Notes under the pieces: model-generated
Databases searched by the model: none
The model's input: only the letters and a program-made list of their open reading frames with translations
What the model was told of the DNA's origin: nothing
Source of the DNA: Candidatus Poribacteria bacterium
Lineage (GTDB): Bacteria > Poribacteria > WGA-4E > WGA-3G
DNA: 64,000 bases
Direction of reading: 5' to 3'
NCBI GenBank assembly: GCA_028820845.1
Contig: JAPPII010000101.1
Location: forward strand, 27,591 to 91,590
Translations under genes and position numbers: made by a program
Part shown: one piece after another, positions 1-64,000 of the stretch
Layout: each line of letters opens with the position of its first letter
Numbering within the stretch: position 1 is the first letter of the stretch

Positions 1-108
1 GTTTGTAACCGCATTCCACTGGTAGGTGCGGTTTCTAACCGCACCGGCTGCGTCGTTTGTAACCGCATTCCACTGGTAGGTGCGGTTTCTAACCGCACCG
101 GCTGCGTC
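1..108. repeat. Two tandem 54-base units with a hairpin
   Basis: Positions 1-54 and 55-108 are identical 54-base units. Each contains a hairpin with arms GGTGCGGTT and AACCGCACC (inside 21-47 and 75-101). The hairpin belongs to the family also seen at 8762, 8858, 8977, 21636, 22971 and 30562. The array may continue to the left of the window. Confidence 0.85.
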
Positions 109-145
109 GGAATGGGTGAATTTCTTTTATGCTGCATAAATCCTG

Positions 146-784
146 TTATTTCTTGAGTGTTAAGAGTTTTCTGAGTCGTTGGTGAAGCAGGCGTTGCATG
201 TAATCCTTCGCTGCGGTGTCTGTTAATTGTCCGTTGAGAATAGGCACAACCTCAAATTCAGCTAATCTTAGGGTCGGATTGAGCCCGTGCAACGGTGGCA
301 GCCAATCTCGGAATGTATCGAAAAAGGCGCGCTGTGCTGCGCGTCCGTTTGTATAGGGAAAGTCTGCAGTATTTCTGCGGAACCGAGCCGGTCCCTTTGC
401 GAGTGCTGCAGCGTGGTGTTGATGGCAAAACTGGCGGTATGTTTGCAGCGCATAGGCGATTTCAATATCTGCTGGATAATGCTGGAATGTCCGTTCCCGG
501 AATTGTGTAAAGTGTTGAAGTTCATCGAATTCAAAAATAAAGTGATAAGGCTCCGAAAAATACGCATCTGGGATCAGATAGCCATCCGCTTTCGCTGTTG
601 TGCCTGCCCAATCCCCTTCCAGGGCAGTGTAAAGTGTCATCACGGCATCGTAATGTTTACCGAAATCTTCACGGCGCGGTTTATTGCAGAGCCAATCGAA
701 TTGTGCGCGGCGTTCTGCTTTGATGCCGATGACCTCCTCCACCAATTGAATGATACCTACTTCCAAGCGCATAACGTTCTCCAA
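146..784 (-). CDS. Hypothetical protein, possibly nuclease-fold
   Basis: This 212-residue soluble protein is not one I can name. It has no signal peptide or membrane segment. A central stretch around residues 70-95 reads YHFIFEFDELQHF. It resembles the acidic strand and QHF turn seen in some restriction-endonuclease-like and Vsr/MutH-like proteins, so a nuclease fold is possible, but a full catalytic D...ExK set is not obvious. The C-terminal 30 residues are basic. A second in-frame ATG four codons downstream could be the start. It is followed on the same strand by nothing within the window and lies 26 bases downstream of the sugar isomerase gene, so co-transcription with that gene is plausible. 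Confidence 0.55.
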   Translation of the reverse strand: MENVMRLEVGIIQLVEEVIGIKAERRAQFDWLCNKPRREDFGKHYDAVMTLYTALEGDWAGTTAKADGYLIPDAYFSEPYHFIFEFDELQHFTQFRERTFQHYPADIEIAYALQTYRQFCHQHHAAALAKGPARFRRNTADFPYTNGRAAQRAFFDTFRDWLPPLHGLNPTLRLAEFEVVPILNGQLTDTAAKDYMQRLLHQRLRKLLTLKK

Positions 785-810
785 CTGTTTTCTCGGAAAC
801 GCTTTACACT

Positions 811-1617
811 TTACACAGGCTCGATGTCTAAATCTTTGAGTGTATCGCCATCTACAGCGTTAATCAAACTGGCGAGATAGTCCCGATCGCGTTGTAAAGC
901 CTCCAATTTATTATCGCCGTGAACGAACTCTACCTCTAAGTATCCACTGTATCCAGCAGCACCTAAAATCTCAACGATTCGGGCATAATCGACAACGCCA
1001 TCTGCAATAGGACACCCTTTGCCGTTCTCGTCGAAGTTTTGAGCATGGACGTTTATGATGTGTGAAGCGAGTTTCTCAGCGGCAGTATGCGGTTCATCAG
1101 CATCAGTGCGGGCAAGCGGTTGATAATACGTTTGCAACGCTGGCTGGTTAATGCCCTCAATCGTTTCCAAAATAGTGGCAACACTATCGGTGAAGTTATT
1201 GTTATGCATTTCCAAACCGAGCCGAATGTTGCGAAAATTTGCCCATTGGGTAATGCTCACCAGTCGGAAAAGAATTAAGCGTTTATCAGCCGGCGCAATG
1301 GATTTTGAAGGACCCCCACCCGACCAGATTCTCACGAGGTTGGTTCCTAAATCGTATGCGACTTTAAAGGCTGCCTCGAAGTGTTTCTGATGGAGCGGCA
1401 TCAGCGGATCCACATACGAACCGAACGCTGAGATCTCTAATCCCTTACGGAGTGCCATATCCCGAACGTTTTTGACATAACTTTCGTCGTATTCCGCTGG
1501 TAGATGCGGAGGTTTTCCCCACAACTCGATACCATTGAAACCGTAGTCCGCCGCGATATCAATAACCTCTTCCAACGGTTTTTCTTGGAAAGCGATGGTG
1601 CATAAACCTATTTTCAT
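811..1617 (-). CDS. Sugar phosphate isomerase/epimerase (TIM barrel)
   Basis: This 268-residue protein has the AP endonuclease 2 / xylose isomerase-like TIM-barrel pattern. The N-terminus MKIGLCTIAF is the first strand, and FNGIELWG near residues 27-34 carries the usual metal-binding Glu of the second strand. LGLEMHNNN in the middle and EVEFVHGDN near the C-terminus are further metal-ligand strands. Such enzymes isomerise or epimerise sugars or sugar acids in the cytoplasm using a divalent metal. The exact substrate cannot be read from the sequence. The length is normal for the family. Related Gfo/Idh oxidoreductases occur elsewhere in the window (15.0 and 48.8 kb), which fits a lineage that processes many modified sugars. 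Confidence 0.8.
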   Translation of the reverse strand: MKIGLCTIAFQEKPLEEVIDIAADYGFNGIELWGKPPHLPAEYDESYVKNVRDMALRKGLEISAFGSYVDPLMPLHQKHFEAAFKVAYDLGTNLVRIWSGGGPSKSIAPADKRLILFRLVSITQWANFRNIRLGLEMHNNNFTDSVATILETIEGINQPALQTYYQPLARTDADEPHTAAEKLASHIINVHAQNFDENGKGCPIADGVVDYARIVEILGAAGYSGYLEVEFVHGDNKLEALQRDRDYLASLINAVDGDTLKDLDIEPV

Positions 1618-1730
1618 AGTTTTCCCCTAACGTCTATTTCTGTTTACCTAACGTCGGTTTTTTATTTAAATAGGATACCATAGACATAGACCGAATGCAA
1701 GGAAACTTTGCTACGATAACTGAAAATCGC

Positions 1731-1759
1731 TTGACACAGTTTAGCATATCCGCTATAAT
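1731..1759 (+). promoter_or_regulatory. Sigma70-type promoter for modABC
   Basis: TTGACA (1731-1736) and TATAAT (1754-1759) are separated by exactly 17 bases, a perfect consensus. The modA ATG at 1791 lies 31 bases after the -10 box, so the leader is too short for a structured riboswitch. Confidence 0.85.
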
Positions 1760-1790
1760 TGTCAAGTATTTTTTCCGATAGGTGCAAATA

Positions 1791-2576
1791 ATGCAGCCAA
1801 GTGTTAGGGATCTTATCGCAATTGGTTTAGTGTTGATGCTCACTGTGTTTTCGGGATGTGCAACGGAAAAGCAGAAGCCGATCGAATTAAGCGTCTTCGC
1901 TGCAATCAGTTTGTCGGATGCCCTCGCTGAAATTGGGACGGCATTTACAGCGGAAAACGGTGTTAAAGTATTTTACAATTTCGCGGCATCTACGACCTTA
2001 CAACGCCAAATCGAAAAAGGGGCACCCGCGGATGTCTTCATCTCGGCGAGTCCCCGTCAAGTCGTTGCCTTGGAAGATAGTGGGAGGCTTGAAGCCGAGA
2101 GTCGCCAAAATTTGCTAACCAATCGATTGGTAATCGTTTCTGATGAAACCGAACGGCTTTCTGTGGATACACCTGCTGACCTCGCTGCACCTGAGATTTC
2201 GAGAATTGCGATTGGGCATCCAAGTATCGTACCCGCTGGGGCTTACGCCAAAGAAGCTTTAACACACCTCGGATTGTGGGAGACCCTACACCCGAAACTT
2301 ATCTTCGGTGCGGATGTACGTGCTACGTTGGCTTATGTGACATCTGGAAATGTGGATATAGCCATTGTTTACAAAACCGATACAGTCCTCAGCGACTATG
2401 TAAGGGTGCTTTGTCAAGTACCCCCTGAAGCGTATACACCTATCATTTACCCGGCCGTCGTTGTAAAAAATAGCCCGCAGAAACAGTTGGCGCGTAGGTT
2501 TATTACCTATCTCCAGTCTGCTGAGAAAAGTGAAATTTTTGAAAAGCACGGATTCACCGTTTTGGCTCTAAAATGA
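1791..2576 (+). CDS. modA: Molybdate ABC transporter substrate-binding lipoprotein ModA
   Basis: ModA binds molybdate (or tungstate) outside the membrane and delivers it to ModBC. I prefer the ATG at 1791 over an upstream GTG at 1782, because it starts directly with a lipoprotein signal ending in LTVFSGC with the lipid-anchored Cys at residue 23. The mature protein has the ModA pattern: ELSVFAAISLSDALAEIG, a phosphate-loop-like region FNFAASTTLQRQIEKGAPADVFISA (seen as YNFAASTTLQRQIEKG then APADVFISAS), and a C-terminal YPAVVVKNS segment followed by the final helix. Length is typical. It overlaps modB by four bases (ATGA), indicating translational coupling in a modABC operon driven by the promoter at 1731-1759. 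Confidence 0.93.
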   Translation: MQPSVRDLIAIGLVLMLTVFSGCATEKQKPIELSVFAAISLSDALAEIGTAFTAENGVKVFYNFAASTTLQRQIEKGAPADVFISASPRQVVALEDSGRLEAESRQNLLTNRLVIVSDETERLSVDTPADLAAPEISRIAIGHPSIVPAGAYAKEALTHLGLWETLHPKLIFGADVRATLAYVTSGNVDIAIVYKTDTVLSDYVRVLCQVPPEAYTPIIYPAVVVKNSPQKQLARRFITYLQSAEKSEIFEKHGFTVLALK

Positions 2577-3238
2577 GGATAACGCCCGCCGAAGTTGCTG
2601 CCCTCTCTTTATCTATAAAAGTCGCATTGCTCAGTCTGGTTATAATGTTCCCACCGGGATTACTGATCGGCTGGCTATTGGCAAAACGCTCGTTTCCAGG
2701 GAAGACTTTGCTGAATACACTCGTTATGTGTCCGTTAGTGCTGCCCCCTATCGTCAGTGGCTATTTACTCCTCATTCTATTGGGAAAATACGGGGTTATT
2801 GGTGGATTTATCTATCGGACTTTCGGTATAGAGATCGTTTTTTCGCAGTTGGCAGTTGTGCTCGCAGTTTCCATTATCTCATTTCCGCTGCTGGTGCGGG
2901 GTATCGTGACAGGCATGGAGTCTGTCCCCGTCGAGCTTGAAAACGCGGCGCGTACGCTTGGGGCATCACCCCTCAAAGTGTTTTGGACAATAACGCTCCC
3001 GCTCGCCTATCGCGGCATCATCGGCGGAACGATCCTCGGTTTCTCCAAAAGTCTTGGTGAGTTTGGTGCCACTATTATGGTGGCGGGAAACATTCCCGGT
3101 AAAACTCAGACGATGGCGTTGGCGATTTTCAGTGCTGTCCATCTTGGTGAAGATGCCTCTGTCTATCGACTGGTGCTTATTTCAACCGTTGTTGCCTTCG
3201 TGGCACTCTGGTTCACGGAACGCTTTACTCTCCGATAG
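2573..3238 (+). CDS. modB: Molybdate ABC transporter permease ModB
   Basis: This 221-residue inner-membrane protein has five or so hydrophobic segments and forms the channel for molybdate. The family hallmark is the cytoplasmic EAA-like loop ENAARTLGASPLKVFWTITLP (about residues 122-142), followed by LGEFGATIMVAGNIPGKT, a stretch nearly diagnostic for ModB. Length matches the family. Its start codon overlaps the modA stop, and modC follows six bases after its stop, so the three genes form one operon. Confidence 0.93.
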   Translation: MRITPAEVAALSLSIKVALLSLVIMFPPGLLIGWLLAKRSFPGKTLLNTLVMCPLVLPPIVSGYLLLILLGKYGVIGGFIYRTFGIEIVFSQLAVVLAVSIISFPLLVRGIVTGMESVPVELENAARTLGASPLKVFWTITLPLAYRGIIGGTILGFSKSLGEFGATIMVAGNIPGKTQTMALAIFSAVHLGEDASVYRLVLISTVVAFVALWFTERFTLR

Positions 3239-3244
3239 GTTCTT

Positions 3245-4318
3245 ATGACAAGCAGGCCCAAAATCAACCTCAATTTTCGCAAACGCCTCGGTAGTTTCAC
3301 TTTGGCAGTCGATTGCACACTGGAAAAGCAGGTTTCGGTGTTTTTAGGTGTGTCTGGGAGCGGGAAAAGTACGCTGCTCAATTGCATCAGCGGCACCCTG
3401 ACACCTGACGAAGGTGAGATCGTCTTCGGGAACGAAATCCTTTACGATTCCACCTCAAAAATTAATCTACCGCCCGAAAAACGACGGTTCGGATACGTTT
3501 TTCAAGAGGGGTATCTATTTCCGCATCTCACCGTTGCCCAAAACATCCGATATGGACAACCCAGTCCACGAAAATCTTCGCCTGCCATAGATGTGCTTGA
3601 AATTTCCGAACTGCTTCAGCGATACCCGAAAGAACTCTCAGGCGGTCAACGTCAACGCGTCGCAATTGCCCGCGCACTCGCTATGGAACCGCGGATGCTC
3701 CTCATGGATGAGCCGCTTGCTTCGCTTGATAGCGCGCTAAAAGATCGAATTATCCCTTATCTACGCCATCTTAAAGACGCTTTTGATATACCCATCCTCT
3801 ACATTACCCATGCCTTTTCTGAGGCGATGGCATTCGCCGACGAAGCGTTCTTAATCGCTAACGGCGAAATTATGGCAAACGGTGAACCACACCAGTTGCT
3901 AACCGCTCCTTCCGCAATGCCTATCGCACAATTGACCGGTGTTGAGAACATTCTCGTCCTTCCGGTGAAGCTTTCAGATAAGGCACTCGGTGTGACGTGG
4001 TTGGAAATCGGAAACCAATCTCTTGTAATTCCTTATAGTGAGGCGGAAGTCGGTGATAGTGTACCGGTTGCTATCCGCGCTGAGGATATTATCATCTCGC
4101 TCGAACCAAACCTGCCGATTAGCGCGCGGAACACGTTACGCGGGACAATTCAATATCTTGATGTCAGGAGCGAACGGACGTGGGTATCTATCCGTGTTGA
4201 ATGGTATCATCTCGCTGTGAAGATCACGCACGAAGCACGTGAGCAGATGCAATTGAAAGAGGACTTGGAGGTTTATTGCGTCATCAAAGCAAGTGCTATC
4301 AATCGCCTCTGGGATTAG
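3245..4318 (+). CDS. modC: Molybdate ABC transporter ATPase ModC
   Basis: ModC hydrolyses ATP to power molybdate import through ModB. The N-terminal nucleotide-binding domain has Walker A GVSGSGKST, a Q-loop in YVFQEG, the signature LSGGQRQR, Walker B MLLMDEP and the H-loop YITHAFSEA. The C-terminal third (about residues 230-357) fits a TOBE/MOP-type oxyanion-binding domain, including LRGTIQYLDVRSE. The length of 357 residues is usual for ModC. It is the last gene of modABC; the next gene, coaE, is convergent. Confidence 0.92.
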   Translation: MTSRPKINLNFRKRLGSFTLAVDCTLEKQVSVFLGVSGSGKSTLLNCISGTLTPDEGEIVFGNEILYDSTSKINLPPEKRRFGYVFQEGYLFPHLTVAQNIRYGQPSPRKSSPAIDVLEISELLQRYPKELSGGQRQRVAIARALAMEPRMLLMDEPLASLDSALKDRIIPYLRHLKDAFDIPILYITHAFSEAMAFADEAFLIANGEIMANGEPHQLLTAPSAMPIAQLTGVENILVLPVKLSDKALGVTWLEIGNQSLVIPYSEAEVGDSVPVAIRAEDIIISLEPNLPISARNTLRGTIQYLDVRSERTWVSIRVEWYHLAVKITHEAREQMQLKEDLEVYCVIKASAINRLWD

Positions 4319-4382
4319 GGACTTTATCTGCGAAAATAATAGGTGCAGTTATAATCGTGCGTCCCTTTCCATAGCATACGCT

Positions 4383-5030
4383 TTACGCACAACGCTTCTG
4401 AAGTTCCTCCCAAAGCGTGTCTACCTGTTGCTGAAGTTCAGCAAGCGTCCCCGCATTCTTTATCACAACATCGGCGTATGTGACTTTCTCGGTGAGCGGC
4501 ATCTGGGCATCAATTCGTGCTTGGACATCACTTTTGGTAAGCGATCTACCTTGTGCAATGCTGCGATCCAAAGTGCGTTGCACTTGTGTTGCCGTTGGTG
4601 CTGTCACAACGACTATCAGATCAACGGTATCATAAGCACCAGCTTCAATGAGGAGCGGCGCGTCAAGCAGCACAATACAATTTGGGTCTTCCGTAACGAG
4701 TTGGCGGGCGCGTGCGCGTGAACGCTGGATAATTAACGGATGCAGGATGCGATTGAGTTGTTCCCGAGCGGCTTTGTCTGTAAAAACAATAGCACCCAGT
4801 TTTTTCCGACTGACATCCCCAGTATCTTCGAGTATCCCCTGTCCAAATGTATTAATTAGAACGTTAATAACCGGACTATCTGCTTTGAGGAGTTCGTGTC
4901 CAATTTCATCAGCATTGATTGGAATCGCACCTTTTTCAGCAAGAAGATCGGAGACAGTCGTCTTTCCGCAGGCGATTCCACCCGTTATCCCGACAATGAT
5001 ACCACGTTCGCGGTGTTTTTCGGTTCTCAT
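4383..5030 (-). CDS. coaE: Dephospho-CoA kinase
   Basis: CoaE phosphorylates the 3'-hydroxyl of dephospho-CoA, the last step of coenzyme A synthesis. The P-loop GITGGIACGKTT, the INADEIGHELL segment and the LLDAPLLIEAGAYD stretch are all typical. I place the start at the ATG at 5030, giving 215 residues and beginning MRTEKHRERG just before the P-loop strand. The open frame continues upstream for 44 codons, but that part is not family-like and runs over the promoter of the divergent exporter gene. No partner gene is evident. Confidence 0.92.
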   Translation of the reverse strand: MRTEKHRERGIIVGITGGIACGKTTVSDLLAEKGAIPINADEIGHELLKADSPVINVLINTFGQGILEDTGDVSRKKLGAIVFTDKAAREQLNRILHPLIIQRSRARARQLVTEDPNCIVLLDAPLLIEAGAYDTVDLIVVVTAPTATQVQRTLDRSIAQGRSLTKSDVQARIDAQMPLTEKVTYADVVIKNAGTLAELQQQVDTLWEELQKRCA

Positions 5031-5141
5031 ACCGTTGAGTGTATACCATCCGCTGAAATTTGTCAATCCTATCTTCTGTAAGAACGATTTCCCAATTCTA
5101 ACTCTTACCCACAACCTACAACTCATAACCCTTAAAAATCC

Positions 5142-5170
5142 TTGACTTGATTTCAGGGTCATGCTATAAT
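5142..5170 (+). promoter_or_regulatory. Sigma70-type promoter for the ABC exporter pair
   Basis: TTGACT (5142-5147) and TATAAT (5165-5170) are spaced by 17 bases and lie 60 bases before the GTG start at 5231. Confidence 0.75.
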
Positions 5171-5230
5171 GCCCGACAATCCGCAGTGTTTTTTATACGA
5201 AGAACCAGTTTATATTCGGGATGAGACAAA

Positions 5231-6997
5231 GTGCACGAAAAAGATAATCCCAATTTAGAAAGAGTACCCTTCCGGCAATACGCCGCACTCCTTTCACAAT
5301 ACCTCAGACCGCAGTGGCTCCGTGTCACGCTGCTCGCTGTATTTATGTTCGGTGGGATCGGTCTAAACCTTGTCAATCCGCAAATTATCCGTTATTTTAT
5401 TGACACCGCAAAAGCCGGCGGCGCGACACGCAACCTCATCATCGCCGGTTGTATATTCCTTGCGATTGGATTTGTTCGGCAACTGGTGATTTTAGTCAGT
5501 TCTTATTTGGGGCAGGATGTCGGATGGCGCGCCACGAATCAGATGCGCGAAGACCTTGCCGACCATTGTCTGAACTTGGATATGTCTTTCCATCATGAAT
5601 ACACGCCCGGTGAAATGGTCGAGCGCGTTGATGGCGATACCACTGCACTCTCGAACTTTTTCTCTGAATTTGTGCTTCAGGTGATTGGGAGTTTCATATT
5701 TCTCATCGGTGTCCTGATTTTGGTTGCCCGAGAAGATTGGCGTATCGGTGTTGCACTCACGGTTTTTGTAATTATTGCTGTATGGGTCTACAATCTCACT
5801 CGGAACATTGCTGTCCCGCTCTATGCCGCTGAACGCGAGGGCTACTCAAGACTTTTTGGATTTCTTGAAGAACGGTTGATCGGAATCGAAGATTTCCGAA
5901 CCAACGGCGGGGTCGGCTACACAATGGATCGGTTTTACGACGTCAATCGCGATGTATACGGGCGCGCCGTGAAAGCACATGTGATGGGCGAAGTTTTACG
6001 AATGATTAGCGGCGTTTTGTTTGCCTTAGGGAACGCCTTGGCAATGGGAATGGGGATTTATCTCTATCAAAGAGGGGTCTTCACAATCGGGACTGTCTTC
6101 CTCGTTTTCCAATACACAGCGATGCTCCGGCGCCCCCTCTACATGATTAACCGTCAGATTAACGAGCTCCAACGGGCGACTGCCGGATTGAAACGGATTG
6201 AGGCACTCTATCGCAGAACCACGAAAATAGCGGACGGCACCGAAGATCTGCCCGGATCAGATGCACTCGGTATCGACTTTGAACGCGTCAGATTTAGTTA
6301 CACCGGAGATGAAGTGGTATTGAAGGATGTTTCGTTCCAACTATCGCCGGGGAAATCGCTTGGGCTGTTAGGACGCACAGGCAGTGGTAAGACGACAATC
6401 ACCCGTCTCCTGTTCCGGCTCTACGAGGTTAATCAAGGACAGATTCGCGTCGGTGGTAAGCCAATTGAGAAAATTCAACTTGAGGCTTTGCGAAGCCAGA
6501 TTGGGATGGTCACACAGGATGTTCAACTCTTCAATGCGACTGTACGCGAGAATCTAACCCTCTTTGATGCCACAATTCCCGATGACCAGATTTTGTCGGT
6601 TGTTGAAGAACTGGAGCTGTCTGATTGGTATAGAGGTTTACCGAATGGACTTGATACGATGCTTGAAGATACTGGGCTTTCCGCTGGTGAAGCACAGCTT
6701 CTCGCCTTTGCGCGCGTCTTTCTCAAAGACCCACGGCTTGTCATTCTTGACGAACCCTCCTCAAGACTTGACCCGGCGACTGAACAGCGAATTGACCGAG
6801 CCGTCCAGCGGTTATTGAGAGGGCGAACGAGTATTATTATTGCCCATCGTTTGGGAACCGTTCAACAGGTAGACGATATTATGATTCTTGCCGATGGCGA
6901 AATCCAAGAATACGGTGAACGCCAGCAACTCGTCCGCAATCCTGATTCGGTCTTCTCAGGACTCCTAAAGACAGGATTAGAGGAGGTAACGCAATGA
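5231..6997 (+). CDS. ABC exporter half-transporter, consensus-Walker subunit
   Basis: This 588-residue protein has an N-terminal six-helix exporter domain (about residues 25-310) and a C-terminal ATPase domain. Walker A is GRTGSGKT (about 381-388), Walker B is LVILDEP with the catalytic Glu (about 508), and the H-loop is IIIAHRLG. Its own signature is LSAGE (about 483-487) rather than LSGGQ. The start is GTG, since the ATG ten bases upstream runs into a stop. It overlaps the next gene by four bases. The paired proteins form a heterodimeric exporter in which this subunit supplies the catalytic Glu of the active ATP site and the weakened signature of the inactive one. The exported substrate is not evident. 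Confidence 0.88.
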
Positions 6998-8745
6998 CGA
7001 CAGGACAGTCAGCGATTCAACTCATCCGGTATCGTCCACTCCTCTTCCTCAGCACTATTTTCTTTCGGGGTTTAGATGATCTGGTGCCGTTTGCTTTTGG
7101 TATCATTATGAAGGGATTTTTTGATGCCCTCACCGGCGACTCCCCCGCTGGATTCAATCCCTGGACGTTTGTCGCACTCTTTATCATTGTTGAACTCGGT
7201 GATCGGAGTGTACTCATCTCTTCGGCGTTTGTATGGGCGCGTTGGCGTTACGCCGTTTCTACGCTGCTCCGAAAAAACCTCATGACAGCCATCATGGATA
7301 TGTCCTCGCCCCATCGCGTCTCAACGGCTTCGGGCGAGGTAACCAACCGCCTACGCGACGATGTTGAGTCGATTATACGGTATCTGGAGCAGTATATCCA
7401 CCTCTGGGGAAATACGCTTTTCGCAATATTGGCAATCATCTGGATGGCACGCATTGATGTCACTGTAACCCTCATCGCTGTTGTCCCTTCCATTCTGATT
7501 ATTTCAATTATTAATTTCGCCAGACGGCTCATTCGTAAGTATCGGGCTGCCCAACGGATTGCGACGGAAAAATCAACCAACTTCATCAACGAGCTCTTCC
7601 AATCTATCTTGGCGGTGAAAGTGGCGCGGACAGAGTCCAATGTCATTAACCATTTCCATCAACTCAACGACGCACGCCGGAAAGCGACACTCGTGGATAA
7701 CCTGTTTAATCAGCTCCTCAGATCTATGAGTTTCAATATCAATCAGCTCGCAACGGGCGTAATTCTGATTCTTGTTGCTGAACAGATGAAAGCGGGTACG
7801 TTTACTGTCGGCGATTTCGCGCTTTTCACAACCTACGCCGGTGACGTTGCCAGAAGCGGGTCCCTCCTCGGTGGCATAATGGCAGAGCACAAACGCGCAG
7901 AAGTGTCGTTCAATCGTATGGAACAGACCGTCGAGGAGATGCCAGACGAAGACTTGGTGAAACATACACCGGTCTATCTCAAAGAAACACAGCCACCACT
8001 CGTTATGCCCGAACGCACTGAAGCCGATCGCCTTGATGAACTTACTATCACTAACTTGACGCACCTTTACGATGGTTCAACGGCAGGGGTTTCCGATATT
8101 AGTTTCCGGGTTCCAGCAGGCTCCTTTACTGTTGTCACGGGACGGATTGGTGCTGGTAAAACAACGCTCTTGCAAACACTTTTAGGTGTGCTTCCGAAGC
8201 AAGCAGGAGAGGTCCGCTGGAACGGCGAAGTTATTACGGATCTAAAGTCCTTTTTCGTGCCACCGCGTTGTGCATATACACCCCAAGCCCCCAAACTCTT
8301 CAGCGAGAAATTGAGCGACAATATCCTCCTCGGTTTGCCTTGGAATTGGGACAACTTAAATCGAGCCGTTCGCCTCAGCGTCATGGAAACAGATCTCCCA
8401 ACGCTTGAAGATGGACTCGAAACCGTTGTAGGTCCCCGTGGCGTGAAATTGTCGGGTGGACAGATGCAACGCACTGCAGCGGCGCGGATGTTCGTCCGGG
8501 ATTCGGATTTGCTTGTTTTTGATGACCTCTCTTCTGGACTTGACGTGGAAACTGAACAGACCTTATGGAAACGACTCTTTGAGACGCAGCGAACAACCTG
8601 TCTCGTTGTTTCCCATCGACGCGCCGCCTTACAGCAGGCGGATCAGATTGTTTTGCTCAAGGACGGTCGTATTGAGGGGGTCGGAACGTTGGACGAATTG
8701 CTTCGCGCCTCTGAGGAGATGCGGCGGTTATGGGAGGGCGAATAG
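6994..8745 (+). CDS. ABC exporter half-transporter, degenerate-Walker B subunit
   Basis: This 583-residue partner has six membrane helices followed by an ATPase domain. Walker A is GRIGAGKT (about 383-390) and the signature is canonical LSGGQ (about 486-490). Walker B reads LLVFDDLSS, so the catalytic Glu is replaced by Asp (about residue 511). The H-loop is VVSHRR. Coupling to the first subunit is shown by the ATGA overlap. A linker of about 30 residues rich in acidic and proline residues separates the two domains. The canonical signature here faces the Glu-bearing site of the other subunit, exactly the arrangement known for heterodimeric exporters of the BmrCD/TM287-288 type. Confidence 0.88.
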
Positions 8746-9075
8746 CGATCCTCCCACACTTGGTAGGCGAGGTTTCCTAACCTCGCCGGTTCGCACTGTA
8801 TTGGTAACGATAAAATGTAAAATAACCTACGGAGAATTTTCATCGGTTTCATTGCTTGGTAGGCGAGGTTTCCTAACCTCGCCGGTCCTCGCTGTATTGG
8901 TAACGATGAAATCTAAGATATAATACCATTTCTAAAAGTTTATCTCGCATTAACCGAACCCACTCACACCACACCCGGTAGGTGCGGTTTCTAACCGCAC
9001 CGAGCATCGCTGAAAAATAGTCAACCTTTTAAGAGGAATTATCAATTAGAATTGGTATAACTTACGGAGAATCTC
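8746..9075. repeat. Intergenic block with three hairpin repeats
   Basis: This 330-base gap holds three hairpins. Two (8762-8789 and 8858-8885) have arms GGCGAGGTT and AACCTCGCC; the third (8977-9001) has GGTGCGGTT and AACCGCACC. The first two copies share about 25 further bases downstream (tattggtaacgat...), so a larger unit was duplicated. A short ACGGAGAAT stretch occurs both at 8829 and just before the next gene. No gene is seen. Confidence 0.8.
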
Positions 9076-9906
9076 ATGGGAAGATTAGAAAATAAAGTCG
9101 CAATCGTAACAGGTGCTGGTAGAGGACACGCCGAAGCAGTCGCACGCCGTTTTGCGAAGGAAGGCGCAGCCGTTGCCATCTGTGACGTTATCCCTGTCCA
9201 AGAGTTGGAGGCAAAAGTCGGTTCAGACATCAGAGCCGCCGGTGGGGACGTACGCTGCTTTGAGACGGATGTATCGAAAGAAGAGTCTTTCAACGAAATG
9301 GTCGCAGCAACCATTGAGCAGTTTGGCACCGTCGATATACTCGCCAACGTTGTCGGCATTGCCGGACCGACAAAGGACATCTGGGACATGAGTCTACAGG
9401 AATGGAGACGCACACTTGAGGTTAACCTCGATTCGTTGTTTATCTGCTCTAAAGCCGTTCTACCAGAGATGATCCGCAAGAAGTACGGGAGAATCATCAA
9501 CTTCAGTTCCGGCACAGGCAAGCAACCCCTTTCACACAGAGCACCCTATGCCACCTCAAAGATGGGCGTAATCGGTTTCACACGCACCCTCGCCGCCGAT
9601 GTCGGACGTTACAACATCACCGTCAACGCTATTTGTCCCGGTTGGCACGTAGAGAGAAGTCTTGAACTCGCAAAAGGCAGAGCCGAATATATGAACAAAC
9701 CCTTTGATGAAGAAGCCTTACGCGAGCGATACCAACGAACGAACCCGAAAAGCGTCATCGCCGGTAGGTGGTGTGCAGATGAAGGCTACAGCGACAAAGG
9801 TTCCGGTTCAGAGGATGCAGCAGCATTAGCCGTCTTCCTCGCCTCTGAGGATTCCGCCAATATGACCGGACAAGACATTAACACGGGTGGGACGGTGATG
9901 TGGTAG
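9076..9906 (+). CDS. SDR-family NAD(P)-dependent oxidoreductase
   Basis: A classical short-chain dehydrogenase of 276 residues. The cofactor motif reads TGAGRGHA (residues 12-19), so the usual TGxxxGIG has lost its last Gly to Ala, and the NNAG motif reads NVVG. The catalytic Ser lies in NFSSGTG and the catalytic pair is Y158 and K162 in YATSK. The C-terminus GQDINTGGT is typical. An insertion of about 30 residues after PGWHVERS is longer than average, which is often the substrate-binding lid. The substrate is unknown. A Shine-Dalgarno-like ACGGAGAA precedes the ATG. It is followed closely by the restriction-like gene, but a functional link is unlikely. Confidence 0.85.
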   Translation: MGRLENKVAIVTGAGRGHAEAVARRFAKEGAAVAICDVIPVQELEAKVGSDIRAAGGDVRCFETDVSKEESFNEMVAATIEQFGTVDILANVVGIAGPTKDIWDMSLQEWRRTLEVNLDSLFICSKAVLPEMIRKKYGRIINFSSGTGKQPLSHRAPYATSKMGVIGFTRTLAADVGRYNITVNAICPGWHVERSLELAKGRAEYMNKPFDEEALRERYQRTNPKSVIAGRWCADEGYSDKGSGSEDAAALAVFLASEDSANMTGQDINTGGTVMW

Positions 9907-9920
9907 TTAAAGGAAAACGC

Positions 9921-10832
9921 ATGAACCGCCAACACACCAACAGCGAAGACACCATCACCACCCTATTCGTCGAAATTCTCATGCCGATGAGTGCCACATG
10001 GCGCATTTACGAACAAACGACAAGACCACTCCTCGAAAATCAAAGAAAGCCCGATGTAATCATCCGCACAGTCGAACGGTATCCGCTGGCAGTCGAAGTA
10101 AAAATCGACCACAAGCGCGGTCCCAATGAAACCGGCGAAAAACAGGCGTGTGAATATTACTTGGGCAAAACCCTCCGTGCCACAGGTGAAACGGTTGCCA
10201 GTGCAATAGCGATCCGCCTCCCCTACAGATTCCGTATAATGCCCCGTGACGAAATCCGCGAGAATTTGGAGAGGTCAAATGACTTCGCGTACGCCCTCCT
10301 CAACATTGACGAACCCGATAGATTTCCCAAAAAAGGGTGGCTTGAAGGCAGTATCGCCGACATCGCAACTGCTATCCGCATCGGTGCAACCCCTATCACC
10401 AAAATTGAGAGAGCCGCCGAGGTGCTGGAGAACGGCATTCACCGTGCCGCCGTCATCGTCAATGGGGCAATCCAACACCGACCCCATATCGGTAAAAGGA
10501 TAGGCGAACTCCTCGTCCAAGAACCAGGTGACCAGACAACGCAAATGGCGATGCTCATTATTAGCAACGCCCTGGTGTTCCAAAGTTCTCTTGCACGTAA
10601 ACCGGATTTAGAGGCTGTCCCATCGCTCAGCGAACTCACTGCTGATTACGGGCAGCTCGATTCAGAAAATTCTCAAGGCGAACTACACCCGTCCCGAATC
10701 CTCCGCACTCCTCTGTGCCTTGGCGTTACCCGAACTCAAGAGCGATCCAAAGAAACTAAAAATCGCAGATTTCGCTTGCGGCACAGGTTCACTCCTCAAT
10801 GGTGTCTATCAACGCCTCCTGATGCTCTATGA
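9921..10832 (+). CDS. N-terminal nuclease part of a frameshifted restriction-modification protein
   Basis: Start is the ATG at 9921, preceded by AAAGGA. Residues 40-60 contain PDVIIRTVERY and LAVEVKID, a PD...ExK pair like that of the PD-(D/E)XK nuclease domain at the front of single-chain endonuclease-methylases. The reading frame stays protein-like to about 10650, where SLSELTADYGQL is reached. From there the sensible sequence continues in the +1 frame (IQKILKANYTRPESS, then the methylase). The tail of this frame, up to 10832, is therefore frameshifted nonsense. The single shift near 10655-10662 separates nuclease and methylase; it may be a true mutation or an assembly error. Confidence 0.65.
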   Translation: MNRQHTNSEDTITTLFVEILMPMSATWRIYEQTTRPLLENQRKPDVIIRTVERYPLAVEVKIDHKRGPNETGEKQACEYYLGKTLRATGETVASAIAIRLPYRFRIMPRDEIRENLERSNDFAYALLNIDEPDRFPKKGWLEGSIADIATAIRIGATPITKIERAAEVLENGIHRAAVIVNGAIQHRPHIGKRIGELLVQEPGDQTTQMAMLIISNALVFQSSLARKPDLEAVPSLSELTADYGQLDSENSQGELHPSRILRTPLCLGVTRTQERSKETKNRRFRLRHRFTPQWCLSTPPDAL

Positions 10833-12144
10833 ACAAACAGGTGGGAACGGAGAAAGTATTCATCAGTACATGATGGAGAAGAATCTCGTCGGATGCGACA
10901 TCCTACCTAACGCTGCACATCTGACTGCCTCCATCATTGCAAGTACCTATCCTGATGTTCGTATCGGCGGCACGCGTATCCACACAATGCCCTACGGCAC
11001 CCCGCGCGCTGACGGACTTTACGCCATCGGTGCCTTGAACCTTCTCAGTGATCCAGCAGGGACACTTCCCTTGAATCTCGGCACGACAGAAACCGCTACC
11101 GGACAAGGCACGCAAACAACTGACCTCAGTGACGCATTCAAACATGGCGAATTCGACATCGTTATTCAGAATCCACCCTACACGCGGAGCGGGGCAGATA
11201 GCAACTCTAATCTGCCTAAAAGTATTTTCGCCGACAAAAAGGAAGCATCCGCAATGCAAGCATCGCGTCGGGCGCAAGGCCGGCGGCTCGGAGGTAACAA
11301 TCCTGGGGCGGGTCCCGATTTTGTTGATCTTGCTGATAGAATGCTAAAACGCAATGGTACAATGGCGTTTGTGCTACCGGTTACAGCGATCACTGGAAGT
11401 AGTTGGCAGAAGGTGCGAAAATTGTGGACAGAGGAATATCATCATGTTCTTGTTATTACGATTGCCGATGCCCGCACTGAGAATTGCGCATTCTCAGCGG
11501 ATACTAATATGGCAGAGTGTCTCGTCATCGCAACGAAGGGAAAATCAAAGAACATTGGACGTGCGACTTTTGTATGTCTTAAACGGGGTCCCAGTGGTGA
11601 ATTAGAAGCTCTGGAAATCGGGAAAACGATTCGTGGAATTGGGGATATTCGCTGTCTTGAAGATGGTATTAATAGAGGCAATCCTATTCGTATTGGTGGT
11701 GATGTTCTCGGATTCGCCATTTCGGCACCCTTGACATCCGGGGCAGTAGGATGGCCTATATCCCGCGTTAGAGACATAACAGCAATTCAATCGGCATATC
11801 AACTCGCGAATGGACAGTTGCAATTCCCTCGACAGAAAGCTGCTATCGACTTACCAATCTGTTTTCTCTCAGATGTTGCTCAATTTGGCGCAGACCATCG
11901 GGATATCCATGATCCCGGGAAACGAGGAGCGTTTGATGTTGAAGACGGATGTCCTGATACGGCTGAATATCCGTGCTTGTGGCATCTCAATAGCAAGGCA
12001 CAGCGATCAATGGTTGTATTGCCCGATGCTCATGCGTTCATTCGTCCGCATGCGGAAGTGAAGGCACGGGAGATACTTGAACGTAATAGTCGAGTACATT
12101 TCAACATAGATTTGCGATTCAATTGTTCCCACTATTCGCAATAA
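10720..12144 (+). CDS. Adenine-N6 DNA methylase part, frameshifted and with damaged 3' end
   Basis: This is the continuation of the gene at 9921 after the frameshift; the frame is protein-like from about 10660, upstream of the TTG at 10720. Motif I is FACGTGSLL and motif IV is NPPY, the marks of gamma-class adenine methylases that transfer a methyl group from S-adenosylmethionine. The region after residue 250 would hold the target recognition domain. It ends abruptly at 12144 in an unfamiliar tail, and another open frame carries on to 12268, suggesting a second frameshift. The combined gene would be about 740-790 codons, shorter than usual for type IIG enzymes. Activity as a complete restriction system is unlikely. 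Confidence 0.7.
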   Translation: MALPELKSDPKKLKIADFACGTGSLLNGVYQRLLMLYEQTGGNGESIHQYMMEKNLVGCDILPNAAHLTASIIASTYPDVRIGGTRIHTMPYGTPRADGLYAIGALNLLSDPAGTLPLNLGTTETATGQGTQTTDLSDAFKHGEFDIVIQNPPYTRSGADSNSNLPKSIFADKKEASAMQASRRAQGRRLGGNNPGAGPDFVDLADRMLKRNGTMAFVLPVTAITGSSWQKVRKLWTEEYHHVLVITIADARTENCAFSADTNMAECLVIATKGKSKNIGRATFVCLKRGPSGELEALEIGKTIRGIGDIRCLEDGINRGNPIRIGGDVLGFAISAPLTSGAVGWPISRVRDITAIQSAYQLANGQLQFPRQKAAIDLPICFLSDVAQFGADHRDIHDPGKRGAFDVEDGCPDTAEYPCLWHLNSKAQRSMVVLPDAHAFIRPHAEVKAREILERNSRVHFNIDLRFNCSHYSQ

Positions 12145-12465
12145 CCAGTCTGGACATGGGCAGGGGCCCAACCAAATCGCTGTTCCGGAATACATAGCCG
12201 CGTACATTCTGCACCTAACGGCATCAAACATTCTCTTGTTAGCGAAAGCTGACCAAGAGATGAAATAGAAGGCCGACACGCCGAGAATTTCTATGAACAG
12301 AAGGCTTGTCGTTTTTTCAATAGTCCTGAAAATCCCGTCCATCCTGCTTCAGACAATTGAGCGAGAAGTTTTGTGAAAAAATTGGATTTCTCGTTAGATA
12401 TATGCTATACTAAAGTTGGAAGGTTAACTGTAGGAAACAACCCTTTGAAACTGATATAGGAATTC
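12145..12465 (+). other. Gap holding a likely decayed methylase 3' end and a promoter
   Basis: In the frame one base off the methylase, positions 12125-12268 are open and read like protein (VPEYIAAYILHLTASN in the middle). This is plausibly the lost end of the recognition domain. Beyond it no gene is seen. TTGGAT (12382-12387) and TATACT (12406-12411), 18 bases apart, form a likely promoter for the next gene. Confidence 0.45.
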
Positions 12466-13086
12466 ATGCAATCAGCTCACTATAACGACAATGTTTTTAT
12501 CAATTGTCCATTTGATTCAGCTTACAAGCACTTGTTTGATGCAATGGTATTTACAATCCATGATTGTGGTTTTATTCCGCGTTGTGCACTTGAAGAGGAC
12601 GATGCAAGCGAAGTTCGGATTGATAAGATCTATAACATAATTGCGGATTGCCGTTATGGAATCCATGATATATCCCGAATACAATTAGATACGATTTCCG
12701 GTTTTCCTCGATTTAATATGCCGTTGGAATTGGGAATTTTTCTGGGCGCGAAGAAATTTGGTATAGAAGAACAAAAAAGAAAAAGATGTCTGATTCTGGA
12801 TACTGAGCCGTATAGGTATCAGCAATTTATCTCTGATATTGCAGGGCAAGATATCCAGGCGCATAACGATACTTCTGAAACCATTGTAAAGGTTGTCCGT
12901 GATTGGCTCCGCAATGCATCAAGACGTGAGACAATTCCGGGTGGAAATATCATTTGGGAACGTTACCAAGAATTTATAGAAAAATTGCCCCAAACAGCGA
13001 GGGAGGCTCGGCTGATACCTGAAGAGTTGATATTTAACGATTATACTTTGTTGGTCGCACAGTGGTTGGAGACTAAGGGAGATTAG
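12466..13086 (+). CDS. TIR/deoxyribosyltransferase-like hypothetical protein
   Basis: This 206-residue protein belongs to a family I recognise only by its opening, VFINCPFDSAYKHLFDA. It reads like a Rossmann-type alpha/beta domain of the TIR and nucleoside deoxyribosyltransferase group. There is a first strand with NCPFD (residues 13-17), CRYGIHDISR (62-71), and MPLELGIFLGAK (85-96), whose Glu88 sits where the catalytic Glu of such glycosidases would be. The C-terminal 60 residues are helical. AGGA precedes the ATG at 12466. A small basic protein follows 33 bases later, and a broken restriction gene lies upstream. A nucleotide-cleaving defence role is possible but is inference; no assay-backed function is known to me. 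Confidence 0.6.
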   Translation: MQSAHYNDNVFINCPFDSAYKHLFDAMVFTIHDCGFIPRCALEEDDASEVRIDKIYNIIADCRYGIHDISRIQLDTISGFPRFNMPLELGIFLGAKKFGIEEQKRKRCLILDTEPYRYQQFISDIAGQDIQAHNDTSETIVKVVRDWLRNASRRETIPGGNIIWERYQEFIEKLPQTAREARLIPEELIFNDYTLLVAQWLETKGD

Positions 13087-13104
13087 TATAGTCCAACATG
13101 ATTT

Positions 13105-13114
13105 AAGGAGGTGA
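13105..13114 (+). promoter_or_regulatory. Near-perfect Shine-Dalgarno that sets the next start
   Basis: AAGGAGGTGA is fully complementary to the 3' end of 16S rRNA. It lies five bases before the GTG at 13120 and overlaps the upstream in-frame GTG at 13111, so the start is 13120. Confidence 0.8.
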
Positions 13115-13119
13115 TTAAA

Positions 13120-13383
13120 GTGGCAAGAGGAAGAACCATCAAGTTTTCCCCCAAACGTGGGAAACTTACGAGAAGTCAAGCAAAACGAGCAGTGGAAAAG
13201 GTTCTTTATGGTAAAGAGGGTAATAAAAAAGCAGCATCTTCAAACGGACAGAAATCGCAGTCCACTACTTTTAAGGTGGGGCGTGATGCCCGGACAGGCA
13301 GATTTATAAGTCGTAAGGAAGCCGAACGCCGGAAGTCAACGGCTATCGTTGAAACTATCACGATACCGAAACAAACGAAATAG
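13120..13383 (+). CDS. Small basic protein, partner of the preceding gene
   Basis: An 87-residue, Lys/Arg-rich protein of unknown function. The first 60 residues are low-complexity and basic. The last 35 contain VGRDARTGRFISRKEAERR followed by STAIVETITI, a short motif that recurs at the ends of small proteins I have seen next to toxin-like genes. The start at 13120 is decided by the strong ribosome-binding site; the in-frame GTG at 13111 is inside it. The gene is 33 bases after the TIR/deoxyribosyltransferase-like gene and in the same orientation, so the two probably form a unit. A DNA-binding, antitoxin or adaptor role would fit, but none is shown. Confidence 0.6.
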   Translation: MARGRTIKFSPKRGKLTRSQAKRAVEKVLYGKEGNKKAASSNGQKSQSTTFKVGRDARTGRFISRKEAERRKSTAIVETITIPKQTK

Positions 13384-13427
13384 TTTCTTTCACAAGGTTA
13401 ATTCCATTGAATACGCAATCACATTTC

Positions 13428-13595
13428 TCAGCATTGAGGAGTACGTGGATAGTCTTTTTGCGTATGTAACACCGTGCTCGCATACGCAAAACACGCGCGA
13501 ATATCCGCTTGCACAAGGTGAGGGTAATTCTCAAGAATCTCTACCTCCGCCCATCCATGTGCGAATAGATTGACGATAAATTCAACCAACAAAGC
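13428..13595 (-). pseudogene. DUF433 (VapB-type) antitoxin, C-terminal remnant
   Basis: Reading the minus strand from 13595 gives ALLVEFIVNLFAHGWAEVEI followed by LENYPHLVQADIRACFAYAS and a stop at 13428. This is the second half of a DUF433 domain (typical core: VEFIVNLL..G....EIL.NYPHL...DI.ACLAYA). A stop codon lies just before it, no start codon is in reach, and the first half (with the usual CIRGTR motif) is missing. DUF433 proteins are usually antitoxins for PIN-like toxins. No partner toxin remains. The piece marks past toxin-antitoxin content in this stretch. Confidence 0.65.
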
Positions 13596-13654
13596 CTAAC
13601 CACTCTTTATTTTCCATCCTATGGATGCCGTTTATCTATTTTTTAAAATTTAAC

Positions 13655-13683
13655 TTGACTTATGTTAATAGAAATAGTATAAT
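13655..13683 (+). promoter_or_regulatory. Sigma70-type promoter
   Basis: TTGACT (13655-13660) and TATAAT (13678-13683) are 17 bases apart. It faces the gene at 14017, more than 330 bases downstream, with palindromes between, so it may serve that gene or a short untranslated RNA. Confidence 0.6.
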
Positions 13684-13764
13684 ATACTATAACTTTTTTC
13701 ACAGAAGAGCGATACGCTACCAATCTACAAAAAATTAGATATACCCATAAGGCAATTCACCAAT

Positions 13765-13896
13765 GTGTAAAATGTTACACTTTTCGCCAAATTATTTTTT
13801 TTCAACTCAGAAAAAAATAGACCATAAACCCTTACGGTTACTGGGTTTTCTAACATTATACACTTACACTAAAATGTTACACCAGTGTAACATTTT
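13765..13896. promoter_or_regulatory. Paired palindromes with the core GTGTAAC/GTTACAC
   Basis: Positions 13765-13780 read GTGTAA-AATG-TTACAC. Positions 13871-13896 form a perfect 12-base inverted repeat, AAAATGTTACAC and GTGTAACATTTT, around CA. AAAATGTTACAC also occurs directly at 13769-13780. Two related sites 90 bases apart between a promoter and a gene look like operators, but could also be repeat-element ends. Confidence 0.5.
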
Positions 13897-14016
13897 AAGG
13901 AAAATATTAATACAATTAGATTAAAATAAATTATTGATTTGTTAATTAAGGGACATATTTTGGAGGTCTTCTTAGAGAGTCCTATCAATAGGAATGGCCG
14001 AATAGAGGTTTAATAG

Positions 14017-14952
14017 ATGAAACAACTCACGCAAGCTGCGTTTCAGAGCGCAAAGAATTTTATAATGGAGCAGGGGAGGGCGTTGGACCAAAAGCGTTTT
14101 GAATTCCATTTTGAAAATGGATCTGCCGATGCCGTCCTCGCCGCACTATCACCTTATCAAAACGATGACGGCGGTTTCGGCCACAGTCTGGAGCCTGACC
14201 TCAGAACGCCTGCCTCGTCTGCAATTGCGACTACGATAGGTTTCCAGATTCTTAGGGAAATTCAAGCACCTGCCAGTCACACATTAGTCCAGAAGGGAAT
14301 CCAGTATTTTATCGATACCTATGACGAGTCCCATCAGGTATGGCATATCGTGCCACCTGAAGTGGAGGACGCACCTCACGCTCCTTGGTGGACTTATGAG
14401 AGCAGTCCCGAAAGTTTCGGTCGGTTTCTGGTCAACCCCCGTGCTGAGATCGTCGGATATTTGCAAGAATTTAGCGATGGCGTACCGGTGCCATTGTTAA
14501 AGACATTAACAGATGTCGTTCTGGCACATCTGGATTCCCTACCTGACGAAATGGAGATGCACGACACCCTCTGTTTCGTCCGGCTCGCGGGGACAGAGGC
14601 ACTGCCGAATAGGGACAAAATCTGGGCGAAACTCGCCCGAACAGCAGCGCACGGTGTTGCCCGGAACGCCGAGGAGTTGACCGGCTATGTCCTCAAACCT
14701 CTGTGGGTGGTGCCCTCTCCAGAATCGCCCTTAGCTGCTCGGCTTCAAGATGAAGTAGCCATGAACTTGGACTTTGAAATTGAACAGCAGGGCGAGGACG
14801 GTTCTTGGTCCCCGAATTTCTCCTGGGACGATCAATATCCAGAGGCATGGCAAACAGCAAAGAAAGAGTGGCAATCCAGGATTACGGTTGATACCCTGAA
14901 AACGCTGAAAGATTTCGGGCGCATTGAGCAAGAAGATGAATTGTGCTGTTAA
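14017..14952 (+). CDS. Alpha/alpha-toroid protein, prenyltransferase/squalene-cyclase-like
   Basis: This 311-residue soluble protein shows the QNDDGGFG pattern (residues about 49-56), which is the QW-like turn of terpene cyclases and prenyltransferases, followed by LEPDLRTPASSAIATTIG. A second such turn, QQGEDGSWSPNFSW, lies near residues 254-267. Helices between fit an alpha/alpha toroid. The protein is too short for a full squalene cyclase and has no DxDD catalytic motif, so enzymatic cyclisation is unlikely. Members of this group are usually annotated simply as toroid-fold hypothetical proteins. It stands alone; the next gene has its own promoter. Confidence 0.6.
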   Translation: MKQLTQAAFQSAKNFIMEQGRALDQKRFEFHFENGSADAVLAALSPYQNDDGGFGHSLEPDLRTPASSAIATTIGFQILREIQAPASHTLVQKGIQYFIDTYDESHQVWHIVPPEVEDAPHAPWWTYESSPESFGRFLVNPRAEIVGYLQEFSDGVPVPLLKTLTDVVLAHLDSLPDEMEMHDTLCFVRLAGTEALPNRDKIWAKLARTAAHGVARNAEELTGYVLKPLWVVPSPESPLAARLQDEVAMNLDFEIEQQGEDGSWSPNFSWDDQYPEAWQTAKKEWQSRITVDTLKTLKDFGRIEQEDELCC

Positions 14953-14966
14953 CCCAAAATTACCAC

Positions 14967-14995
14967 TTGACACTCTTCCCAAATTTTTGTAAAAT
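14967..14995 (+). promoter_or_regulatory. Sigma70-type promoter for the Gfo/Idh gene
   Basis: TTGACA (14967-14972) and TAAAAT (14990-14995) are 17 bases apart, with the GTG start at 15032. Confidence 0.7.
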
Positions 14996-15031
14996 GAACA
15001 CTGCGACACAAAAAATGGAAGGAGCAAATAA

Positions 15032-16069
15032 GTGGCACAAGATACAATTCGAGTCGGTATTATCGGCGCAGGTGGAAATACAAGATCACGGCATATTCCC
15101 GGACTACAAGCTATCGAAGGCGTTGAAATCGTCGGGGTTTGCAATCGGAGTCAGGAATCTTCACAACGCGTAGCGGACGAGTTCGGTATCCCCAAAACCT
15201 ACGGCAATTGGCAGGACGCTATCGCTGACCCGGATACCAACGCAATCGTCATCGGGACATGGCCCTATATGCACTGCCGCGCCACTGTGGCAGCACTTGA
15301 GGCGGATAAACACGTGATGTGCGAGGCACGGATGGCAATGAACGCCAAAGAAGCACATACCATGCGTGCCGTATCCCGTCAAAAAACGCACCTCATCGCG
15401 CAGATTGTCCCATCACCGATGACGCTGAGAGTAGATAACACCATAAAACGTCTCATCTCTGAGGGATATATCGGGGATGTGCTTGCCATAGAAGCACGCG
15501 CAGGCGGCGCATTTCTCGACAGCGAAGCCTCCCTCCAGTGGCGGCAAGATTTCGATCTCAGTGGACTTAACATCATGAGCATGGGCATCTGGTACGAAGC
15601 GTTAATCCGTTGGGTCGGCGAAGCCACACGGATTATGGCGATGGGAAAGACCTTCGTCAAAATGCGTCCCGATGCTGACGGTGTGATGCGTTCTGTTCGG
15701 ATACCTGAACATATTGATGTTGTCGGGGATCTCGCCTGCGGGGCGCAACTTCATCTGCAGGTTTCTAACGTTGCCGGATTAGCAGGGGCACCAGAGGTTT
15801 ATGTTTTCGGTAGCAACGGGACTTTACGCTTTTCAGGAAATCGCCTCTACGGTGGACAGAAAGACGACACCGAACTTAACGAGATTGACATCCCCGATGC
15901 AGAGGCAGGTGCATGGCGGGTCGAAGAAGAATTCGTGAACGCTATCCGTGGCGAAGAGGTTATCACACACACAGACTTTGAAACGGGTGTGAAGTACATG
16001 GAGTTTACCGAAGCCGTCACGCAGAGTATGCAGTCCGGCACAGCGATTACTTTGCCACTTCACATCTAA
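15032..16069 (+). CDS. Gfo/Idh/MocA family oxidoreductase
   Basis: A 345-residue NAD(P)-dependent sugar or inositol dehydrogenase-like protein. The N-terminal Rossmann fold shows VGIIGAGGNTRSRHIPGL, and the dinucleotide-binding domain continues through DPDTNAIVIGTWPYMH. The usual EKP of the active site reads HVMCEARMAMN, so the Lys of EKP is replaced (EAR). The C-terminal alpha/beta domain ends in EFTEAVTQSMQSG. The GTG start at 15032 is supported by AAGGAG 10 bases upstream and a promoter at 14967-14995. The changed EKP leaves the chemistry uncertain; the fold is not in doubt. Confidence 0.88.
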   Translation: MAQDTIRVGIIGAGGNTRSRHIPGLQAIEGVEIVGVCNRSQESSQRVADEFGIPKTYGNWQDAIADPDTNAIVIGTWPYMHCRATVAALEADKHVMCEARMAMNAKEAHTMRAVSRQKTHLIAQIVPSPMTLRVDNTIKRLISEGYIGDVLAIEARAGGAFLDSEASLQWRQDFDLSGLNIMSMGIWYEALIRWVGEATRIMAMGKTFVKMRPDADGVMRSVRIPEHIDVVGDLACGAQLHLQVSNVAGLAGAPEVYVFGSNGTLRFSGNRLYGGQKDDTELNEIDIPDAEAGAWRVEEEFVNAIRGEEVITHTDFETGVKYMEFTEAVTQSMQSGTAITLPLHI

Positions 16070-16111
16070 TGGCAGGCCGCCCTAACATTGTAGTCGAATT
16101 CGTTCGTAGTA

Positions 16112-16127
16112 GGGCAATTCATTGCCC
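16112..16127. repeat. Intergenic hairpin GGGCAAT-TC-ATTGCCC
   Basis: A perfect seven-base inverted repeat with a two-base loop between the Gfo/Idh and ferritin-like genes. It is one of several short intergenic palindromes and has no T-run to suggest a terminator. Confidence 0.7.
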
Positions 16128-16201
16128 GTTGTAATATGAAATGAATCGGTCAACTCCAGACAATCTCCAATTTTAGACTGGACAGACTACTTAGGAGTAA
16201 C

Positions 16202-16744
16202 ATGACATTAGGAGAACTTTTTGATTTTTGTCAGGATATTGAATTGCGGCAAGCGAAACTGTATGCCTCCCTTTCGCTCCGTTTGGGAGATGTGGATGAA
16301 CGAATCGCACGATTTTGGGAACAGATGAGCACGGAAGAGTGGCAACACTATATCCTCGTGGATTTTGGGAGAGCTTTGTGTGTTAATGCCTTCGGGATTG
16401 ATTCGCCTGTGCCCGAGTTGTCGGATGTTCCAGTTCGGCAAATTACAGACGCACTGGATGCACACGAACAAAGAGTCAGTAGCGGAAACATCTCGCTCGA
16501 TGAAGCCTTTGGGATAGCGATTGCAATTGAGGGAAGCGAAGCGGATACGATCTATATGCACCTCCTCTCTATTATGAGAAGGGCAATTGAGCAGGGCAAT
16601 CAACCGTATCTGATGGACCGAGTTGTGCAGGTGGAGAAGGATATGGTAGCCCACGTGAGCGGGTTAGTTAAGGCGACACAACGGTTCGCAAAGGATCCTA
16701 CACTGATTCGACAGGCGCATCGTTTAGAAGCAGAACACGGCTAA
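16202..16744 (+). CDS. Ferritin-like diiron protein
   Basis: A 180-residue helical protein with the pattern of a ferritin/rubrerythrin-type four-helix bundle. The likely metal ligands are Glu14 in helix 1, EEWQH (about 45-49, an ExxH pair) in helix 2, EGSEADTIYMHLL (about 110-122) in helix 3 and EKD or a nearby residue in helix 4. Such proteins use a diiron centre for oxidation or for iron or peroxide handling in the cytoplasm. AGGAG lies just before the ATG at 16202. The last codons are copied once more, imperfectly, downstream at 16788. Precise function is unknown. Confidence 0.7.
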   Translation: MTLGELFDFCQDIELRQAKLYASLSLRLGDVDERIARFWEQMSTEEWQHYILVDFGRALCVNAFGIDSPVPELSDVPVRQITDALDAHEQRVSSGNISLDEAFGIAIAIEGSEADTIYMHLLSIMRRAIEQGNQPYLMDRVVQVEKDMVAHVSGLVKATQRFAKDPTLIRQAHRLEAEHG

Positions 16745-16863
16745 ACTGTGGGATTTGTAGCGCAAACTGTTAGTTTGCGTTCTTATTGACAGGCGCATCG
16801 TTTAGAAGTAGAGCACGGGTAAACTGTGGGATTGTAGCGCAAACTGTTAGTTTGCGTTCTTAA
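16710..16863 (+). repeat. Tandem duplication of the ferritin-like gene's 3' end with a hairpin
   Basis: Unit 1 (16710-16787) covers the last codons of the ferritin-like gene, its stop and the hairpin CGCAAACT-GTT-AGTTTGCG (16761-16779). Unit 2 (16788-16863) repeats this with a few changes and the hairpin again at 16838-16856. The copied coding part is not translated. Confidence 0.85.
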
Positions 16864-16888
16864 CGGAAACCCAATCTGAATGAAGTAG

Positions 16889-16909
16889 GGGCAGGTCTTG
16901 TACCTGCCC
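16889..16909. repeat. Intergenic hairpin GGGCAGGT-CTTGT-ACCTGCCC
   Basis: A perfect eight-base inverted repeat with a five-base loop, ending eight bases past the stop codon of the convergent cation efflux gene. It could end transcription, but lacks a T-run. Confidence 0.6.
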
Positions 16910-16916
16910 GCAATTA

Positions 16917-17876
16917 CTACGAGTGTTGTGCATTGCACAGGAGATTTCCTGCCTGTGCACAAGCGACCTGTTCAAGCTGCAACGTGGTATGGCTAATGCC
17001 GAAATGTGTTTGCAATTCAGCATTGATCTGTTCAAGAATCCGGTCGGGTGCTAAGGTTGTGTTTTCGTCGACCACAATGTGTGCGCTCAAGGCACAATAG
17101 TTGGAACACAGCGACCAGATGTGTAGGTCGTGAACGTCTTTGACAGGGTCTAATCCCTGAAGATGCGTAGCAACAGTCTGTGCGTCCGCATTCCGAGGTG
17201 AGTTTTCAAGCAAGATATGTACCGCCTCCCGCGTCACATTCACCGCACCGAGAAGTATGATCCCACCTATGAGGAAACTCAGCAGCGCATCAATCGGGTA
17301 CCATCCTGTCCAATAGATAATCGCGCCGCCAACGACAACAGCGACCGAGGAGAGCGTATCCCCTATCACATGGAGCATCGCGCTTCGGACATTGAGGTTT
17401 CCGTGCCACTCATTGTTACTGCCACCGTGGAGCTGCCATAAGATGAGTAGATTCCCAACAAAACCGAGGCATGCCACAATAAACATCCCGGTTACTTTTA
17501 TCTCCGTTGGCGATGTGTACCGTTGATAGGCTTCATAGAAAATCCAGCATGAGATTGCAATAAGGGATACGCCGTTGACAAGGGCGGCGAACACCTCGGC
17601 GCGATGATACCCATAAGTTCGGGAGGCAGTCGCAGGACGAGTCGAGAGATAAATCGCCAACCAACTGATGAGCAGCGAAAAAACGTCCGACATGACATGC
17701 ATTGCATCGCTTAGCAGTGCTAAACTGCCTGACCAGATACCTCCGATAAGTTCACCGAGGAAGACGCAGAACGTGACAACAACAGCAAACTTGAATTTCT
17801 TCTGAAGATGCGTCTGATGGCTATGCGCGTGTCCATCGCCATGAGGGTGGTGATGGTCATGACTGTGATTGTGCAC
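16917..17876 (-). CDS. Cation diffusion facilitator (zinc-type efflux)
   Basis: CDF proteins export Zn2+ or similar divalent metals in exchange for protons across the inner membrane. I start at the GTG at 17876, because AAGGGAG lies five bases before it and the protein then opens with the His-rich MHNHSHDHHHPHGDGHAHSH typical of CzcD-like members. The upstream open frame is the reverse of an unrelated gene. The membrane domain has about six helices with the paired HxxxD metal sites (LLSDAMHVMSDV and VIGDTLSSV). The cytoplasmic domain carries DLHIWSL and SAHIVVDE. Length is 319 residues. An FmdB-like gene lies 25 bases upstream on the same strand. Confidence 0.9.
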   Translation of the reverse strand: MHNHSHDHHHPHGDGHAHSHQTHLQKKFKFAVVVTFCVFLGELIGGIWSGSLALLSDAMHVMSDVFSLLISWLAIYLSTRPATASRTYGYHRAEVFAALVNGVSLIAISCWIFYEAYQRYTSPTEIKVTGMFIVACLGFVGNLLILWQLHGGSNNEWHGNLNVRSAMLHVIGDTLSSVAVVVGGAIIYWTGWYPIDALLSFLIGGIILLGAVNVTREAVHILLENSPRNADAQTVATHLQGLDPVKDVHDLHIWSLCSNYCALSAHIVVDENTTLAPDRILEQINAELQTHFGISHTTLQLEQVACAQAGNLLCNAQHS

Positions 17877-17901
17877 AGCGTCTCCCTTGAGGTGTGTTCG
17901 T

Positions 17902-18219
17902 TTAATCCGAATCAGTAGATTTAGTCTTTGATTCGCTACTCGTATCGGTTTTCGTTTCTTTCTTCTCGCCTTTGTCCGATGAAGTACTTTTGTCTGATGG
18001 TTCGCTTTTATCTTTCTTCGCTGATTCTTTGTACCCTTCACTCCGGTAGTCCGTGATGTAGAAACCGGAGCCTTTGAAAATCAACCCAGCACCTGCGCCG
18101 ATGAGCCGTTTCACTTTACCGTGGCATTCTGGGCACTCTTCAAGGGGTGGGGCAGTAATGCCCTGAAACCGCTCGAATTGATTATCGCAGGCGAGACATT
18201 TATACTCGTATGTAGGCAT
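17902..18219 (-). CDS. FmdB-family zinc ribbon protein
   Basis: A 105-residue protein with the N-terminus MPTYEYKCLACDNQFERFQG, a CxxC pair, then CPECHG as the second CxxC. This is the single zinc ribbon of the FmdB/CxxC_CXXC_SSSS family. Residues 42-55 (IGAGAGLIFKGSGF) are also typical. The C-terminal 45 residues are a low-complexity tail of Lys, Asp, Glu, Ser and Thr with no fold. Function is unknown for the family; a regulatory or metal-sensing role is often assumed. Next to a cation pump, metal sensing is tempting but unproven. Confidence 0.85.
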   Translation of the reverse strand: MPTYEYKCLACDNQFERFQGITAPPLEECPECHGKVKRLIGAGAGLIFKGSGFYITDYRSEGYKESAKKDKSEPSDKSTSSDKGEKKETKTDTSSESKTKSTDSD

Positions 18220-18272
18220 ATAAAACTATCCTCCATTTCTGACGTATTCTGCAAACAGGTATTTCTATAGGA

Positions 18273-18288
18273 GCGAGCTCCAGCTCGC
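18273..18288. repeat. Intergenic hairpin GCGAGCT-CC-AGCTCGC
   Basis: A perfect seven-base inverted repeat with a two-base loop in the gap between divergent genes; another member of the window's mixed set of short palindromes. Confidence 0.6.
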
Positions 18289-18429
18289 GACTCTTATCGA
18301 CTTCTGACTGCTGATAGCCGACTGCTAACAGCCATTGAAAAAGTTTGTTGCTAAAAACCAGATATTTTGGTAAATTTTAATCGTTACGTCCGCAAAAGTC
18401 AAGCGAATTTTTTGGAATCGGAGTTTTTT

Positions 18430-19788
18430 ATGTTTCGCCTTCCTATTGATGTAGAGAGCTTTCCGCTCGGTAAGGGACCCATGGTCATGTTGGTCCTTTT
18501 TCTTGTATCTACCCTTTTTATCTTCGGACGTTCCGAAGAAACGGGTGAGAATCTGGAATTTTGGATTTTCGCCAATACCCACTACGAGGAGTACCAAGCA
18601 CGCGTGCCGATTTTTGAGGCGCAGAACCCAGGGGTCAACGTGCAGCTTATCAATTTCGGCAACACAATGCACGATAAACTCCTCGCTGCGATGCTCTCGA
18701 ATTTCGGAGCACCCGATCTCGTTGAGGTCGAGATTACATCTATTGGTCGTTTTCTCAAAGGTGCAATTGACGAGGTCGGTTTCGTCGATCTCCGCCCCCG
18801 TTTGGAAAGCGAAGGTTGGATGGAGAAATTGGTCGTCAGTCGTTTTACGCCGTGGTCCTATCGAGGAAAGATTTTCGGAATCCCACACGATTTGCATCCT
18901 GTTGTGCTTCTCTATCGCGATGACCTCTTTAAAGCCGCAGGTGTTGAGATGACTGAGGTCGAAACGTGGGACGACTTTATCGTCGCTGGGAAAAAAGCGA
19001 CTCGCGATCTTGATGGCGATGGTGAAATCGATCAATACGCTATTGTCCTGGACCGGCGCACGGAGAGTGACTATTTCAGCCTGCTCCTCCAACAAGGCGG
19101 GGGCTTTTTTGATGAAGAAGGCAACGTCATTATTGACAGTGAACTCGCAATTGAAACCTTAGAGTTTTTCACATCGCTTTTCAACGAACATGAAATCGCC
19201 ACGCCAGTCTACGGGACATGGCACGGCGACCCCAGCAATTTTGCTGCCATGCAAGACGGTAAAATCCTCTCTATTCTCTCACCCGATTGGTACGTCGGGA
19301 TTCTCAAGAGTCAAGTGCCCCAGATGTCAGGCAAATGGAAGGCGATACCCATGCCAGCGTGGCATCCAGGGGGCAGACGGACGACGACACGTGGGGGCAC
19401 GATGATCGGGATGACCACGCAGTGCACAAATCCTGACAAAGCTTGGGAACTCCTCAAATTTACCTATTTTGACCGACCCGGACTCGTGAACCGGTATGAA
19501 ACAACACGAATTATACCGCCCCTCAAATCCGCATGGGATGCACCTATCTTTAAAGAACCTGACCCCTATTTGGGAGGACAACCGCTTGGAGACTTATTTA
19601 TCGAACTTGCACCCGATTTACCGCCACGTTACCAGAATCCCTACTGGTCGGAGGGAGCTGACCTGTTGAACGATGCTATTTTCGCCGCGGTAACAGAGAA
19701 GCAGACTCCCAGAGAAGCACTCACGGACCTTGCCGAGAAAGTCCGCGCACTTATTGCAAAAGACCAAGGACGCTGGGGGGAATTATAA
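18430..19788 (+). CDS. Extracellular sugar-binding protein of an ABC importer
   Basis: A family 1 solute-binding protein of 452 residues. The ATG at 18430 is chosen because it follows CGGAG and leads into a hydrophobic segment (PMVMLVLFLVSTLFIF) that would export or anchor it; the open frame begins earlier at 18367. The mature part shows the usual pattern: ANTHYEEYQARVPIFEAQNPG, PDLVEVEITSIGRF, DDLFKAAGVE, ETWDDFIVAGKKATRDLDGDG, and GTMIGMTTQCTNPDKAWELLKF. No lipobox is visible. It is followed by one MalF-type permease but not by the second permease or ATPase, which must be elsewhere. The substrate is likely an oligosaccharide or sugar derivative. Confidence 0.85.
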   Translation: MFRLPIDVESFPLGKGPMVMLVLFLVSTLFIFGRSEETGENLEFWIFANTHYEEYQARVPIFEAQNPGVNVQLINFGNTMHDKLLAAMLSNFGAPDLVEVEITSIGRFLKGAIDEVGFVDLRPRLESEGWMEKLVVSRFTPWSYRGKIFGIPHDLHPVVLLYRDDLFKAAGVEMTEVETWDDFIVAGKKATRDLDGDGEIDQYAIVLDRRTESDYFSLLLQQGGGFFDEEGNVIIDSELAIETLEFFTSLFNEHEIATPVYGTWHGDPSNFAAMQDGKILSILSPDWYVGILKSQVPQMSGKWKAIPMPAWHPGGRRTTTRGGTMIGMTTQCTNPDKAWELLKFTYFDRPGLVNRYETTRIIPPLKSAWDAPIFKEPDPYLGGQPLGDLFIELAPDLPPRYQNPYWSEGADLLNDAIFAAVTEKQTPREALTDLAEKVRALIAKDQGRWGEL

Positions 19789-19923
19789 TTTTCTCAAGCA
19801 GCATCGGACGATGAGACCCTCGGCCAAGGTCTGTAGCATTGCAACAACGGCAGCAATGCGAATTTGAAAGATAACGCTGCACACTATAGAGTTCCTGACA
19901 ACTCGCTTGCGATAATTAAAAAA

Positions 19924-20823
19924 ATGAGAACAAAACAGACAACATACCGTTTTTGGAATCAACAACAGAAAATCGCACCTTACCTTTTCATTGCACCATT
20001 TTATATACTCTTCGTTGTCTTTATGGGGTATCCACTCATTTCGTCGCTCGTGATGAGTCTCTATGAGATGCGCGGGTTCCAAAGTCGGATATTCGTCGGG
20101 ATCGGGAACTTCATAGATCTCTTCGGCGATCCAATCTTCTGGAAATCCCTCCGAAATACCGCCTATTTTGCCGCAGGCACGTTGACCCTCCAACTGCCGA
20201 TAGCACTCTTGTTAGCAATCCTGCTCAACTCCAAATTCGTCAGAGGGAAAAACATTCTCAGGCTTGCCTTCTTTGCACCCGTGTTGGTTGCGGGTGTTTT
20301 CGTCGCTATCATTTTTAACCTCGTCTACGACCAGCGGGCAGGCTTAGTAAACCAAGAATTCGTTTTCCTTGGTAAGGAGATTGGTTGGTTGAACGAAGAA
20401 AATTACGTGATGCCAGCGGTCATTCTAACCGGTGTTTGGCAGTGGGCAGGCTTTAACATGATTTATTTTTTGGCGGGTTTACAAGGCATCCGACAGGAAC
20501 TCTACGAAGCCGCAGCTGTTGACGGTGCGAATTGGTGGCAGGCGTTTCTACACGTTACACTTCCTTCCTTGCGACCTGTGATTGCTTTCGTTTTTGTTGT
20601 ATCGATGATAGGGTCGCTCCAGCTCTTTGATCTCCCCTATATTTTGACAAACGGTGGTGAACCCGCTGATGCCGGTTCAACGATCGTCATGTATCTCTAC
20701 AAAAACGGGTTTCAGTTCATGCGTCTCGGCTATGCAGCAACAATCGGCTGGGTGCTCTTTTTCATTATTGCTGTCATCTCAATCGTCCAATTAAAATTGC
20801 TCGGCATTTTCCGAGATGAATAG
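19924..20823 (+). CDS. ABC sugar permease, MalF/UgpA type
   Basis: An inner-membrane permease of 299 residues with six helices. The EAA loop EAAAVDGANWWQAFLHVTLP is complete, and IAPYLFIAPFYILFVVFMGYP at the front is the usual first helix. The ATG at 19924 starts just before that helix; a TTG at 19864 could extend it by 20 residues, but those residues are not family-like. It probably works with the binding protein just upstream. The MalG-type partner is absent from this locus, since hisA follows directly. Confidence 0.85.
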   Translation: MRTKQTTYRFWNQQQKIAPYLFIAPFYILFVVFMGYPLISSLVMSLYEMRGFQSRIFVGIGNFIDLFGDPIFWKSLRNTAYFAAGTLTLQLPIALLLAILLNSKFVRGKNILRLAFFAPVLVAGVFVAIIFNLVYDQRAGLVNQEFVFLGKEIGWLNEENYVMPAVILTGVWQWAGFNMIYFLAGLQGIRQELYEAAAVDGANWWQAFLHVTLPSLRPVIAFVFVVSMIGSLQLFDLPYILTNGGEPADAGSTIVMYLYKNGFQFMRLGYAATIGWVLFFIIAVISIVQLKLLGIFRDE

Positions 20824-20869
20824 TAGTAGGCACACGCCGTTGTGCCGTCAACTGTAGAAAGGAAAGACT

Positions 20870-21577
20870 TTGCAGATACTTCCCGCAATTGATCTTCGTG
20901 GTGGAAAATGTGTAAACCTCGTTCAGGGCATTGCGACACAAGAGACCGTCTTCTCAGACGCGCCTGTAGAAATGGCACTGCAGTGGCAGTCGGAAGGCGC
21001 GGAGTACCTCCACCTCGTAGATTTAGATGGCGCATTTCAGAACGAATCGATGAACCTCAACATCGTTAGCGAGATTGTCGCCGCACTTGAGATTCCTGTC
21101 CAACTCGGCGGCGGTATCCGTAGCATGGAACGCTTAGATACCGTGTTAGCATTGGGAGTCGATCGCGCCATTTTGGGCACAGTTGCCCTCAAACAACCCG
21201 ACTTCGTGAAGCAGGCCTGCGCGAAATATGGTGCCCGTATCGCTGTCGGTATTGATGCAAAGGACGGGATGGTCGCGACTGAGGGGTGGTTGGAGGTCTC
21301 TGAAAAATCCGCCGTTGAATTTGCGCAGGAGATGGCAGAGGTGCAGACGCTTATTTACACCGACATCAAGAGCGACGGCATGCTCAAGGGACCGAATGTC
21401 GAGGCAACCGCAGATATTATCAATGCCGTTTCCGCAAACGTGATTGCTTCGGGCGGTGTCACATCACTTGCTGACATAGCGGCTTTAAAAGGTATTGGTG
21501 CAAACGGTGCGATTGTCGGACGTGCTTTATACACCGGCGACCTCGCGCTCAGTGATGCTATCGCTGCTGCGAGTTAA
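20870..21577 (+). CDS. hisA: Phosphoribosylformimino-AICAR phosphate isomerase HisA
   Basis: HisA opens the ribose ring of ProFAR to give PRFAR in histidine synthesis. It is a (beta/alpha)8 barrel of 235 residues. The first catalytic Asp lies in PAIDLRGGKCV (Asp8), and the second in YTDIKSDGM. Phosphate-binding loops are LGGGIR, ASGGVTS and GRALYTG. The start is TTG at 20870, preceded by AAGGAAAG. No other his gene is nearby, so the pathway is scattered in this genome or this is a split operon. The 46-base spacing after the permease allows read-through. Confidence 0.93.
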   Translation: MQILPAIDLRGGKCVNLVQGIATQETVFSDAPVEMALQWQSEGAEYLHLVDLDGAFQNESMNLNIVSEIVAALEIPVQLGGGIRSMERLDTVLALGVDRAILGTVALKQPDFVKQACAKYGARIAVGIDAKDGMVATEGWLEVSEKSAVEFAQEMAEVQTLIYTDIKSDGMLKGPNVEATADIINAVSANVIASGGVTSLADIAALKGIGANGAIVGRALYTGDLALSDAIAAAS

Positions 21578-21635
21578 AAGGCGGATTTTTTACAAGGGCT
21601 TGCCGTTTCCGAACAAAATCTGCTTCATGCCCCGC

Positions 21636-21662
21636 GGTAGGTGAGGTTTCCAACCTCACCGG
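21636..21662. repeat. Hairpin repeat of the GGTRAGG family
   Basis: Arms GGTGAGGTT and AACCTCACC around TCC. It differs from the copies at 21, 8762 and 22971 by paired changes that keep the stem intact. Confidence 0.8.
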
Positions 21663-21693
21663 TCTGTTCTATAATTGTCTGAAACGGTTTACC

Positions 21694-21723
21694 TTGACAT
21701 CGTAGACCTTTGGCGTTTATAAT
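21694..21723 (+). promoter_or_regulatory. Sigma70-type promoter for the toxin-antitoxin cluster
   Basis: TTGACA (21694-21699) and TATAAT (21718-21723) are 18 bases apart, with the first ATG of the cluster at 21738. Confidence 0.75.
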
Positions 21724-21737
21724 TACCTTAGGAGTTA

Positions 21738-21956
21738 ATGACTAAAATGGCAAACTATGAACTTGATGAAATTCACAAAATCCGCCGAGAGATATCAGCT
21801 CGGTTCGACCACGACGTGGACAAACTGATTGCACATTATCACGCATTAGAGGAAGAATACCGGAAGTCAGGCAAATACAAATTCGTGGATCCACCGTCAG
21901 AGAAACCGAAGGAAAGAGGAAGATATAATGAAGCTTTCAAAAAAGCGACTTTCTGA
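21738..21956 (+). CDS. Small antitoxin-like protein, copy 1
   Basis: A 72-residue protein with MANYELDEIHKIRREIS near its start, followed by FDHDVDKLIAHYHALEEEY and a Pro-rich end. A paralogue with the same opening lies at 22697, directly after a PIN toxin. Such short helical proteins with an EIxxIRxEI pattern are common partners of PIN-type toxins, so I infer an antitoxin role. GGAG sits three bases before the ATG at 21738; a second ATG three codons later is a possible start. The 3' end overlaps the BrnA-like gene by 29 bases. Confidence 0.6.
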   Translation: MTKMANYELDEIHKIRREISARFDHDVDKLIAHYHALEEEYRKSGKYKFVDPPSEKPKERGRYNEAFKKATF

Positions 21957-22161
21957 AATTGAGAACCTTCCTGAGGACACAATTGATACATCAGACATCC
22001 CCGAACTTGATGATGACTTCTGGAAAAATGCCCAGCGGATTGTCCCCGAAAATTATCTTGCGATTGAACACGAAATCTTGGAATGGTTCAAGGAACAGGA
22101 ACAAGATTACCACGATCAGATAAATACGGTGCTTCGGGCGTATATGGAGGCACATAGATAA
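21928..22161 (+). CDS. BrnA/DUF4415-like antitoxin
   Basis: A 77-residue protein ending in LEWFKEQEQDYHDQINTVLR followed by AYMEAHR, the ribbon-helix-helix-like C-terminus of BrnA (DUF4415) antitoxins, where the pattern LxWFxxxGxxYQxxxNxxLRxYxxxxx is usual. The middle DIPELDDDFWKNAQRIVP is also BrnA-like. BrnA normally neutralises a BrnT ribonuclease encoded just upstream. No BrnT is present here; a small antitoxin-like gene overlaps its start instead. AGAGGAAGA precedes the ATG. A decayed second copy lies at 26553. It may be an orphan antitoxin or a regulator of the local promoter. Confidence 0.7.
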   Translation: MKLSKKRLSEIENLPEDTIDTSDIPELDDDFWKNAQRIVPENYLAIEHEILEWFKEQEQDYHDQINTVLRAYMEAHR

Positions 22162-22215
22162 ATCAACGCATGGTTTGCTTTACCGGGACACGTAAATCTT
22201 TGGAGGTTACAATTA

Positions 22216-22704
22216 TTGCATAACGAAACACAAAATCGTGTCTATATTGAAACGACAATTCCGAGTTTTTACTACACGTTGCGCACAGATATTGAATCAC
22301 TTGCTAGGCAAAGTTGGACCCGGAAATGGTGGTCGGAATACGCGGATCAATTCACCCTTGTCTCAAGTGCTGCTGTTATTGAGGAGCTCCGCAAAGGGAT
22401 AGGTGAAAAAACGCAAGAGCGTATCGACTTGGTAGAGAATCTTGAAATACTGACAGTTACTACTGAGGTTAATCAAGTCGCAGAAATCTACATAGACCGG
22501 TTAATAATGCCTCGAGGTCTGTTCGGGGACGCACATCATGTAGCACTTGCTTCGTGTTACAATGTAGATGTGCTTTTAACATGGAATTGTAAACATATCG
22601 CGAATCTTGATAAAACTTATCGTATCCGGCAGGTAAATCGTGAACTTGGTTTACCAACGCCGGAATTGGCGACACCTCTAAACTATTTTGGAGTTGATGA
22701 CTAA
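22216..22704 (+). CDS. PIN-domain toxin (VapC-like)
   Basis: A 162-residue PIN-like ribonuclease. The first acidic site is in VYIETTIPSFYY (Glu rather than Asp), the next Glu in IEELRKG, the third acidic group in GLFGDAHHVALAS, and LLTWNCKHIAN is the typical last strand and turn. Such toxins cleave tRNA, rRNA or mRNA when freed from an antitoxin. The start is TTG at 22216 with GGAGG nine bases upstream. The next gene starts inside its stop region (ATGACTAA), as expected for a coupled toxin-antitoxin pair in toxin-first order. Confidence 0.75.
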   Translation: MHNETQNRVYIETTIPSFYYTLRTDIESLARQSWTRKWWSEYADQFTLVSSAAVIEELRKGIGEKTQERIDLVENLEILTVTTEVNQVAEIYIDRLIMPRGLFGDAHHVALASCYNVDVLLTWNCKHIANLDKTYRIRQVNRELGLPTPELATPLNYFGVDD

Positions 22705-22909
22705 AATGGCTAACTATGAACTTGACGAAATTCACAGAATTCGAAGGGAAATCTCTAAAAAATTCAATCACGATGCCAGAAAACTGGGCGAATACTACCG
22801 CGAGTTAGATAAAAAATACCGGAAGTCTGGAAAGTATAAATTCGTAGATCCGCCACCAGAAAAGCCTAAAAAAGTAGCGAAATCGACGAATGAAGAGGCT
22901 GCAGATTGA
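22697..22909 (+). CDS. Small antitoxin-like protein, copy 2 (PIN partner)
   Basis: A 70-residue paralogue of the protein at 21738, with the shared opening MANYELDEIHRIRREIS and the shared YRKSGKYKFVDPP. It starts at the ATG at 22697, overlapping the PIN toxin by eight bases; GGAG is three bases upstream. Coupling to the toxin makes it the likely antitoxin. The C-terminus (KKVAKSTNEEAAD) differs from copy 1. The two copies suggest duplication of a module within this cluster. Confidence 0.65.
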   Translation: MTKMANYELDEIHRIRREISKKFNHDARKLGEYYRELDKKYRKSGKYKFVDPPPEKPKKVAKSTNEEAAD

Positions 22910-22970
22910 CTAAAATATTTCTGTACACGCTGAGATTTTGTCAGGAATTAGGTCGGAGAAACCCCAACCC

Positions 22971-22996
22971 GGTAGGCACGGTTTCCTAACCGTGCC
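22971..22996. repeat. Hairpin repeat of the GGTRAGG family
   Basis: Arms GGCACGGTT and AACCGTGCC around TCCT. Paired changes relative to the other copies keep the stem. It lies just upstream of the helicase-RuvC-TPR gene. Confidence 0.8.
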
Positions 22997-23050
22997 AATC
23001 ACAATGTCCAAGTAATTCTAACGTTTCTTATAAACCCAAACGAACCTAAG

Positions 23051-26000
23051 ATGTCGAAACTTTTAAAAGGCTTGAATTCTTCGCAACGAGAAGCTGTTAC
23101 ACACGGAACAGGCCCTCTTCTAATTATTGCAGGGCCTGGTTCAGGTAAGACGCGAACGGTTGTTCATTCTATTGCTTATGCTATAGAAAACAGAGTACAA
23201 CCAGACCAGATTTTGGCATTTAGTTTTACTGTAAAAGCCAGCGAGGAATTGCGAGATCGGGTGAAAGAAATTGTAGGGGAAAAGAAAGGAAAACTCGTTA
23301 ATATATCTACATTCCACAGTTTCTGTCGAAACGTCTTGAAGGAGGATATTGATAGACTCGGTAGAGGTTACACACCGAATTTTAAAGCCTTAGAGGAGAA
23401 AGATCAGAGAAAAATTGTTGAAAATTTAACGCGTATTAACAAACGACAGGTACGCGCCGAGGTTGACTATATACAATTTCATAGATTTCCTAAAGCTGAA
23501 AATGTTCTTAATTTTATTAAAAAGTGTAAAGCGAGAGAAATTTTTCCATCAGATGCTGGAAATCAAGTCCCCGATCCTGATAATTCGGAAGCCTATATAA
23601 AAATTTATGAAAGTTATGAGCAGCTTCTTAGGACTAACGGCTGGATTGATTACGAGAGTCAGCAAGTTTTTACTGATAAACTTCTTAGAGAGGTTCCGGA
23701 TATTAGGGGAAAATGGCAGAATAAGTTCGGACTAATTTTTGTTGACGAATACCAAGACACAGATCCAACGCAGTATCGGATCATCAAAAACCTTGCTCAG
23801 AAGCATTTGAATTTGCGTGTTGTCGGTGACGATGACCAAGGAATTTACGGGTGGCGAGGTGCTGACATCCAGAATATATTAAACTTTGAGAGAGACTACC
23901 CTAATGCTAAGGTAATTTCGCTTGAACAAAATTATCGTTCAACGCAAAGGATAATTGAAACCTCTCGAGCTTTGGCGGAATTTAATCCAGAGCGTCGAGA
24001 GAAAGAACTATTCACACGGAATTCTGAGGGAGAGAAGGTAAAATACCTCCATTGTATAACCGATGAAGAAGAAGCTTCTACTATTGCCACTTTCATCCAT
24101 GAGACTGTTGATGGAGGTAGTCAATTACCAAGCGATTTTGCTGTGTTATACCGCACCAATAAACAAGCAGACCCTTTTAAAAAGGCTTTCAATGACTTAG
24201 GAATTCGGTATCATGTACTCGATGATTCCATCAGTACGGACACAATCGGTGTGTCTCTGATGACGATCCATAAATCTAAGGGCTTAGAATTTCCGAATGT
24301 ATTTGTTACGGGAATATGTCAGGATTTGTTACCACATTATCACAATCGTGACGAAAAGAACTGGGATGAGGAACTGCGGTTACTTTATGTAGCAATGACT
24401 CGCGCGAAAAATTGGTTATGCCTCTCTTCCTATGAGAGAGACGATCAGTATCCACGCGGAAGCTCTCCATTTTTAGAGTATATTCCTTCTCATCTTCTTG
24501 AATCCGTAGATACGCTTGAAAACATTCCTATCCTACCGATTCCAGAAGACTCCGAAGGAGCAACCGAATATCTTGAACCATTGCCTGAGAAACTACTTGG
24601 GAATGGTATGACTGTCCTGGGGGTAGACCCAGGTAATATCGGTGCTAAAACGACAAATGTAGGATGGTCTATTACGCAAAAGTCGTTTGATGGTTATACC
24701 GTTGTTGACTATGGCACCCTAAACCCACTCGGACAAGCGAATGACAAATCAGAAAAAATTAAACGGAAAATTGACGCACTGATAACCTTACGCTCTCCTG
24801 ATGCAATTGCAGTTGAACAGATTGAAGTCGGAAAGGACGCAACAAAAGAAGATTGGTTCTTTTATGTCGCTGGATGTGTCGCAACCATAAGAAGTATTGC
24901 CCATCAGCACGGAGTTGAATGTCAACTCTATACGCCCCAGCAAGTCAAGTATATTGCTACGAGTAAGAGAAACGCATCTAAACAGGAAGTCCAAAAAGGA
25001 GTCATGCGAATATGTAACCTCCAACAAATGCCAGAACCTCACCATTCCGCTGATGCAATCGCGGCAAGCCTGTGTTACCTCAGAAACTACCTGAACTCTT
25101 CACGCTTTGAAGGCAATAAGCGAAAACAGGAATCCTATGAAGCAGGCTGCGATTACTTGAATAATGGGCAATATAACGCAGCGGCTTCCAAGTTCCAAGA
25201 AGCGATAAACATAGATCCTGTTTACACCGACGCACATTGTGGACTGGGACGGGTGTACATTGGACAGGGGGACTTAGAAGCAGCGGAGAATACGGCTAAA
25301 AAATCCTTAACGCTTGCGGAAAATAATCATACAAATTCGCAGAATCTTTTGAAGTCTATAAAGTGTTACCACTCTGGTTGCAATTCCTTGAACAATAGCG
25401 GATGGAACATAGCAATTGGCAAATTTCAGGAATCTATAAACTTAGAACCCATTTTTACCGAAGCACATTGTGGACTTAGTAAGGCATACCTGGAGGTAGG
25501 TAAGCTGGAAGCCGCTAAAGGTGCAGCCGAAGAAGCTTTAAGACTCAGGGACGAATATCCAGAGGCCTTGACGCTTTTGAAGCTTGTAAAGATGAGATAT
25601 TACTACAACGGCAAGAAGTGCTTTAACCGTGAAAACTACGATCAAGCGATTTTAGAATTTCAAAGGGCCATAGAAATTGACTCAAAGTTTATAGGGGCGC
25701 ATCTTTTCCTTGGCAAGACTTACTTTCAACTCGGAAATCTTGAAGAAGCAGAAAAAGAAACCGAAAAGGCTCTGGCGGTTAACCGAGACTATGAACATGC
25801 TAAGGAACTGTTAGAAAAAATAAAGCAAAAGCACAAAGAGCAAGGTGATGACTATCGGAAGCAGAAAGCGTACGACAAAGCACTGAAATCCTACCAGCAC
25901 GCCATACGCATTGACGATAAATATAAGGAAGCCTATCACAATCTTGGCATCCTTTATCGGGTTATGAAAGAATACGACAAAGCGATACAGGCTTATGAGA

Positions 26001-26545
26001 AAGCGATAGAGATTGATAAATGGAGTCACGTGACTTATAGGGATCTTAGTTTCGTTTACCGTAAAATAGGTGATCCTGATAAGGCAGTAGACTTACTAAA
26101 ACGTGCAATTGCAATTAAGCCGGATTACCAAAGAGCATATCATAATCTCGCTGATACTTACTTTCAAATGAAAAACCTACAAGATGCAAGCAAAAACGTG
26201 TTAAAGGCTTTAGAGTTGCCTGGCAACCATTCGGATACTCACAAACTTTCAAAGAAAATACGAGATGCTTACTTAGATCAGGGACAGGATAGCTTTAACC
26301 GGGATGATATCGATGCAGCAGAAATTTCTGCTAAAGCGGCTTTAGAACTTGATCATAACAATCAAATTGCTCACAAACTTTTGGATGATATAAAGGAAAA
26401 GTACTATAAAGATGCTTTGACTTATCTTAAACAGGGCAAATGGAAATCTGTAGAGAAGTTCGCGAAAAAAGCATTGAGAATCGAATTGAGCGGGAGAAGG
26501 GTGAAACAATTCGCCCGTCGAGTCGCAAAACGTATCGGGATATAA
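23051..26545 (+). CDS. UvrD-type helicase / RuvC-type resolvase / TPR fusion protein
   Basis: A 1164-residue protein with three parts. Residues 1-470 are an SF1 (UvrD/Rep) DNA helicase with all main motifs: Q motif LNSSQREAV, Walker A GPGSGKT (28-34), Walker B VDEYQD (231-236), VVGDDDQGIYGWRGA, EQNYRST, MTIHKSKGLEF and LLYVAMTRAK. Residues about 517-685 are a RuvC-like nuclease: GVDPG (Asp526), IAVEQI (Glu589) and HHSADAIA (His665 and Asp668), matching the four metal-binding positions of RuvC. From about 694 to the end is an array of TPR repeats. A helicase, a junction nuclease and a protein-binding array in one chain is unusual and suggests a self-contained DNA-processing or defence factor. 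It sits between toxin-antitoxin genes. Its ribosome-binding site is weak. Confidence 0.85.
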   Translation: MSKLLKGLNSSQREAVTHGTGPLLIIAGPGSGKTRTVVHSIAYAIENRVQPDQILAFSFTVKASEELRDRVKEIVGEKKGKLVNISTFHSFCRNVLKEDIDRLGRGYTPNFKALEEKDQRKIVENLTRINKRQVRAEVDYIQFHRFPKAENVLNFIKKCKAREIFPSDAGNQVPDPDNSEAYIKIYESYEQLLRTNGWIDYESQQVFTDKLLREVPDIRGKWQNKFGLIFVDEYQDTDPTQYRIIKNLAQKHLNLRVVGDDDQGIYGWRGADIQNILNFERDYPNAKVISLEQNYRSTQRIIETSRALAEFNPERREKELFTRNSEGEKVKYLHCITDEEEASTIATFIHETVDGGSQLPSDFAVLYRTNKQADPFKKAFNDLGIRYHVLDDSISTDTIGVSLMTIHKSKGLEFPNVFVTGICQDLLPHYHNRDEKNWDEELRLLYVAMTRAKNWLCLSSYERDDQYPRGSSPFLEYIPSHLLESVDTLENIPILPIPEDSEGATEYLEPLPEKLLGNGMTVLGVDPGNIGAKTTNVGWSITQKSFDGYTVVDYGTLNPLGQANDKSEKIKRKIDALITLRSPDAIAVEQIEVGKDATKEDWFFYVAGCVATIRSIAHQHGVECQLYTPQQVKYIATSKRNASKQEVQKGVMRICNLQQMPEPHHSADAIAASLCYLRNYLNSSRFEGNKRKQESYEAGCDYLNNGQYNAAASKFQEAINIDPVYTDAHCGLGRVYIGQGDLEAAENTAKKSLTLAENNHTNSQNLLKSIKCYHSGCNSLNNSGWNIAIGKFQESINLEPIFTEAHCGLSKAYLEVGKLEAAKGAAEEALRLRDEYPEALTLLKLVKMRYYYNGKKCFNRENYDQAILEFQRAIEIDSKFIGAHLFLGKTYFQLGNLEEAEKETEKALAVNRDYEHAKELLEKIKQKHKEQGDDYRKQKAYDKALKSYQHAIRIDDKYKEAYHNLGILYRVMKEYDKAIQAYEKAIEIDKWSHVTYRDLSFVYRKIGDPDKAVDLLKRAIAIKPDYQRAYHNLADTYFQMKNLQDASKNVLKALELPGNHSDTHKLSKKIRDAYLDQGQDSFNRDDIDAAEISAKAALELDHNNQIAHKLLDDIKEKYYKDALTYLKQGKWKSVEKFAKKALRIELSGRRVKQFARRVAKRIGI

Positions 26546-26552
26546 GGATACA

Positions 26553-26785
26553 ATGCGGCTTTCAAAAACACGGCTTTCTGAAATTGAGAATCTTCCTGAG
26601 GACACAATTGATACATCAGACATCCCCTAACTTGATGATGACTTTTGGAAAAATGCCCAGCGGATTGTCCCTGAAAATTATCTTCAGATTGAACGTGAGG
26701 CTTGGAATGGTTCAAGGGACAGGGACAAGATTACCACGCACGAATAAATACGGTGCTTCGAGCGTATATGGAATCACATAGATGA
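26553..26785 (+). pseudogene. Decayed second copy of the BrnA-like antitoxin
   Basis: The DNA closely matches the gene at 21928-22161 over its whole length. A GAA to TAA change makes a stop after 25 codons (in TSDIP), and one base is missing near 26697, shifting the rest. The end of the copy now holds the ATG (26782) of the flavoenzyme gene. The copy is separated from the intact one by the PIN pair and the large helicase gene, so a module was duplicated and then one copy lost. Confidence 0.85.
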
Positions 26786-28044
26786 ACACACACTCCAATT
26801 ACGACCTCATCGTTATCGGCGGGGGACCCGCTGGCAGCACCGTTGCAACGCTTGTTGCTGAACACGGACACCGCGCCCTACTCCTTGAACGCGAAGCCGA
26901 ACCGAAATTCAAGATCGGGGAGTCGCTAATTCCCGCGACCTACTGGACTTTCAAACGACTCGGTATGCTCGAAAAACTACGGACAAGCCACTTTCCGCAG
27001 AAATACAGCGTCCAATTCTATTCACGTACCGGCAAAGCCTCCAGTCCGTTCTACTTCTTTCAAACCAACCCGCATGAGAGTGCAGTCACGTGGCAGGTGT
27101 TGCGGAGCGAGTTTGACGAGATGCTCTTAGACAACGCGAAGGAAAAAGGCGTAGAAGTGCAACGGGGAACCCGCGTACGAGAGGTGCTTTTCGACGGAGA
27201 CTCAGCCACCGGTGTTGTCGTCCAAGATGCAAATGGCACCTGTGAAACCCTGGGTGCAACCGTCATCGCCGACTCTACCGGACAGCGGTCGCTGATTGGA
27301 CGGCAGCTAAACCTGAATACAGTCGAACCCAATCTCAAAATGGCATCTCTCTTCACACACTATGAGGGTGGGCATAGAGACGAAGGCATCGACGAAGGCG
27401 CGACGCTCATCCTACACACGGAGGAGAAAGACTCGTGGTTCTGGTCGATCCCGTTGCCTTATAATCGCACAAGCATCGGTGTTGTCGGTGAACTCGATTA
27501 CCTCCTCCAGAGCCGAAGAAATGCCAACGGTAGACTTGATACGCAGCAGATTTTCACAGAAGAACTTGAGAAATGTCCTGCATTGAAGAGCCGACTTGAA
27601 GGGGCAAAGCAGCTTTTTCCGATCCAAACCACTAAAGATTTTTCCTACCGTGCCAGCCGTATCGCAGGCAATAATTGGGTGTTGGTAGGCGATGCGTTTG
27701 GGTTCTTAGATCCCGTCTACTCCACGGGGCTGTTTCTGGCACTCAAGTCCGGTGAGATGGCAGCGGATGCTATCATTGAAGCCTTTGAGAAAGATGATTT
27801 TTCCGAGGCACAACTCAGGAGTTTTGGACCGACGTTTGTAGATGGGATGGAGGCATTTCGGAAACTCGTCTACGCTTTTTACACAAAAGAATTTAGTTTT
27901 GCGCGGTTCCTGTCCCAATACCCAGAGCATCAGGGAGGCATCGTCGATATTTTGAGTGGCGATGTGTTTAGAAAAGATGTAACCCACATCTTTCCTGCGA
28001 TGGCAGAGATGTGTCCATTGCCCCCTGAAGTGCCGCTCGGTTAA
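26782..28044 (+). CDS. FAD-dependent halogenase-like oxidoreductase
   Basis: A 420-residue flavoprotein. The FAD-binding motif is VIGGGPAGST (12-21), followed by LLEREAEPKFKIGESLIPAT, where GES..P is the halogenase/geranylgeranyl reductase pattern. SWFWSIP holds W219-F-W-S-I-P224, a match to the WxWxIP motif of flavin-dependent halogenases. VGDAFGFLDPVYSTG is the second FAD contact. The protein could chlorinate or brominate a phenol or pyrrole, or be a relative that kept the motif for monooxygenase chemistry. No flavin reductase or biosynthetic gene is adjacent. The start is inside the decayed BrnA copy, so its upstream region was taken over by that duplication. Confidence 0.8.
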   Translation: MNTHSNYDLIVIGGGPAGSTVATLVAEHGHRALLLEREAEPKFKIGESLIPATYWTFKRLGMLEKLRTSHFPQKYSVQFYSRTGKASSPFYFFQTNPHESAVTWQVLRSEFDEMLLDNAKEKGVEVQRGTRVREVLFDGDSATGVVVQDANGTCETLGATVIADSTGQRSLIGRQLNLNTVEPNLKMASLFTHYEGGHRDEGIDEGATLILHTEEKDSWFWSIPLPYNRTSIGVVGELDYLLQSRRNANGRLDTQQIFTEELEKCPALKSRLEGAKQLFPIQTTKDFSYRASRIAGNNWVLVGDAFGFLDPVYSTGLFLALKSGEMAADAIIEAFEKDDFSEAQLRSFGPTFVDGMEAFRKLVYAFYTKEFSFARFLSQYPEHQGGIVDILSGDVFRKDVTHIFPAMAEMCPLPPEVPLG

Positions 28045-28087
28045 TCAGAATATGCCCCATATCCATGACCCAAGTTGCCAGTTTGTA

Positions 28088-28134
28088 GCACAAACTTTAG
28101 TTTGTGCAGCTGCATCCGCAAACTGAAGTTTGCG
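28088..28134. repeat. Two hairpins of the CAAACT family
   Basis: GCACAAACT-TT-AGTTTGTGC (28088-28107) and CGCAAACT-GA-AGTTTGCG (28117-28134). The same family occurs at 16761 and 16838, and the CACAAACT and CGCAAACT arms differ by a paired change. Confidence 0.8.
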
Positions 28135-28235
28135 ATACGATGTTTCACGAATAATCAACATTTCCTGATTACAAACAATATCTATCTGTCTAAAATTTTG
28201 CAGATAGCAATTTGGGTTATCCATAGGAGAAACTC

Positions 28236-29258
28236 ATGAAACCAGTCGTGTACTATCTATCAATTATCTGTGCTATTTTTGCTTTCGGATGCGATAATGC
28301 CTCAAAACAAGATACCACCCAGAGTCAGAAAACCGATACAGCTGAATTAGTGAACGACAGTTCCTCAAAACGCCGCTACATCAGTGTCGGCACGGCGCCA
28401 GCAGGTGGCGCGTTTTTCGTCGTCGGTTCTGCAATTGCTGAGGTCGTCGCTGGTAACGCACCAGACACAGGTTGGGAAGTCACTGCCGAAGCCACCAAAG
28501 GCACGCAAGAGAACATCCGCCGCATCGTGAGCAGTGAATTAGAATTCGCACTCGCCAACGCTGCAATCTCCTATTTTGCGGTGCGCGGTGAAGGGGCGTG
28601 GGAGACCGAACACGCCATCCGTAGCGTTATGACACTTGCTCCCAATGTCGGTTTATTTCTTACACCACAATCTTCCGATATCCGTAAAATTCAGGACTTC
28701 GCCGGAAAACGGATCGTTGTTGGACCCGCAGGCGCAGGTTTTGAGTATTTCCTCAGACCAATATTAGCGGCACACGGTGTCACGTACGATGATTTCACAC
28801 CCATCAACAGCACTTACATCGGCGCGGTGGATCTGTTAGCGGACGGATCGGCTGCCGCTGCGTTCATCGGTGGTGCTGTCCCGACACCCGCTGCCACGCA
28901 AGCCAGCACGTCTCAAGACATCTTCTTCATTCCGTTCGACGCAGCAGCGAAACAGGCCCTCTTTGCAGATTACCCTTTCTTTAACGCTATAACCATCCCA
29001 GCGAATACCTACAAAGGACAGACAGAACCGTTTGCGAGTATGAACGTCGGAGCGATGCACCTTATCACTGCCGAGGGCGCCGATGAAAACATGGTCTACG
29101 CGTTCACGAAGACCTTGTATACACACCGTGCAGAAGTCGTCAAACGGCACGGTGCTGGAAAAGCCATCAATCCGAAAAATGTCGTTAAAGACACAGGAAT
29201 CGCTTTCCATCCGGGTGCTATTCGTTTCTATCAAGAAATCGGTATCTGGCAAGAATAA
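28236..29258 (+). CDS. TAXI-family TRAP transporter substrate-binding lipoprotein
   Basis: A 340-residue secreted binding protein. The signal ends in FAFGC with the lipid-bearing Cys at residue 19, followed by a Ser/Thr/Gln linker. The mature domain opens YISVGTAPAGGAFFVVGSA, and EATKGTQENIRRI and KRIVVGPAGAG follow, all typical of the TAXI group. These proteins deliver an organic acid to a TRAP membrane unit that uses a sodium or proton gradient. The fused DctQM-type permease is not next to it, so this is either an orphan or its transporter is elsewhere. Confidence 0.88.
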   Translation: MKPVVYYLSIICAIFAFGCDNASKQDTTQSQKTDTAELVNDSSSKRRYISVGTAPAGGAFFVVGSAIAEVVAGNAPDTGWEVTAEATKGTQENIRRIVSSELEFALANAAISYFAVRGEGAWETEHAIRSVMTLAPNVGLFLTPQSSDIRKIQDFAGKRIVVGPAGAGFEYFLRPILAAHGVTYDDFTPINSTYIGAVDLLADGSAAAAFIGGAVPTPAATQASTSQDIFFIPFDAAAKQALFADYPFFNAITIPANTYKGQTEPFASMNVGAMHLITAEGADENMVYAFTKTLYTHRAEVVKRHGAGKAINPKNVVKDTGIAFHPGAIRFYQEIGIWQE

Positions 29259-29301
29259 TCGTTGTCTTTGTTAAGATTATTTAACGAAAGTTAAAAAACA
29301 C

Positions 29302-29330
29302 TTGACTTTAACGCGCTTTTTGGGTATAAT
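29302..29330 (+). promoter_or_regulatory. Sigma70-type promoter for dnaN
   Basis: TTGACT (29302-29307) and TATAAT (29325-29330), 17 bases apart, 35 bases before the dnaN start. Confidence 0.8.
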
Positions 29331-29365
29331 AAATTGTAGGTAATACTTAATAAGGAGAAATGGAA

Positions 29366-30469
29366 ATGGAATTAACTTTTGAAAAAGGTAACCTCTTGTA
29401 TTCCCTACAGGTGCTACAAGGCGTGGCAAGTGGACACAGCACCTTACCGATTCTCTCGAATGTCCTTATCCAAGCCGCAGACGAAAAAATTGCGTGTGTC
29501 GCTACAGATTTAGAGATTGGTATCAAAATCAGAGTGGAAGGTGGAATCCAAGAAGAAGGCGCAATCACTGTCTCAGCGAGAAAATTGGCAGATGTCGTCA
29601 AAGAATTACCGGAAGATAAAACAATACACTTGGCAACTACAGCAAATAACCGGGTTGAAATTACTTGTGGCGATGGCGTTTACACAATTATTGGACTCCC
29701 TGACGAAGAATTTCCACAATTACCTTCGATTGATGGAGAATCCTTGACAATTGAAGGCGATACCCTCCGGGCACTGCTCCGCAAAACCGAATTCGCTGCA
29801 GCCACAGAGGAAGTTCGTTATTTCCTCAACGGCCTCTATTTTAATTTCCTCGCAGACAGAACCGAAGTGGTTGCTACCGATTCGAGATGGCTCGCGCTCG
29901 CACACTGTGACCCACTCAAGACCCCTGGGAATAATGATGGGTTTATCCTACCCCTGAAAGCCGTTAAAGAGATCGCGCGAACCTTTGCGGATGCTTCTGA
30001 GGTGACGCTCTCGCTTTTTGAAAATCAGATTCTTTTTGCTGATGAGAACGCTACCTTAACGACACGGCTTGTTGAGGGCGATTATCCGAAGTATGAGAAA
30101 CTCATTCCAAACGAAACAACCGGTAGAGCAGTTATCTCCAAAGACGATATTTTACCGGCTGTTCGACGGGTCGCGTTGCTGTCGAATCCGAAGAACTACT
30201 CAATCACTTTGGATATAGAGACAGAGCAGATTACGATTTATGCGAAGACCCCGGAATTAGGTGAGGCACGTGAGACGATTTCTGTGCAATCTTGCACCGC
30301 AACTGCCCGGTTCGCGATTGATGCACGTCTGCTCATAGACATTTTAGCGCACATCGAAACGGAGTCGCTCGCTATAGAGTTCACGGGTGAATTCGCACCT
30401 GTGGTCATTAGACCCGTCGGAGACGAAGGACATATCTGTCTCGTGATGCCGATGCGTCTGGAATCCTAA
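29366..30469 (+). CDS. dnaN: DNA polymerase III sliding clamp, beta subunit
   Basis: DnaN forms the ring that holds the replicative polymerase on DNA. This 367-residue protein has the three-domain clamp layout, with LPILSNVLI, the first-domain TDLEIGIK, EFPQLPS, and the C-terminal VMPMRLES, which matches the usual MPMRL end. AAGGAG at 29352-29357 is eight bases before the ATG at 29366 but only two before the ATG at 29360, so I choose 29366. The protein then opens MELTFEKGNLLYSLQ, as in other clamps. It has its own promoter and no dnaA or recF beside it, unlike the classical origin arrangement. Confidence 0.95.
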   Translation: MELTFEKGNLLYSLQVLQGVASGHSTLPILSNVLIQAADEKIACVATDLEIGIKIRVEGGIQEEGAITVSARKLADVVKELPEDKTIHLATTANNRVEITCGDGVYTIIGLPDEEFPQLPSIDGESLTIEGDTLRALLRKTEFAAATEEVRYFLNGLYFNFLADRTEVVATDSRWLALAHCDPLKTPGNNDGFILPLKAVKEIARTFADASEVTLSLFENQILFADENATLTTRLVEGDYPKYEKLIPNETTGRAVISKDDILPAVRRVALLSNPKNYSITLDIETEQITIYAKTPELGEARETISVQSCTATARFAIDARLLIDILAHIETESLAIEFTGEFAPVVIRPVGDEGHICLVMPMRLES

Positions 30470-30561
30470 GGGGATACTTTATCGGGTGAGACGGGAAACT
30501 TAACCTCTACACGTGCTATTCTGTAGTGTTAAATCTCTTCCCGATTGCTGACCGTTAAAAC

Positions 30562-30588
30562 GGTAGGCGAGGTTTTTAACCTCGCCGG
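30562..30588. repeat. Hairpin repeat of the GGTRAGG family
   Basis: Arms GGCGAGGTT and AACCTCGCC around TTT, between dnaN and the tRNA genes. Confidence 0.8.
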
Positions 30589-30651
30589 TCTGCCGTGTAT
30601 CAGCAATGGCAAATTTCCCTATAAATGTCCATAGCATTTTTTTCAAAAAAC

Positions 30652-30680
30652 TTGACAACCTTGTTGTTTTATGGTATTAT
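30652..30680 (+). promoter_or_regulatory. Promoter for the tRNA pair
   Basis: TTGACA (30652-30657) and TATTAT (30675-30680), 17 bases apart, 13 bases before the tRNA-Phe gene. Confidence 0.75.
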
Positions 30681-30693
30681 TATATAGCCCAAT

Positions 30694-30766
<73 letters not shown>

Positions 30767-30794
30767 TCTTTTTTTAATCGCAATAATTTGCTAA

Positions 30795-30866
30795 GCCGGT
30801 GTAGCTCAGTGGAAGAGCAACTGATTCGTAATCAGTAGGTCGGAGGTTCAAATCCTCTCATCGGCT
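30795..30866 (+). tRNA. tRNA-Thr (anticodon CGT)
   Basis: The acceptor stem GCCGGTG pairs with CATCGGC (one G-T pair), with discriminator T. The anticodon arm ACTGA-TTCGTAA-TCAGT reads CGT, decoding ACG. The T arm is GGAGG-TTCAAAT-CCTCT. Length is 72 bases, with no encoded CCA. It shares the promoter with tRNA-Phe. Confidence 0.93.
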
Positions 30867-30880
30867 TTTCATTTTTCTTA

Positions 30881-31990
30881 CTATTCCTCCGACTCCATTT
30901 CAGCGGCAACATCCTCTTCCAGTGATTTGACATTCGCTAAGACAGTCGGGTGTGGCTCAATTTCATACACTTTCCGATATATCTCCAGTGCAGCCGCCTT
31001 ATCACCAAGGAAACTGGCATAAATTTCACCCATCCGTTCCAACGCTCGCACCTCTTGTGGATCGAGCTCTACAATCCGTTCGTAGACGCGAAGTGCATTT
31101 CCATACTGACGCGTTTCAAAATCTTCACGTTCGAGCGCAGTCGCCCGGGCGAAGAGCAGACGAACCAGATCGTCAACCACTTCGTTCATTTCTGGATATT
31201 TTTCATGTGCTTCTTCCAGCAAGCGAATCGCCTCTGATTCGAGGCGGTTGACCTCAGCCAAGTCTGCATCGGTAAATTCCCGATCAAGAAATTGGTAATC
31301 TTGAAGCATTCTTGCGTATGTTCTGGACAATTGAAGCCGCGCGAGGATACCGATAGGTGCTTTTTCAGAGGAAATCACCCGCAACTCTGGATCGTTTTCG
31401 ATGGCTTTACTGTAGTATTCAGCAGCGGATTTATATTGCTTGCTCCCTTGATAGAGAACCCCGAGGAGATAGTGTGCTTCAGCGTGGTGCGGATCTTGTT
31501 TGAGGACGGCAAGAAATTCTTCAGTTGCTTCGCTGAGGAAGCCTTCATCTCGGAACAGTTTGCCACGTAGAAGACGAACACCACTATGTTCAGGTTGAAT
31601 GCGTGCAGCGTGTTCCAGGCGTGCCTTGGCATCTTTCAGCCAATTGCTGTGCGAATAGATTTCCGAGATACGAAGGTTGGCGTGTAGGCGGACCTCCGCA
31701 CTCGACTGGGATGTGCCGTTTATTGAAATACGCTGGTCATCTCCACTTGCCTCTAATGCTCGCAATCCTTGCCAATAAAAAAGCGCAGCATCCGCGAGGT
31801 CTTGTTTCTCGAAAAGCACGTCTGCCTTCTCAATGAAGCCACCAATCTGTGTGGCAGTGGGGGCTTCGGATTCAGCACTCCCTCGCCGGATGTAGAGTGC
31901 CGCAATCACAATAAAACCGATGACTGCCAGCACTTCCGCATAAAAGAGCCAACTCCGTAGCGAGAATAAAGATTTTGTATTGAATGGCAT
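30881..31990 (-). CDS. Membrane-anchored TPR protein
   Basis: A 369-residue protein with one N-terminal membrane helix (about residues 12-33, LFYAEVLAVIGFIVIAALYI) and then a run of TPR repeats, for example SGVRLLRGKLFRDEGFLSEA and PHHAEAHYLLGVLYQGSKQY. The TPR part probably faces the periplasm and binds other proteins. It ends 17 bases before the dsbD gene's far end and points the same way, so dsbD and this gene may be one transcript, with this gene second. A role in envelope assembly or cytochrome maturation would fit next to dsbD but is not shown. Confidence 0.75.
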   Translation of the reverse strand: MPFNTKSLFSLRSWLFYAEVLAVIGFIVIAALYIRRGSAESEAPTATQIGGFIEKADVLFEKQDLADAALFYWQGLRALEASGDDQRISINGTSQSSAEVRLHANLRISEIYSHSNWLKDAKARLEHAARIQPEHSGVRLLRGKLFRDEGFLSEATEEFLAVLKQDPHHAEAHYLLGVLYQGSKQYKSAAEYYSKAIENDPELRVISSEKAPIGILARLQLSRTYARMLQDYQFLDREFTDADLAEVNRLESEAIRLLEEAHEKYPEMNEVVDDLVRLLFARATALEREDFETRQYGNALRVYERIVELDPQEVRALERMGEIYASFLGDKAAALEIYRKVYEIEPHPTVLANVKSLEEDVAAEMESEE

Positions 31991-32007
31991 GTTAATTCCT
32001 CTATCTT

Positions 32008-33858
32008 CTATAACACTTTGTTCTCAAGGTCGTTAAGAATCCTGAGCATCTCCTCTGGACCGACGAAGCCTGTGAATCGTTTGAGCACCCTACCTTCAGC
32101 ATCCATGAAGATAACGACTGGTAATCCAGGAATTTCATATTTTTCCGTCAATGCTTCAGTGGTTTCAGAACTACGAGTGAAATCGAGTTTGATGTTAACA
32201 TAGTTGGCAAGTTTTGCAGCGACCGCAGGATCTGCATAAGTCTTGTGATCGAGTTCTTTACAAGCGGCACACCAAGACGCATAAAAATCGAGCATTACCA
32301 ATTTGTCTTCACGTTTAGCCATTTCAAGCCCTTCGGTTTCATCATAAACCCAATCCAGATGTGGTCCAGCAGGTTCTTGAATACCACCAACAAACATATA
32401 GACCCCAAGAATAGCCAGTAAAAGACCGCACGTCTTTTGGAATTGCATGCGTCGGGAGATACCGCTGAAACGTTGCGTCAGCTTACTAAGCCACAATCCA
32501 ATAAGTAGTAAGCCACCGGCAACGGCGAAGAATGGCAGTGAATTCTGGAGGAAGTCCTGCAACGGTGGAAATACATCTTTGAGGAAGTAGAGTGCCATTG
32601 TAATAATAGCGATGCCGAAGATATTTTCCAGTACATACATCCATCCGCCTGACCGTGGCAACGCAGAGAGCAGCCCAGAAAAAGTGCCTATACCAATAAA
32701 GAGGAGTCCCATTCCGAGAGCGTAAGTGAACATAAGCCAGAAGCCAAGGAACAGGCTGCCTGTTGTCGCGATATAGGTTAGCACGACTGCTAACGCCGGT
32801 CCCGTACAAGGCGCAGCAATCACGCCAGCGACTGTTCCCATGGCGAACGCGCCAGCAAACCCAGTGCCACCAACGGTATTAAGCCGATTCTGAACGGCGT
32901 AGGGCAACCGTATTTCAAAAACACCGAACATAGAGAGTCCCAGAGAAACCAAAATTAGGCTAATAAATCCGACGACCCACGGGTTTGCCATTATCTGACC
33001 GAAGACAGCACCTGTTGACGCAACGGCAACCCCTAAAATTGAGTAGGTAACGACAATGCCGAGCACATATACAACGGAGAGCAAGAAAGATTTGAAAAGT
33101 CCAGCGGATTCATTGGCACCGAAGACGGAGACGGTAATCGGTATGAGCGGATAGACGCACGGGGTCAAACTTGTCAGGATACCTCCCGCAAACACGAGCA
33201 GAAATGCGAGCCATACCTGTCCCCCGGAGAGCGCACGAGCAAGCGTTCCATCGTCGCTACCTGAACTCGGTGCTGCACCGAATTCAATATTGTTGAAAAT
33301 CGCTGTATTCATCCGTTGGATTGTCTCTGCTATACTGACAATTTCAATCGGGACGGTGAAAGCGAGCGTTTCTGGTAATAGACACTGATCGTCGTTACAC
33401 GCCTGATAACGGAGCTGCAGATCCAGCGTCATCGGTTCAATCGGAGCATTTTGACTTAAATCGGCTTGGATACCGATGGTGATGGTATCGTGATAAACGG
33501 GTGCTTCCCCAATTGAATCAATTTTTAGCACTTCACCTATCGGGTATACGACTTCCCCGAAAGTGAGATGGGGTGTATCTGGTAAAAGAATCTCAGTGTC
33601 AATAAGCCCTTCACCCGCCGGATTGGCGTTGACATGCCAACCTTCGGCAATCTCTACGACGACAGCGATTTGGAACTGACTGCCCGGTTGTACTTTGTCA
33701 ACCGACAAGTATCCGCTCGCGGTCAGCTTTTCTACAGGCGGCTTCTCAACAAGTCCGAAGTCGGCGAGTTGTGCTTGTGCGTACGTCGGAAAAGTTATCG
33801 CACCCAGTATCAGCAAGGTCCAGAATACAGACTTATGAAGTATAGGATTTTTCAGCAT
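32008..33858 (-). CDS. dsbD: Thiol:disulfide interchange protein DsbD
   Basis: DsbD carries electrons from cytoplasmic thioredoxin across the inner membrane to periplasmic thiol proteins. This 616-residue protein has all three parts: a signal peptide and N-terminal periplasmic domain (with YQACNDDQCLLPET), an eight-helix CcdA-like core with Cys in SLTPCVYPLIP and IAAPCTGPAL, and a C-terminal thioredoxin domain with WCAAC. It follows the PorX-like gene, 17 bases from its stop, on the same strand. Length matches the family. Confidence 0.92.
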   Translation of the reverse strand: MLKNPILHKSVFWTLLILGAITFPTYAQAQLADFGLVEKPPVEKLTASGYLSVDKVQPGSQFQIAVVVEIAEGWHVNANPAGEGLIDTEILLPDTPHLTFGEVVYPIGEVLKIDSIGEAPVYHDTITIGIQADLSQNAPIEPMTLDLQLRYQACNDDQCLLPETLAFTVPIEIVSIAETIQRMNTAIFNNIEFGAAPSSGSDDGTLARALSGGQVWLAFLLVFAGGILTSLTPCVYPLIPITVSVFGANESAGLFKSFLLSVVYVLGIVVTYSILGVAVASTGAVFGQIMANPWVVGFISLILVSLGLSMFGVFEIRLPYAVQNRLNTVGGTGFAGAFAMGTVAGVIAAPCTGPALAVVLTYIATTGSLFLGFWLMFTYALGMGLLFIGIGTFSGLLSALPRSGGWMYVLENIFGIAIITMALYFLKDVFPPLQDFLQNSLPFFAVAGGLLLIGLWLSKLTQRFSGISRRMQFQKTCGLLLAILGVYMFVGGIQEPAGPHLDWVYDETEGLEMAKREDKLVMLDFYASWCAACKELDHKTYADPAVAAKLANYVNIKLDFTRSSETTEALTEKYEIPGLPVVIFMDAEGRVLKRFTGFVGPEEMLRILNDLENKVL

Positions 33859-33875
33859 ACGTTAAGGTTCCTTTA

Positions 33876-35543
33876 TTACCGTGGCTCAAGTACAACACAA
33901 GGAAGAATCATCTCTTCAAGCGAAATGCCCCCATGTTGAAAACTACCGTGGAAGAGTTCTTTGTAGACATTGAACTGTTTTTCATAAACGAAATAGTAGT
34001 CCTCTTTCGCGATGACATAGCTTCTCCCCTCCTCATTACCCGGTAAACGATAGGTTTCTGGGTCTGTGATGAGATATCCAGCATCGGAGTCATAGGTAAT
34101 ATGTTTTCCTTCTTTAAACCGCAATCCGGTCGTTAAAGGCGTTTGGCTTGAAATTTTCGATGCATTTTGACAGAGTAGGGAACCGTGGTCAGATGTTAGG
34201 ACAACGGTTATACCGCGATCAACTGCCATTCTGAATATTTTGTAGAGCCAAGAATGCTGAAACCACGTCTGAGCAAGGGCTCGGAACGCTGCTTCGTCTG
34301 GGATGAGCTGCCGGAGTAAATCCGCCTCATACCTTGTGTGGGTCAACATATCCAGAAAATCAACAACGATCGCTTCCAAACTAATCCGGTCCGTGACATT
34401 TAGCCACTGTAAATATTGGGTTTCCCCTTGTGTGTCAAAAATCTTGAAATAGTGCAACGGCGGCTTGAGCGCGATACCGTGTCGTTCAAATTGTAAGCGT
34501 ATCAGTTCTTTTTCGTGCCGGTTAATACTCGTTTGTGCTTTATCCGGTTCTGCGTATAAGTGTGGATACCGTTTAGCCAACTCAAGCGGGAACAGCCCAC
34601 TAAAAATAGCGTTTCTGGCATAACGGGTAGCTGTTGGTAAGATGGAATAGTAGTAATGCGTTGTTATGTCGAACATTGGATGCAGCAGTGGCTCAATCTT
34701 CAACCAATGGTCCAACCGCATACAGTCCATAACCACAAACAACACCTGTTTGCCAGCCTGAATTTCCGGAATGACATATTTATAGACGACATCCACTGAT
34801 AAAGTCGGCGACGCTTGATTCGCAAGCCAATTGCTGTAGTTGTCTTGAATGTAATTGGCAAATGCGGCGTTTGCCTCCTGCTTTCGTATGGCGTGGATGG
34901 CTTTGAGTTCATCTACACTATGGAGCGTGTCAAGCTGGAGATCCCACTTAAGGAGGTTGATGTAAGTATTGATCCAACTTTGCCAACCGTTGGTGAAATT
35001 GTGTTCTTGGGCACCTCCGTCCGGAATGTATCCGCTATTAAAGTTTTGAACGTATGCTTGTGGTATGTACAATTCGCGCACTATCTGTTTTTCAATTAGA
35101 AAAACGAGGGACGCTGCTAATTGTTTACATAATACCTTTTGGCAAGCCTCGTCTGGTGGGTTGGCAGGCATTATGAAGATGTTGGTAACATCGTAAAGGC
35201 TCGCTTCCTGTCTTATTTCTTCACCATCTTTGCGGGTTAGGAGTAGAATTGGGATGTGGGTATCTAAGTTCCGGATATGCGCGAGTAGGTTTTCTTTTCG
35301 CGCCGGTCCATCATAATTCAATAAGACGGCATCATACCGCTGGTCTTTGAGTGCTTTAATGCCATGTGTAGCACTGTTTGCTACAGACACATCGTACCCT
35401 TGGGACTCCAAAAAGGAAACATAAGGTTTGGGTGTTACGTATATTTGCTTTTCAGAATACCGATCTTCGATCTCGGTATTTGCTTGCCGAACATCGGAAA
35501 CCTCGTTATCAATCCACAAGATCCTCCCTCTTTTTTCTGTCAT
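33876..35543 (-). CDS. PorX-like protein: degenerate receiver plus PglZ domain
   Basis: A 555-residue protein laid out like PorX of the type 9 secretion signalling system, with an N-terminal response-regulator receiver and a C-terminal alkaline-phosphatase-like PglZ domain. The receiver is degenerate. The acid pair reads ILWIDNEV, the phospho-acceptor position is Asn76 in AVLLNYDGP, and the conserved Lys reads FIMPANP. The PglZ part is intact, with VVMDCMRLDHW and LTSDHGSL as metal sites. PorX cleaves oligonucleotides in Bacteroidetes and controls secretion. Here control by phosphorylation seems lost. About 27 extra residues lie inside the receiver after the first strand. No PorY or secretion gene is adjacent. 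Confidence 0.8.
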   Translation of the reverse strand: MTEKRGRILWIDNEVSDVRQANTEIEDRYSEKQIYVTPKPYVSFLESQGYDVSVANSATHGIKALKDQRYDAVLLNYDGPARKENLLAHIRNLDTHIPILLLTRKDGEEIRQEASLYDVTNIFIMPANPPDEACQKVLCKQLAASLVFLIEKQIVRELYIPQAYVQNFNSGYIPDGGAQEHNFTNGWQSWINTYINLLKWDLQLDTLHSVDELKAIHAIRKQEANAAFANYIQDNYSNWLANQASPTLSVDVVYKYVIPEIQAGKQVLFVVMDCMRLDHWLKIEPLLHPMFDITTHYYYSILPTATRYARNAIFSGLFPLELAKRYPHLYAEPDKAQTSINRHEKELIRLQFERHGIALKPPLHYFKIFDTQGETQYLQWLNVTDRISLEAIVVDFLDMLTHTRYEADLLRQLIPDEAAFRALAQTWFQHSWLYKIFRMAVDRGITVVLTSDHGSLLCQNASKISSQTPLTTGLRFKEGKHITYDSDAGYLITDPETYRLPGNEEGRSYVIAKEDYYFVYEKQFNVYKELFHGSFQHGGISLEEMILPCVVLEPR

Positions 35544-35713
35544 ATTATGTCTCCCCTCTTTGCAATATAGATTTGCAAATTATGTCGTACGGCGTTGTAC
35601 ATCTTGAGGCAACTGCACTATTATGTGCCTAATTTTTCGGGGTGAGCGGTTGTGAATCTTCCGGTGAAACGCAGAAAAGTCCGCCGCGGTATTCTTATTG
35701 AGCAAAATAGGAA

Positions 35714-37045
35714 CTAAATACTGGCAATGAACCTCCCCGGATTCAACAAACCGTCTGCATCAAATTTGGCTTTAACCTGTTTCATGAGATGAAGTATATT
35801 TCCGACCGGTCCCCAAACGTCAATATGCCGTTTGAGTTCAGACGGTGCGGTTTCTACGATGAGATTTCCTCGCATTTCCAGTGCCGATTGGCGCAGTGCC
35901 GTCAGCACGTCCGAAAGGGCTTGAAAATCTGTTTCTGGCACTACCGGAATCTTAAGATATAACACACCGTTTCCGAGTAACGCCATCATTTGCACATCGT
36001 GCGTCCAACTCACTCCCATAATTTGCTCAGAAAACGCAACGATGTCGGTTCGTTTCAAGTTTATTTTCACGATGACGCTTTCAGCGTTCTCGTTATACGC
36101 TGAGAATTCCTGAATAATCTCTTGAATGTGTTGCTGCGATTCATCTTCGGTGGTTGTCACACCTTTTCCGCCATTTTGTTCCATAATTTCTCGGCTTTGA
36201 GCCAACTGCCACGCCACGGTCTCAGGGTCCCCGCCGAATCCGGTCACCAACATAAATTTCTTTTGTCCGCGAGTTTCCGGACACCTCGGATCGAAATTAA
36301 TGAATAAATTCACGAACATCGGTAACGTCTGCGAACTAACGATACTTAAACCTGTGTTGACTGTGTTTTGAATGTCCTGAAATTCTGTTGCGACTATTGC
36401 TTGTCGGGTCGGTATCGGCGATAATTTGAGGGCAACTTCGGTGATGATACCCAGTGTTCCGAAAGCGCCTATGTAGAGTTTGTTGAGATCATATCCCGCG
36501 ACATTTTTCACGACTTTCCCGCCACTTTTGACGACAGTGCCATTTGCGTGAACAACTCGCATTCCCAACACCTGATTTCGGGCTGTTCCGTGTCGAAGTC
36601 GGAATGAACCGCTTGTATTTGTTGCAACAATCCCACCAATGGTACATCGTTCTGCGTAAGGTGGATTCATTGCCAAAAACTGCCGATGTTTCGCCAATTC
36701 CTTTTGAAGGTCTGCCAAGCGAATACCGGCTTCCACAGTTACAGTTAGATCCGCTGGTTCATATTCGACAACGCTGTTCAGATGTGTTGTTGATAGGACT
36801 ACGTCTACTTTCTCTGGAATATTTCCTATGCCGAGTTTCGTGCCTGCACCAGCAGGGATAACCGACAAATCCTGTTTCGCTGCAAATTGAAGGATGTCCT
36901 GTATCTCTTGAACAGATGCAGGCAAGACAACCGCCTTCGGAGCGCATCCGTCAATAGCATAAGATGCGGATGCCGCCTCTGAAAGGACACCTGAATCTCC
37001 AACAATCTGCCTAAGTTCATCGTGCAAAGCACGTGAGTTTTCCAT
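35714..37045 (-). CDS. GlcD/GlcE-like FAD-binding oxidase subunit
   Basis: A 443-residue flavoprotein of the PCMH/VAO type. The FAD site includes VIPAGAGTKLGIGN, VEAGIRLADLQKE, GTARNQVLGMRVVHANG and NVAGYDLNKLYIGAFGTLGI. The C-terminus LNPGRFIASI is usual. It is shorter than GlcD and comes third in a run after glcD and a small protein, so a GlcE-like role in glycolate or lactate oxidation is likely. The iron-sulfur GlcF is not found nearby. The small gene's stop is about 180 bases upstream. Confidence 0.83.
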   Translation of the reverse strand: MENSRALHDELRQIVGDSGVLSEAASASYAIDGCAPKAVVLPASVQEIQDILQFAAKQDLSVIPAGAGTKLGIGNIPEKVDVVLSTTHLNSVVEYEPADLTVTVEAGIRLADLQKELAKHRQFLAMNPPYAERCTIGGIVATNTSGSFRLRHGTARNQVLGMRVVHANGTVVKSGGKVVKNVAGYDLNKLYIGAFGTLGIITEVALKLSPIPTRQAIVATEFQDIQNTVNTGLSIVSSQTLPMFVNLFINFDPRCPETRGQKKFMLVTGFGGDPETVAWQLAQSREIMEQNGGKGVTTTEDESQQHIQEIIQEFSAYNENAESVIVKINLKRTDIVAFSEQIMGVSWTHDVQMMALLGNGVLYLKIPVVPETDFQALSDVLTALRQSALEMRGNLIVETAPSELKRHIDVWGPVGNILHLMKQVKAKFDADGLLNPGRFIASI

Positions 37046-37223
37046 CTGCTTTTCTTTTTTTTATACTTATGTATCAGTCTTATTGGTCAGGATTCTTATC
37101 TCAAACCCCTCTATTTTTTCGACTTGATCCGGTTGAACAGGAGTTTGGTAAATGGAGAAATCTTCCAAACGTTTCACGCTCCGTTCAAGCAAAGCAACTA
37201 TGACACTTGTCTCTATCACTCAC

Positions 37224-37550
37224 CTATCCCTCCACATTAATCTGGTCAAGACTAAAGTGGATTTGTCTCGTCCAGTACTCCCCTGCCCTACTATCAAGGT
37301 ATTCTACCTTGTCACCAGTGCTCGACATGCTTCCCTCAGAATCAAATTTATGTCCTAAAGCAGAAGCAAAAGTATCAATGAATCGCTCGTAACTGCGGGT
37401 AGGGATAATAGGTGTCTTATCTGCTTCACTAATAATAATACGGACCGAAAATTCATTACCTCCCAGATGCTTAATAGACTCAACTTCCGTAATGTCTTGA
37501 AGCATATCTCGGACAGTTTTGATAACATCATCTTTGGAATAGGTTTTCAT
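37224..37550 (-). CDS. Small hypothetical protein between glcD and the glcE-like gene
   Basis: A 108-residue soluble protein I do not recognise. Charged residues are spread evenly, with no Cys cluster, no membrane helix and no nucleotide motif. It starts directly after the glcD stop (no gap), so it is co-translated with glcD. A role as a stability factor or accessory subunit of the oxidase would fit its position but is inference. It does not resemble GlcF, which is larger and Cys-rich. Confidence 0.6.
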   Translation of the reverse strand: MKTYSKDDVIKTVRDMLQDITEVESIKHLGGNEFSVRIIISEADKTPIIPTRSYERFIDTFASALGHKFDSEGSMSSTGDKVEYLDSRAGEYWTRQIHFSLDQINVEG

Positions 37551-38984
37551 TTAGAAATTCCTCATTGCATCAGGTTGCAAACCCAACTTTTCATAAGATT
37601 CGGCAGTCGGGAAAATCTTACCCGGATTACAGAGTCCAGTCGGGTTAAAGATGCTTTTGACCGTTGCCATAACTTGTAAATCAGCAGGACTGAAAATCAA
37701 GGGCATATAATCCATCTTTTCAACACCGATACCGTGTTCGCCAGTGATTGTGCCACCGACTTCAGCGCATACCGTCAGGATTTCCTTGTTGACATGCTCT
37801 ACGCGTTCGCATTGGTCAGCATCGCGTTCGTTAAAGAGGACAATCGGATGGATGTTACCATCACCCGCGTGAAATACGTTTGCAATCGGGATCTGATATT
37901 GTTCGGAAATTTCGGAGATACGACGCAAAACCTTCGGGAGCGTCGTCCTCGGGACGACCCCATCTTGTGTGATATAGTTCGGTGCGAGGCGTCCGAATGA
38001 ACCGAACGCGCTTTTCCGAGCCTTCCAAAGTTCCTGTCGTTCTGCCTCATTCTTGGCGTAACTCACATCTCGGGCGTTGTGCTGTTTAAAAATCTCTAAA
38101 ATCTGCTCTGTTTGGTTCTGCATACCTGCTTCAATACCGTCGAGTTCCACAATCAAGATGGCTTCAGCGTCAAGCGGAAAACCGAAGTGGAACGCCTCTT
38201 CCAACGCACGAATGACGAGCGTATCCATCATTTCCAGTGCAGCGGGAATAATACCTTCACCAATGATCGTTGAGACTGCGTTGGAGGCATCGTCCATCGT
38301 TTCAAAAACTGCGAGTGCAGTCTGATACGCTTGCGGATTACGGGTGAGACGGACAACGGCTTTCGTCACTATACCGAATGTGCCTTCGGAGCCGATCATC
38401 ACACCGCGGAGATCGTAGCCGATTGTATCTTCGACACTGCCACCGAGTTCAATAATCTCGCCGTCGGGTAAAACGACTTCCAATTCAAGCACATGGTCAG
38501 ACGTAACACCATATTTCAGGGTATGCGGTCCACCGGAATTTTCGGCAATATTGCCACCGATTGTGCATGCCTTTTGGCTTGAGGGATCTGGCGCGTAATG
38601 ATAACCCTTGTTCTCGACTGCCTGCGTTAGCAACAGATTAACGACCCCGGGTTCAATCACTGCCCGTTCGTTTTCAAGATCTATCTCTAAAATACGATCC
38701 ATGCGATTCAGGGCAATAATAATCCCACCCTGAACGGAGAGCATACCACCACTCAAACCTGTGCCACCGCCGCGAGCGATAAACGGGACACCGTATTTAT
38801 TTGCCAACTTTACAATATCCGATACCTGTTTTGCTGTATCTGCGAAGACAACAATATCTGGCATTGCCTTAAAAGACGGCGCGGCATCACATTCATATAC
38901 CGATAAAGCCGTCGGATCCGTTAGAACATTTTTAGAACCCAAAAGCGTAGAGAGGTCGGCAACAATTTGTTCTTTTTGATCCAT
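37551..38984 (-). CDS. glcD: Glycolate/lactate oxidase FAD-binding subunit GlcD
   Basis: GlcD oxidises glycolate or D-lactate, passing electrons to the respiratory chain. This 477-residue protein carries the PCMH FAD domain (ARGGGTGLSGGML, CTIGGNIAENSGGPHTLKYG, EGTFGIVTKA) and the FAD-oxidase C-terminal domain with NVFHAGDGNIHP and GGTITGEHGIGVEK. The end FNPTGLCNPGKIFP is typical. It is the first gene of a three-gene run with a likely promoter at 39026-39055. Confidence 0.9.
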   Translation of the reverse strand: MDQKEQIVADLSTLLGSKNVLTDPTALSVYECDAAPSFKAMPDIVVFADTAKQVSDIVKLANKYGVPFIARGGGTGLSGGMLSVQGGIIIALNRMDRILEIDLENERAVIEPGVVNLLLTQAVENKGYHYAPDPSSQKACTIGGNIAENSGGPHTLKYGVTSDHVLELEVVLPDGEIIELGGSVEDTIGYDLRGVMIGSEGTFGIVTKAVVRLTRNPQAYQTALAVFETMDDASNAVSTIIGEGIIPAALEMMDTLVIRALEEAFHFGFPLDAEAILIVELDGIEAGMQNQTEQILEIFKQHNARDVSYAKNEAERQELWKARKSAFGSFGRLAPNYITQDGVVPRTTLPKVLRRISEISEQYQIPIANVFHAGDGNIHPIVLFNERDADQCERVEHVNKEILTVCAEVGGTITGEHGIGVEKMDYMPLIFSPADLQVMATVKSIFNPTGLCNPGKIFPTAESYEKLGLQPDAMRNF

Positions 38985-39025
38985 AGTCTATGTCCTTCTG
39001 CAAGGTAATTTTAGTTATTACATTT

Positions 39026-39055
39026 AGTTTACCACATTTTTGCTCGTATGTCCAA
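39026..39055 (-). promoter_or_regulatory. Likely promoter for glcD
   Basis: On the minus strand TTGGAC (39055-39050) and TAAACT (39031-39026) are 18 bases apart, about 40 bases before the glcD start. Confidence 0.45.
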
Positions 39056-39172
39056 TTAGAAATATAGCGAATGTCTCTCAGACTAATTCTTTATTTGTTA
39101 GAATATTGGGCAATGTGTTATAATTATAAAATCTGATACGATCTACCAAAATTGGATTATGGAGGGACAAAA

Positions 39173-39955
39173 ATGCGAAAATCTATCTCGGTTTTAGGAA
39201 TTAGCTGTTTATTAGTGATGTGGGTAATCCCGCAGCTCTGTTCTGCCGAAATTGATCCTGAAACGGCAGTCGGTGTCTGGCTCTTTGATGAAGGTGCTGG
39301 CAAGACAACCAAAGATTCTTCAGAATTCGGACACGACGGCACAATTAACGGTGCGAAGTGGAAAGACGGAAAAATCGGCAAAGGGCTTGAGTTTGATGGC
39401 GGACAGTGGGTATCCATTGACTCAACGCCGGAATTACAACTCGGCGATGAACTCACAATGATGGCGTGGTTCTTTGCAACAGATATTGGGGATTGGCGGC
39501 AGCTCATCGCAAAAAGCGACGAGTATCTTTTGCGGATTGACCCACCGCAGGAAGGCAATCGGATGTCTGCGTTTGTCAAACCCGGTGGAAGTTGGGAGCC
39601 GAGAGCCTCCGCAACTGTACCGGATGAGGACACCTGGATCCACTTCGCAGCGACTTACGACATCAACGAGAAGGCTGAACAACTCGTGGTGTATGTGAAT
39701 GGCGTGAGAGCAGGAGTGAGTACACGTCCCGGTAAAACGACCGTCACAGGGAATCCTGTTGAGATTGGTCGATGGGGTGGTGGTTCATTTTTCGTCGGTA
39801 TTATTGATGAAGCGGCTATTTTTAACACGGTGCTCAGTGAAGACGACTTAGCGATTATCGTAGAACACGGGTTGGCGAAGGCACTTGGTGGGTTAGACGT
39901 TGAACCGTTGGATAAGTTGGCGTTAACGTGGGGTACTCTCAAAGGGATTCGGTAA
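39173..39955 (+). CDS. Exported LamG-like protein with TWGTLK tail
   Basis: A 260-residue secreted protein. The signal peptide is followed by IDPETAVGVWLFDEGAGKTT and HDGTINGAKW, the standard opening of a LamG (concanavalin-like) domain, with YVNGVRAGVS and IGRWGGGSFF later. Such domains bind sugars or sit on secreted enzymes. The end, KLALTWGTLKGIR, is nearly the same as the end of the otherwise different protein at 41250 (KLATTWGTLKQN). The ATG at 39173 is favoured by GGAGG seven bases upstream. TATAAT at 39119 with TTGTTA at 39095 is a possible promoter. Confidence 0.82.
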   Translation: MRKSISVLGISCLLVMWVIPQLCSAEIDPETAVGVWLFDEGAGKTTKDSSEFGHDGTINGAKWKDGKIGKGLEFDGGQWVSIDSTPELQLGDELTMMAWFFATDIGDWRQLIAKSDEYLLRIDPPQEGNRMSAFVKPGGSWEPRASATVPDEDTWIHFAATYDINEKAEQLVVYVNGVRAGVSTRPGKTTVTGNPVEIGRWGGGSFFVGIIDEAAIFNTVLSEDDLAIIVEHGLAKALGGLDVEPLDKLALTWGTLKGIR

Positions 39956-40246
39956 TTCGGGATTCTCTTTGCAACAATGCCTTACGCCATGTTATAATAA
40001 CCCAAATTGATCGTGCCGTATTCAGTTTCAAATCCTGGGTTTGGATTGTGTCTGCTGTAGACCCCGTATTTATGGTTAATTTTTGATCTGAGAGGTGCAG
40101 TAAATCGAGCGATTCCGCACCGACCTTTAACGGGAGGGTAGATATAGTCCTCGTAGTTTGTTTTATACTAACGATGAGGCAGTTTATAAGTTAGGACATA
40201 TCATGGGACTTTAAGCGAGCGAGCTTTATTATATCGCGAGGTAAAA
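39956..40246 (+). other. 291-base gap without a gene
   Basis: I see no gene, hairpin or strong promoter here. It separates the LamG-like gene from the SDR. A weak TATACT at 40164 lacks a -35 partner. Confidence 0.5.
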
Positions 40247-41209
40247 ATGAGTAGAAAGAATATATTACGGGTCGATAAGGATACACTTGCCAAAGATGTA
40301 ACTGGAAAAGTTTATATCGTAACAGGTGCTAATTCGGGAGTTGGTCTTGAAACGACAAGACAATTAGTTAAGCAAGGTGGCCATGTAATAATGGCATGCA
40401 GAAGACTCGAGGCAGCGGAAGAGATCGCCAACAGTTTTACCGGATTAAGAGGGGGTTATGAGGTCATGAAATTAGACCTTGCCGATCTACAGTCGGTGAG
40501 GGAGTTTGTTGATGCATTCCTGAAGAAATATGATAAACTGGATGGTTTAGTGTGCAATGCTGGACTTGTGACCTCTGGCAGTGAAGTCCAAAGGACGAAA
40601 GATGGGTTTGAGATGGCGATCGGCGTGAGTTATTTCGGGCATTTCTTGCTTACTGAATTATTGCTTGAGGTGTTGAAGGAAAGTGCCCCATCAAGAATGG
40701 TAATTGTTTCGTCTGTTGTTCATGCAGGCAGTAAACAAAATCGACCCACTGTGCATTTGGACGACTTGAATTTTAATACAAGAAAATTCAATAATTTCGC
40801 GGCTTATGCTGAGGCTAAAGTTGCTGCTGTCTTATATGCAATGGAACTTGCGGAAAGACTAAAAAGCGCGGGTGTTACGACGGCTTCCGTTCACCCGGGG
40901 TGGGCACGCTCAAACTTCGGCGGCAATAGCTGGTTTGTGAGAATCATGCGGGTGATACTGGCACCGCTCAACCCTTTTATCACTGAGAGTAACGAAGAGG
41001 CAGCCCAAACGTCACTTCATTGTTTACTCTCTGATGATGTACCAAACCATTCAGGGGCGTATTTTAGTCAGAGCAGTGTACTTTATAGAGACAAAGAATG
41101 TAAAAAAGGGGGTTGGCCCATGACATCTCCAAATCCGAACGCCAAAGATATGGGGACTGCAAAGAAATTAGTGGATCTCAGTTATAAATTGGTTGGATTG
41201 GAGCAGTAG
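40247..41209 (+). CDS. SDR oxidoreductase, retinol-dehydrogenase-like
   Basis: A 320-residue short-chain dehydrogenase of the type found in retinol dehydrogenases and light-dependent protochlorophyllide reductases. The cofactor motif is VTGANSGVGLET, with VCNAGLV (NNAG position), the Ser in IVSSVVHAG and the YxxxK pair in YAEAKV. SVHPGWARSNF follows, as in this subgroup. The arm between the NAG motif and the catalytic Ser is normal. NADP use is likely from ACRRLE after the second strand. It sits between two exported tail-bearing proteins, with no clear substrate. Confidence 0.85.
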   Translation: MSRKNILRVDKDTLAKDVTGKVYIVTGANSGVGLETTRQLVKQGGHVIMACRRLEAAEEIANSFTGLRGGYEVMKLDLADLQSVREFVDAFLKKYDKLDGLVCNAGLVTSGSEVQRTKDGFEMAIGVSYFGHFLLTELLLEVLKESAPSRMVIVSSVVHAGSKQNRPTVHLDDLNFNTRKFNNFAAYAEAKVAAVLYAMELAERLKSAGVTTASVHPGWARSNFGGNSWFVRIMRVILAPLNPFITESNEEAAQTSLHCLLSDDVPNHSGAYFSQSSVLYRDKECKKGGWPMTSPNPNAKDMGTAKKLVDLSYKLVGLEQ

Positions 41210-41249
41210 GGGTACCCATAAGAAAAATGAAAAAATTAGGAGGTTGACT

Positions 41250-41987
41250 ATGAAAACGCTAATGATTCTGGTATGCGGAGTGCTGGTGTTCGGTCCCATG
41301 ATACAAGCCTCTGCTGGTGTGTGGACAGACCCGTTTGATGGTGATGAACTTGTTGACGGATGGGAATTTCGCGACTATCGTGACAAAGTTACAACGTATG
41401 AAGTCAAAGACGGCTTCTTGCAGATGACGAATCCGAAGGGCGGATGGGGGCATACGACCCCTGATAAACCGATGCTTGAACGAGAAGTCCCGAAAACTGC
41501 GGCGAAAAATATAACCGTGAGCGGGATTTTTTCCACCGAGCCTGATAAACCAGCAGATTCGTGGATTGGTATTTTCCTTTACAGTGATGATGACATGAAC
41601 TATGCCTGTTTACTGTTTGGCGGCGAAGCCAATCAACCGCAGAAAACGCTTATCGGTAGTATGGTTGAAGCCAATTGGCAAGACAAAGGACACTTCCAGA
41701 CCGGTTTTGATGTCCCCCTTCACCTCAAGATCGTCAAAGAGGATGACCTCTTCTCGGGTTATTACCGAGAGAGTGAAAAGGATGAATGGGAACTCTCTGG
41801 AAACAAAACGTGGAACCATAAGTTTGATGTTGAACGCGTCGGTATCGGTTTCATGAACAGTTGGGGTGGTCAAACGGTTACGTTTCTGGTCGATACACTT
41901 TCCATTGAAGGCGAAGGGATTGAACCTTTGGCAATCGCTCCTGAAGGTAAGTTGGCGACTACATGGGGAACACTCAAACAGAACTAA
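41250..41987 (+). CDS. Exported beta-sandwich protein with TWGTLK tail
   Basis: A 245-residue secreted protein. The signal peptide MKTLMILVCGVLVFGPMIQA ends near SAGVWTD. The body has a jelly-roll pattern like DUF1349/DUF1080 or LamG-like lectin domains, with DGWEFRDYRDKVTTYEVKDG, LHLKIVKEDDLFSGYYR and VGIGFMNSWGGQ. It ends KLATTWGTLKQN, shared with the protein at 39173. AGGAGG six bases upstream sets the ATG at 41250; the open frame starts earlier at 41193 inside the previous gene. It probably binds carbohydrate outside the cell. Confidence 0.8.
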   Translation: MKTLMILVCGVLVFGPMIQASAGVWTDPFDGDELVDGWEFRDYRDKVTTYEVKDGFLQMTNPKGGWGHTTPDKPMLEREVPKTAAKNITVSGIFSTEPDKPADSWIGIFLYSDDDMNYACLLFGGEANQPQKTLIGSMVEANWQDKGHFQTGFDVPLHLKIVKEDDLFSGYYRESEKDEWELSGNKTWNHKFDVERVGIGFMNSWGGQTVTFLVDTLSIEGEGIEPLAIAPEGKLATTWGTLKQN

Positions 41988-42136
41988 GGTGAGCATAACC
42001 CCCTGATATATCAGCGAATTTAAAATGGGGTAGCACATGCCCTACCCCTATAATGTCGCTTTAAAATAGTGCTGCACCATAAAAGACTTTCTCAATCTCC
42101 GTTAGGCTACAAAAAATAAGGAGAAATTCTACTGCC

Positions 42137-45100
42137 ATGTCCATTCCTAAGATATCCGTGAATAACCCTGTTTTGGCAAATATGCTAATGATTATAATCA
42201 TTGCTTTTGGGACGTATGCATGGATAAACCTCCCACGGGAACTCACACCCGAAATCGCATTACAGAGCGCGACCATCACAACTCTATATCCGGGTGCCTC
42301 CCCCGAAGAAGTTGAAAAACTCGTCACTGCTCCCATTGAAGACGCTATTGAGGAAAATGTCAGCAAAATCAATCTACTGTTCTCTACCTCTTCGGAAGGA
42401 AGATCCGTGATCTCTGTCGACTTTGAAGAAATGAGTGACCGAGATTACGACAAGGAGATTGAAAATCTCCGCACTGCTGTTGAAGGTGTAAATGACTTGC
42501 CAGAGGAGATTTTAGATGATCCAAGGGTCGAAGAACTTGATATCTCATCCGGTTTTCCTATGCTGACAATCGTTGTTGGCGGCGATATTTCGGAAAGGCA
42601 GATGCGGGATATTGCCGAAAATCTCAAAGATGAAATATTGGATATTAAAAACATCGCATCTGTCCGGATAGCAGGGCTCCGTGAAAGAGAAATCTGGGTT
42701 GAGATGGATCCCGATCGGTTGAAAGCCTATCAGATTCCCATTGCGGGCGTTGTTGCTGCGCTGGGTACCAGCAACTTGAACCTACCAGCAGGCACGATGG
42801 AACTCGGTAATACGGAATTCATGGTGCGGACGATGGGCGAATTTGCGAGTCCAGATACAATCGGTGAAACCATCATCGCCGTTCAATCGACAGGGACACC
42901 CCTGCGCCTAAAGGATGTCGCAACCGTTTCGGACACCTATGAAGAGGCAAGGACGCTATCACGGATTGGTGGGGAACCCTCTATCAGCTTAAGTGTCCAA
43001 AAAAAGACGGAAGGCAACACGATTGCCTTGGTTGCTGAACTCCGTGAGTTGGTTCAAAAACGGAGCGGCGACCTGCCTGACGGTGCCGAATTGACTGCGG
43101 TTAACGATTATTCGGTTATCCTCAAAGAACGTTTAGGGATTCTTGAAACAAACGCACTCTTCGGTTTGGTGCTTGTTGTTTTGATGCTCCTGCTCTTTAT
43201 CGGGTGGCGCAACGCTATGTTCGCTGCACTCGGAATACCGGTTGCCTTTATGGCAACGTTTTGGTTCATGTCTGTGGGGGGGTACTCACTCAGTGGTGTT
43301 TCCTTGTTTGGGCTTATTTTGGTCGTAGGGATTGTTGTAGATGACGCTATTGTTGTTGTAGAAAATATCTATCGGCACCTTGAGACGGGGGCATCTCCGA
43401 AAGTTGCTGCGATTCGCGGCGCAGAGGAGGTTGGTTGGCCCGTTGTGGCGGCAAGTTTGACAACGATCTGTGCTTTCGGTCCGTTGATGTTCATGTCGGG
43501 CGTTCCTGGGCAGTTTATGCGGGTCGTGCCGATTATGGCGATTCTGGTGTTGATAGCTTCTCTTTTTGAAGTCTTCGTCATTTTGCCAGCACACGTCTCT
43601 GAATGGGGAAGACCGAAACCCCGTACGGGACGCAGCAGACTTGAACCCCTCCGAACCCGATCTCCGAATACCTTTAGCCTAACTGTCCCTATCGTCGGCT
43701 TTTTGGCATGGTTCGGTACGGTTTTTGACCTCATCCGAAACCGATATGTGAGAGTCTTGAAAAAGACGATCCGATACCGATATGCTTTTGTTGGGTGTGT
43801 TCTCTTGATTGGATCGGTTGTGTGTGTTAGCGCGTTTGTGGTGCTTGACAAGGAGCTCTTTCCCGGAGAGGATTTCCCACAGTTCTATGTCAAAGCCGAA
43901 ATGCCGCCTTCCTATGGTATGCAAGAGACGACTAACGTGATAGCTCAGATTGAAGAAGCCGCGAAAACGCTTCCATCAAGCGAAGTCGCTGCGATCGTCA
44001 GCAACGTTGGGTTACATACACCAACGGGTGCTATGATGGAAGGTGTTACATACGGCTCAAATTTCGGAGAAGTTATTGTTGAACTCACACCAAAACAAGA
44101 ACGCACTCGAGGTGTAGATGACATCATCGCCGAACTGCGGACGAAAACCACAACGATTAGTGGCATAGAGGAGTTGAATTTCATTACACAGGAAGGCGGG
44201 CCCCCACAAGGAGAGGATGTTGAAGTTAAGGTAAAAGGGGCGAGATTTGAACAACTTACTGCACTCGCTGATACCCTGAAAGCATCACTCTCGCAGATGG
44301 ATGGGGTCTACGACATTCGAGACGACTTTCGGACAGGTAAATCCGAACTCCGTATCTATCTGAAACCGGAGAAGGCCCATCAATACGGATTAACCACATT
44401 CCAAATTGCGCAAACAGTGCGCACCGCTATTGAGGGTGCCAAAGCGACAACTTATCGGGAAGCAGACGAGGCGATTGATGTTATCGTCAAATACGAGGAA
44501 GATACGCTTGGAAACCTTGCTGAACTGAATAATCTGTTGATTGCAACACCCAGTGGGGCTATCGTTCCGCTCAAGGATGTCGCCGATATTACAGAGGAAA
44601 AAGGGTATTCTGATATCCGCCGGTTTGACGGTGAACGGGCGATTACGGTTTATGCTTCTGTAGATAGGGCAAAAACAACCCCTTTTGCAGCAACTCAGGC
44701 GTTAATCGGCACGTTCGCCGATGTTGGATCCCTGTATCCGGGATACCAACTCGATTTTCGAGGGCTTTTTGATGAGATTATAGAGTCCTTTTCCGAGTTG
44801 TGGAAACTGTTCATCGTCGGGCTGTTGTTGATTTATGTTGTGTTAGGTGCGCAATTTAAATCATTTATACAACCTATTATCATTATGCTTGCTGTTCCAT
44901 TCGGGATGATAGGTGCGATGGTTGGGTTATTCCTTGCCAATGCAACGCTTAGCATGGTCGCCATGTTTGGTATCGTCGCACTTTCAGGAATTGTGGTGAA
45001 CGATTCGATTGTCCTTATCGACTTCATTAACAAGTACCGAGAGCGTGGGTACAACAAATGGTATGCGATCCTGAAAGGTGGGAGTATCCGATTGCGTCCG

Positions 45101-45364
45101 ATCATTCTCACCTCGCTGACGACGATTTTCGGACTCATTCCGATGGCAATCGGTTTAGGTGGCAAATCGCCGATCTGGATGCCGATGGCGTATACAATTA
45201 TCTTTGGGCTCGCGCTTGCAACTACAATGACGCTGTTTGTAATGCCCGCCCTATATGCGATTACAACAGATCTACGAGCGGTTTTCCTGAAAAATCCAGA
45301 AGAACGTTTCCAAACCGTTTCAGACGAAAACCTATTAGGGGTTGCAGTCCCAGCTGATGACTAA
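42137..45364 (+). CDS. RND efflux permease, copy 1
   Basis: A 1075-residue inner-membrane pump of the RND superfamily, with two halves of six helices and large periplasmic loops. Landmarks are TLYPGASPEEVEKLVTAPIE near the N-terminus, FGLILVVGIVVDDAIVVVEN in helix 4 (the DD pair of the proton path) and LSGIVVNDSIVLIDFIN in helix 10-11. The Lys of AcrB's proton path (Lys940) aligns with Asn here. RLRPIILTSLTTI carries the conserved Arg. AAGGAGAAA precedes the ATG by about 12 bases. The paralogue at 45484 follows. No membrane-fusion or outer-membrane gene is next to it. Confidence 0.9.
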   Translation: MSIPKISVNNPVLANMLMIIIIAFGTYAWINLPRELTPEIALQSATITTLYPGASPEEVEKLVTAPIEDAIEENVSKINLLFSTSSEGRSVISVDFEEMSDRDYDKEIENLRTAVEGVNDLPEEILDDPRVEELDISSGFPMLTIVVGGDISERQMRDIAENLKDEILDIKNIASVRIAGLREREIWVEMDPDRLKAYQIPIAGVVAALGTSNLNLPAGTMELGNTEFMVRTMGEFASPDTIGETIIAVQSTGTPLRLKDVATVSDTYEEARTLSRIGGEPSISLSVQKKTEGNTIALVAELRELVQKRSGDLPDGAELTAVNDYSVILKERLGILETNALFGLVLVVLMLLLFIGWRNAMFAALGIPVAFMATFWFMSVGGYSLSGVSLFGLILVVGIVVDDAIVVVENIYRHLETGASPKVAAIRGAEEVGWPVVAASLTTICAFGPLMFMSGVPGQFMRVVPIMAILVLIASLFEVFVILPAHVSEWGRPKPRTGRSRLEPLRTRSPNTFSLTVPIVGFLAWFGTVFDLIRNRYVRVLKKTIRYRYAFVGCVLLIGSVVCVSAFVVLDKELFPGEDFPQFYVKAEMPPSYGMQETTNVIAQIEEAAKTLPSSEVAAIVSNVGLHTPTGAMMEGVTYGSNFGEVIVELTPKQERTRGVDDIIAELRTKTTTISGIEELNFITQEGGPPQGEDVEVKVKGARFEQLTALADTLKASLSQMDGVYDIRDDFRTGKSELRIYLKPEKAHQYGLTTFQIAQTVRTAIEGAKATTYREADEAIDVIVKYEEDTLGNLAELNNLLIATPSGAIVPLKDVADITEEKGYSDIRRFDGERAITVYASVDRAKTTPFAATQALIGTFADVGSLYPGYQLDFRGLFDEIIESFSELWKLFIVGLLLIYVVLGAQFKSFIQPIIIMLAVPFGMIGAMVGLFLANATLSMVAMFGIVALSGIVVNDSIVLIDFINKYRERGYNKWYAILKGGSIRLRPIILTSLTTIFGLIPMAIGLGGKSPIWMPMAYTIIFGLALATTMTLFVMPALYAITTDLRAVFLKNPEERFQTVSDENLLGVAVPADD

Positions 45365-45374
45365 ATTGAGCAAT

Positions 45375-45399
45375 AGAGCGAGGCACGAAGCCTCGCTCT
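45375..45399 (+). terminator. Hairpin between the two RND genes
   Basis: AGAGCGAGGC and GCCTCGCTCT form a perfect 10-base stem with loop ACGAA, starting 11 bases after the stop of copy 1. There is no T-run, so it may be a stabilising or partly terminating hairpin. Confidence 0.5.
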
Positions 45400-45483
45400 C
45401 TATAATTTTGCCTCTTGTGAAACGGAAACTCTGCAAGCTAAACACTCAGCATTCAGCACCTCACACCGTAAAATCCTATCACC

Positions 45484-48400
45484 ATGTCTATCCCCAGGAT
45501 GTCCGTAAATAATCCCGTTTTAGCGAATCTTTTGATGGTTATAATTATCGCTTTCGGGTTGTACGCATGGATAAATTTACCGCGAGAACTCACACCCGAA
45601 GTCTCAGTACAGAGCGCAGTTGTAACAACGTTATATCCGGGAGCATCCCCTGAAGAAGTTGAAAAGCTTGTCACTGCTCCTATTGAGGATGCCATTGAAG
45701 GGAGCGTCAACAAAGTTAACCTATTGTTTTCGACCTCTTCAGAGGGGCGCTCCATTATCTTTGTCGATTTTGAGGAGATAAGGGATCGGGATTTCGACAA
45801 GGAACTTGAGATTCTCCGCACTGCTGTTGAACAGACAAATGGGCTGCCAGAGGAGATTTTAGATGACCCGAGGGTCGAAGAATTTGATACTTCATTTGGT
45901 TTTCCTGTGTTGACGATTGTTGTTGGTGGAAATATTTCGGAAACACAGATGCGGAAAATTGCCGAAAATCTCAAAGACGAAATCTTAGACATCAAAAATA
46001 TTGCTGCCGTCCGAATAGCAGGTCTCCGTGAGAGGGAAATATGGGTTGAGGTAAAGCCTGATCGCTTGAGAGCTTACCAATTGCCTATTGCAACCGTTAT
46101 CACTGCCCTGAGTACCAGCAACTTGAACCTCCCGGCAGGTACGATGGAACTCGGGGACACGGAATTCATGATCCGAACGATGGGAGAATTCACCGATTTG
46201 GAGACTATTGGCGAAACTCTCATCCCTATTCAACCCACAGGGTGGTCTCTCCGTCTGAAAGATGTCGCAACGATCTCTGACACCTATGAGGAAGTGCGGA
46301 CCCTATCGCGAATTGACAGACAACCCTCGATTAACCTAAGTGTGGAGAAAAAGACAGAAGGAAACACAATCGCATTAGTTGCTGAACTCCGCGAATTAGT
46401 CGAAAATCGGAGAAGGTATCTCCCCGAAGGTGCTGAATTGACGGTTGTTAACGACTATTCGGTTGTTCTCAAAGAAAGATTGGGGATTCTTGAAACAAAT
46501 GCACTTTTCGGTTTGGTGCTTGTCGTTTTGATGCTCCTCCTTTTTATCGGATGGCGGAATGCGCTATTTGCGGCACTGGGTATACCCGTTGCGTTCATGG
46601 CGACGTTTTGGTTTATGTCTGTAGGCGGCTATACACTCAGTGGTGTTTCCTTGTTTGGACTTATTTTAGTGGTAGGAATTGTTGTAGATGATGCTATTGT
46701 CGTCATAGAAAACATCTACCGATATATTGAAGCAGGGGAACCTCCGAGAGTTGCTGCGGTTCGCGGCGCAGAAGAAGTCGGCTGGCCCGTTATGGCGGCG
46801 AGTTTGACGACAATCTGCGCGTTTGGTCCATTGATGTTTATGTCCGGTGTTACTGGACAGTTTATGCGAATCGTGCCGATTATGGCGATTTTGGTGCTGA
46901 TAGCTTCTCTTTTTGAAGTCTTCGTCATTTTACCAGCTCACGTCTCCGAATGGGGAAAAGCCAAAATCCGAACAGGATACAGGGGTTCTGCCAGGCTCCA
47001 ACGCCAGTCTCACGGTGCCTTTACGCTAAGTACTCGCCTCATCGGTTTTTTTGCTTGGTTTGCCACATTTTTTGACTTTATTCGGAATCGATATGTTAGG
47101 ATATTGAAAATAACCATCCGACACCGATATGTCTTTGTGGGGAGTGTCCTCTTCATCGGATTGGTTGCATGCGTCGGGGCATTTTTGGTACTTGACAGGG
47201 AGCTCTTCCCCGGTGAAGACTTTCCACAATTTTATGTTAAAGCCGAGATGCCGCCATCCTACGGAATTCAGGAAACAACGGAAGTGATTGCCCAAATTGA
47301 AGAGATGGCTAAAGAACTTCCTGCGACTGAAGTCGCTGCGGTCGTCAGCAATGTCGGTTTACACACATTTATGTCGGGTTTGGTAAGAAGAAGTGTTACC
47401 TACGGTTCAAATCTCGGAGAGGTAATCATCGAGCTCACACCTAAAAAAGAACGCACGCGAGGTGTAGATGAGATCATCGCGGAGCTACGGACAAAAACCA
47501 CCACAATTAGTGGAATAGAGCGGCTGAATTTCGTTACACAGGAAGAGGGACCCCCACAAGGCGCGGACGTAAGAGCCAGGGTAAAAGGACCGAGATTTGA
47601 GAATCTGACTGAACTCGCTGACGTTCTTAAGACAGTCCTAACTCGGATAGAAGGTGTTTACGACATCCAAGATGACTTCAGCACCGGAAAGGCTGAATTG
47701 CGCATCTACTTGAATCAGGAGAAAGCATATCAATATGGATTAAGTACATTTCAGGTTGCCCAAACGGTTCGGACTGCTCTTGCGGGTGCTAAAGCCACAA
47801 CCTATCGTGAAGCGGACGAAGCAGTTGATGTCATCGTCAAATATAAGGAAGATACTCTTAAAAACCTTGCCGAACTTAACAATTTATTGATTGCAATCCC
47901 GACAGGTGCGATTGTTCCACTTAAAGACGTTGCGACCATCAGGGAGGAGAAGGGTTATGCAGATATCCATCGATTCGACGGGGAACGATCAATCTCGGTT
48001 TATGCCTCAGTAGATAGAGCAAAAACAACGCCAGTGAGGGTAAATCAGGCGTTAATTCGTACGTTCGCTAACGTAGAATCTCTGTATCCGGGATACCAAC
48101 TCGATTTTCGAGGGGTTTTTGATGAGATTACAGAATCCTTCTCCGAGTTGTGGAAATTGTTTATTGTTGGATTGTTGTTAATTTATATGGTATTAGGTGC
48201 GCAATTCAAATCGTTTAGTCAACCAATTATTATCCTCTTGGCTGTGCCATTCGGAATGATTGGAGCGATGATAGGAACCCTACTTTCTAATGCGACACTT
48301 AGCATCGTCGCTATGTTTGGTATTGTAGCACTTTCTGGGATTGTCGTGAACGATTCGATTGTGCTGATTGATTTCATTAACAAGCATCGGGAACGTGGTC

Positions 48401-48714
48401 ACAATAAATGGTATGCGATTCTAAAAGGAAGTAGCATCCGACTGCGTCCGATTATACTCACTTCATTGACGACAATTATTGGTCTTATTCCAATGGCAAT
48501 CGGTTTAGGGGGCAAATCGCCAATCTGGATGCCGATGGCGTATACGATCATTTTCGGACTCGCGTTTGCAACCTTGATGACGTTATTCGTAATGCCAGCG
48601 TTGTATGCCATCACAACAGATTTGCGAGCGTTCTTCTTGAGAAATCCAGAGGAACGCTTCCGTCCTGTTTCCGATGAAGAGCTGCTGGGTGCCGCAACCC
48701 CGGCTGATGATTAA
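45484..48714 (+). CDS. RND efflux permease, copy 2
   Basis: A 1076-residue paralogue of the gene at 42137, collinear over its full length with the same landmarks (GIVVDDAIVVIEN in helix 4, LSGIVVNDSIVLIDFIN, RLRPIILTSLTTI). Differences gather in the periplasmic domains, for example SGLVRRSVTYGSN against TGAMMEGVTYGSN. The two could form a mixed trimer as MdtB and MdtC do, or have different substrates. No clear ribosome-binding site precedes the ATG, so translation may be weak or coupled to copy 1. Confidence 0.9.
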   Translation: MSIPRMSVNNPVLANLLMVIIIAFGLYAWINLPRELTPEVSVQSAVVTTLYPGASPEEVEKLVTAPIEDAIEGSVNKVNLLFSTSSEGRSIIFVDFEEIRDRDFDKELEILRTAVEQTNGLPEEILDDPRVEEFDTSFGFPVLTIVVGGNISETQMRKIAENLKDEILDIKNIAAVRIAGLREREIWVEVKPDRLRAYQLPIATVITALSTSNLNLPAGTMELGDTEFMIRTMGEFTDLETIGETLIPIQPTGWSLRLKDVATISDTYEEVRTLSRIDRQPSINLSVEKKTEGNTIALVAELRELVENRRRYLPEGAELTVVNDYSVVLKERLGILETNALFGLVLVVLMLLLFIGWRNALFAALGIPVAFMATFWFMSVGGYTLSGVSLFGLILVVGIVVDDAIVVIENIYRYIEAGEPPRVAAVRGAEEVGWPVMAASLTTICAFGPLMFMSGVTGQFMRIVPIMAILVLIASLFEVFVILPAHVSEWGKAKIRTGYRGSARLQRQSHGAFTLSTRLIGFFAWFATFFDFIRNRYVRILKITIRHRYVFVGSVLFIGLVACVGAFLVLDRELFPGEDFPQFYVKAEMPPSYGIQETTEVIAQIEEMAKELPATEVAAVVSNVGLHTFMSGLVRRSVTYGSNLGEVIIELTPKKERTRGVDEIIAELRTKTTTISGIERLNFVTQEEGPPQGADVRARVKGPRFENLTELADVLKTVLTRIEGVYDIQDDFSTGKAELRIYLNQEKAYQYGLSTFQVAQTVRTALAGAKATTYREADEAVDVIVKYKEDTLKNLAELNNLLIAIPTGAIVPLKDVATIREEKGYADIHRFDGERSISVYASVDRAKTTPVRVNQALIRTFANVESLYPGYQLDFRGVFDEITESFSELWKLFIVGLLLIYMVLGAQFKSFSQPIIILLAVPFGMIGAMIGTLLSNATLSIVAMFGIVALSGIVVNDSIVLIDFINKHRERGHNKWYAILKGSSIRLRPIILTSLTTIIGLIPMAIGLGGKSPIWMPMAYTIIFGLAFATLMTLFVMPALYAITTDLRAFFLRNPEERFRPVSDEELLGAATPADD

Positions 48715-48788
48715 CCAGAGGTATAGGGCATATCTCCAAATTCTGCCCTGTTTCGCTTTCACATATTATAGAAGGATGAGAACTTAAT

Positions 48789-49748
48789 ATGAAAATTACC
48801 TTTATTGGTGTTGGCGGCATCACCAGAAGTTACCGCCAAAGCCTCAAACAACTCGAACGTCCCATTGCAGCAGTCTGCGATATAAATGCTGAACGTGCCA
48901 CAGCCATCGCTGCTGAAGAAAATGCAACACCGTACACTGACCACGGTGAGATGCTACAAAAAGAGAAACCCGATGTTGTATTTATCTGTATTCCACCGGG
49001 TGCGCATACGACACAGGTTGTCGATGCAGCAGCATCCGACGCAGCACTCTTCGTCGCCAAACCCGTTGCGCAGGATTTAGAAACCGCACAACGCACTCGC
49101 GACGCAATTGATACGGCTGGTGTCCTCAGTCAAGTCGGCTATATGGCGCGATACAGCGACATTACAGCAAGAGCGAAGGAGTTAGTCGGAGATCAGAAAC
49201 TTGCTATGGGGATTGGACGGTTTCTCACGCGGATGGGTGCTAATCATCCATGGTGGGGGAAATACGACGTGTCCCGCGGACAAATGGTGGAACAGACGAC
49301 TCACGTCTTTGACCTCATCCGTTATTTTCTCGGTGATGTGACGAGTGTTCAGGCTTACGGTATCAAAGGCGTTTCCGAAGGTATCGCAGACTTCGAGGAG
49401 TGTACCGTTTGCAACATGCAGTTTCAGAGCGGAGCAGTAGGGAGTATCACCAGTACGTGTGTTGCCCGTGCACACGACAACTTCGCAACCGAATTGGTAG
49501 GTGATGCCATCTATCTCAAACTCACACACGATCTCGGATTACGGGGTCAGATTGGTGATGAAACGATTAACTACACCGGCACTGAGGCGGGGTACTTCCG
49601 ACAGGTTGAACAGTTCATCAATGCGGTTGAAGCGAACGATCAAGAATTGGTGCTTTCGTCCTACGCCGATGCCGTCAAATCGCTTGCTGTCACACTCGCT
49701 GCAAATCGTTCATTGGAGACAGGACAAGTTGAACAAGTGGTAGTATAG
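48789..49748 (+). CDS. Gfo/Idh/MocA family oxidoreductase
   Basis: A 319-residue NAD(P)-dependent dehydrogenase-like protein. It opens MKITFIGVGGITRSYRQSL (Rossmann fold), with KPDVVFICIPPGAHT and VAKPVAQDLE as the active-site EKP region (here VAKP), followed by YMARYSD and the domain-2 pattern DVSRGQMVEQTTHVFDLIRY, which carries the usual catalytic His in GG..EQxxHxxD. The substrate is probably a sugar, inositol or sugar acid. GAAGGATGAG precedes the ATG. It stands between the RND pair and a convergent gene. Confidence 0.9.
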   Translation: MKITFIGVGGITRSYRQSLKQLERPIAAVCDINAERATAIAAEENATPYTDHGEMLQKEKPDVVFICIPPGAHTTQVVDAAASDAALFVAKPVAQDLETAQRTRDAIDTAGVLSQVGYMARYSDITARAKELVGDQKLAMGIGRFLTRMGANHPWWGKYDVSRGQMVEQTTHVFDLIRYFLGDVTSVQAYGIKGVSEGIADFEECTVCNMQFQSGAVGSITSTCVARAHDNFATELVGDAIYLKLTHDLGLRGQIGDETINYTGTEAGYFRQVEQFINAVEANDQELVLSSYADAVKSLAVTLAANRSLETGQVEQVVV

Positions 49749-49828
49749 CCAAGGAATGAAAAAATAAAACGGGCGAATATGTTTGACAATATAAATGTTA
49801 GGATTTCCCAATCTCAGAACATATGAAA

Positions 49829-50350
49829 TTACCGTTTGCTGGATTTCCTCAAAGCTTGTGCTAAATTGCCTTCATGGCCGCATCGCGCAGTATTAATCGG
49901 AAATTGCTCGCCTCGGAACCTGATTCTGGAAGTTCTGAGGCGATTTCGCTGACTTCTGTGTATACTACCTCCGTGAACTAAGATAAGAGTAAGGTTCATA
50001 TCAACATTACTTGGCGTGTGGTTATCAACGATGCGCGCGCCTTCCTGCAGCTGTGCGATTGCTTCTGACACATCAACATCGCCTCTCTTAAGTTCCATTG
50101 GAACCCCGACGAGGCAGTTTTGGGCAGCGTCAATGTAGAAAAGAACAAAATCACATTGGTTGGTATCCGCTCTGCCTGTTGGAAAAGCAAGGTCTACATC
50201 CAATACAACGCGTTCAGACGGTATGCTTGCCATAGAGACGCGGCATCCTTCTTTGGTATAGGATGTTGCTCTTCTGTTCCCTATCCATTGACGAATCTCC
50301 TCGAGGGTTTCATACAGGTTCACGTCCGCTTTCACCTTTCTTTTTTTCAA
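49829..50350 (-). CDS. Small nuclease-like partner of the AAA ATPase
   Basis: A 173-residue protein with a possible PD-(D/E)XK core: CDFVLFYID (Asp67), then VPMELKRGDVDVSEAIAQLQ (Glu86, Lys88). The D...ExK spacing and the following helix fit a restriction-endonuclease-like fold. It starts 41 bases inside the end of the AAA gene, so the two are translationally coupled. A nuclease driven or held by the ATPase is the obvious model, as in other two-gene ATPase-nuclease defence systems, but I know no described system with this exact pair. Confidence 0.6.
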   Translation of the reverse strand: MKKRKVKADVNLYETLEEIRQWIGNRRATSYTKEGCRVSMASIPSERVVLDVDLAFPTGRADTNQCDFVLFYIDAAQNCLVGVPMELKRGDVDVSEAIAQLQEGARIVDNHTPSNVDMNLTLILVHGGSIHRSQRNRLRTSRIRFRGEQFPINTARCGHEGNLAQALRKSSKR

Positions 50351-51782
50351 GTCTCTGTTGGAGATTCACTGATCGGTTATAGAGTCCTTCAGCAACATCC
50401 TCATAATCTTCTGGGGATATGCCTTCTCGGGGATGAAACGGAATTTCCCGCACAGGTTTGTCCTTTTGGAAATGCCATACACCAACTTCGTTCGGTAGGA
50501 GCCAACTTGCAGGTTCGTCGGTTTCGTCTTCTAATAGTCCTTCAAGCGTCAGATTGCTTATTTCCTGAAGTAGCCAGTCGCTGTATGTTGTTATAATCAC
50601 TCTTACCCCTGCCCTAACCAAGCGAGCGAGGATAACTGCTATATCTGCTTGCGCACCAGGGTGCAAGTGTGCTTCGGGTTCTTCAATAATGAGTGTGTCG
50701 CCAGGACGGACAAGACCTCTGAGAAACAAAACCAAGGGAGCAAGTTCAGATACCATTGATGAGGTTTGGCTTAAACGTATATCCTCTTCTACACCTTGTG
50801 GTTGGTAGCGAAAGTCTGGATATCCGATTAATGAAGGTTCCACACGTATTTGCCCCCCAAGGACATCGGATTCAAGGGTCATTGCCAGGTGTTTCATTTC
50901 ATCATTAGGAATTTTGCCTTCTTCGTAAAGGATAATCCTTTCCATAAAATCTGCTATCACTCCTGACATAGTGGGAACTTCGGGGAAACGTTCCAAACCT
51001 ACTCGGGTCGTACGTTTCACAAGCGAACTTGCGATAATACGATGACTTTGCATTATTCCGCTCCGAGCAGCAGGCATATAGTACCTATTTCTTTTTTTAG
51101 GCCCACTAATACTTATGCTGGCCCTGTTGTCATCAACAAGAAGTTCTGCGGAAACCAAACATTCTATAGGAAGAAGTACTAGGTCATCCTCAGTTGAAAT
51201 ATTCAGAACAGTAGAACTATCTAAGTTAACTTCTGATTCAGAAACATTCATCTTGAAGTTCCAATATTCTTGTCCTCCTTCAATAACCTTCAGCAAAGTT
51301 GTCATTTCACTATGCTTTACTTCAGTCATACGGATCAGTTCTGGAATGGAATTAAGATCAAAACAATTTTTGAGTTCATCTTGCAATGTTTCTGTAAAAA
51401 AATCTGTCTCTTTGATTATAGAGCCTAATTTTTGTCGCATTTCCTTGGACAAATCCGACAATTTAAAAGGTCTGCCCCACATTCCTAATTTATTGACTAT
51501 ATCCTGAATTTCCGTTCTTGGCATAGTGTGATCAGTTAAAAGTTGACGTACTATACTTAGAACTTCTCCTTGCTCAAAAGGAGAAAGAAGGCCTGAGCCA
51601 GATAAACCGTTAAAAGTGCCATGCAACGCATACACCAACGTAGCAAAATAGGTTTTTCCTGTATTACTTGGACCGACAAACACTGTCAGCGGACGCAAAT
51701 CAATATTTGCTTCAGCGATGGGGCCGAAGTTCTCAACAGCAATTTCAACATTCGGATGCTGCGTGCCTTTGGTTTCGCTCAT
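50310..51782 (-). CDS. AAA-family ATPase (AAA15/OLD-like)
   Basis: A 490-residue ATPase of the RecF/OLD/AAA15 type. Walker A is GPSNTGKT (37-44), right after VENFGPIAEANIDLRPLTVF, the usual opening of the group. Walker B with the ABC-like signature context is DTLIIEEPEAHLHP (Glu367-Glu368), and IITTYSDWLLQEI is the sensor strand. No TOPRIM or HNH domain is attached, so the nuclease function probably comes from the small gene downstream. Such proteins occur in phage defence (PARIS, Septu, Gabija-like), which is inference here. Confidence 0.82.
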   Translation of the reverse strand: MSETKGTQHPNVEIAVENFGPIAEANIDLRPLTVFVGPSNTGKTYFATLVYALHGTFNGLSGSGLLSPFEQGEVLSIVRQLLTDHTMPRTEIQDIVNKLGMWGRPFKLSDLSKEMRQKLGSIIKETDFFTETLQDELKNCFDLNSIPELIRMTEVKHSEMTTLLKVIEGGQEYWNFKMNVSESEVNLDSSTVLNISTEDDLVLLPIECLVSAELLVDDNRASISISGPKKRNRYYMPAARSGIMQSHRIIASSLVKRTTRVGLERFPEVPTMSGVIADFMERIILYEEGKIPNDEMKHLAMTLESDVLGGQIRVEPSLIGYPDFRYQPQGVEEDIRLSQTSSMVSELAPLVLFLRGLVRPGDTLIIEEPEAHLHPGAQADIAVILARLVRAGVRVIITTYSDWLLQEISNLTLEGLLEDETDEPASWLLPNEVGVWHFQKDKPVREIPFHPREGISPEDYEDVAEGLYNRSVNLQQRLEKKKGESGREPV

Positions 51783-51835
51783 TATGATTTCTCCTCATCT
51801 GATTTGCGTCCACAGATGTGCTTACGAAATATACC

Positions 51836-53206
51836 TTAGAAAAACGTCAAATACGGCTTATCATTTATCTCTCGCCATAGCAGCACTGCGAGTTCACGCG
51901 CGTGGTAATCGCCCCACATCGAAGCCTCTCCACACGGAATCTTCCGACCTTCCGGCACATAGTCCCAGCCGTTCGGACGGTGGTACACCGAATGTAACAA
52001 CAATCCCTGATGTGTATCAGATTCAGACAGATATGGTTCAGCGAAGAGCGTTTGGGCGACCGTTAGACCGGCTTGATAGTAGGCGTTTCCTGCGTCTGGT
52101 TCACCGTGTTTTTTGAGGTAATTGCCGAGTCGGATTAACCCTTGTGCCGCGATGGCTGCGGCGGAACTATCCACGGGTTCAAGATCATTGTACGGATTCG
52201 CAGGCACAGCCAAATAATCACCAAGTCCCGATAAACCCGGGGCACCCGTATCCCAATACGGAATCCCATCTTGAGCAGTGTTTTCAATATAGAAATCTGC
52301 AGTGGCTTCTGCAGCCTTGCGCATGTGTGCTGTTGCCAGCGCGTATCCCCCGTAGGGTTCGAGTTCGTCTTCAGAGAGTGTGTCAAAGAATTCGAGTTGC
52401 TCAGCATAACCTGTAATAATCCATGCCAACCCGCGTGTCCATGTCGTAAAGGGTGAATATCCCTGCTGCGTACTCGGACAGCGATAGTTTCCGTCGTTGG
52501 TGTTGAAGATAGATTCATGCACAACCCGTCCACGTAAATCAAACGCATCACGTCCTTCGCCATAGTAGACATTATAGGCTGCCGTTGTCTGGGAGTGCTG
52601 GAGGAGACGTTCCATCAGGCTAATAGCGACATCGCCTTCACCCATGAGTACCGCGCCAAGCGTATGTCCGAGTGCTAAAGCACGCAGGGAACGGATTGTG
52701 TCCGAAAAGAGCGAATGCGGTCCGTTGAAAGAAGCGATATACCCGCTCCCATCTTTTATCTGGGTCCAGCGACTCGCTTGCACAGCGGCGGAGGCTTTTA
52801 ATGCAAGTTCGTAAAAATCCATCTCGCTATCGTTCCACGGAATCACACCCTCTCGCATCAGTCGGCGGAGGTTTCCGTAAGTCGAGACGTTGTTGAACCC
52901 ATGGTCATGCACACCGATATGTGTGACGTGCGGTGCCATCTTTTCAATCGTATTCCGTCTGCCGATTTCAAGGAACTGCTCATCACCGGTGGCATCGAAT
53001 TGGAGGATAGCGGAACCGAATTGGAAACCCTGTGTCCACTCCGTCCAACCGCGTGTTGTATAGATGCCAGCAACGGTGAAGACCGGTGTGCCTTTTTCAG
53101 AGGGCCACGTGTCCTCAATGGCTAAAATCTTTTGACCTGAGCATTCAAAAAGTTTCTCAATTTGAGGTTTCAGGTCGGTGATGTGCAATGAATCATTTAT
53201 CTGCAT
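51836..53206 (-). CDS. GH88-type unsaturated glucuronyl hydrolase
   Basis: A 456-residue alpha6/alpha6-barrel enzyme. HDHGFNN, GIPYWDTGAPG, VDSSAAAIAAQGL and CGEASMWGDYHARELAVLLW are all GH88 marks; the Asp in the DSSA segment and the earlier DHG Asp are the likely catalytic pair. GH88 enzymes remove unsaturated uronic acids from oligosaccharides left by lyases, such as chondroitin, hyaluronan or pectin fragments. With the sulfatase at the window's end it fits the breakdown of sulfated host glycans. No signal peptide is seen, so it acts on imported oligosaccharides in the cytoplasm. Confidence 0.85.
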   Translation of the reverse strand: MQINDSLHITDLKPQIEKLFECSGQKILAIEDTWPSEKGTPVFTVAGIYTTRGWTEWTQGFQFGSAILQFDATGDEQFLEIGRRNTIEKMAPHVTHIGVHDHGFNNVSTYGNLRRLMREGVIPWNDSEMDFYELALKASAAVQASRWTQIKDGSGYIASFNGPHSLFSDTIRSLRALALGHTLGAVLMGEGDVAISLMERLLQHSQTTAAYNVYYGEGRDAFDLRGRVVHESIFNTNDGNYRCPSTQQGYSPFTTWTRGLAWIITGYAEQLEFFDTLSEDELEPYGGYALATAHMRKAAEATADFYIENTAQDGIPYWDTGAPGLSGLGDYLAVPANPYNDLEPVDSSAAAIAAQGLIRLGNYLKKHGEPDAGNAYYQAGLTVAQTLFAEPYLSESDTHQGLLLHSVYHRPNGWDYVPEGRKIPCGEASMWGDYHARELAVLLWREINDKPYLTFF

Positions 53207-53242
53207 TTTACTGTAGTTGCTCCTCTGTATACTAAAACTGGG

Positions 53243-53749
53243 TTACGGTGCGCCTTCAGGATCAGTATCTTTATACCGTTCACATATCACTTCGATGAGG
53301 TTGGTTGTCGATTTGCCCGGAACGTTCAAGCCGACGATCACTTTACCACCGTTTGCTTCAACGACATCTTTTTCTATGAGTTCCTCCAGTTTATAGTCGC
53401 CGCCTTTAACGTGGATATCCGGCTTAAGTTCGGAAAGCAAATCAATGGGTGTTAATTCTGGAAAGATAACGACGTAACTGACGCACTCCAATCCGGCGAG
53501 CATCTCTGCGCGTTCCGCTTCAGGAACCAGGGGCCGATTTTCACCTTTGAGCTGCCGCACCGAGGTATCACTATTAACTGCCACGACGAGTAGATCGCCG
53601 AGTTGACGTGCTGCTTGTAGGTACCGGAGATGTCCTAAGTGCAGAACATCAAAACAACCGTTAGTCGTAACAACGACAGCCCCATCTGTTTTCGCTTCTT
53701 GAAGAATAGATTCAAGTTGACTGCGATCGTGGATCTTTTGGCTTGACAT
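53243..53749 (-). CDS. rfaE2: RfaE2-like nucleotidyltransferase
   Basis: A 168-residue protein matching the adenylyltransferase half of HldE. The nucleotide motif is TNGCFDVLHLGHLRYLQ (HxGH), followed by VAVNSDTSVRQLKGENRP, which is diagnostic of the family, and VKGGDYKLEEL near the C-terminus. It transfers AMP to D-glycero-beta-D-manno-heptose 1-phosphate on the way to ADP-heptose for lipopolysaccharide or surface glycans. The kinase half is separate or absent. It may use another sugar or glycerol phosphate. It ends 36 bases before the GH88 gene. Confidence 0.87.
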   Translation of the reverse strand: MSSQKIHDRSQLESILQEAKTDGAVVVTTNGCFDVLHLGHLRYLQAARQLGDLLVVAVNSDTSVRQLKGENRPLVPEAERAEMLAGLECVSYVVIFPELTPIDLLSELKPDIHVKGGDYKLEELIEKDVVEANGGKVIVGLNVPGKSTTNLIEVICERYKDTDPEGAP

Positions 53750-53846
53750 TTGTTCCCTGGATAATGCCGTTTTGTGTTTTCTAATCGTGGATTTTAAAAC
53801 GTTAATAGTGTAGCATGCTTTCGACCGTTTGGCAAGTTTTTCCGTA

Positions 53847-53875
53847 TTGCACGATTGCTGACTTTTTGCTATAAT
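53847..53875 (+). promoter_or_regulatory. Promoter for the EF-Tu-like gene
   Basis: TTGCAC (53847-53852) and TATAAT (53870-53875), 17 bases apart, 47 bases before the ATG. The -10 box is perfect and the -35 box partial. Confidence 0.65.
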
Positions 53876-53922
53876 GACACAGGTTTCGTAGGCGAAATAT
53901 TATTTCCGTTAGGAGAGAAGAG

Positions 53923-55083
53923 ATGATAGAAAAAAAAGAATATACACATAATAGACTACCTATCTGTACCCTCGGTGCAGATGGACACGGTAAAACAACG
54001 TTAACCGCGGCGATGGCGGAGGTCATCTCAAGAATCGGCGCAATTCATACGGACGGAGACACCGATTTTGAAGCACAATCCCCGATTCATCATCCCATTC
54101 GAGAAGGCGTTGGTATTACCTACCGTACGATTGCCTATGAAACCAGTGGCAAATTTTATACCCAAATCGACTGCGAGATGTCCTCAGATATCGTTAAAAT
54201 GTTGATTAGTGGTTCACCGAGAATTCAGGGCGCGATTTGGGTGGTGAATGCTGTCGAGGGTGTTACAGCGGACTCCGATGCACATCTCCGACTCGCTAAT
54301 CAGCTGCCTCTTCCAAAGGTATTGCCCTTTCTTAATACAGGGGGTGTTCCAGAAGATGATGAAATCGTAGACATCTGCAAACAAGAAATGCACGAACTCC
54401 TGAACGCGTATGGAGATGGAAAAAGTACGACACCAATAATCGTCGGTGACGCGCAAAAGGCGTTAGACTACAAAGGGAACCGGATTACCTCTTCCCAATG
54501 GCAGCCGATTGTTGATTTGATTGTCGCGATGAACAGTGTAATGCCTGCACCCGTGAATATCCAACGCTTGCCCCTCATTATGCCAATTTATGAAATTACT
54601 GACGAAACGAAAGAGAGCGTGTCCGTGCGTGGTGAAATTATACAGGGACAACTCGCTGTTGGACAGGCAGTAGATATTGTCGGTAAGGGGGACAGGATCA
54701 AAACACGGGTTGTCGGTATAAAGGAGCGTGAAGTATCTGTCGAATCTGAACCAGATTGGCTGTCTGTCGGACAAGTACTTTGTACACCGAAGACTGTCAA
54801 GTCACATGCTGAGTTTACTGCCCTTATCTATCTCTTGACGTTTGAAGAGAGCGGCACACATATCCCGCTTATTGAAAATGATAGACCCGATATCTACCTA
54901 TGGGGTGTTGATATGCCAGCACACCTACACCTTCCACCCGAACTTGCCCTTGTTACATCCGGGACTTATGCCCATGTCACGCTTGTGCTTGACCTTCCGT
55001 TGGTAATGGAGATCGGCACTCGGTTTGAAGTAAAGAAGATGGGTGTACGGATCGGGTTTGGTGTTGTGACAAGCGTAACCTAA
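53923..55083 (+). CDS. Degenerate EF-Tu paralogue
   Basis: A 386-residue protein that aligns with EF-Tu over its whole length, including domain 2 (MPIYEITDETKESVSVRG) and domain 3 (FTALIYLLTFEESGTHIPL and the GVVTSV end). The P-loop is kept as GADGHGKT at 18-25, the same positions as GHVDHGKT in E. coli. Other GTPase motifs are lost: DCPGH reads DCEMS (83-87), removing the catalytic His and the DxxG Gly; NKxD reads NTGG (138-141); and SAL reads DAQ. It therefore cannot be a normal GTPase or elongation factor. AGGAGAG precedes the ATG. It stands alone with its own promoter. A role as a decoy, tRNA binder or regulator is inference. Confidence 0.82.
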   Translation: MIEKKEYTHNRLPICTLGADGHGKTTLTAAMAEVISRIGAIHTDGDTDFEAQSPIHHPIREGVGITYRTIAYETSGKFYTQIDCEMSSDIVKMLISGSPRIQGAIWVVNAVEGVTADSDAHLRLANQLPLPKVLPFLNTGGVPEDDEIVDICKQEMHELLNAYGDGKSTTPIIVGDAQKALDYKGNRITSSQWQPIVDLIVAMNSVMPAPVNIQRLPLIMPIYEITDETKESVSVRGEIIQGQLAVGQAVDIVGKGDRIKTRVVGIKEREVSVESEPDWLSVGQVLCTPKTVKSHAEFTALIYLLTFEESGTHIPLIENDRPDIYLWGVDMPAHLHLPPELALVTSGTYAHVTLVLDLPLVMEIGTRFEVKKMGVRIGFGVVTSVT

Positions 55084-55111
55084 TTTTTTCTGCCGGTTTA
55101 TGTAGCAGATT

Positions 55112-56365
55112 TCAGTCCATTTTTCGTTGATCGGTAAATCGCTTGGACTTCAGTTCATATCTCGGTAGTGTTCCAAGTGGCACCGATTGAACGACAGCTC
55201 GCAGACCTAAAGCATCTCGGATAGCTGTTGTCACAGCATTGACAGTATCGGTCGGATTTGGATTTGTGGACTCAATCTGAATTTCGAGTTCGTCAAGCGT
55301 CTCTGTACCGTAAGCACGGACAGCGAATTCTTGGACCTCTGGAAACTTGAGGATAATGTTTTCAATAGTGGCGGGATACACGTTCAAACCGCGAATGATT
55401 AGGGCATCATCGAGTCTACCGGTAACACCGCCATCAAGGACACGACTCTCTCTCCCACATTCACACGGTGCTGACTTGAGTTTAACGTAGTCTCCTGTCC
55501 TATAACGGATGACCGGCATGCCAATGCGCCCTAAATTGGTGATGACTAATTCTCCCGCGTCTGTTGGATTGCCGGTCTCTGGATCAAGCACTTCACAAAT
55601 AAATTCGTTTTCGTTGAGATGGACACCCGCCTGTGGTTCGCACATAACTCCCCACGCACCGACCTCCGTCGCGCCAGCGTGGTCATAAGCCTTCGCACCC
55701 CAAGCATTTTCAATCCTTTGTTTTGTTGCAGGTAAGCTGGCTCCGGGTTCACCCGCATGGATGGTCACTCGGACCGAAGATTCTTCACTGAGATTAACAC
55801 CTTCTTGTGCTGCGACTTCGGCAAGCCGTAGTGCGTAAGTCGGTGTGGAGATTAGCACAGTTACTTCATTGCTCAGAATAGCGCGAATGCGTTGCTCAGA
55901 GGTAAAGCCGCCGTTCGCGATTATGAGCGCACCGAGTTGTTGTGCACCGTGGTATGCACTCCAAAAGCCGATAAAAGGACCAAACGAAAAAGCGGGCATG
56001 AGCCGATCTGCGAATGTCACGCCTGCTGCGTCGTAAATTTCTCGCCAACATTTACCCCACCAGTCCCACGATTCTGCTGTATCTAACCATCGTAAAGGTG
56101 AACCGGTTGTTCCTGATGTGCGGTGCAGACAGGTGTACTGTTCCAGTGGAAAGGTGAGATTTGTACCGTAAGGGGGATATGATACTTGGTCTGCACTGAG
56201 TTCTTCCTTTGTAGTGAAAGGCAGGTGCTGATAATCGCTCAGGGTCTGCACATCGTTTGGACGTGTAATCCCGACTTCGGTAAGTTTTCGTCGATAAAAA
56301 GCGTTTGTCTCTAACACTGGAGCGAGCATCTCGCGAAAGCGTTGTAATTGTGTGCTTGTATCCAT
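55112..56365 (-). CDS. Phenylacetate-CoA ligase-like AMP-binding enzyme
   Basis: A 417-residue adenylate-forming enzyme of the PaaK type. The ATP motif is RTSGTTGSPL, with DHAGATEVGAWG, YRTGDYVKL and RGLNVYPATIENIILKFPEV as later landmarks. PaaK joins an aromatic or other acid to coenzyme A through an acyl-AMP. The length is typical. It starts three bases after the stop of the HemW-like gene, so the two are coupled. Which acid it uses is unknown; pairing with a radical SAM enzyme suggests a dedicated pathway rather than plain phenylacetate use. Confidence 0.85.
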   Translation of the reverse strand: MDTSTQLQRFREMLAPVLETNAFYRRKLTEVGITRPNDVQTLSDYQHLPFTTKEELSADQVSYPPYGTNLTFPLEQYTCLHRTSGTTGSPLRWLDTAESWDWWGKCWREIYDAAGVTFADRLMPAFSFGPFIGFWSAYHGAQQLGALIIANGGFTSEQRIRAILSNEVTVLISTPTYALRLAEVAAQEGVNLSEESSVRVTIHAGEPGASLPATKQRIENAWGAKAYDHAGATEVGAWGVMCEPQAGVHLNENEFICEVLDPETGNPTDAGELVITNLGRIGMPVIRYRTGDYVKLKSAPCECGRESRVLDGGVTGRLDDALIIRGLNVYPATIENIILKFPEVQEFAVRAYGTETLDELEIQIESTNPNPTDTVNAVTTAIRDALGLRAVVQSVPLGTLPRYELKSKRFTDQRKMD

Positions 56366-56368
56366 GTC

Positions 56369-57709
56369 TTAGGTGTATCGTGTGTTCTGGTATTCCGGGG
56401 CATAGAATGCTGGAAGGAGGCTATCGACTTGGAGCAGCCCGCGTTGGGTCAATTGAATCTCGTCTAACTCGGCGTTGACGTGCAGCATGCCGTCGTTCTG
56501 CAGTTTATCATAGGGTTCAGCGTAAAGCGTGAGGATATCAGCATTGAACTTTGTCTTGAAGTAAGACGGTCTGATGCTTCCGAGTTTGAGTTGTAGGATC
56601 ATCTCTCGCGTCAACCGTTCCGCTTCCGTTGGCCGCAGCGCGCGATAGACAGGAAATCTGTCTTCTTCAAGGTGGCGGAGGTAATCTCCCCATGAGGGGG
56701 CGTTTTGAAAATGAACGCCGCTGAGGTGCGAAAAAGAGGCGACCCCTGTGCCTATCATATCACTTCCTTGCCACACTGCATCGCGATAGACAAACTGGCA
56801 CGGTTTATTCTTCTTAACCACTGTATACGCACTGGATTGCGCATAACCGGCTCGCGCAAATTGTTCAAAGGCGTATTGATGCCATTCGCGCTTGAGTTTC
56901 CAATCTGCTACGGGAAGTGTATCACCACCGAGGATATCTTTAGAATAGACCGTGTTGAACGGCAGCTCCAACTGATAAACAGTGACACTATCTGGTTCAA
57001 GCTCAATTGTCTTGCTGACGGTTTCTCGCCAGCTTTCCCACGTTTCACCTATCATACCTGAGATGAGATCGATGTTGACTTGGTCGAATGCTAATGTTTT
57101 TATCCACGGCACAATGCGATAAACCTCTTTGGAGAGATGTGCTCTACCGTTTTCGGCAAGAATCTCATCGTTCAGATTTTCAACACCGAGACTCAATCGG
57201 GTTACACCAATCTCTTTGATTGCATCTACTTTCTTCTCTGTCAAGGTGCCGGGTTCGCATTCAAACGCCACTTCTTCAGCAGCATCCCACGGCATTGCCC
57301 GTTTTACGCTGTCAACGAGAGCAGTGAGGTGTTTGACGCTAATATAGGAAGGCGTACCCCCACCGAAATAGACGAATCTCAGGGGTCTACCGGCGATCGC
57401 GGGTTGCTTGCTGTAAAGTTCGATCTCTTTCGCAAGTGCGTTCAAGTACGTGTCAATTTCCGAACTGTTTTTATCCGTATAGACTCGAAAATAGCAGAAT
57501 TTGCACCGTTTACGACAGAAGGGAATATGGAGGTAAAGCCCAAGCGTTGCGTCGGGTCGGGGCTGTTCACCGAGCATTCGCGCCACTTCTGGCACATCTG
57601 ACTCGCTCCAAGTGGAATACGGTGGGTAGTTTGAAACGAAAACACTCCCGACGGTCGTCTGTTTTGAATCTATTCCTGCTGTTGCGGGTTCCGGTTTTGT
57701 TTCAGGCAT
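56369..57709 (-). CDS. Radical SAM protein, HemW/coproporphyrinogen-oxidase-like
   Basis: A 446-residue radical SAM enzyme. LYLHIPFCRKRCKFCYFRVY holds the CxxxCxxC cluster site preceded by HIPFC, as in HemN/HemW. RFVYFGGGTPSYI and LSLGVENLNDEILAENGRAH follow, and MIGETWESWRETV matches the GLPGQT-like region. The C-terminal HemN_C-like part includes RALRPTEAERLTREMILQL. The first 30 residues are an unfamiliar extension. HemW carries haem; HemN makes protoporphyrinogen. The link to a CoA ligase next door argues for a different job, perhaps methyl transfer or radical coupling in a small pathway. Confidence 0.83.
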   Translation of the reverse strand: MPETKPEPATAGIDSKQTTVGSVFVSNYPPYSTWSESDVPEVARMLGEQPRPDATLGLYLHIPFCRKRCKFCYFRVYTDKNSSEIDTYLNALAKEIELYSKQPAIAGRPLRFVYFGGGTPSYISVKHLTALVDSVKRAMPWDAAEEVAFECEPGTLTEKKVDAIKEIGVTRLSLGVENLNDEILAENGRAHLSKEVYRIVPWIKTLAFDQVNIDLISGMIGETWESWRETVSKTIELEPDSVTVYQLELPFNTVYSKDILGGDTLPVADWKLKREWHQYAFEQFARAGYAQSSAYTVVKKNKPCQFVYRDAVWQGSDMIGTGVASFSHLSGVHFQNAPSWGDYLRHLEEDRFPVYRALRPTEAERLTREMILQLKLGSIRPSYFKTKFNADILTLYAEPYDKLQNDGMLHVNAELDEIQLTQRGLLQVDSLLPAFYAPEYQNTRYT

Positions 57710-57807
57710 AATGTTTGCTCCTTTGCCTTAAATATACTTTGACATCTTCCCAATTCTATGTATCGGCTGAAAAATTTTCTCTTAATGAATCTATCCTTGA
57801 AAGTTCA

Positions 57808-58962
57808 TTATTCAAAACAGTAGAGGATTCCATCTTCGCTCCCAATGTAAATCTTGCCATCGGCTACACTCGGTGAAGCGACAATTGATGAACCCGTTGC
57901 GAATTCCCACACCGATTCTCCTGTGGACACATCTAAAGCGATGAACGTCCCGCGGGTCGTCCCAAGAAAGACACGTTTGCCGACAACAACAGCCGATGAC
58001 TCAATACGGGATTTGGTTGTATAGGTCCATAACGATTCTCCTGTCTCAGACGAAAGCGCGTGCACTATTTTATCCCGTCCTCCGATGATTACCATATCTT
58101 CAGTCAGGGCAGCTGAAGCGAAAAACGGAAATCTCCGTTTCGGGTGGCGATACCGCCAGGCAATCTCTCCAATATCTAAGTTGACTGCTAATATTTCAGC
58201 ACCGTACGTGCCGCAATAGATACGATTTTGCGAAATCGCAGGGCTGGCACCGACATACGCGCCGAGGTCAACTTGCTGTACCTGTGTGCCATCATTGATG
58301 TTAAGAACGCGAAGGTAACTATCGCATCCAGTAACAATGGCGAAACGCTGCGCGTTATCAGATTCACTTGCGGACTGGGTCCAAATCCCAGGTGTGCCGT
58401 GGACATACCCCTCGGTCTCAAATTTCCAGATGAGTTCCCCGTTTTCTCGGTTGAGGCAGTAGAGAAATCCATCATACGAACCGAATAACACACGGTCTCC
58501 GGTAAAATTGGCTGATGATATGATTTCACCTTCCGTCCTAAACTGCCATTTCGTTTCTTGGGTGCTAATATCTATTGCATGGAAGATACCTTCGCTGTCC
58601 CCGAGGTAGATTACACCGTTATGGATAGATGGAGATGCTTTAATAGCACCGGTTGCTTGGTACATCCATCTTTTTTCACCCGTTTGTGCATCAATCGCGT
58701 AGAGAAAGCCGTTTAACGCACCAACGTACACGGTGCCATCAACGACTGTAGCGGTTGACTCAATCATATCTCCTGCCTGAAAAGTCCAAAGCAGTTGCGG
58801 GTTTTCGGAAAGTTCAGCGTTGGTAACACCCGTAAGCTGCGGATTCCCGCGAAAAGTTGCCCAATCAGCAAAAGTTGCTTGTCCAATAAAGAGCAGTAGA
58901 AATAGGACGTTTTTTACGGTAAATGTCCATACAAAACGGTTTATATTAATAGGCTGCTTCAT
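57808..58962 (-). CDS. Exported PQQ-like beta-propeller protein
   Basis: A 384-residue secreted protein built of repeats such as GTVYVGALNGFLYAIDAQTG and GEKRWMYQATG, each a blade of an eight-bladed PQQ/BamB-type propeller. The N-terminal helix VLFLLLFIGQATFA is a signal peptide. There is no extra domain and no dehydrogenase active-site pattern that I can identify, so a structural or BamB-like binding role is likely. It overlaps the end of the alcohol dehydrogenase gene by 17 bases, so the two are one transcript. Confidence 0.82.
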   Translation of the reverse strand: MKQPININRFVWTFTVKNVLFLLLFIGQATFADWATFRGNPQLTGVTNAELSENPQLLWTFQAGDMIESTATVVDGTVYVGALNGFLYAIDAQTGEKRWMYQATGAIKASPSIHNGVIYLGDSEGIFHAIDISTQETKWQFRTEGEIISSANFTGDRVLFGSYDGFLYCLNRENGELIWKFETEGYVHGTPGIWTQSASESDNAQRFAIVTGCDSYLRVLNINDGTQVQQVDLGAYVGASPAISQNRIYCGTYGAEILAVNLDIGEIAWRYRHPKRRFPFFASAALTEDMVIIGGRDKIVHALSSETGESLWTYTTKSRIESSAVVVGKRVFLGTTRGTFIALDVSTGESVWEFATGSSIVASPSVADGKIYIGSEDGILYCFE

Positions 58963-60067
58963 AGAGTTTTGTAAAATCTTGTTCGTTCAGCGGACGTGGA
59001 TTAAATTGTGCTGTCCATTGTATTGAGGCTTCTTTTGATAATGTGGGGATGTCCACTGTTCCTATAGTGTATTCGACACTGCATTCCCTTAGTGTGTTCG
59101 GCAAATTACCAATTTCTTTTAGTTCAACAATCCTATCCGCTAAATCTCCATCAGAATGTAGTTGACGGTAAGATTCTTCAGCAAAGGGACTGTTGAATCG
59201 AATAACGTATGGTAGCATCAGCGCAACAGCAACGCCGTGGGTGATACCGTATCTTGCAGTCAACGGATTGGCACAGGCATGCGCAGCACCTAACATTGAA
59301 TTTTCGATTGCAAGCCCGGCGAGGTAAGCACCGAATAACATATTGCTTCGCGCTGTAGTGTCCTTTGATTTGAGGGCTGCTTCAAAGTTCACATCTAACA
59401 ACTGCCACGCGTGTTGTGCGAACATCTGGGACATCGGATTCCGTCTGGTTGAGACGAAACTTTCGAGCGCATGCGCAATTGCGTCTATACCCGTTATTGC
59501 TGCGACCGATCTCGGCAGCGTTTCAGTGAGTGTAGCGTCCAGAATGACGGTCCCGAATTTTGCCTTTCTGTCGCCACACGCCATCTTGATATGTGTCTCT
59601 TGCTGCGCGATGAGCGCAAAAGATTGGGCTTCACTGCCGGTACCGATGGTCGTCGGGATACCAATGGACGGAAGCATCGGGTGTATCGCCCTATTGGTGC
59701 CCCAGTAGTCCTCCATTTTACCGCCGTTGGTTAGTAGAAAGTTTGCGCCTTTGGCACAATCCATTGAGCTACCGCCGCCGAGTCCAATAATCAAGTCTAT
59801 CGGTGCATCGGCTTTCGCGGCCACAACGGCATTTTCGACATCTTCCGTCGTCGGATTAGGCGAAACATCGGCGAAAACGTAAGCAGCGATCCGTTCGCTT
59901 TGCAACGCCGATATTGCTCTCGCGAGGATACCTGCCTTTTCGATACCACGATCAGTTGCTATGAAAACACGGCTACCTCCGAGGTCTCGAGTTAACTCGC
60001 CTAATTTCTCAATACTATTTTCGCCAAATATAACCCGTTGCGTGAGTTCAGAATCAAAATCTTGCAT
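58946..60067 (-). CDS. Iron-containing alcohol dehydrogenase
   Basis: A 373-residue group III alcohol dehydrogenase. The NAD site is GLGGGSSMDCAKGANFLL. The iron ligands are expected in TGIDAIAHALESF and AHACANPLTARYGITHGVAVAL, which supply the Asp and His ligands. These enzymes oxidise or reduce alcohols and aldehydes, from ethanol to propanediol or lactaldehyde. It is first in a two-gene run with the beta-propeller gene. The substrate is not evident. Confidence 0.9.
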   Translation of the reverse strand: MQDFDSELTQRVIFGENSIEKLGELTRDLGGSRVFIATDRGIEKAGILARAISALQSERIAAYVFADVSPNPTTEDVENAVVAAKADAPIDLIIGLGGGSSMDCAKGANFLLTNGGKMEDYWGTNRAIHPMLPSIGIPTTIGTGSEAQSFALIAQQETHIKMACGDRKAKFGTVILDATLTETLPRSVAAITGIDAIAHALESFVSTRRNPMSQMFAQHAWQLLDVNFEAALKSKDTTARSNMLFGAYLAGLAIENSMLGAAHACANPLTARYGITHGVAVALMLPYVIRFNSPFAEESYRQLHSDGDLADRIVELKEIGNLPNTLRECSVEYTIGTVDIPTLSKEASIQWTAQFNPRPLNEQDFTKLYEAAY

Positions 60068-60332
60068 GTTTGTGCGTTAGGGTTTAATCGATTTTGTGGA
60101 TTCCCATCCGACTTTATTTCACACTATTTTTAAACATGATACCAGACATAAAGCGACAAAGTCAAGGTAGAAACGATCTGCTACCTAACCTAAAATTTGA
60201 AATGTCAGTGCAATTGTAGTAAAATAGGTTGTGATGTGTGTTAGTCTAAGATAGTTGTTTGCTACAAAACTTTACGCTTTAGCATATTATCAGCAGATAT
60301 TGATGGTTAAATTACCGATTTGAGGTAAACCT

Positions 60333-60638
60333 GTGATTTTAACAAAAGAAAAAATCATAGACATCCTTTCCGAAAAATCCGAATACCTTGCCGAGGCGTA
60401 TGGCGTTAAGAGGATTGGCTTATTCGGATCCTACGCTAAAGGGATATATACTGAAGATAGTGATATTGACATCATCGTCGAATTTGAAATACCGTTAGGT
60501 TTCAAATTCATGGAGTTCGCTGACTACCTTGAGGACATTCTTGGGAAATCGGTGGATGTGCTTACTATAGGCGGGCTTCAAGGGATTCGGATTCCACATA
60601 TTGCTCAAGCAATTAGGGAAAGTATTGTTTATGTCTAA
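60333..60638 (+). CDS. MNT-type nucleotidyltransferase (antitoxin of a HEPN pair)
   Basis: A 101-residue minimal nucleotidyltransferase. IGLFGSYAKGIYTEDSDIDI contains the GS motif (32-33) and the DxD metal pair (Asp44, Asp46). Such MntA proteins neutralise the partner HEPN toxin by adding AMP to it. The start is GTG at 60333 with GAGGT upstream. It overlaps the HEPN gene by eight bases, the usual coupled arrangement. Confidence 0.85.
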   Translation: MILTKEKIIDILSEKSEYLAEAYGVKRIGLFGSYAKGIYTEDSDIDIIVEFEIPLGFKFMEFADYLEDILGKSVDVLTIGGLQGIRIPHIAQAIRESIVYV

Positions 60639-61020
60639 TAGGACAGATAAAGATTTTCTATATGATATTCAGGAAGCGATGCGCCGTATAAAGACTTATA
60701 CGCATGAGATCACGTACGAAGAATTTCTTTCGGATACACGGACACAGGATGCTGTTATCCGTAATATAGAAATTATTGGCGAGGCAACTAAAAAACTATC
60801 TGTTGGACTCCGGAACCGATATCCAAGTGTTCCTTGGAAAGAAATTGCCCGCACACGGGATAGGCTCATTCACCACTACTTTGGTGTGGATTCCGACAAC
60901 TTCCAATTCAATAACAACCTCCCGCTCATCTCTAATTTTTCCAATAAATTTACGCCTGTTTCTATGAATTTCTCTATTCCCACGCCTCGCGTAAAAGTCG
61001 CAGCCAGTTACCATGCATGA
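60631..61020 (+). CDS. HEPN-domain (DUF86) toxin with a foreign C-terminal tail
   Basis: A 129-residue protein. The RNase motif RxxxxH is complete as RDRLIH (Arg76 to His81) in RTRDRLIHHYFGVD. The preceding QDAVIRNIEIIGEATKKL is the DUF86 pattern. The start is the ATG at 60631. After about residue 100 the sequence no longer fits the family, and the last codons (PTPRVKVAASYHA) are read from the back of a duplicated dipeptidase end. The usual final helix is thus partly replaced. It may still be active, as the motif is upstream of the junction. Confidence 0.78.
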   Translation: MSNRTDKDFLYDIQEAMRRIKTYTHEITYEEFLSDTRTQDAVIRNIEIIGEATKKLSVGLRNRYPSVPWKEIARTRDRLIHHYFGVDSDNFQFNNNLPLISNFSNKFTPVSMNFSIPTPRVKVAASYHA

Positions 61021-61082
61021 TCGAAGCGATGTCAGTGTCGCTATAGCCACGATCCACCAATAAACGCGGTATCTTCTGTAAA
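60974..61082 (-). pseudogene. Fragment of an M19 dipeptidase gene end
   Basis: The minus strand reads LQKIPRLLVDRGYSDTDIAS then IMHGNWLRLLREAWE and a stop. This matches the last 36 codons of the full dipeptidase gene at 61535 with several substitutions. It overlaps the 3' end of the HEPN gene. It is a leftover of a duplication; nothing before this segment remains. Confidence 0.8.
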
Positions 61083-61105
61083 GGGCCTGAGTAAGTCCTG
61101 AGCCT

Positions 61106-61519
61106 TTAATCCTCACTCCCGCCGACTTCAACGTGTGCTGTCCACCCCCTAAAATTTCCATCTATCTCGGCAAACTTGATTTCCTGTGTTGTGCCTGGCG
61201 AAAGGTCTGCTAAACGCGTTGGACCGAGTTTTACGCCATTGGATAAGCGGACTGTAACGTTGACACGTTTCAATGTTCGGTTAGTCGTGTTTTCCACATA
61301 TCCTTTGATAGAACGGCTTTGAGGATCGTAGGTCAAGTTCATGCTTGCACCGCCTTGGACGTGTCGGACAGGATCCGAACGTTTATTCAGACCGAATTGG
61401 CCGCTGAAGCCTTTCCATCCAATGTCAATATCGGGACGATTCATACTTGTGCAGCTGCTCATCAGAGAAACAGATAATCCAATAACAATGAGGGCAAGAA
61501 CCCTAAGTATTTGGTTCAT
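61106..61519 (-). CDS. Lipoprotein with FxLYD-like domain
   Basis: A 137-residue lipoprotein. The signal ends LMSSC with Cys23. The mature part reads SMNLTYDPQSRSIKGYVENT then RTLKRVNVTVRLSNG and LSPGTTQEIKF, the pattern of FxLYD/DUF3426-like beta domains that follow the form 'sequence-specific residual after change'. The function of such domains is unknown; they sit on the periplasmic face of a membrane. It lies 15 bases from the end of the dipeptidase gene and points the same way, so it is likely the second gene of that transcript. Confidence 0.7.
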   Translation of the reverse strand: MNQILRVLALIVIGLSVSLMSSCTSMNRPDIDIGWKGFSGQFGLNKRSDPVRHVQGGASMNLTYDPQSRSIKGYVENTTNRTLKRVNVTVRLSNGVKLGPTRLADLSPGTTQEIKFAEIDGNFRGWTAHVEVGGSED

Positions 61520-61534
61520 GAAAGGTCTCCTTAT

Positions 61535-62614
61535 CTAAGCCCACGCCTCGCGTAAAAGTCGCAGCCAGTTACCGTGCATGATAGCCGCAATATCGTCATC
61601 GCTATAACCACGTGCAGACAGCAACGCCGGTATCTTTTGTAGGTCAGCGATAGTATCCAAATCGCTCGGAGACTGTTCACGCCCGTAGCCACCGTCTAAG
61701 TCTGTACCGATAGCAGCGTGCCGGTTGTTACCAGCGAGTTGACAGACATAATCGATATGGTCAACGACGCTGTTCAAGGTAACTTTGACATTTGAAGTTT
61801 CACCCGTAACCCAACCCGGTTGGAGCATCCACGCATCAAATGCAGCACCGATAACGCCATCTCGTTCAAAAATCGCACGTAATTGTTCATCGCTGAATTG
61901 CCGTTGATGTGGAACCAGTTCGCGGCAGTTGTTATGACTGGCGAGGACCAATCCATTGTAGTGTTCCAACGCTTGCCAGAACGCCTGATCGGAGCAGTGG
62001 GTAAGATCGAGCACAACGCCTAAACGTTCCATTTCAGCGAGCAACGGGCGGCCGAGTTCGGTGAGTCCAATTTCTGTGCCTGTGCCACCAGCGTAACGTC
62101 CCGGGCCGTAGTGTGTCAATCCGAGCAGTCGTAACCCAGCATCAGCCCATTCCTCTAATTGCGTCGGGGTCAAGATCGGGTCAGCACCTTCCATGCTAAT
62201 CACAAACCCCAGCGCGGGTGTGTTATCGTAATCGTTTGCGTCGCCTATCGCTGTACTTTCCCATCTCTGCCAAGCCTCGATGTGTCTATCCAAGTTTTCC
62301 GTGTTCGTGATGATACGGACGTATCCGATTGCTTCTAAGGCACGGTAATAAGCGAGTTGTCCTTGTGCGATACCGTAGGATTGGGCAGGCGTAGCATAAT
62401 CAGAATGAGGGGAAGGTCTACCAGTAGAACGGGCAAAGAGCGTGACAAAACTCAAGGCAATTCGTCCTTGACGCATCTCTGGGAGCGCGACAGTGCCTTG
62501 GTTCCCGGACACACGCGCTTCTTGAGTGCGAATTGTATACGCCGAACTTAGCAAGTCCCGGTTGCCTTGTAACGCATTCATTGACAAATCAAGATGAGCA
62601 TCAATAATAAGCAT
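61535..62614 (-). CDS. Membrane dipeptidase-type metallopeptidase (M19)
   Basis: A 359-residue TIM-barrel metallopeptidase. The first metal site is DAHLDLSMNALQGNRDL (HxD), with SMEGADPI (bridging Glu) and LTHYGPGRY next. ASHNNCREL and GIGTDLDGGYG hold later ligands (the last as AAIGTDLDGGYG). M19 enzymes cut dipeptides, often with D-amino acids or dehydropeptides. No signal peptide is visible, so it is probably cytoplasmic. A 36-codon copy of its end lies at 60974, showing local duplication. Confidence 0.88.
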   Translation of the reverse strand: MLIIDAHLDLSMNALQGNRDLLSSAYTIRTQEARVSGNQGTVALPEMRQGRIALSFVTLFARSTGRPSPHSDYATPAQSYGIAQGQLAYYRALEAIGYVRIITNTENLDRHIEAWQRWESTAIGDANDYDNTPALGFVISMEGADPILTPTQLEEWADAGLRLLGLTHYGPGRYAGGTGTEIGLTELGRPLLAEMERLGVVLDLTHCSDQAFWQALEHYNGLVLASHNNCRELVPHQRQFSDEQLRAIFERDGVIGAAFDAWMLQPGWVTGETSNVKVTLNSVVDHIDYVCQLAGNNRHAAIGTDLDGGYGREQSPSDLDTIADLQKIPALLSARGYSDDDIAAIMHGNWLRLLREAWA

Positions 62615-62655
62615 AAAATATTCCTCTCTGATGTGTTGGAATTGGAAGAATCACG

Positions 62656-64000
62656 TCAATCGCTGTCTGGGTAGGAAGCGAAATGTGCTTGCGGCGTTCC
62701 ATTTCGATAATCGCCATCACAAGCACTGAGCATCCAACCACTCAACCGAGCAACGATGTCAGGATAATCCGCCGAAACATCGTTTTCCTCGCGGTAGTCG
62801 TCGTTGAGTTGGTATAATTGGAAAGTGTCCGTGCTATTAATATATCGTAATTTCCAACCATCTGACGTTACCAACGCTGGCCCCAGTCGAGAGGCATATA
62901 TAATCCACTCGTGGGTTTCTTGAGCCTCAGGTTGTTCAAACAGGGTCGGTAAGAACGATATACCGTCTTTTCCTTCCGGTAACTCGACTCCTATAAGGTC
63001 AGCGAAGGTCGGCATCAGGTCGTAGTTCGCAAGGATATGGTTTGATACGCTATCAGGGGCAATTGTTCCGGGGAACCGGACGATGTAAGGGATACGTGTG
63101 CCACCTTCCCAACTCGAAAACTTTAAACCACCCATACCGTCGTTTCCATTGAACACATCGCCACCCGTCTCCGAATAGAATTTTGTCGTGATCTCATCAA
63201 ACGGCTCACCGTCCAAATTCTGGCGCCGACCGGAGGTGCGTCCTTCCTGCAAATAATACACTTCGTGGCCGTTATCAGAGCAGAGGGCAATCATCGTGCG
63301 ATCGTCAATTCCGAGTCGTTCGAGTTCGTCCAAGATGATCCCAACAGTCTCATCGAGTTTTAGGATCATGGAGGCGTATTCTTTTTCATAGGTTGTTAAT
63401 TCTGGAACGTTTTTCACCGTTGGATGGATGTCAGGGATGGCAATCGGTCCGTGTGGTAGTTGAGACGGATGATAGAGAAAGAAGGGCTTGTCTTGGTGGG
63501 TGCGAAGGAACTCGATGATTTTTTCGTTGAAAATGTCTTGAGAATATACCGCTTTCCCCTCTCGGTTCCTGCGGCGCGCCATATTTTCTTCGGACTCCCA
63601 ATTCGGATTTACCGCGCAGTCGGCGTGTGTGTTTCCCCGAATGTATGTTGGTTGTCCGTTTTCAAAAAGGAAAGGCGGATAGAAACCGTGGCAACGCTGG
63701 TGATCATAGTAGCCGTAGTGATACTGCCAACCGTGCCGCCGGATGCGCTCCCCAGTTGTGGCAAAACCCCATTCAAGTTTTCCAATCTGTCCTGTGGTGT
63801 AACCAGCATGTTCCGCAATTTGTGCCAAGAAGATGTCATCGGGACCTGCTTGGAGTCCGGTGGTATGAAGCAATTCCGTAACTTGGTCCAAAGTCATCTC
63901 GCCAGCACTCAACCTGTGGTAAAGTCCGCCTTGGGTATAGGTCCAGGTCCCCTCGTGGCAATCGTGAAGACCTGTTAGCATACTCGCTCGCGATGGCGCA
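62656..64000 (-). CDS. Sulfatase, N-terminal end beyond the window
   Basis: A sulfatase of the alkaline phosphatase superfamily, at least 448 residues here. The open frame runs to the window's edge, where it reads APSRASMLTGLHDCHEGTW. This is the active-site region CxPSR, with the formylglycine Cys codon ending in the T at 64000, so the start lies outside. DDRTMIALCSDNGHE carries the metal-binding DNGxE-like segment, and IEFLRTHQDKPFFLYHPSQLPHGP is typical. The internal ATG at 63981 is not the true start. It likely removes sulfate from sugars, and with the GH88 enzyme points to use of sulfated glycans. Confidence 0.9.
   Translation of the reverse strand, partial: APSRASMLTGLHDCHEGTWTYTQGGLYHRLSAGEMTLDQVTELLHTTGLQAGPDDIFLAQIAEHAGYTTGQIGKLEWGFATTGERIRRHGWQYHYGYYDHQRCHGFYPPFLFENGQPTYIRGNTHADCAVNPNWESEENMARRRNREGKAVYSQDIFNEKIIEFLRTHQDKPFFLYHPSQLPHGPIAIPDIHPTVKNVPELTTYEKEYASMILKLDETVGIILDELERLGIDDRTMIALCSDNGHEVYYLQEGRTSGRRQNLDGEPFDEITTKFYSETGGDVFNGNDGMGGLKFSSWEGGTRIPYIVRFPGTIAPDSVSNHILANYDLMPTFADLIGVELPEGKDGISFLPTLFEQPEAQETHEWIIYASRLGPALVTSDGWKLRYINSTDTFQLYQLNDDYREENDVSADYPDIVARLSGWMLSACDGDYRNGTPQAHFASYPDSD

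What the first reader, a model, noticed from the sequence alone, without database searches (positions are those of the whole stretch)
23051..26545. A single protein joining SF1 helicase, RuvC resolvase and a TPR array
Residues 1-470 carry all UvrD motifs, 517-685 carry the four RuvC metal-binding positions (Asp526, Glu589, His665, Asp668), and about 694-1164 are TPR repeats. Each part is well known, but I know no described family with all three in one chain. Motifs look intact in both enzymes, so it could unwind and cut branched DNA under control of a partner held by the TPR part. It lies inside a toxin-antitoxin cluster, where defence genes gather.
Basis: partly seen in the sequence, partly recalled or inferred. 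Interest (0 to 1): 0.87.

Follow-up and report, generated by a model that had tools for sequence, protein, structure and literature searches.

The report
Helicase–RuvC nuclease–TPR fusion in Poribacteria
A genuine single protein in Candidatus Poribacteria joins a DNA-unwinding motor, a RuvC-type DNA-cutting domain and a repeat array that in relatives carries an extra lectin-like domain; its on/off presence at one spot and its swapping between species suggest a DNA-attacking defence protein, though this is untested.

Summary
The 1164-aa ORF (23051-26545) carries a UvrD/PcrA-type SF1A helicase, a RuvC domain with all four metal-binding residues, and TPRs. It is not an assembly fusion: 14 of 85 Poribacteria genomes encode it, and orthologues with complete sequence read through in one frame. 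No orthologue turned up outside one family in about 1,100 genomes or in viral, phage and plasmid sets.

(1) The helicase naturally lacks the autoinhibitory 2B subdomain.
(2) The RuvC part has the RuvC fold, but a conserved Phe is replaced by an invariant Glu, so a canonical Holliday-junction resolvase is doubtful; each genome also keeps an ordinary ruvC.
(3) The C-terminus is modular: TPR alone, or TPR plus an FGE-sulfatase (C-type-lectin-like) domain in six relatives.
(4) The gene is on/off at one site (38 empty sites, one relic) and is exchanged between species: core-helicase dS 0.07-0.14 where the neighbour gene has dS about 1, while two genomes called one species carry divergent alleles.

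Best explanation: a conflict/defence-type effector whose repeat/lectin end senses a trigger and whose motor and nuclease destroy DNA. Repair enzyme is the main rival. Membership of any named defence system is not established.

The parts
23051..26545 (+). whole gene: 1164-aa helicase-RuvC-TPR fusion protein ('HRT')
   Evidence: ORF; Pfam; 14 orthologues
23051..24475 (+). SF1A (UvrD/PcrA-type) helicase, residues 1-475, motifs Q-VI intact
24218..24247 (+). residues 390-399: short link where PcrA has the ~176-residue 2B subdomain (PcrA 381-556 absent)
   Evidence: phmmer against 1pjr; same gap in the other orthologues
24476..24598 (+). variable Pro-rich linker, residues 476-516
   Evidence: alignment A1; mean pairwise identity 47% over residues 476-520
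24599..25120 (+). RuvC-fold nuclease domain, residues 517-690
   Evidence: Pfam; PDB profile search; AF2 model; Foldseek
24626..24628 (+). catalytic Asp526
   Evidence: invariant in 13/13
24815..24817 (+). catalytic Glu589
   Evidence: invariant in 13/13
24824..24826 (+). Glu592, at the position of RuvC Phe69; invariant Glu in the family
25043..25045 (+). catalytic His665
   Evidence: invariant in 13/13
25052..25054 (+). catalytic Asp668
   Evidence: invariant in 13/13
25121..26542 (+). TPR array, residues 691-1164; the module that is lengthened or extended by an FGE-sulfatase-like domain in relatives
22688..22909 (+). 73-aa antitoxin-like gene, directly upstream of HRT in all 12 loci with upstream sequence (17 of 38 empty sites have it at that place)
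22216..22704 (+). 162-aa PIN-domain-like gene, overlaps the 73-aa gene; accompanies the site rather than HRT
   Evidence: Pfam PF01850 1.3e-4, just under its cut-off
22910..23050 (+). 141-bp upstream intergenic block with a perfect palindrome at 22975-22996; 129/144 positions identical to relative G078 although the HRT N-termini are only 54% identical
26782..28044 (+). FAD-dependent oxidoreductase, fixed right flank of the insertion site (used as the control gene)

Best explanation
HRT is a one-gene conflict (most likely anti-phage or anti-mobile-DNA) effector. Step 1 (inferred): the C-terminal module (TPR array, in some alleles ending in a C-type-lectin-like FGE domain) senses an invader product or a host partner. 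Step 2 (inferred from biochemistry of relatives): the UvrD-type motor, which lacks the 2B subdomain that normally autoinhibits monomers, unwinds DNA as a monomer from ssDNA, gaps or forks. Step 3 (inferred): the tethered RuvC-fold nuclease, with an intact metal site but an altered recognition residue, nicks or cuts the branched DNA produced. Shown here: the architecture, intact catalytic residues, absence of 2B, swapped C-terminal module, presence/absence at one fixed site, and inter-species transfer of alleles. Not shown: any biochemical activity, any trigger, any phage phenotype.
For: Catalytic residues and motifs conserved with purifying selection. 2B-less helicase; deleting 2B from E. coli Rep activates the monomer (PMC13238157) but impairs protein displacement (PMC6158625), so this motor is suited to unwinding and needs other control. 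Six orthologues end in an FGE-sulfatase domain, Pfam 3e-22 to 3e-67 in the four scanned individually. Such FGS/CLec and superstructure-forming repeat modules are the proposed sensors of prokaryotic conflict systems (PMC7159879; PMC10907252), with effector domains N-terminal to FGS, as here. Patchy distribution: 14 of 59 genomes of one family, 38 empty sites, one relic. Horizontal exchange: core-helicase dS 0.14 (G056-G078) and 0.07 (G052-G056) against neighbour-gene dS 0.99 and 1.12; G000 and G056, listed as one species, share the neighbour gene at dS 0.24 but carry divergent HRT alleles, RuvC 58% identical. Distantly comparable kit: some Cas12a2 loci carry TPR-DUF3800 (RNase H fold) plus UvrD plus TPR (PMC10910872).
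Against: No recognised defence gene sits beside it; flanks are metabolic/housekeeping. PADLOC recognises only the helicase part, through the generic UvrD similarity of GajB and DRT-helicase models. The same locus in all orthologues is unlike a mobile defence island. Several relatives have only TPR, with no separate sensor domain. FGE domains also occur outside conflict systems. No DGR reverse transcriptase was found in two of three FGE-bearing genomes tested; the one hit is an RT of unknown type.
Confidence: 0.5

Rival explanations
1. A dispensable accessory DNA repair/recombination enzyme: the helicase migrates or unwinds forks and D-loops and the RuvC part cuts junctions, with TPRs docking repair partners.
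For: Both enzyme families are recombination/repair enzymes; RuvC fold and tetrad intact; the DNA-contact lysines of RuvC correspond to K633 and K644, conserved in the alignment; dnaN lies two genes downstream.
Against: Every genome with it already has a normal ruvC and UvrD/PcrA-type helicases were listed for most of them; patchy on/off presence and allele exchange are unusual for repair genes; the RuvC Phe69 position is an invariant Glu.
Confidence: 0.27
2. A symbiosis-related 'eukaryotic-like' repeat protein whose TPR/lectin end engages sponge-host or community proteins, with the enzyme part vestigial or repurposed.
For: The window belongs to Ca. Poribacteria, known from marine sponges; TPR proteins are repeatedly listed among eukaryotic-like proteins of sponge symbionts (literature hits).
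Against: The enzyme halves are the constrained part and the TPRs the relaxed part; no signal peptide is evident in MSKLLKGLNSSQREAV, which starts directly with the helicase Q-motif; a cytosolic DNA enzyme is an odd host-interaction effector.
Confidence: 0.08
3. A selfish or passively spreading gene: it persists by homologous exchange at one site and has no benefit to the cell, e.g. its nuclease promotes its own gene conversion.
For: Single gene, fixed site, clean empty sites, recombination breakpoints at the gene edges; relic copy in G075 and a stop codon in the G055 copy.
Against: No homing-endonuclease or integrase features; RuvC is a junction enzyme, not a sequence-specific homing nuclease; C-terminal module swapping fits selection on binding better than selfish homing.
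Confidence: 0.12

Closest known systems
UvrD/PcrA/Rep SF1A helicases (PDB 1pjr, 1uaa, 2is1)
   Same: Motifs I-VI, 1A/1B/2A order; PcrA matched over 3-389 and 399-487, E 5e-98
   Different: Lacks the 2B subdomain (PcrA 381-556) and is fused to RuvC and TPR
RuvC Holliday-junction resolvase
   Same: RuvC fold (TM about 0.8), Asp/Glu/His/Asp metal site; the two Lys aligned with RuvC's DNA-contact lysines are conserved
   Different: 19-32% identity to stand-alone RuvCs; Glu592 in place of the conserved Phe; part of a large fusion; an extra copy besides the genomic ruvC
Gabija GajB and DRT-associated helicase models (PADLOC)
   Same: UvrD-type helicase region scores well
   Different: No GajA TOPRIM nuclease or reverse transcriptase partner nearby; the score reflects general UvrD similarity
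Cas12a2-linked TPR-DUF3800 + UvrD + TPR loci (PMC10910872)
   Same: RNase H-fold nuclease, UvrD helicase and TPR modules used together
   Different: Separate genes with a Cas12 effector; DUF3800 rather than RuvC; no homology tested here
Modular NTP-dependent conflict systems with FGS/CLec or repeat C-termini (PMC7159879, PMC10907252)
   Same: N-terminal effector domains followed by repeats and/or an FGE (C-type-lectin-like) sensor that varies between relatives
   Different: Those use vWA/MoxR, STAND or EAD modules, often with DGRs; UvrD and RuvC are not mentioned in PMC7159879

Membership tests
SF1A UvrD-family helicase | Walker A/B and motifs Ia-VI | tested here: met
SF1A UvrD-family helicase | 2B subdomain inserted in 2A | tested here: not met
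   10 residues replace PcrA 381-556
RuvC resolvase | RuvC fold | tested here: met
RuvC resolvase | catalytic Asp, Glu, Asp/His, Asp | tested here: met
   invariant in 13/13
RuvC resolvase | aromatic residue (Phe69) after the catalytic Glu | tested here: not met
   invariant Glu592, while 6 of 6 stand-alone RuvCs aligned have Phe; its role at the junction is from memory, and it may not be universal among RuvCs
RuvC resolvase | dimer formation and 4-way junction cleavage | not testable with these tools
   needs biochemistry
Gabija (GajA+GajB) | adjacent GajA (ATPase-TOPRIM) | tested here: not met
   neighbours in the window are a 73-aa antitoxin-like gene and an FAD oxidoreductase; the same two genes flank the orthologues
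DGR-diversified conflict system | reverse transcriptase in the same genome | tested here: inconclusive
   RVT_1 absent in G056 and G074, present in G078 (513-aa open frame, type not determined); template repeats not sought
Anti-phage defence gene | patchy presence and horizontal exchange | tested here: met
   not specific to defence
Anti-phage defence gene | location among other defence genes | tested here: not met
   (only small TA-like genes)
Anti-phage defence gene | protection against phage | not testable with these tools
   experiment needed

The most novel reading that the evidence does not exclude
A new single-protein immune system: a naturally 2B-less, constitutively competent UvrD motor tethered to a repurposed RuvC nuclease and released by an exchangeable C-terminal sensor (TPR or TPR plus lectin-like FGE), whose alleles are traded between Poribacteria species at one chromosomal site.
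Probability: 0.35. Interest if true: 0.85.

Novelty: new variant of a known kind. Interest (0 to 1): 0.66.

Why it matters
If the model is right, it shows how a housekeeping helicase and a housekeeping resolvase can be fused and turned into a sensor-gated DNA weapon in one gene. It also offers a natural test of the idea that the 2B subdomain is a removable brake on UvrD-family helicases, and of what RuvC becomes when its usual Phe is replaced. It would add a distinctive candidate immune gene in a phylum known from marine sponges.

Tried and rejected
Assembly-fusion artefact: rejected. TA-operon explanation: the 73-aa gene is always just upstream of HRT (12/12) and less often at that place in empty sites (17/38, Fisher p = 0.0005), but it also occurs without HRT, so it is not a dedicated partner. 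The p-value treats related genomes as independent. DGR-driven variation of the FGE end: not supported. Spread by phage or plasmid: only stand-alone RuvC-like hits, 25-31% identity. Origin of the fused RuvC from the Poribacteria ruvC: the quick tree puts fused copies in a separate long branch, but two housekeeping sequences were not extracted properly there, so origin is left open. AF2 model of residues 1-690 with 3 sequences: uninformative. A search for a paper on RuvC Phe69 found none, so that point rests on alignments and memory.

Full report
What is there. The ORF at 23051-26545 (+) is open from ATG to TAA and encodes 1164 residues. Pfam finds UvrD-helicase, UvrD_C, RuvC and many TPRs, all above curated cut-offs; NCBIfam gives partial matches to PcrA/Rep/UvrD and RuvC models, none reaching its equivalog cut-off. 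No family in Pfam, NCBIfam or PADLOC describes the combination, and two full-text searches returned no paper on it.

It is a real gene family. The window lies in a Ca. Poribacteria MAG; two full-length relatives (57% and 64% identity) are held under named Poribacteria contigs. A scan of 85 genomes of the phylum gives 14 carriers: 12 of 38 in the window's genus and 2 of 18 in a second genus of the same family, none elsewhere in the phylum. Two carriers are known only as fragments cut by contig ends (G052, G056), and the G055 copy is split over two contigs and has an in-frame TAA. Profile searches with the fused RuvC domain over three sets of 387, 397 and 386 genomes (overlapping; about 1,100 different genomes in all) return only ordinary stand-alone RuvCs outside this family; viral, plasmid and phage collections likewise.

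Domain details. Compared with PcrA (1pjr), the protein aligns over residues 3-389 and resumes at 399, skipping PcrA 381-556, i.e. the 2B subdomain; the orthologues show the same gap. Literature: removing 2B from Rep activates the monomeric helicase, and 2B is now seen as a regulatory brake (PMC13238157), although a 2B-less Rep is poor at displacing proteins from DNA (PMC6158625). The RuvC domain keeps D526, E589, H665 and D668 in 13 of 13 orthologues, matches solved RuvCs by profile (E 5e-14) and by predicted fold (pLDDT 87.5, TM 0.73-0.81). E592, three residues after the catalytic Glu, is invariant, whereas the stand-alone RuvCs aligned here carry Phe there. I therefore call it a RuvC-fold nuclease, not a resolvase.

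Modular C-terminus. Orthologues differ after residue ~690: TPR only (window, G049, G035, G064, G042), TPR plus FGE-sulfatase domain (G074, G050, G078, G070, G057, G056), TPR plus a basic tail (G051). Pfam supports FGE with E 3e-22 to 3e-67 in the four of these six scanned one by one. In published conflict systems, FGS/CLec and repeat domains are the proposed sensors, with effectors N-terminal to FGS (PMC7159879; PMC10907252). This parallel is the main reason for the sensor-effector reading; it is an analogy, not a test.

Genomic behaviour. All loci with flanks have the same order: HemN/CoA-ligase or ABC-hisA, small PIN/antitoxin genes, HRT, FAD oxidoreductase, TAXI receptor. In 38 other genomes of the family the same site lacks HRT (counted); sister species G064/G072 share the same upstream sequence and differ by presence of HRT. 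G075 holds a relic: an N-terminal fragment and a TPR remnant in another frame. Alleles move between species: G056-G078 and G052-G056 have core-helicase dS 0.14 and 0.07 (only the part present in the fragments) but neighbour dS 0.99 and 1.12; conversely G000 and G056 (listed as one species) and G070/G078 (neighbour 98% identical) carry clearly different HRTs. HRT identity does not track neighbour identity for the core helicase, RuvC or TPR start, though it does moderately for the N-terminal 215 residues (Spearman about 0.53). Region 111-215 (subdomain 1B) is the most variable part of the helicase (mean 43% identity against 79% for 216-300), and high local identity between otherwise different alleles (G049/G074, 92% there) points to mosaicism.

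Function. Purifying selection acts on both enzymes (finite dN/dS 0-0.24 for the core helicase, 0.11-0.43 for RuvC, 0.23-0.48 for the first TPRs). On/off presence, exchange between species and a swapped C-terminus are what conflict genes show, but also what other genes under diversifying selection show. I put 0.5 on a conflict/defence effector, 0.27 on an accessory repair enzyme, 0.12 on a selfish gene, 0.08 on a symbiosis role. No activity has been measured.

Noticed in passing
window 26553-26781 (+): A decayed copy of the BrnA-like antitoxin gene orf77 (intact copy at 21928-22161) lies between HRT and the FAD oxidoreductase, with stops in frame.
   Followed up: partly
window 22975-22996: Perfect palindrome GGCACGGTTTCCTAACCGTGCC in the HRT upstream region; 3 sites in the whole genome and also upstream of HRT in relative G078, REP-like.
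   Followed up: partly
L026, L028, L029, L031, L032, L033 (C-terminal ends of HRT): FGE-sulfatase/C-type-lectin-like domains of differing length fused after the TPRs; in G074, G057 and G050 the best Pfam stretch covers only about the first half of the profile.
   Followed up: partly
L023 (16381-18792) and L024 (9082-11487): Two tandem dnaN-like (sliding clamp) genes downstream of HRT in G064 and G055, where the window has one at 29360-30469.
   Followed up: no
window 10720-12144 (+): 474-aa ORF with an Eco57I-type methylase match (Pfam 1.8e-8), possibly a restriction-modification remnant.
   Followed up: no
window 21738-22909: Cluster of small TA-like genes (72 aa, 77 aa BrnA-like, 162 aa PIN-like, 73 aa) that varies in copy number at this site across the family.
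   Followed up: partly
L030, L032 and L023 (helicase motif III): Some alleles have changed motif III residues (WLGA, SFQGA, SFREA instead of WRGA), perhaps altered motor activity.
   Followed up: no

Follow-up and report, generated by a model that had tools for sequence, protein, structure and literature searches.

A putative EF-Tu-derived pseudo-translational GTPase retained across an order of Poribacteria

EF-Tu is among the most constrained of bacterial proteins. Extra EF-Tu copies were nearly identical to one another in a survey of such genes, according to the passages cited here (PMC1780047). The actEF-Tu (EF-Tu3) of actinomycetes is described, in the cited section of its report, as the sole clearly distinct EF-Tu-like subfamily in 1274 bacterial genomes, and it appears to be a drug-resistant, condition-specific translation factor (PMC4342817). 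In budding yeast, the Hbs1 relative Ski7 is presented, in the cited portion of that work, as a possible pseudo-translational GTPase, with stable GTP binding and an active translational GTPase conformation (PMC4509514). Ordinary EF-Tu in its GDP form is also used in ribosome hibernation by Balon, a protein that reads tRNA-contact residues of domain 3, as the cited part of the Balon report describes (PMC10901736). Here we describe an EF-Tu paralog of Poribacteria that has lost most of the GTPase signature.

The paralog is encoded by an open reading frame with an ATG start in the window, by which we mean the whole 64,000-nucleotide stretch of a Poribacteria contig that was analyzed (Table 1). Its 386-amino-acid product is 31% identical to that of the tuf gene of its own genome, where the one normal tuf lies elsewhere and scores 723 bits on the EF-Tu model. 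By fold, the paralog falls within the EF1-type translational GTPase superfamily, with three domains in the predicted structure and Pfam matches to GTP_EFTU (1.3e-16) and GTP_EFTU_D3 (3.2e-12). Its score on the NCBIfam EF-Tu model (TIGR00485) is 205.9 bits, below the cutoff of 522.4 bits for a functional EF-Tu. The protein is acidic, with a pI of 5.13 and a negative net charge.

Table 1. Features of the paralog gene and its upstream signals, in window positions; residue numbers are those of the paralog unless EF-Tu is named.
Feature	Position	Strand	Basis
EF-Tu-derived pseudo-translational GTPase (putative), 386 aa	53923..55083	+	Pfam, NCBIfam, orthologs, predicted fold, tree
-35-like TTGCAC, 17 bases before the -10	53847..53852	+	By eye; upstream alignment of 16 loci; weak match, below the reach of the consensus scan
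Extended -10, TGC-TATAAT	53870..53875	+	Upstream alignment; conserved in most of the 16 loci
Ribosome binding site AGGAGA	53911..53916	+	Conserved; upstream alignment
G1/P-loop GADGHGKT, residues 18-25	53974..53997	+	Pattern in 59/60 orthologs
Switch I segment EGVGIT, residues 61-66; Gly64 at the place of EF-Tu Thr61	54103..54120	+	Thr61 in 0/60
G3 place DCEMS, residues 83-87; EF-Tu Asp80 kept, Pro-Gly-His lost	54169..54183	+	DxxG 1/60, Asp 60/60, His84 43/60
G4 place NTGG, residues 138-141	54334..54345	+	NKxD 2/60
G5 place DAQ, residues 176-178	54448..54456	+	SA 1/60, Asp 57/60
Family-specific stretch Y183..W193, domain 1	54469..54501	+	Y183 and W193 conserved, not in tuf
Domain 2 residues 265-279; EF-Tu Asn273 loop (A76/aminoacyl pocket) deleted	54715..54759	+	Position 273 gapped in 59/60
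Domain 3 signature HIPLIENDRPDIYLWGVD, residues 313-330, in place of the EF-Tu T-stem loop HTPFFKGYRPQFYFRTTD	54859..54912	+	W327 (EF-Tu R333) 60/60, H313 60/60
Domain 3 signature EVKKM, residues 369-373, where domains 1 and 3 of EF-Tu meet	55027..55041	+	K372 (EF-Tu E378) 60/60

A sequence-only reading of this DNA had proposed that the protein keeps the full length and all three domains of EF-Tu, with an exactly placed P-loop, and has lost the G3, G4, and G5 motifs. When the protein was aligned with Poribacteria tufs and E. coli EF-Tu to verify the motif places, this was confirmed: the G1 box is GADGHGKT, and DCEMS, NTGG, and DAQ stand where EF-Tu has DCPGH, NKxD, and SAL. The length and domains also held up, the latter as they appear in the predicted fold. 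Two further losses were not part of that reading, namely, those of the switch-I Thr61 (gone in 60/60 orthologs) and of the domain 2 loop around Asn273 (deleted in 59/60). The set of 60 orthologs leaves out a locus that is near-identical to the window (L032), two contig-end halves from one genome (L084 and L090 in G048), and loci under our own handles that repeat named contigs.

Homologs with the same motif losses make up most of this set, with DxxG present in 1, NKxD in 2, SA in 1, and Thr61 in none of the 60. The P-loop pattern GxxxxGK[ST] is found in 59/60 (Lys24 in 59 and Thr25 in 58), Asp80 in all 60, and Asn135 in 59, and His84 persists in 43. At G5, Ser173 (window positions 54448 to 54450) has become Asp in 57/60 orthologs. 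Because two loci (L072 and L076) combine that Asp with Asp138, and another (L086) has Ser173 with Asp138, the G5 change may have come earlier than the loss of NKxD. The Ser-to-Asp change, which is also seen where NKxD or its Asp remains, could possibly reflect an altered base preference. Among the residues that we take to be EF-Tu contacts with tRNA (H66, R223, F261, Asn273, Gln329, Y331, and R333), H66 and F261 are lost in 60/60 orthologs, R223 in 59/60, and Y331 in 52/60, and the T-stem loop is acidified, with Gln329 replaced by Asp or Glu in 53/60. At the positions that we presume to contact EF-Ts, the alignment gave a mixed picture.

Of the G1 to G5 boxes and switch-I Thr61 that a functional EF-Tu should have, G1 alone is kept. 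The pocket for A76 and the aminoacyl group and the T-stem contacts, at the residues that we assume to form them, are not retained either, with both F261 and R333 found in 0/60 orthologs. To judge from these residues, it is very unlikely that the paralog is a working EF-Tu; a GTPase fold combined with loss of the canonical motifs would make it a pseudoGTPase.

The likeness of the paralog to EF-Tu lies in its ancestry, its length, its three-domain fold, and the place of its P-loop. In contrast to EF-Tu, it lacks Thr61, DxxG, NKxD, SA, and the tRNA pocket, falls short of the TIGR00485 cutoff, and belongs to a separate clade. It resembles actEF-Tu, as the cited section describes that subfamily, in being a bacterial EF-Tu-like paralog clearly distinct from tuf (PMC4342817). 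However, actEF-Tu should still work as EF-Tu, whereas the motifs of the Poribacteria paralog are lost; it has neither the working motifs nor the actinomycete origin of that subfamily, and its matches are only in Poribacteria. With Ski7, as characterized in the cited portion, it would share the position of a translational GTPase paralog that may bind without cycling and does adaptor work (PMC4509514), and the yeast case suggests by analogy that an adaptor path is open to translational GTPases. Unlike Ski7, the paralog derives from bacterial EF-Tu, has lost the guanine-specificity residues, and is modeled in an open form. The EF-Tu(GDP) used by Balon is, in the cited part of that report, an open-form EF-Tu at work outside aminoacyl-tRNA delivery, as the paralog may be, but the domain 3 tRNA-contact positions are changed in the paralog (PMC10901736). 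We found no description of this family in open-license literature searched on EF-Tu paralogs, pseudoGTPases, and Poribacteria EF-Tu.

An AlphaFold model built with 43 aligned orthologs contained all three EF-Tu domains (pLDDT 88.3, pTM 0.83). The closest structures to this model were GDP-form EF-Tu (1efc, 1tui, and 1d8t), with TM values of 0.86 to 0.89, and the GTP form 2c77 matched with a TM of 0.56 at 9.3 Å. VIA-align gave a Z of 43.8 and an rmsd of 2.1 (373 aligned) for 1tui and a Z of 29.7 and an rmsd of 8.1 (351 aligned) for 2c78. The match to the GDP form proves no nucleotide state, because 5opd, a GTP-bound phosphorylated EF-Tu, also reached a TM of 0.85. In addition, the open shape may be a default of the program, since a control on a true tuf gave a poor model (pLDDT 67.1). 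The open, GDP-like shape predicted for the paralog is a hint only.

Close homologs, whose absence from related genomes the sequence-only reading would have counted against its proposal, are present across the order. A profile search covered 84 genomes of the phylum, 72 of them from the window's order (its own genome, 1 of the same species, 36 of the same genus, 20 of the same family, and 14 of the same order), and found the paralog in 70 of these 72, with an internal stop in none of the 70; in G048, contig ends split the gene into two halves. This search found no paralog in G002 (86% complete) and G015 (78% complete). In both, the conserved upstream neighbor adjoins a contig end (in G015 a protease-like gene intervenes, an arrangement that some relatives share), so these absences are probably assembly gaps. 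Outside the order, 1 of 12 genomes of the phylum carries the paralog (G053, locus L086). At E ≤ 1e-88, 70 of 386 genomes matched, comprising 69 in the order plus G053, and none of 303 genomes outside the phylum did so. Weaker pseudo-EF-Tus may exist beyond the phylum, because this limit is strict, having been set to exclude ordinary EF-Tu, and at most 4 candidates were scored per genome. Among named genomes, 40 relatives were found, every one from Poribacteria, presumably those of sponges.

Signs of relaxed selection, which that reading would have taken as pointing to a decaying gene, were looked for and not found: dN/dS ranged from 0.065 to 0.152 in 14 pairs, by Nei-Gojobori counting with our own script on pairs that are not independent of each other. 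These values are similar to those of a neighboring rfaE-type gene (0.037 to 0.158) and about two to three times those of tuf (0.049 to 0.053, 3 pairs). Given purifying selection and orthologs in all but 2 of the order's 72 genomes, the paralog is not a chance open reading frame, and, being held under strong selection, it has probably taken on a new job. The view that the gene is kept open with a promoter was also borne out, as internal stops are absent and, of 16 loci aligned, most share a promoter-like TTGCAC-17-TGCTATAAT arrangement and an AGGAGA ribosome site. Codon choice is ordinary, without the look of high expression (a score of 0.595 on a tuf-based scale, with neighbors at 0.567 to 0.663 and tuf, the reference itself, at 0.769).

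We found 106 positions whose conservation reaches 90% or more in the window's family and likewise in the other families (a definition that excludes L078 and L086), of which 42 are unlike the tuf consensus. These 42 fall mostly in domains 2 and 3 and include Y183, W193, Q241, R258, W279, K290, H313, N319, D320, W327, E369, K371, K372, and M373. Among 12 representatives, mean identity is 45% in switch I, 52% around G3, 55% in domain 1, and 73% in the P-loop, and it is 67% in the domain 3 stretch from 315 to 340 and 69% in domain 2 from 240 to 258. As these alignments read, constraint has left the switch and now lies on domains 2 and 3. A gene that is retained and has conserved residues of its own makes it likely that loss of the GTPase signature came with a new role, as had been proposed.

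In a tree of 48 rows, in which the tufs were those of Poribacteria and E. coli only and L129 was left out, the 28 paralogs form one separate clade with 100/100 support, with L086 basal. Its attachment point, which is weakly supported and reached by a branch of 0.96, lies close to the tufs that other families of the class carry. We take the paralog to be an old EF-Tu duplicate of uncertain exact origin. The basal L086 retains GHFAHGKT, NKID, and SA, and its Thr61, Phe261, and Arg333 are gone. In L078 (G042, 4989-6149) the frame is open, the P-loop is gone, and the branch is 1.55. This P-loop-less member still has 32 of the 42 family-specific residues (our own tally of the listing), so the new residues have survived the loss of the nucleotide site, and it could represent a possible second step of functional change. 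Loss is thus graded across the family: every member has lost tRNA contacts and switch I, and the tree leads us to infer that the guanine boxes went later.

The neighbors of the paralog vary between families, and it stands alone, with no neighbor conserved across families; some families have same-strand genes downstream that are not common to the others. We dropped genome context as a functional hint because of these differences. In G053, a gene for a 522-aa ClpX-like ATPase (L086 1880-3448) lies 219 bp downstream of the paralog. The corresponding ATPase of the window's genome (C62:9071-10633) is distinct from ordinary ClpX and widespread in the phylum, and its gene is 41 to 81 kb from the paralog in 13 genomes of the window's genus (same contig) and up to 1.1 Mb away elsewhere. 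This ATPase was dropped as a linked partner, because its close relatives occur in genomes with and without the paralog and the two genes are far apart. A TGA flagged within the ATPase gene of four genomes is simply its stop codon. On the 3' side of the paralog, the region at window positions 55112 to 58962 has a PaaK-like ligase gene in 7 compared loci, which are from close relatives of the window and mostly also have a HemN-like radical SAM gene and a PQQ-repeat protein. At the same place in 35 other loci stand a HisA-like gene and, for the most part, genes of transport type, these being labels that we assume. The difference between the PaaK-like and HisA-like contents is a rearrangement or insertion within the genus. 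A 456-aa neighbor (window positions 51836 to 53206), which we take to be an unsaturated glucuronyl hydrolase-like protein, is well conserved (dN/dS of 0.026 to 0.060) and had no Pfam or NCBIfam match at the limits used.

Retention, selection, and a new conserved face together point to an adaptor or scaffold. The explanation that we favor, with a probability of roughly 0.6, is that the paralog is a non-switching scaffold derived from EF-Tu, a pseudo-translational GTPase acting through a remodeled domain 2/3 face. Such a protein would retain the three-domain fold and the phosphate-binding P-loop and would have lost the parts for GTP sensing, timing, and hydrolysis as well as the hold on aminoacyl-tRNA. 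Instead of cycling between GTP and GDP, it would stay in a single, probably open conformation, and a nucleotide or phosphate bound at the P-loop may lend stability to the fold without switching it. A protein partner would be bound via W327, H313, N319/D320, E369, K371/K372, R258, and W279 on the domain 2/3 face, and the product of this single stand-alone gene would act in trans. We count the persistence of His84 in most orthologs against the scaffold. Likewise, a pure scaffold would have no need of a functioning nucleotide site, yet the conservation of Lys24/Thr25, Asp80, and Asn135 suggests that this site retains some use. Tentatively, one might also picture an order-wide pseudo-translational GTPase frozen in an EF-Tu(GDP)-like form and now a dedicated regulatory adaptor (for example, toward EF-Ts, the bL12 stalk, ribosome hibernation, or proteostasis); its nucleotide site would then serve structure or sensing only.

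The conserved nucleotide-site residues would also fit a nucleotide sensor with a changed base preference, in which the P-loop and Asp80 hold phosphates, loss of NKxD and the G5 Asp change or remove the preference for guanine, and binding without hydrolysis signals to a partner. The near-universal P-loop, Asp80, Asn135, and G5 Asp and the mixed G5 and Asp138 combinations of L072, L076, and L086 speak for such a sensor. However, the open L078 keeps most family-specific residues without a P-loop, and conservation is among the lowest in the switch regions, through which a signal would have to travel, so that we regard a sensor as doubtful. An RNA-binding regulator, which the sequence-only reading had suggested, or a factor that delivers some unusual tRNA could draw on EF-Tu ancestry and on the invariant Lys pair in domain 3. 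Against this stand the deleted Asn273 loop and the lost H66, R223, F261, and Y331, whose contact roles we presume, together with the acidic T-stem loop and the negative overall charge. RNA binding of the EF-Tu type is thus disfavored, and we consider this reading unlikely.

Kirromycin-type drugs act on EF-Tu, and a normal EF-Tu is also present in the genome, so a decoy for an antibiotic that targets EF-Tu, another earlier suggestion, can be imagined. The positions that we take to be determinants for kirromycin, pulvomycin, and GE2270A (316, 375, 378, 120, 230, 333, and the 273 loop) are replaced in the paralog, however: G316 is S, C, or A in 59/60 orthologs, A375 is E, D, or T in 60/60, E378 is K in 60/60, R230 is absent in 60/60, R333 is W in 60/60, and position 120 is also altered. 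These drugs should therefore not bind it, its codon choice is not like that of a highly expressed gene, and we give the antibiotic decoy hardly any credence. In the toxin form of the decoy idea, the ligand would be a toxin or phage protein that recognizes the conserved fold of EF-Tu; one that reads the shape of domain 2 or 3 could dock on the paralog if the fold is kept as modeled. Yet domain 3 has a remade surface, the gene occurs as a single copy throughout the order with no shared defense-like neighbors, and a two-pattern scan of viral contigs, which is a weak search, found no relative, all of which make a toxin decoy highly improbable. The drift of the G motifs and the long branch of L078 are what a decaying pseudogene might show, but the lack of internal stops in 70 genomes, the low dN/dS, and the conserved promoter and ribosome site refute this for the window's genus and leave it next to no likelihood overall.

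A switchless EF-Tu maintained by selection in a whole order would be the first bacterial EF-Tu-derived pseudoGTPase to our knowledge, as far as the open-license literature searched shows. The natural series from L086, with near-intact motifs, through partial loss to L078, without a P-loop, may indicate what stays useful in a switchless G protein.
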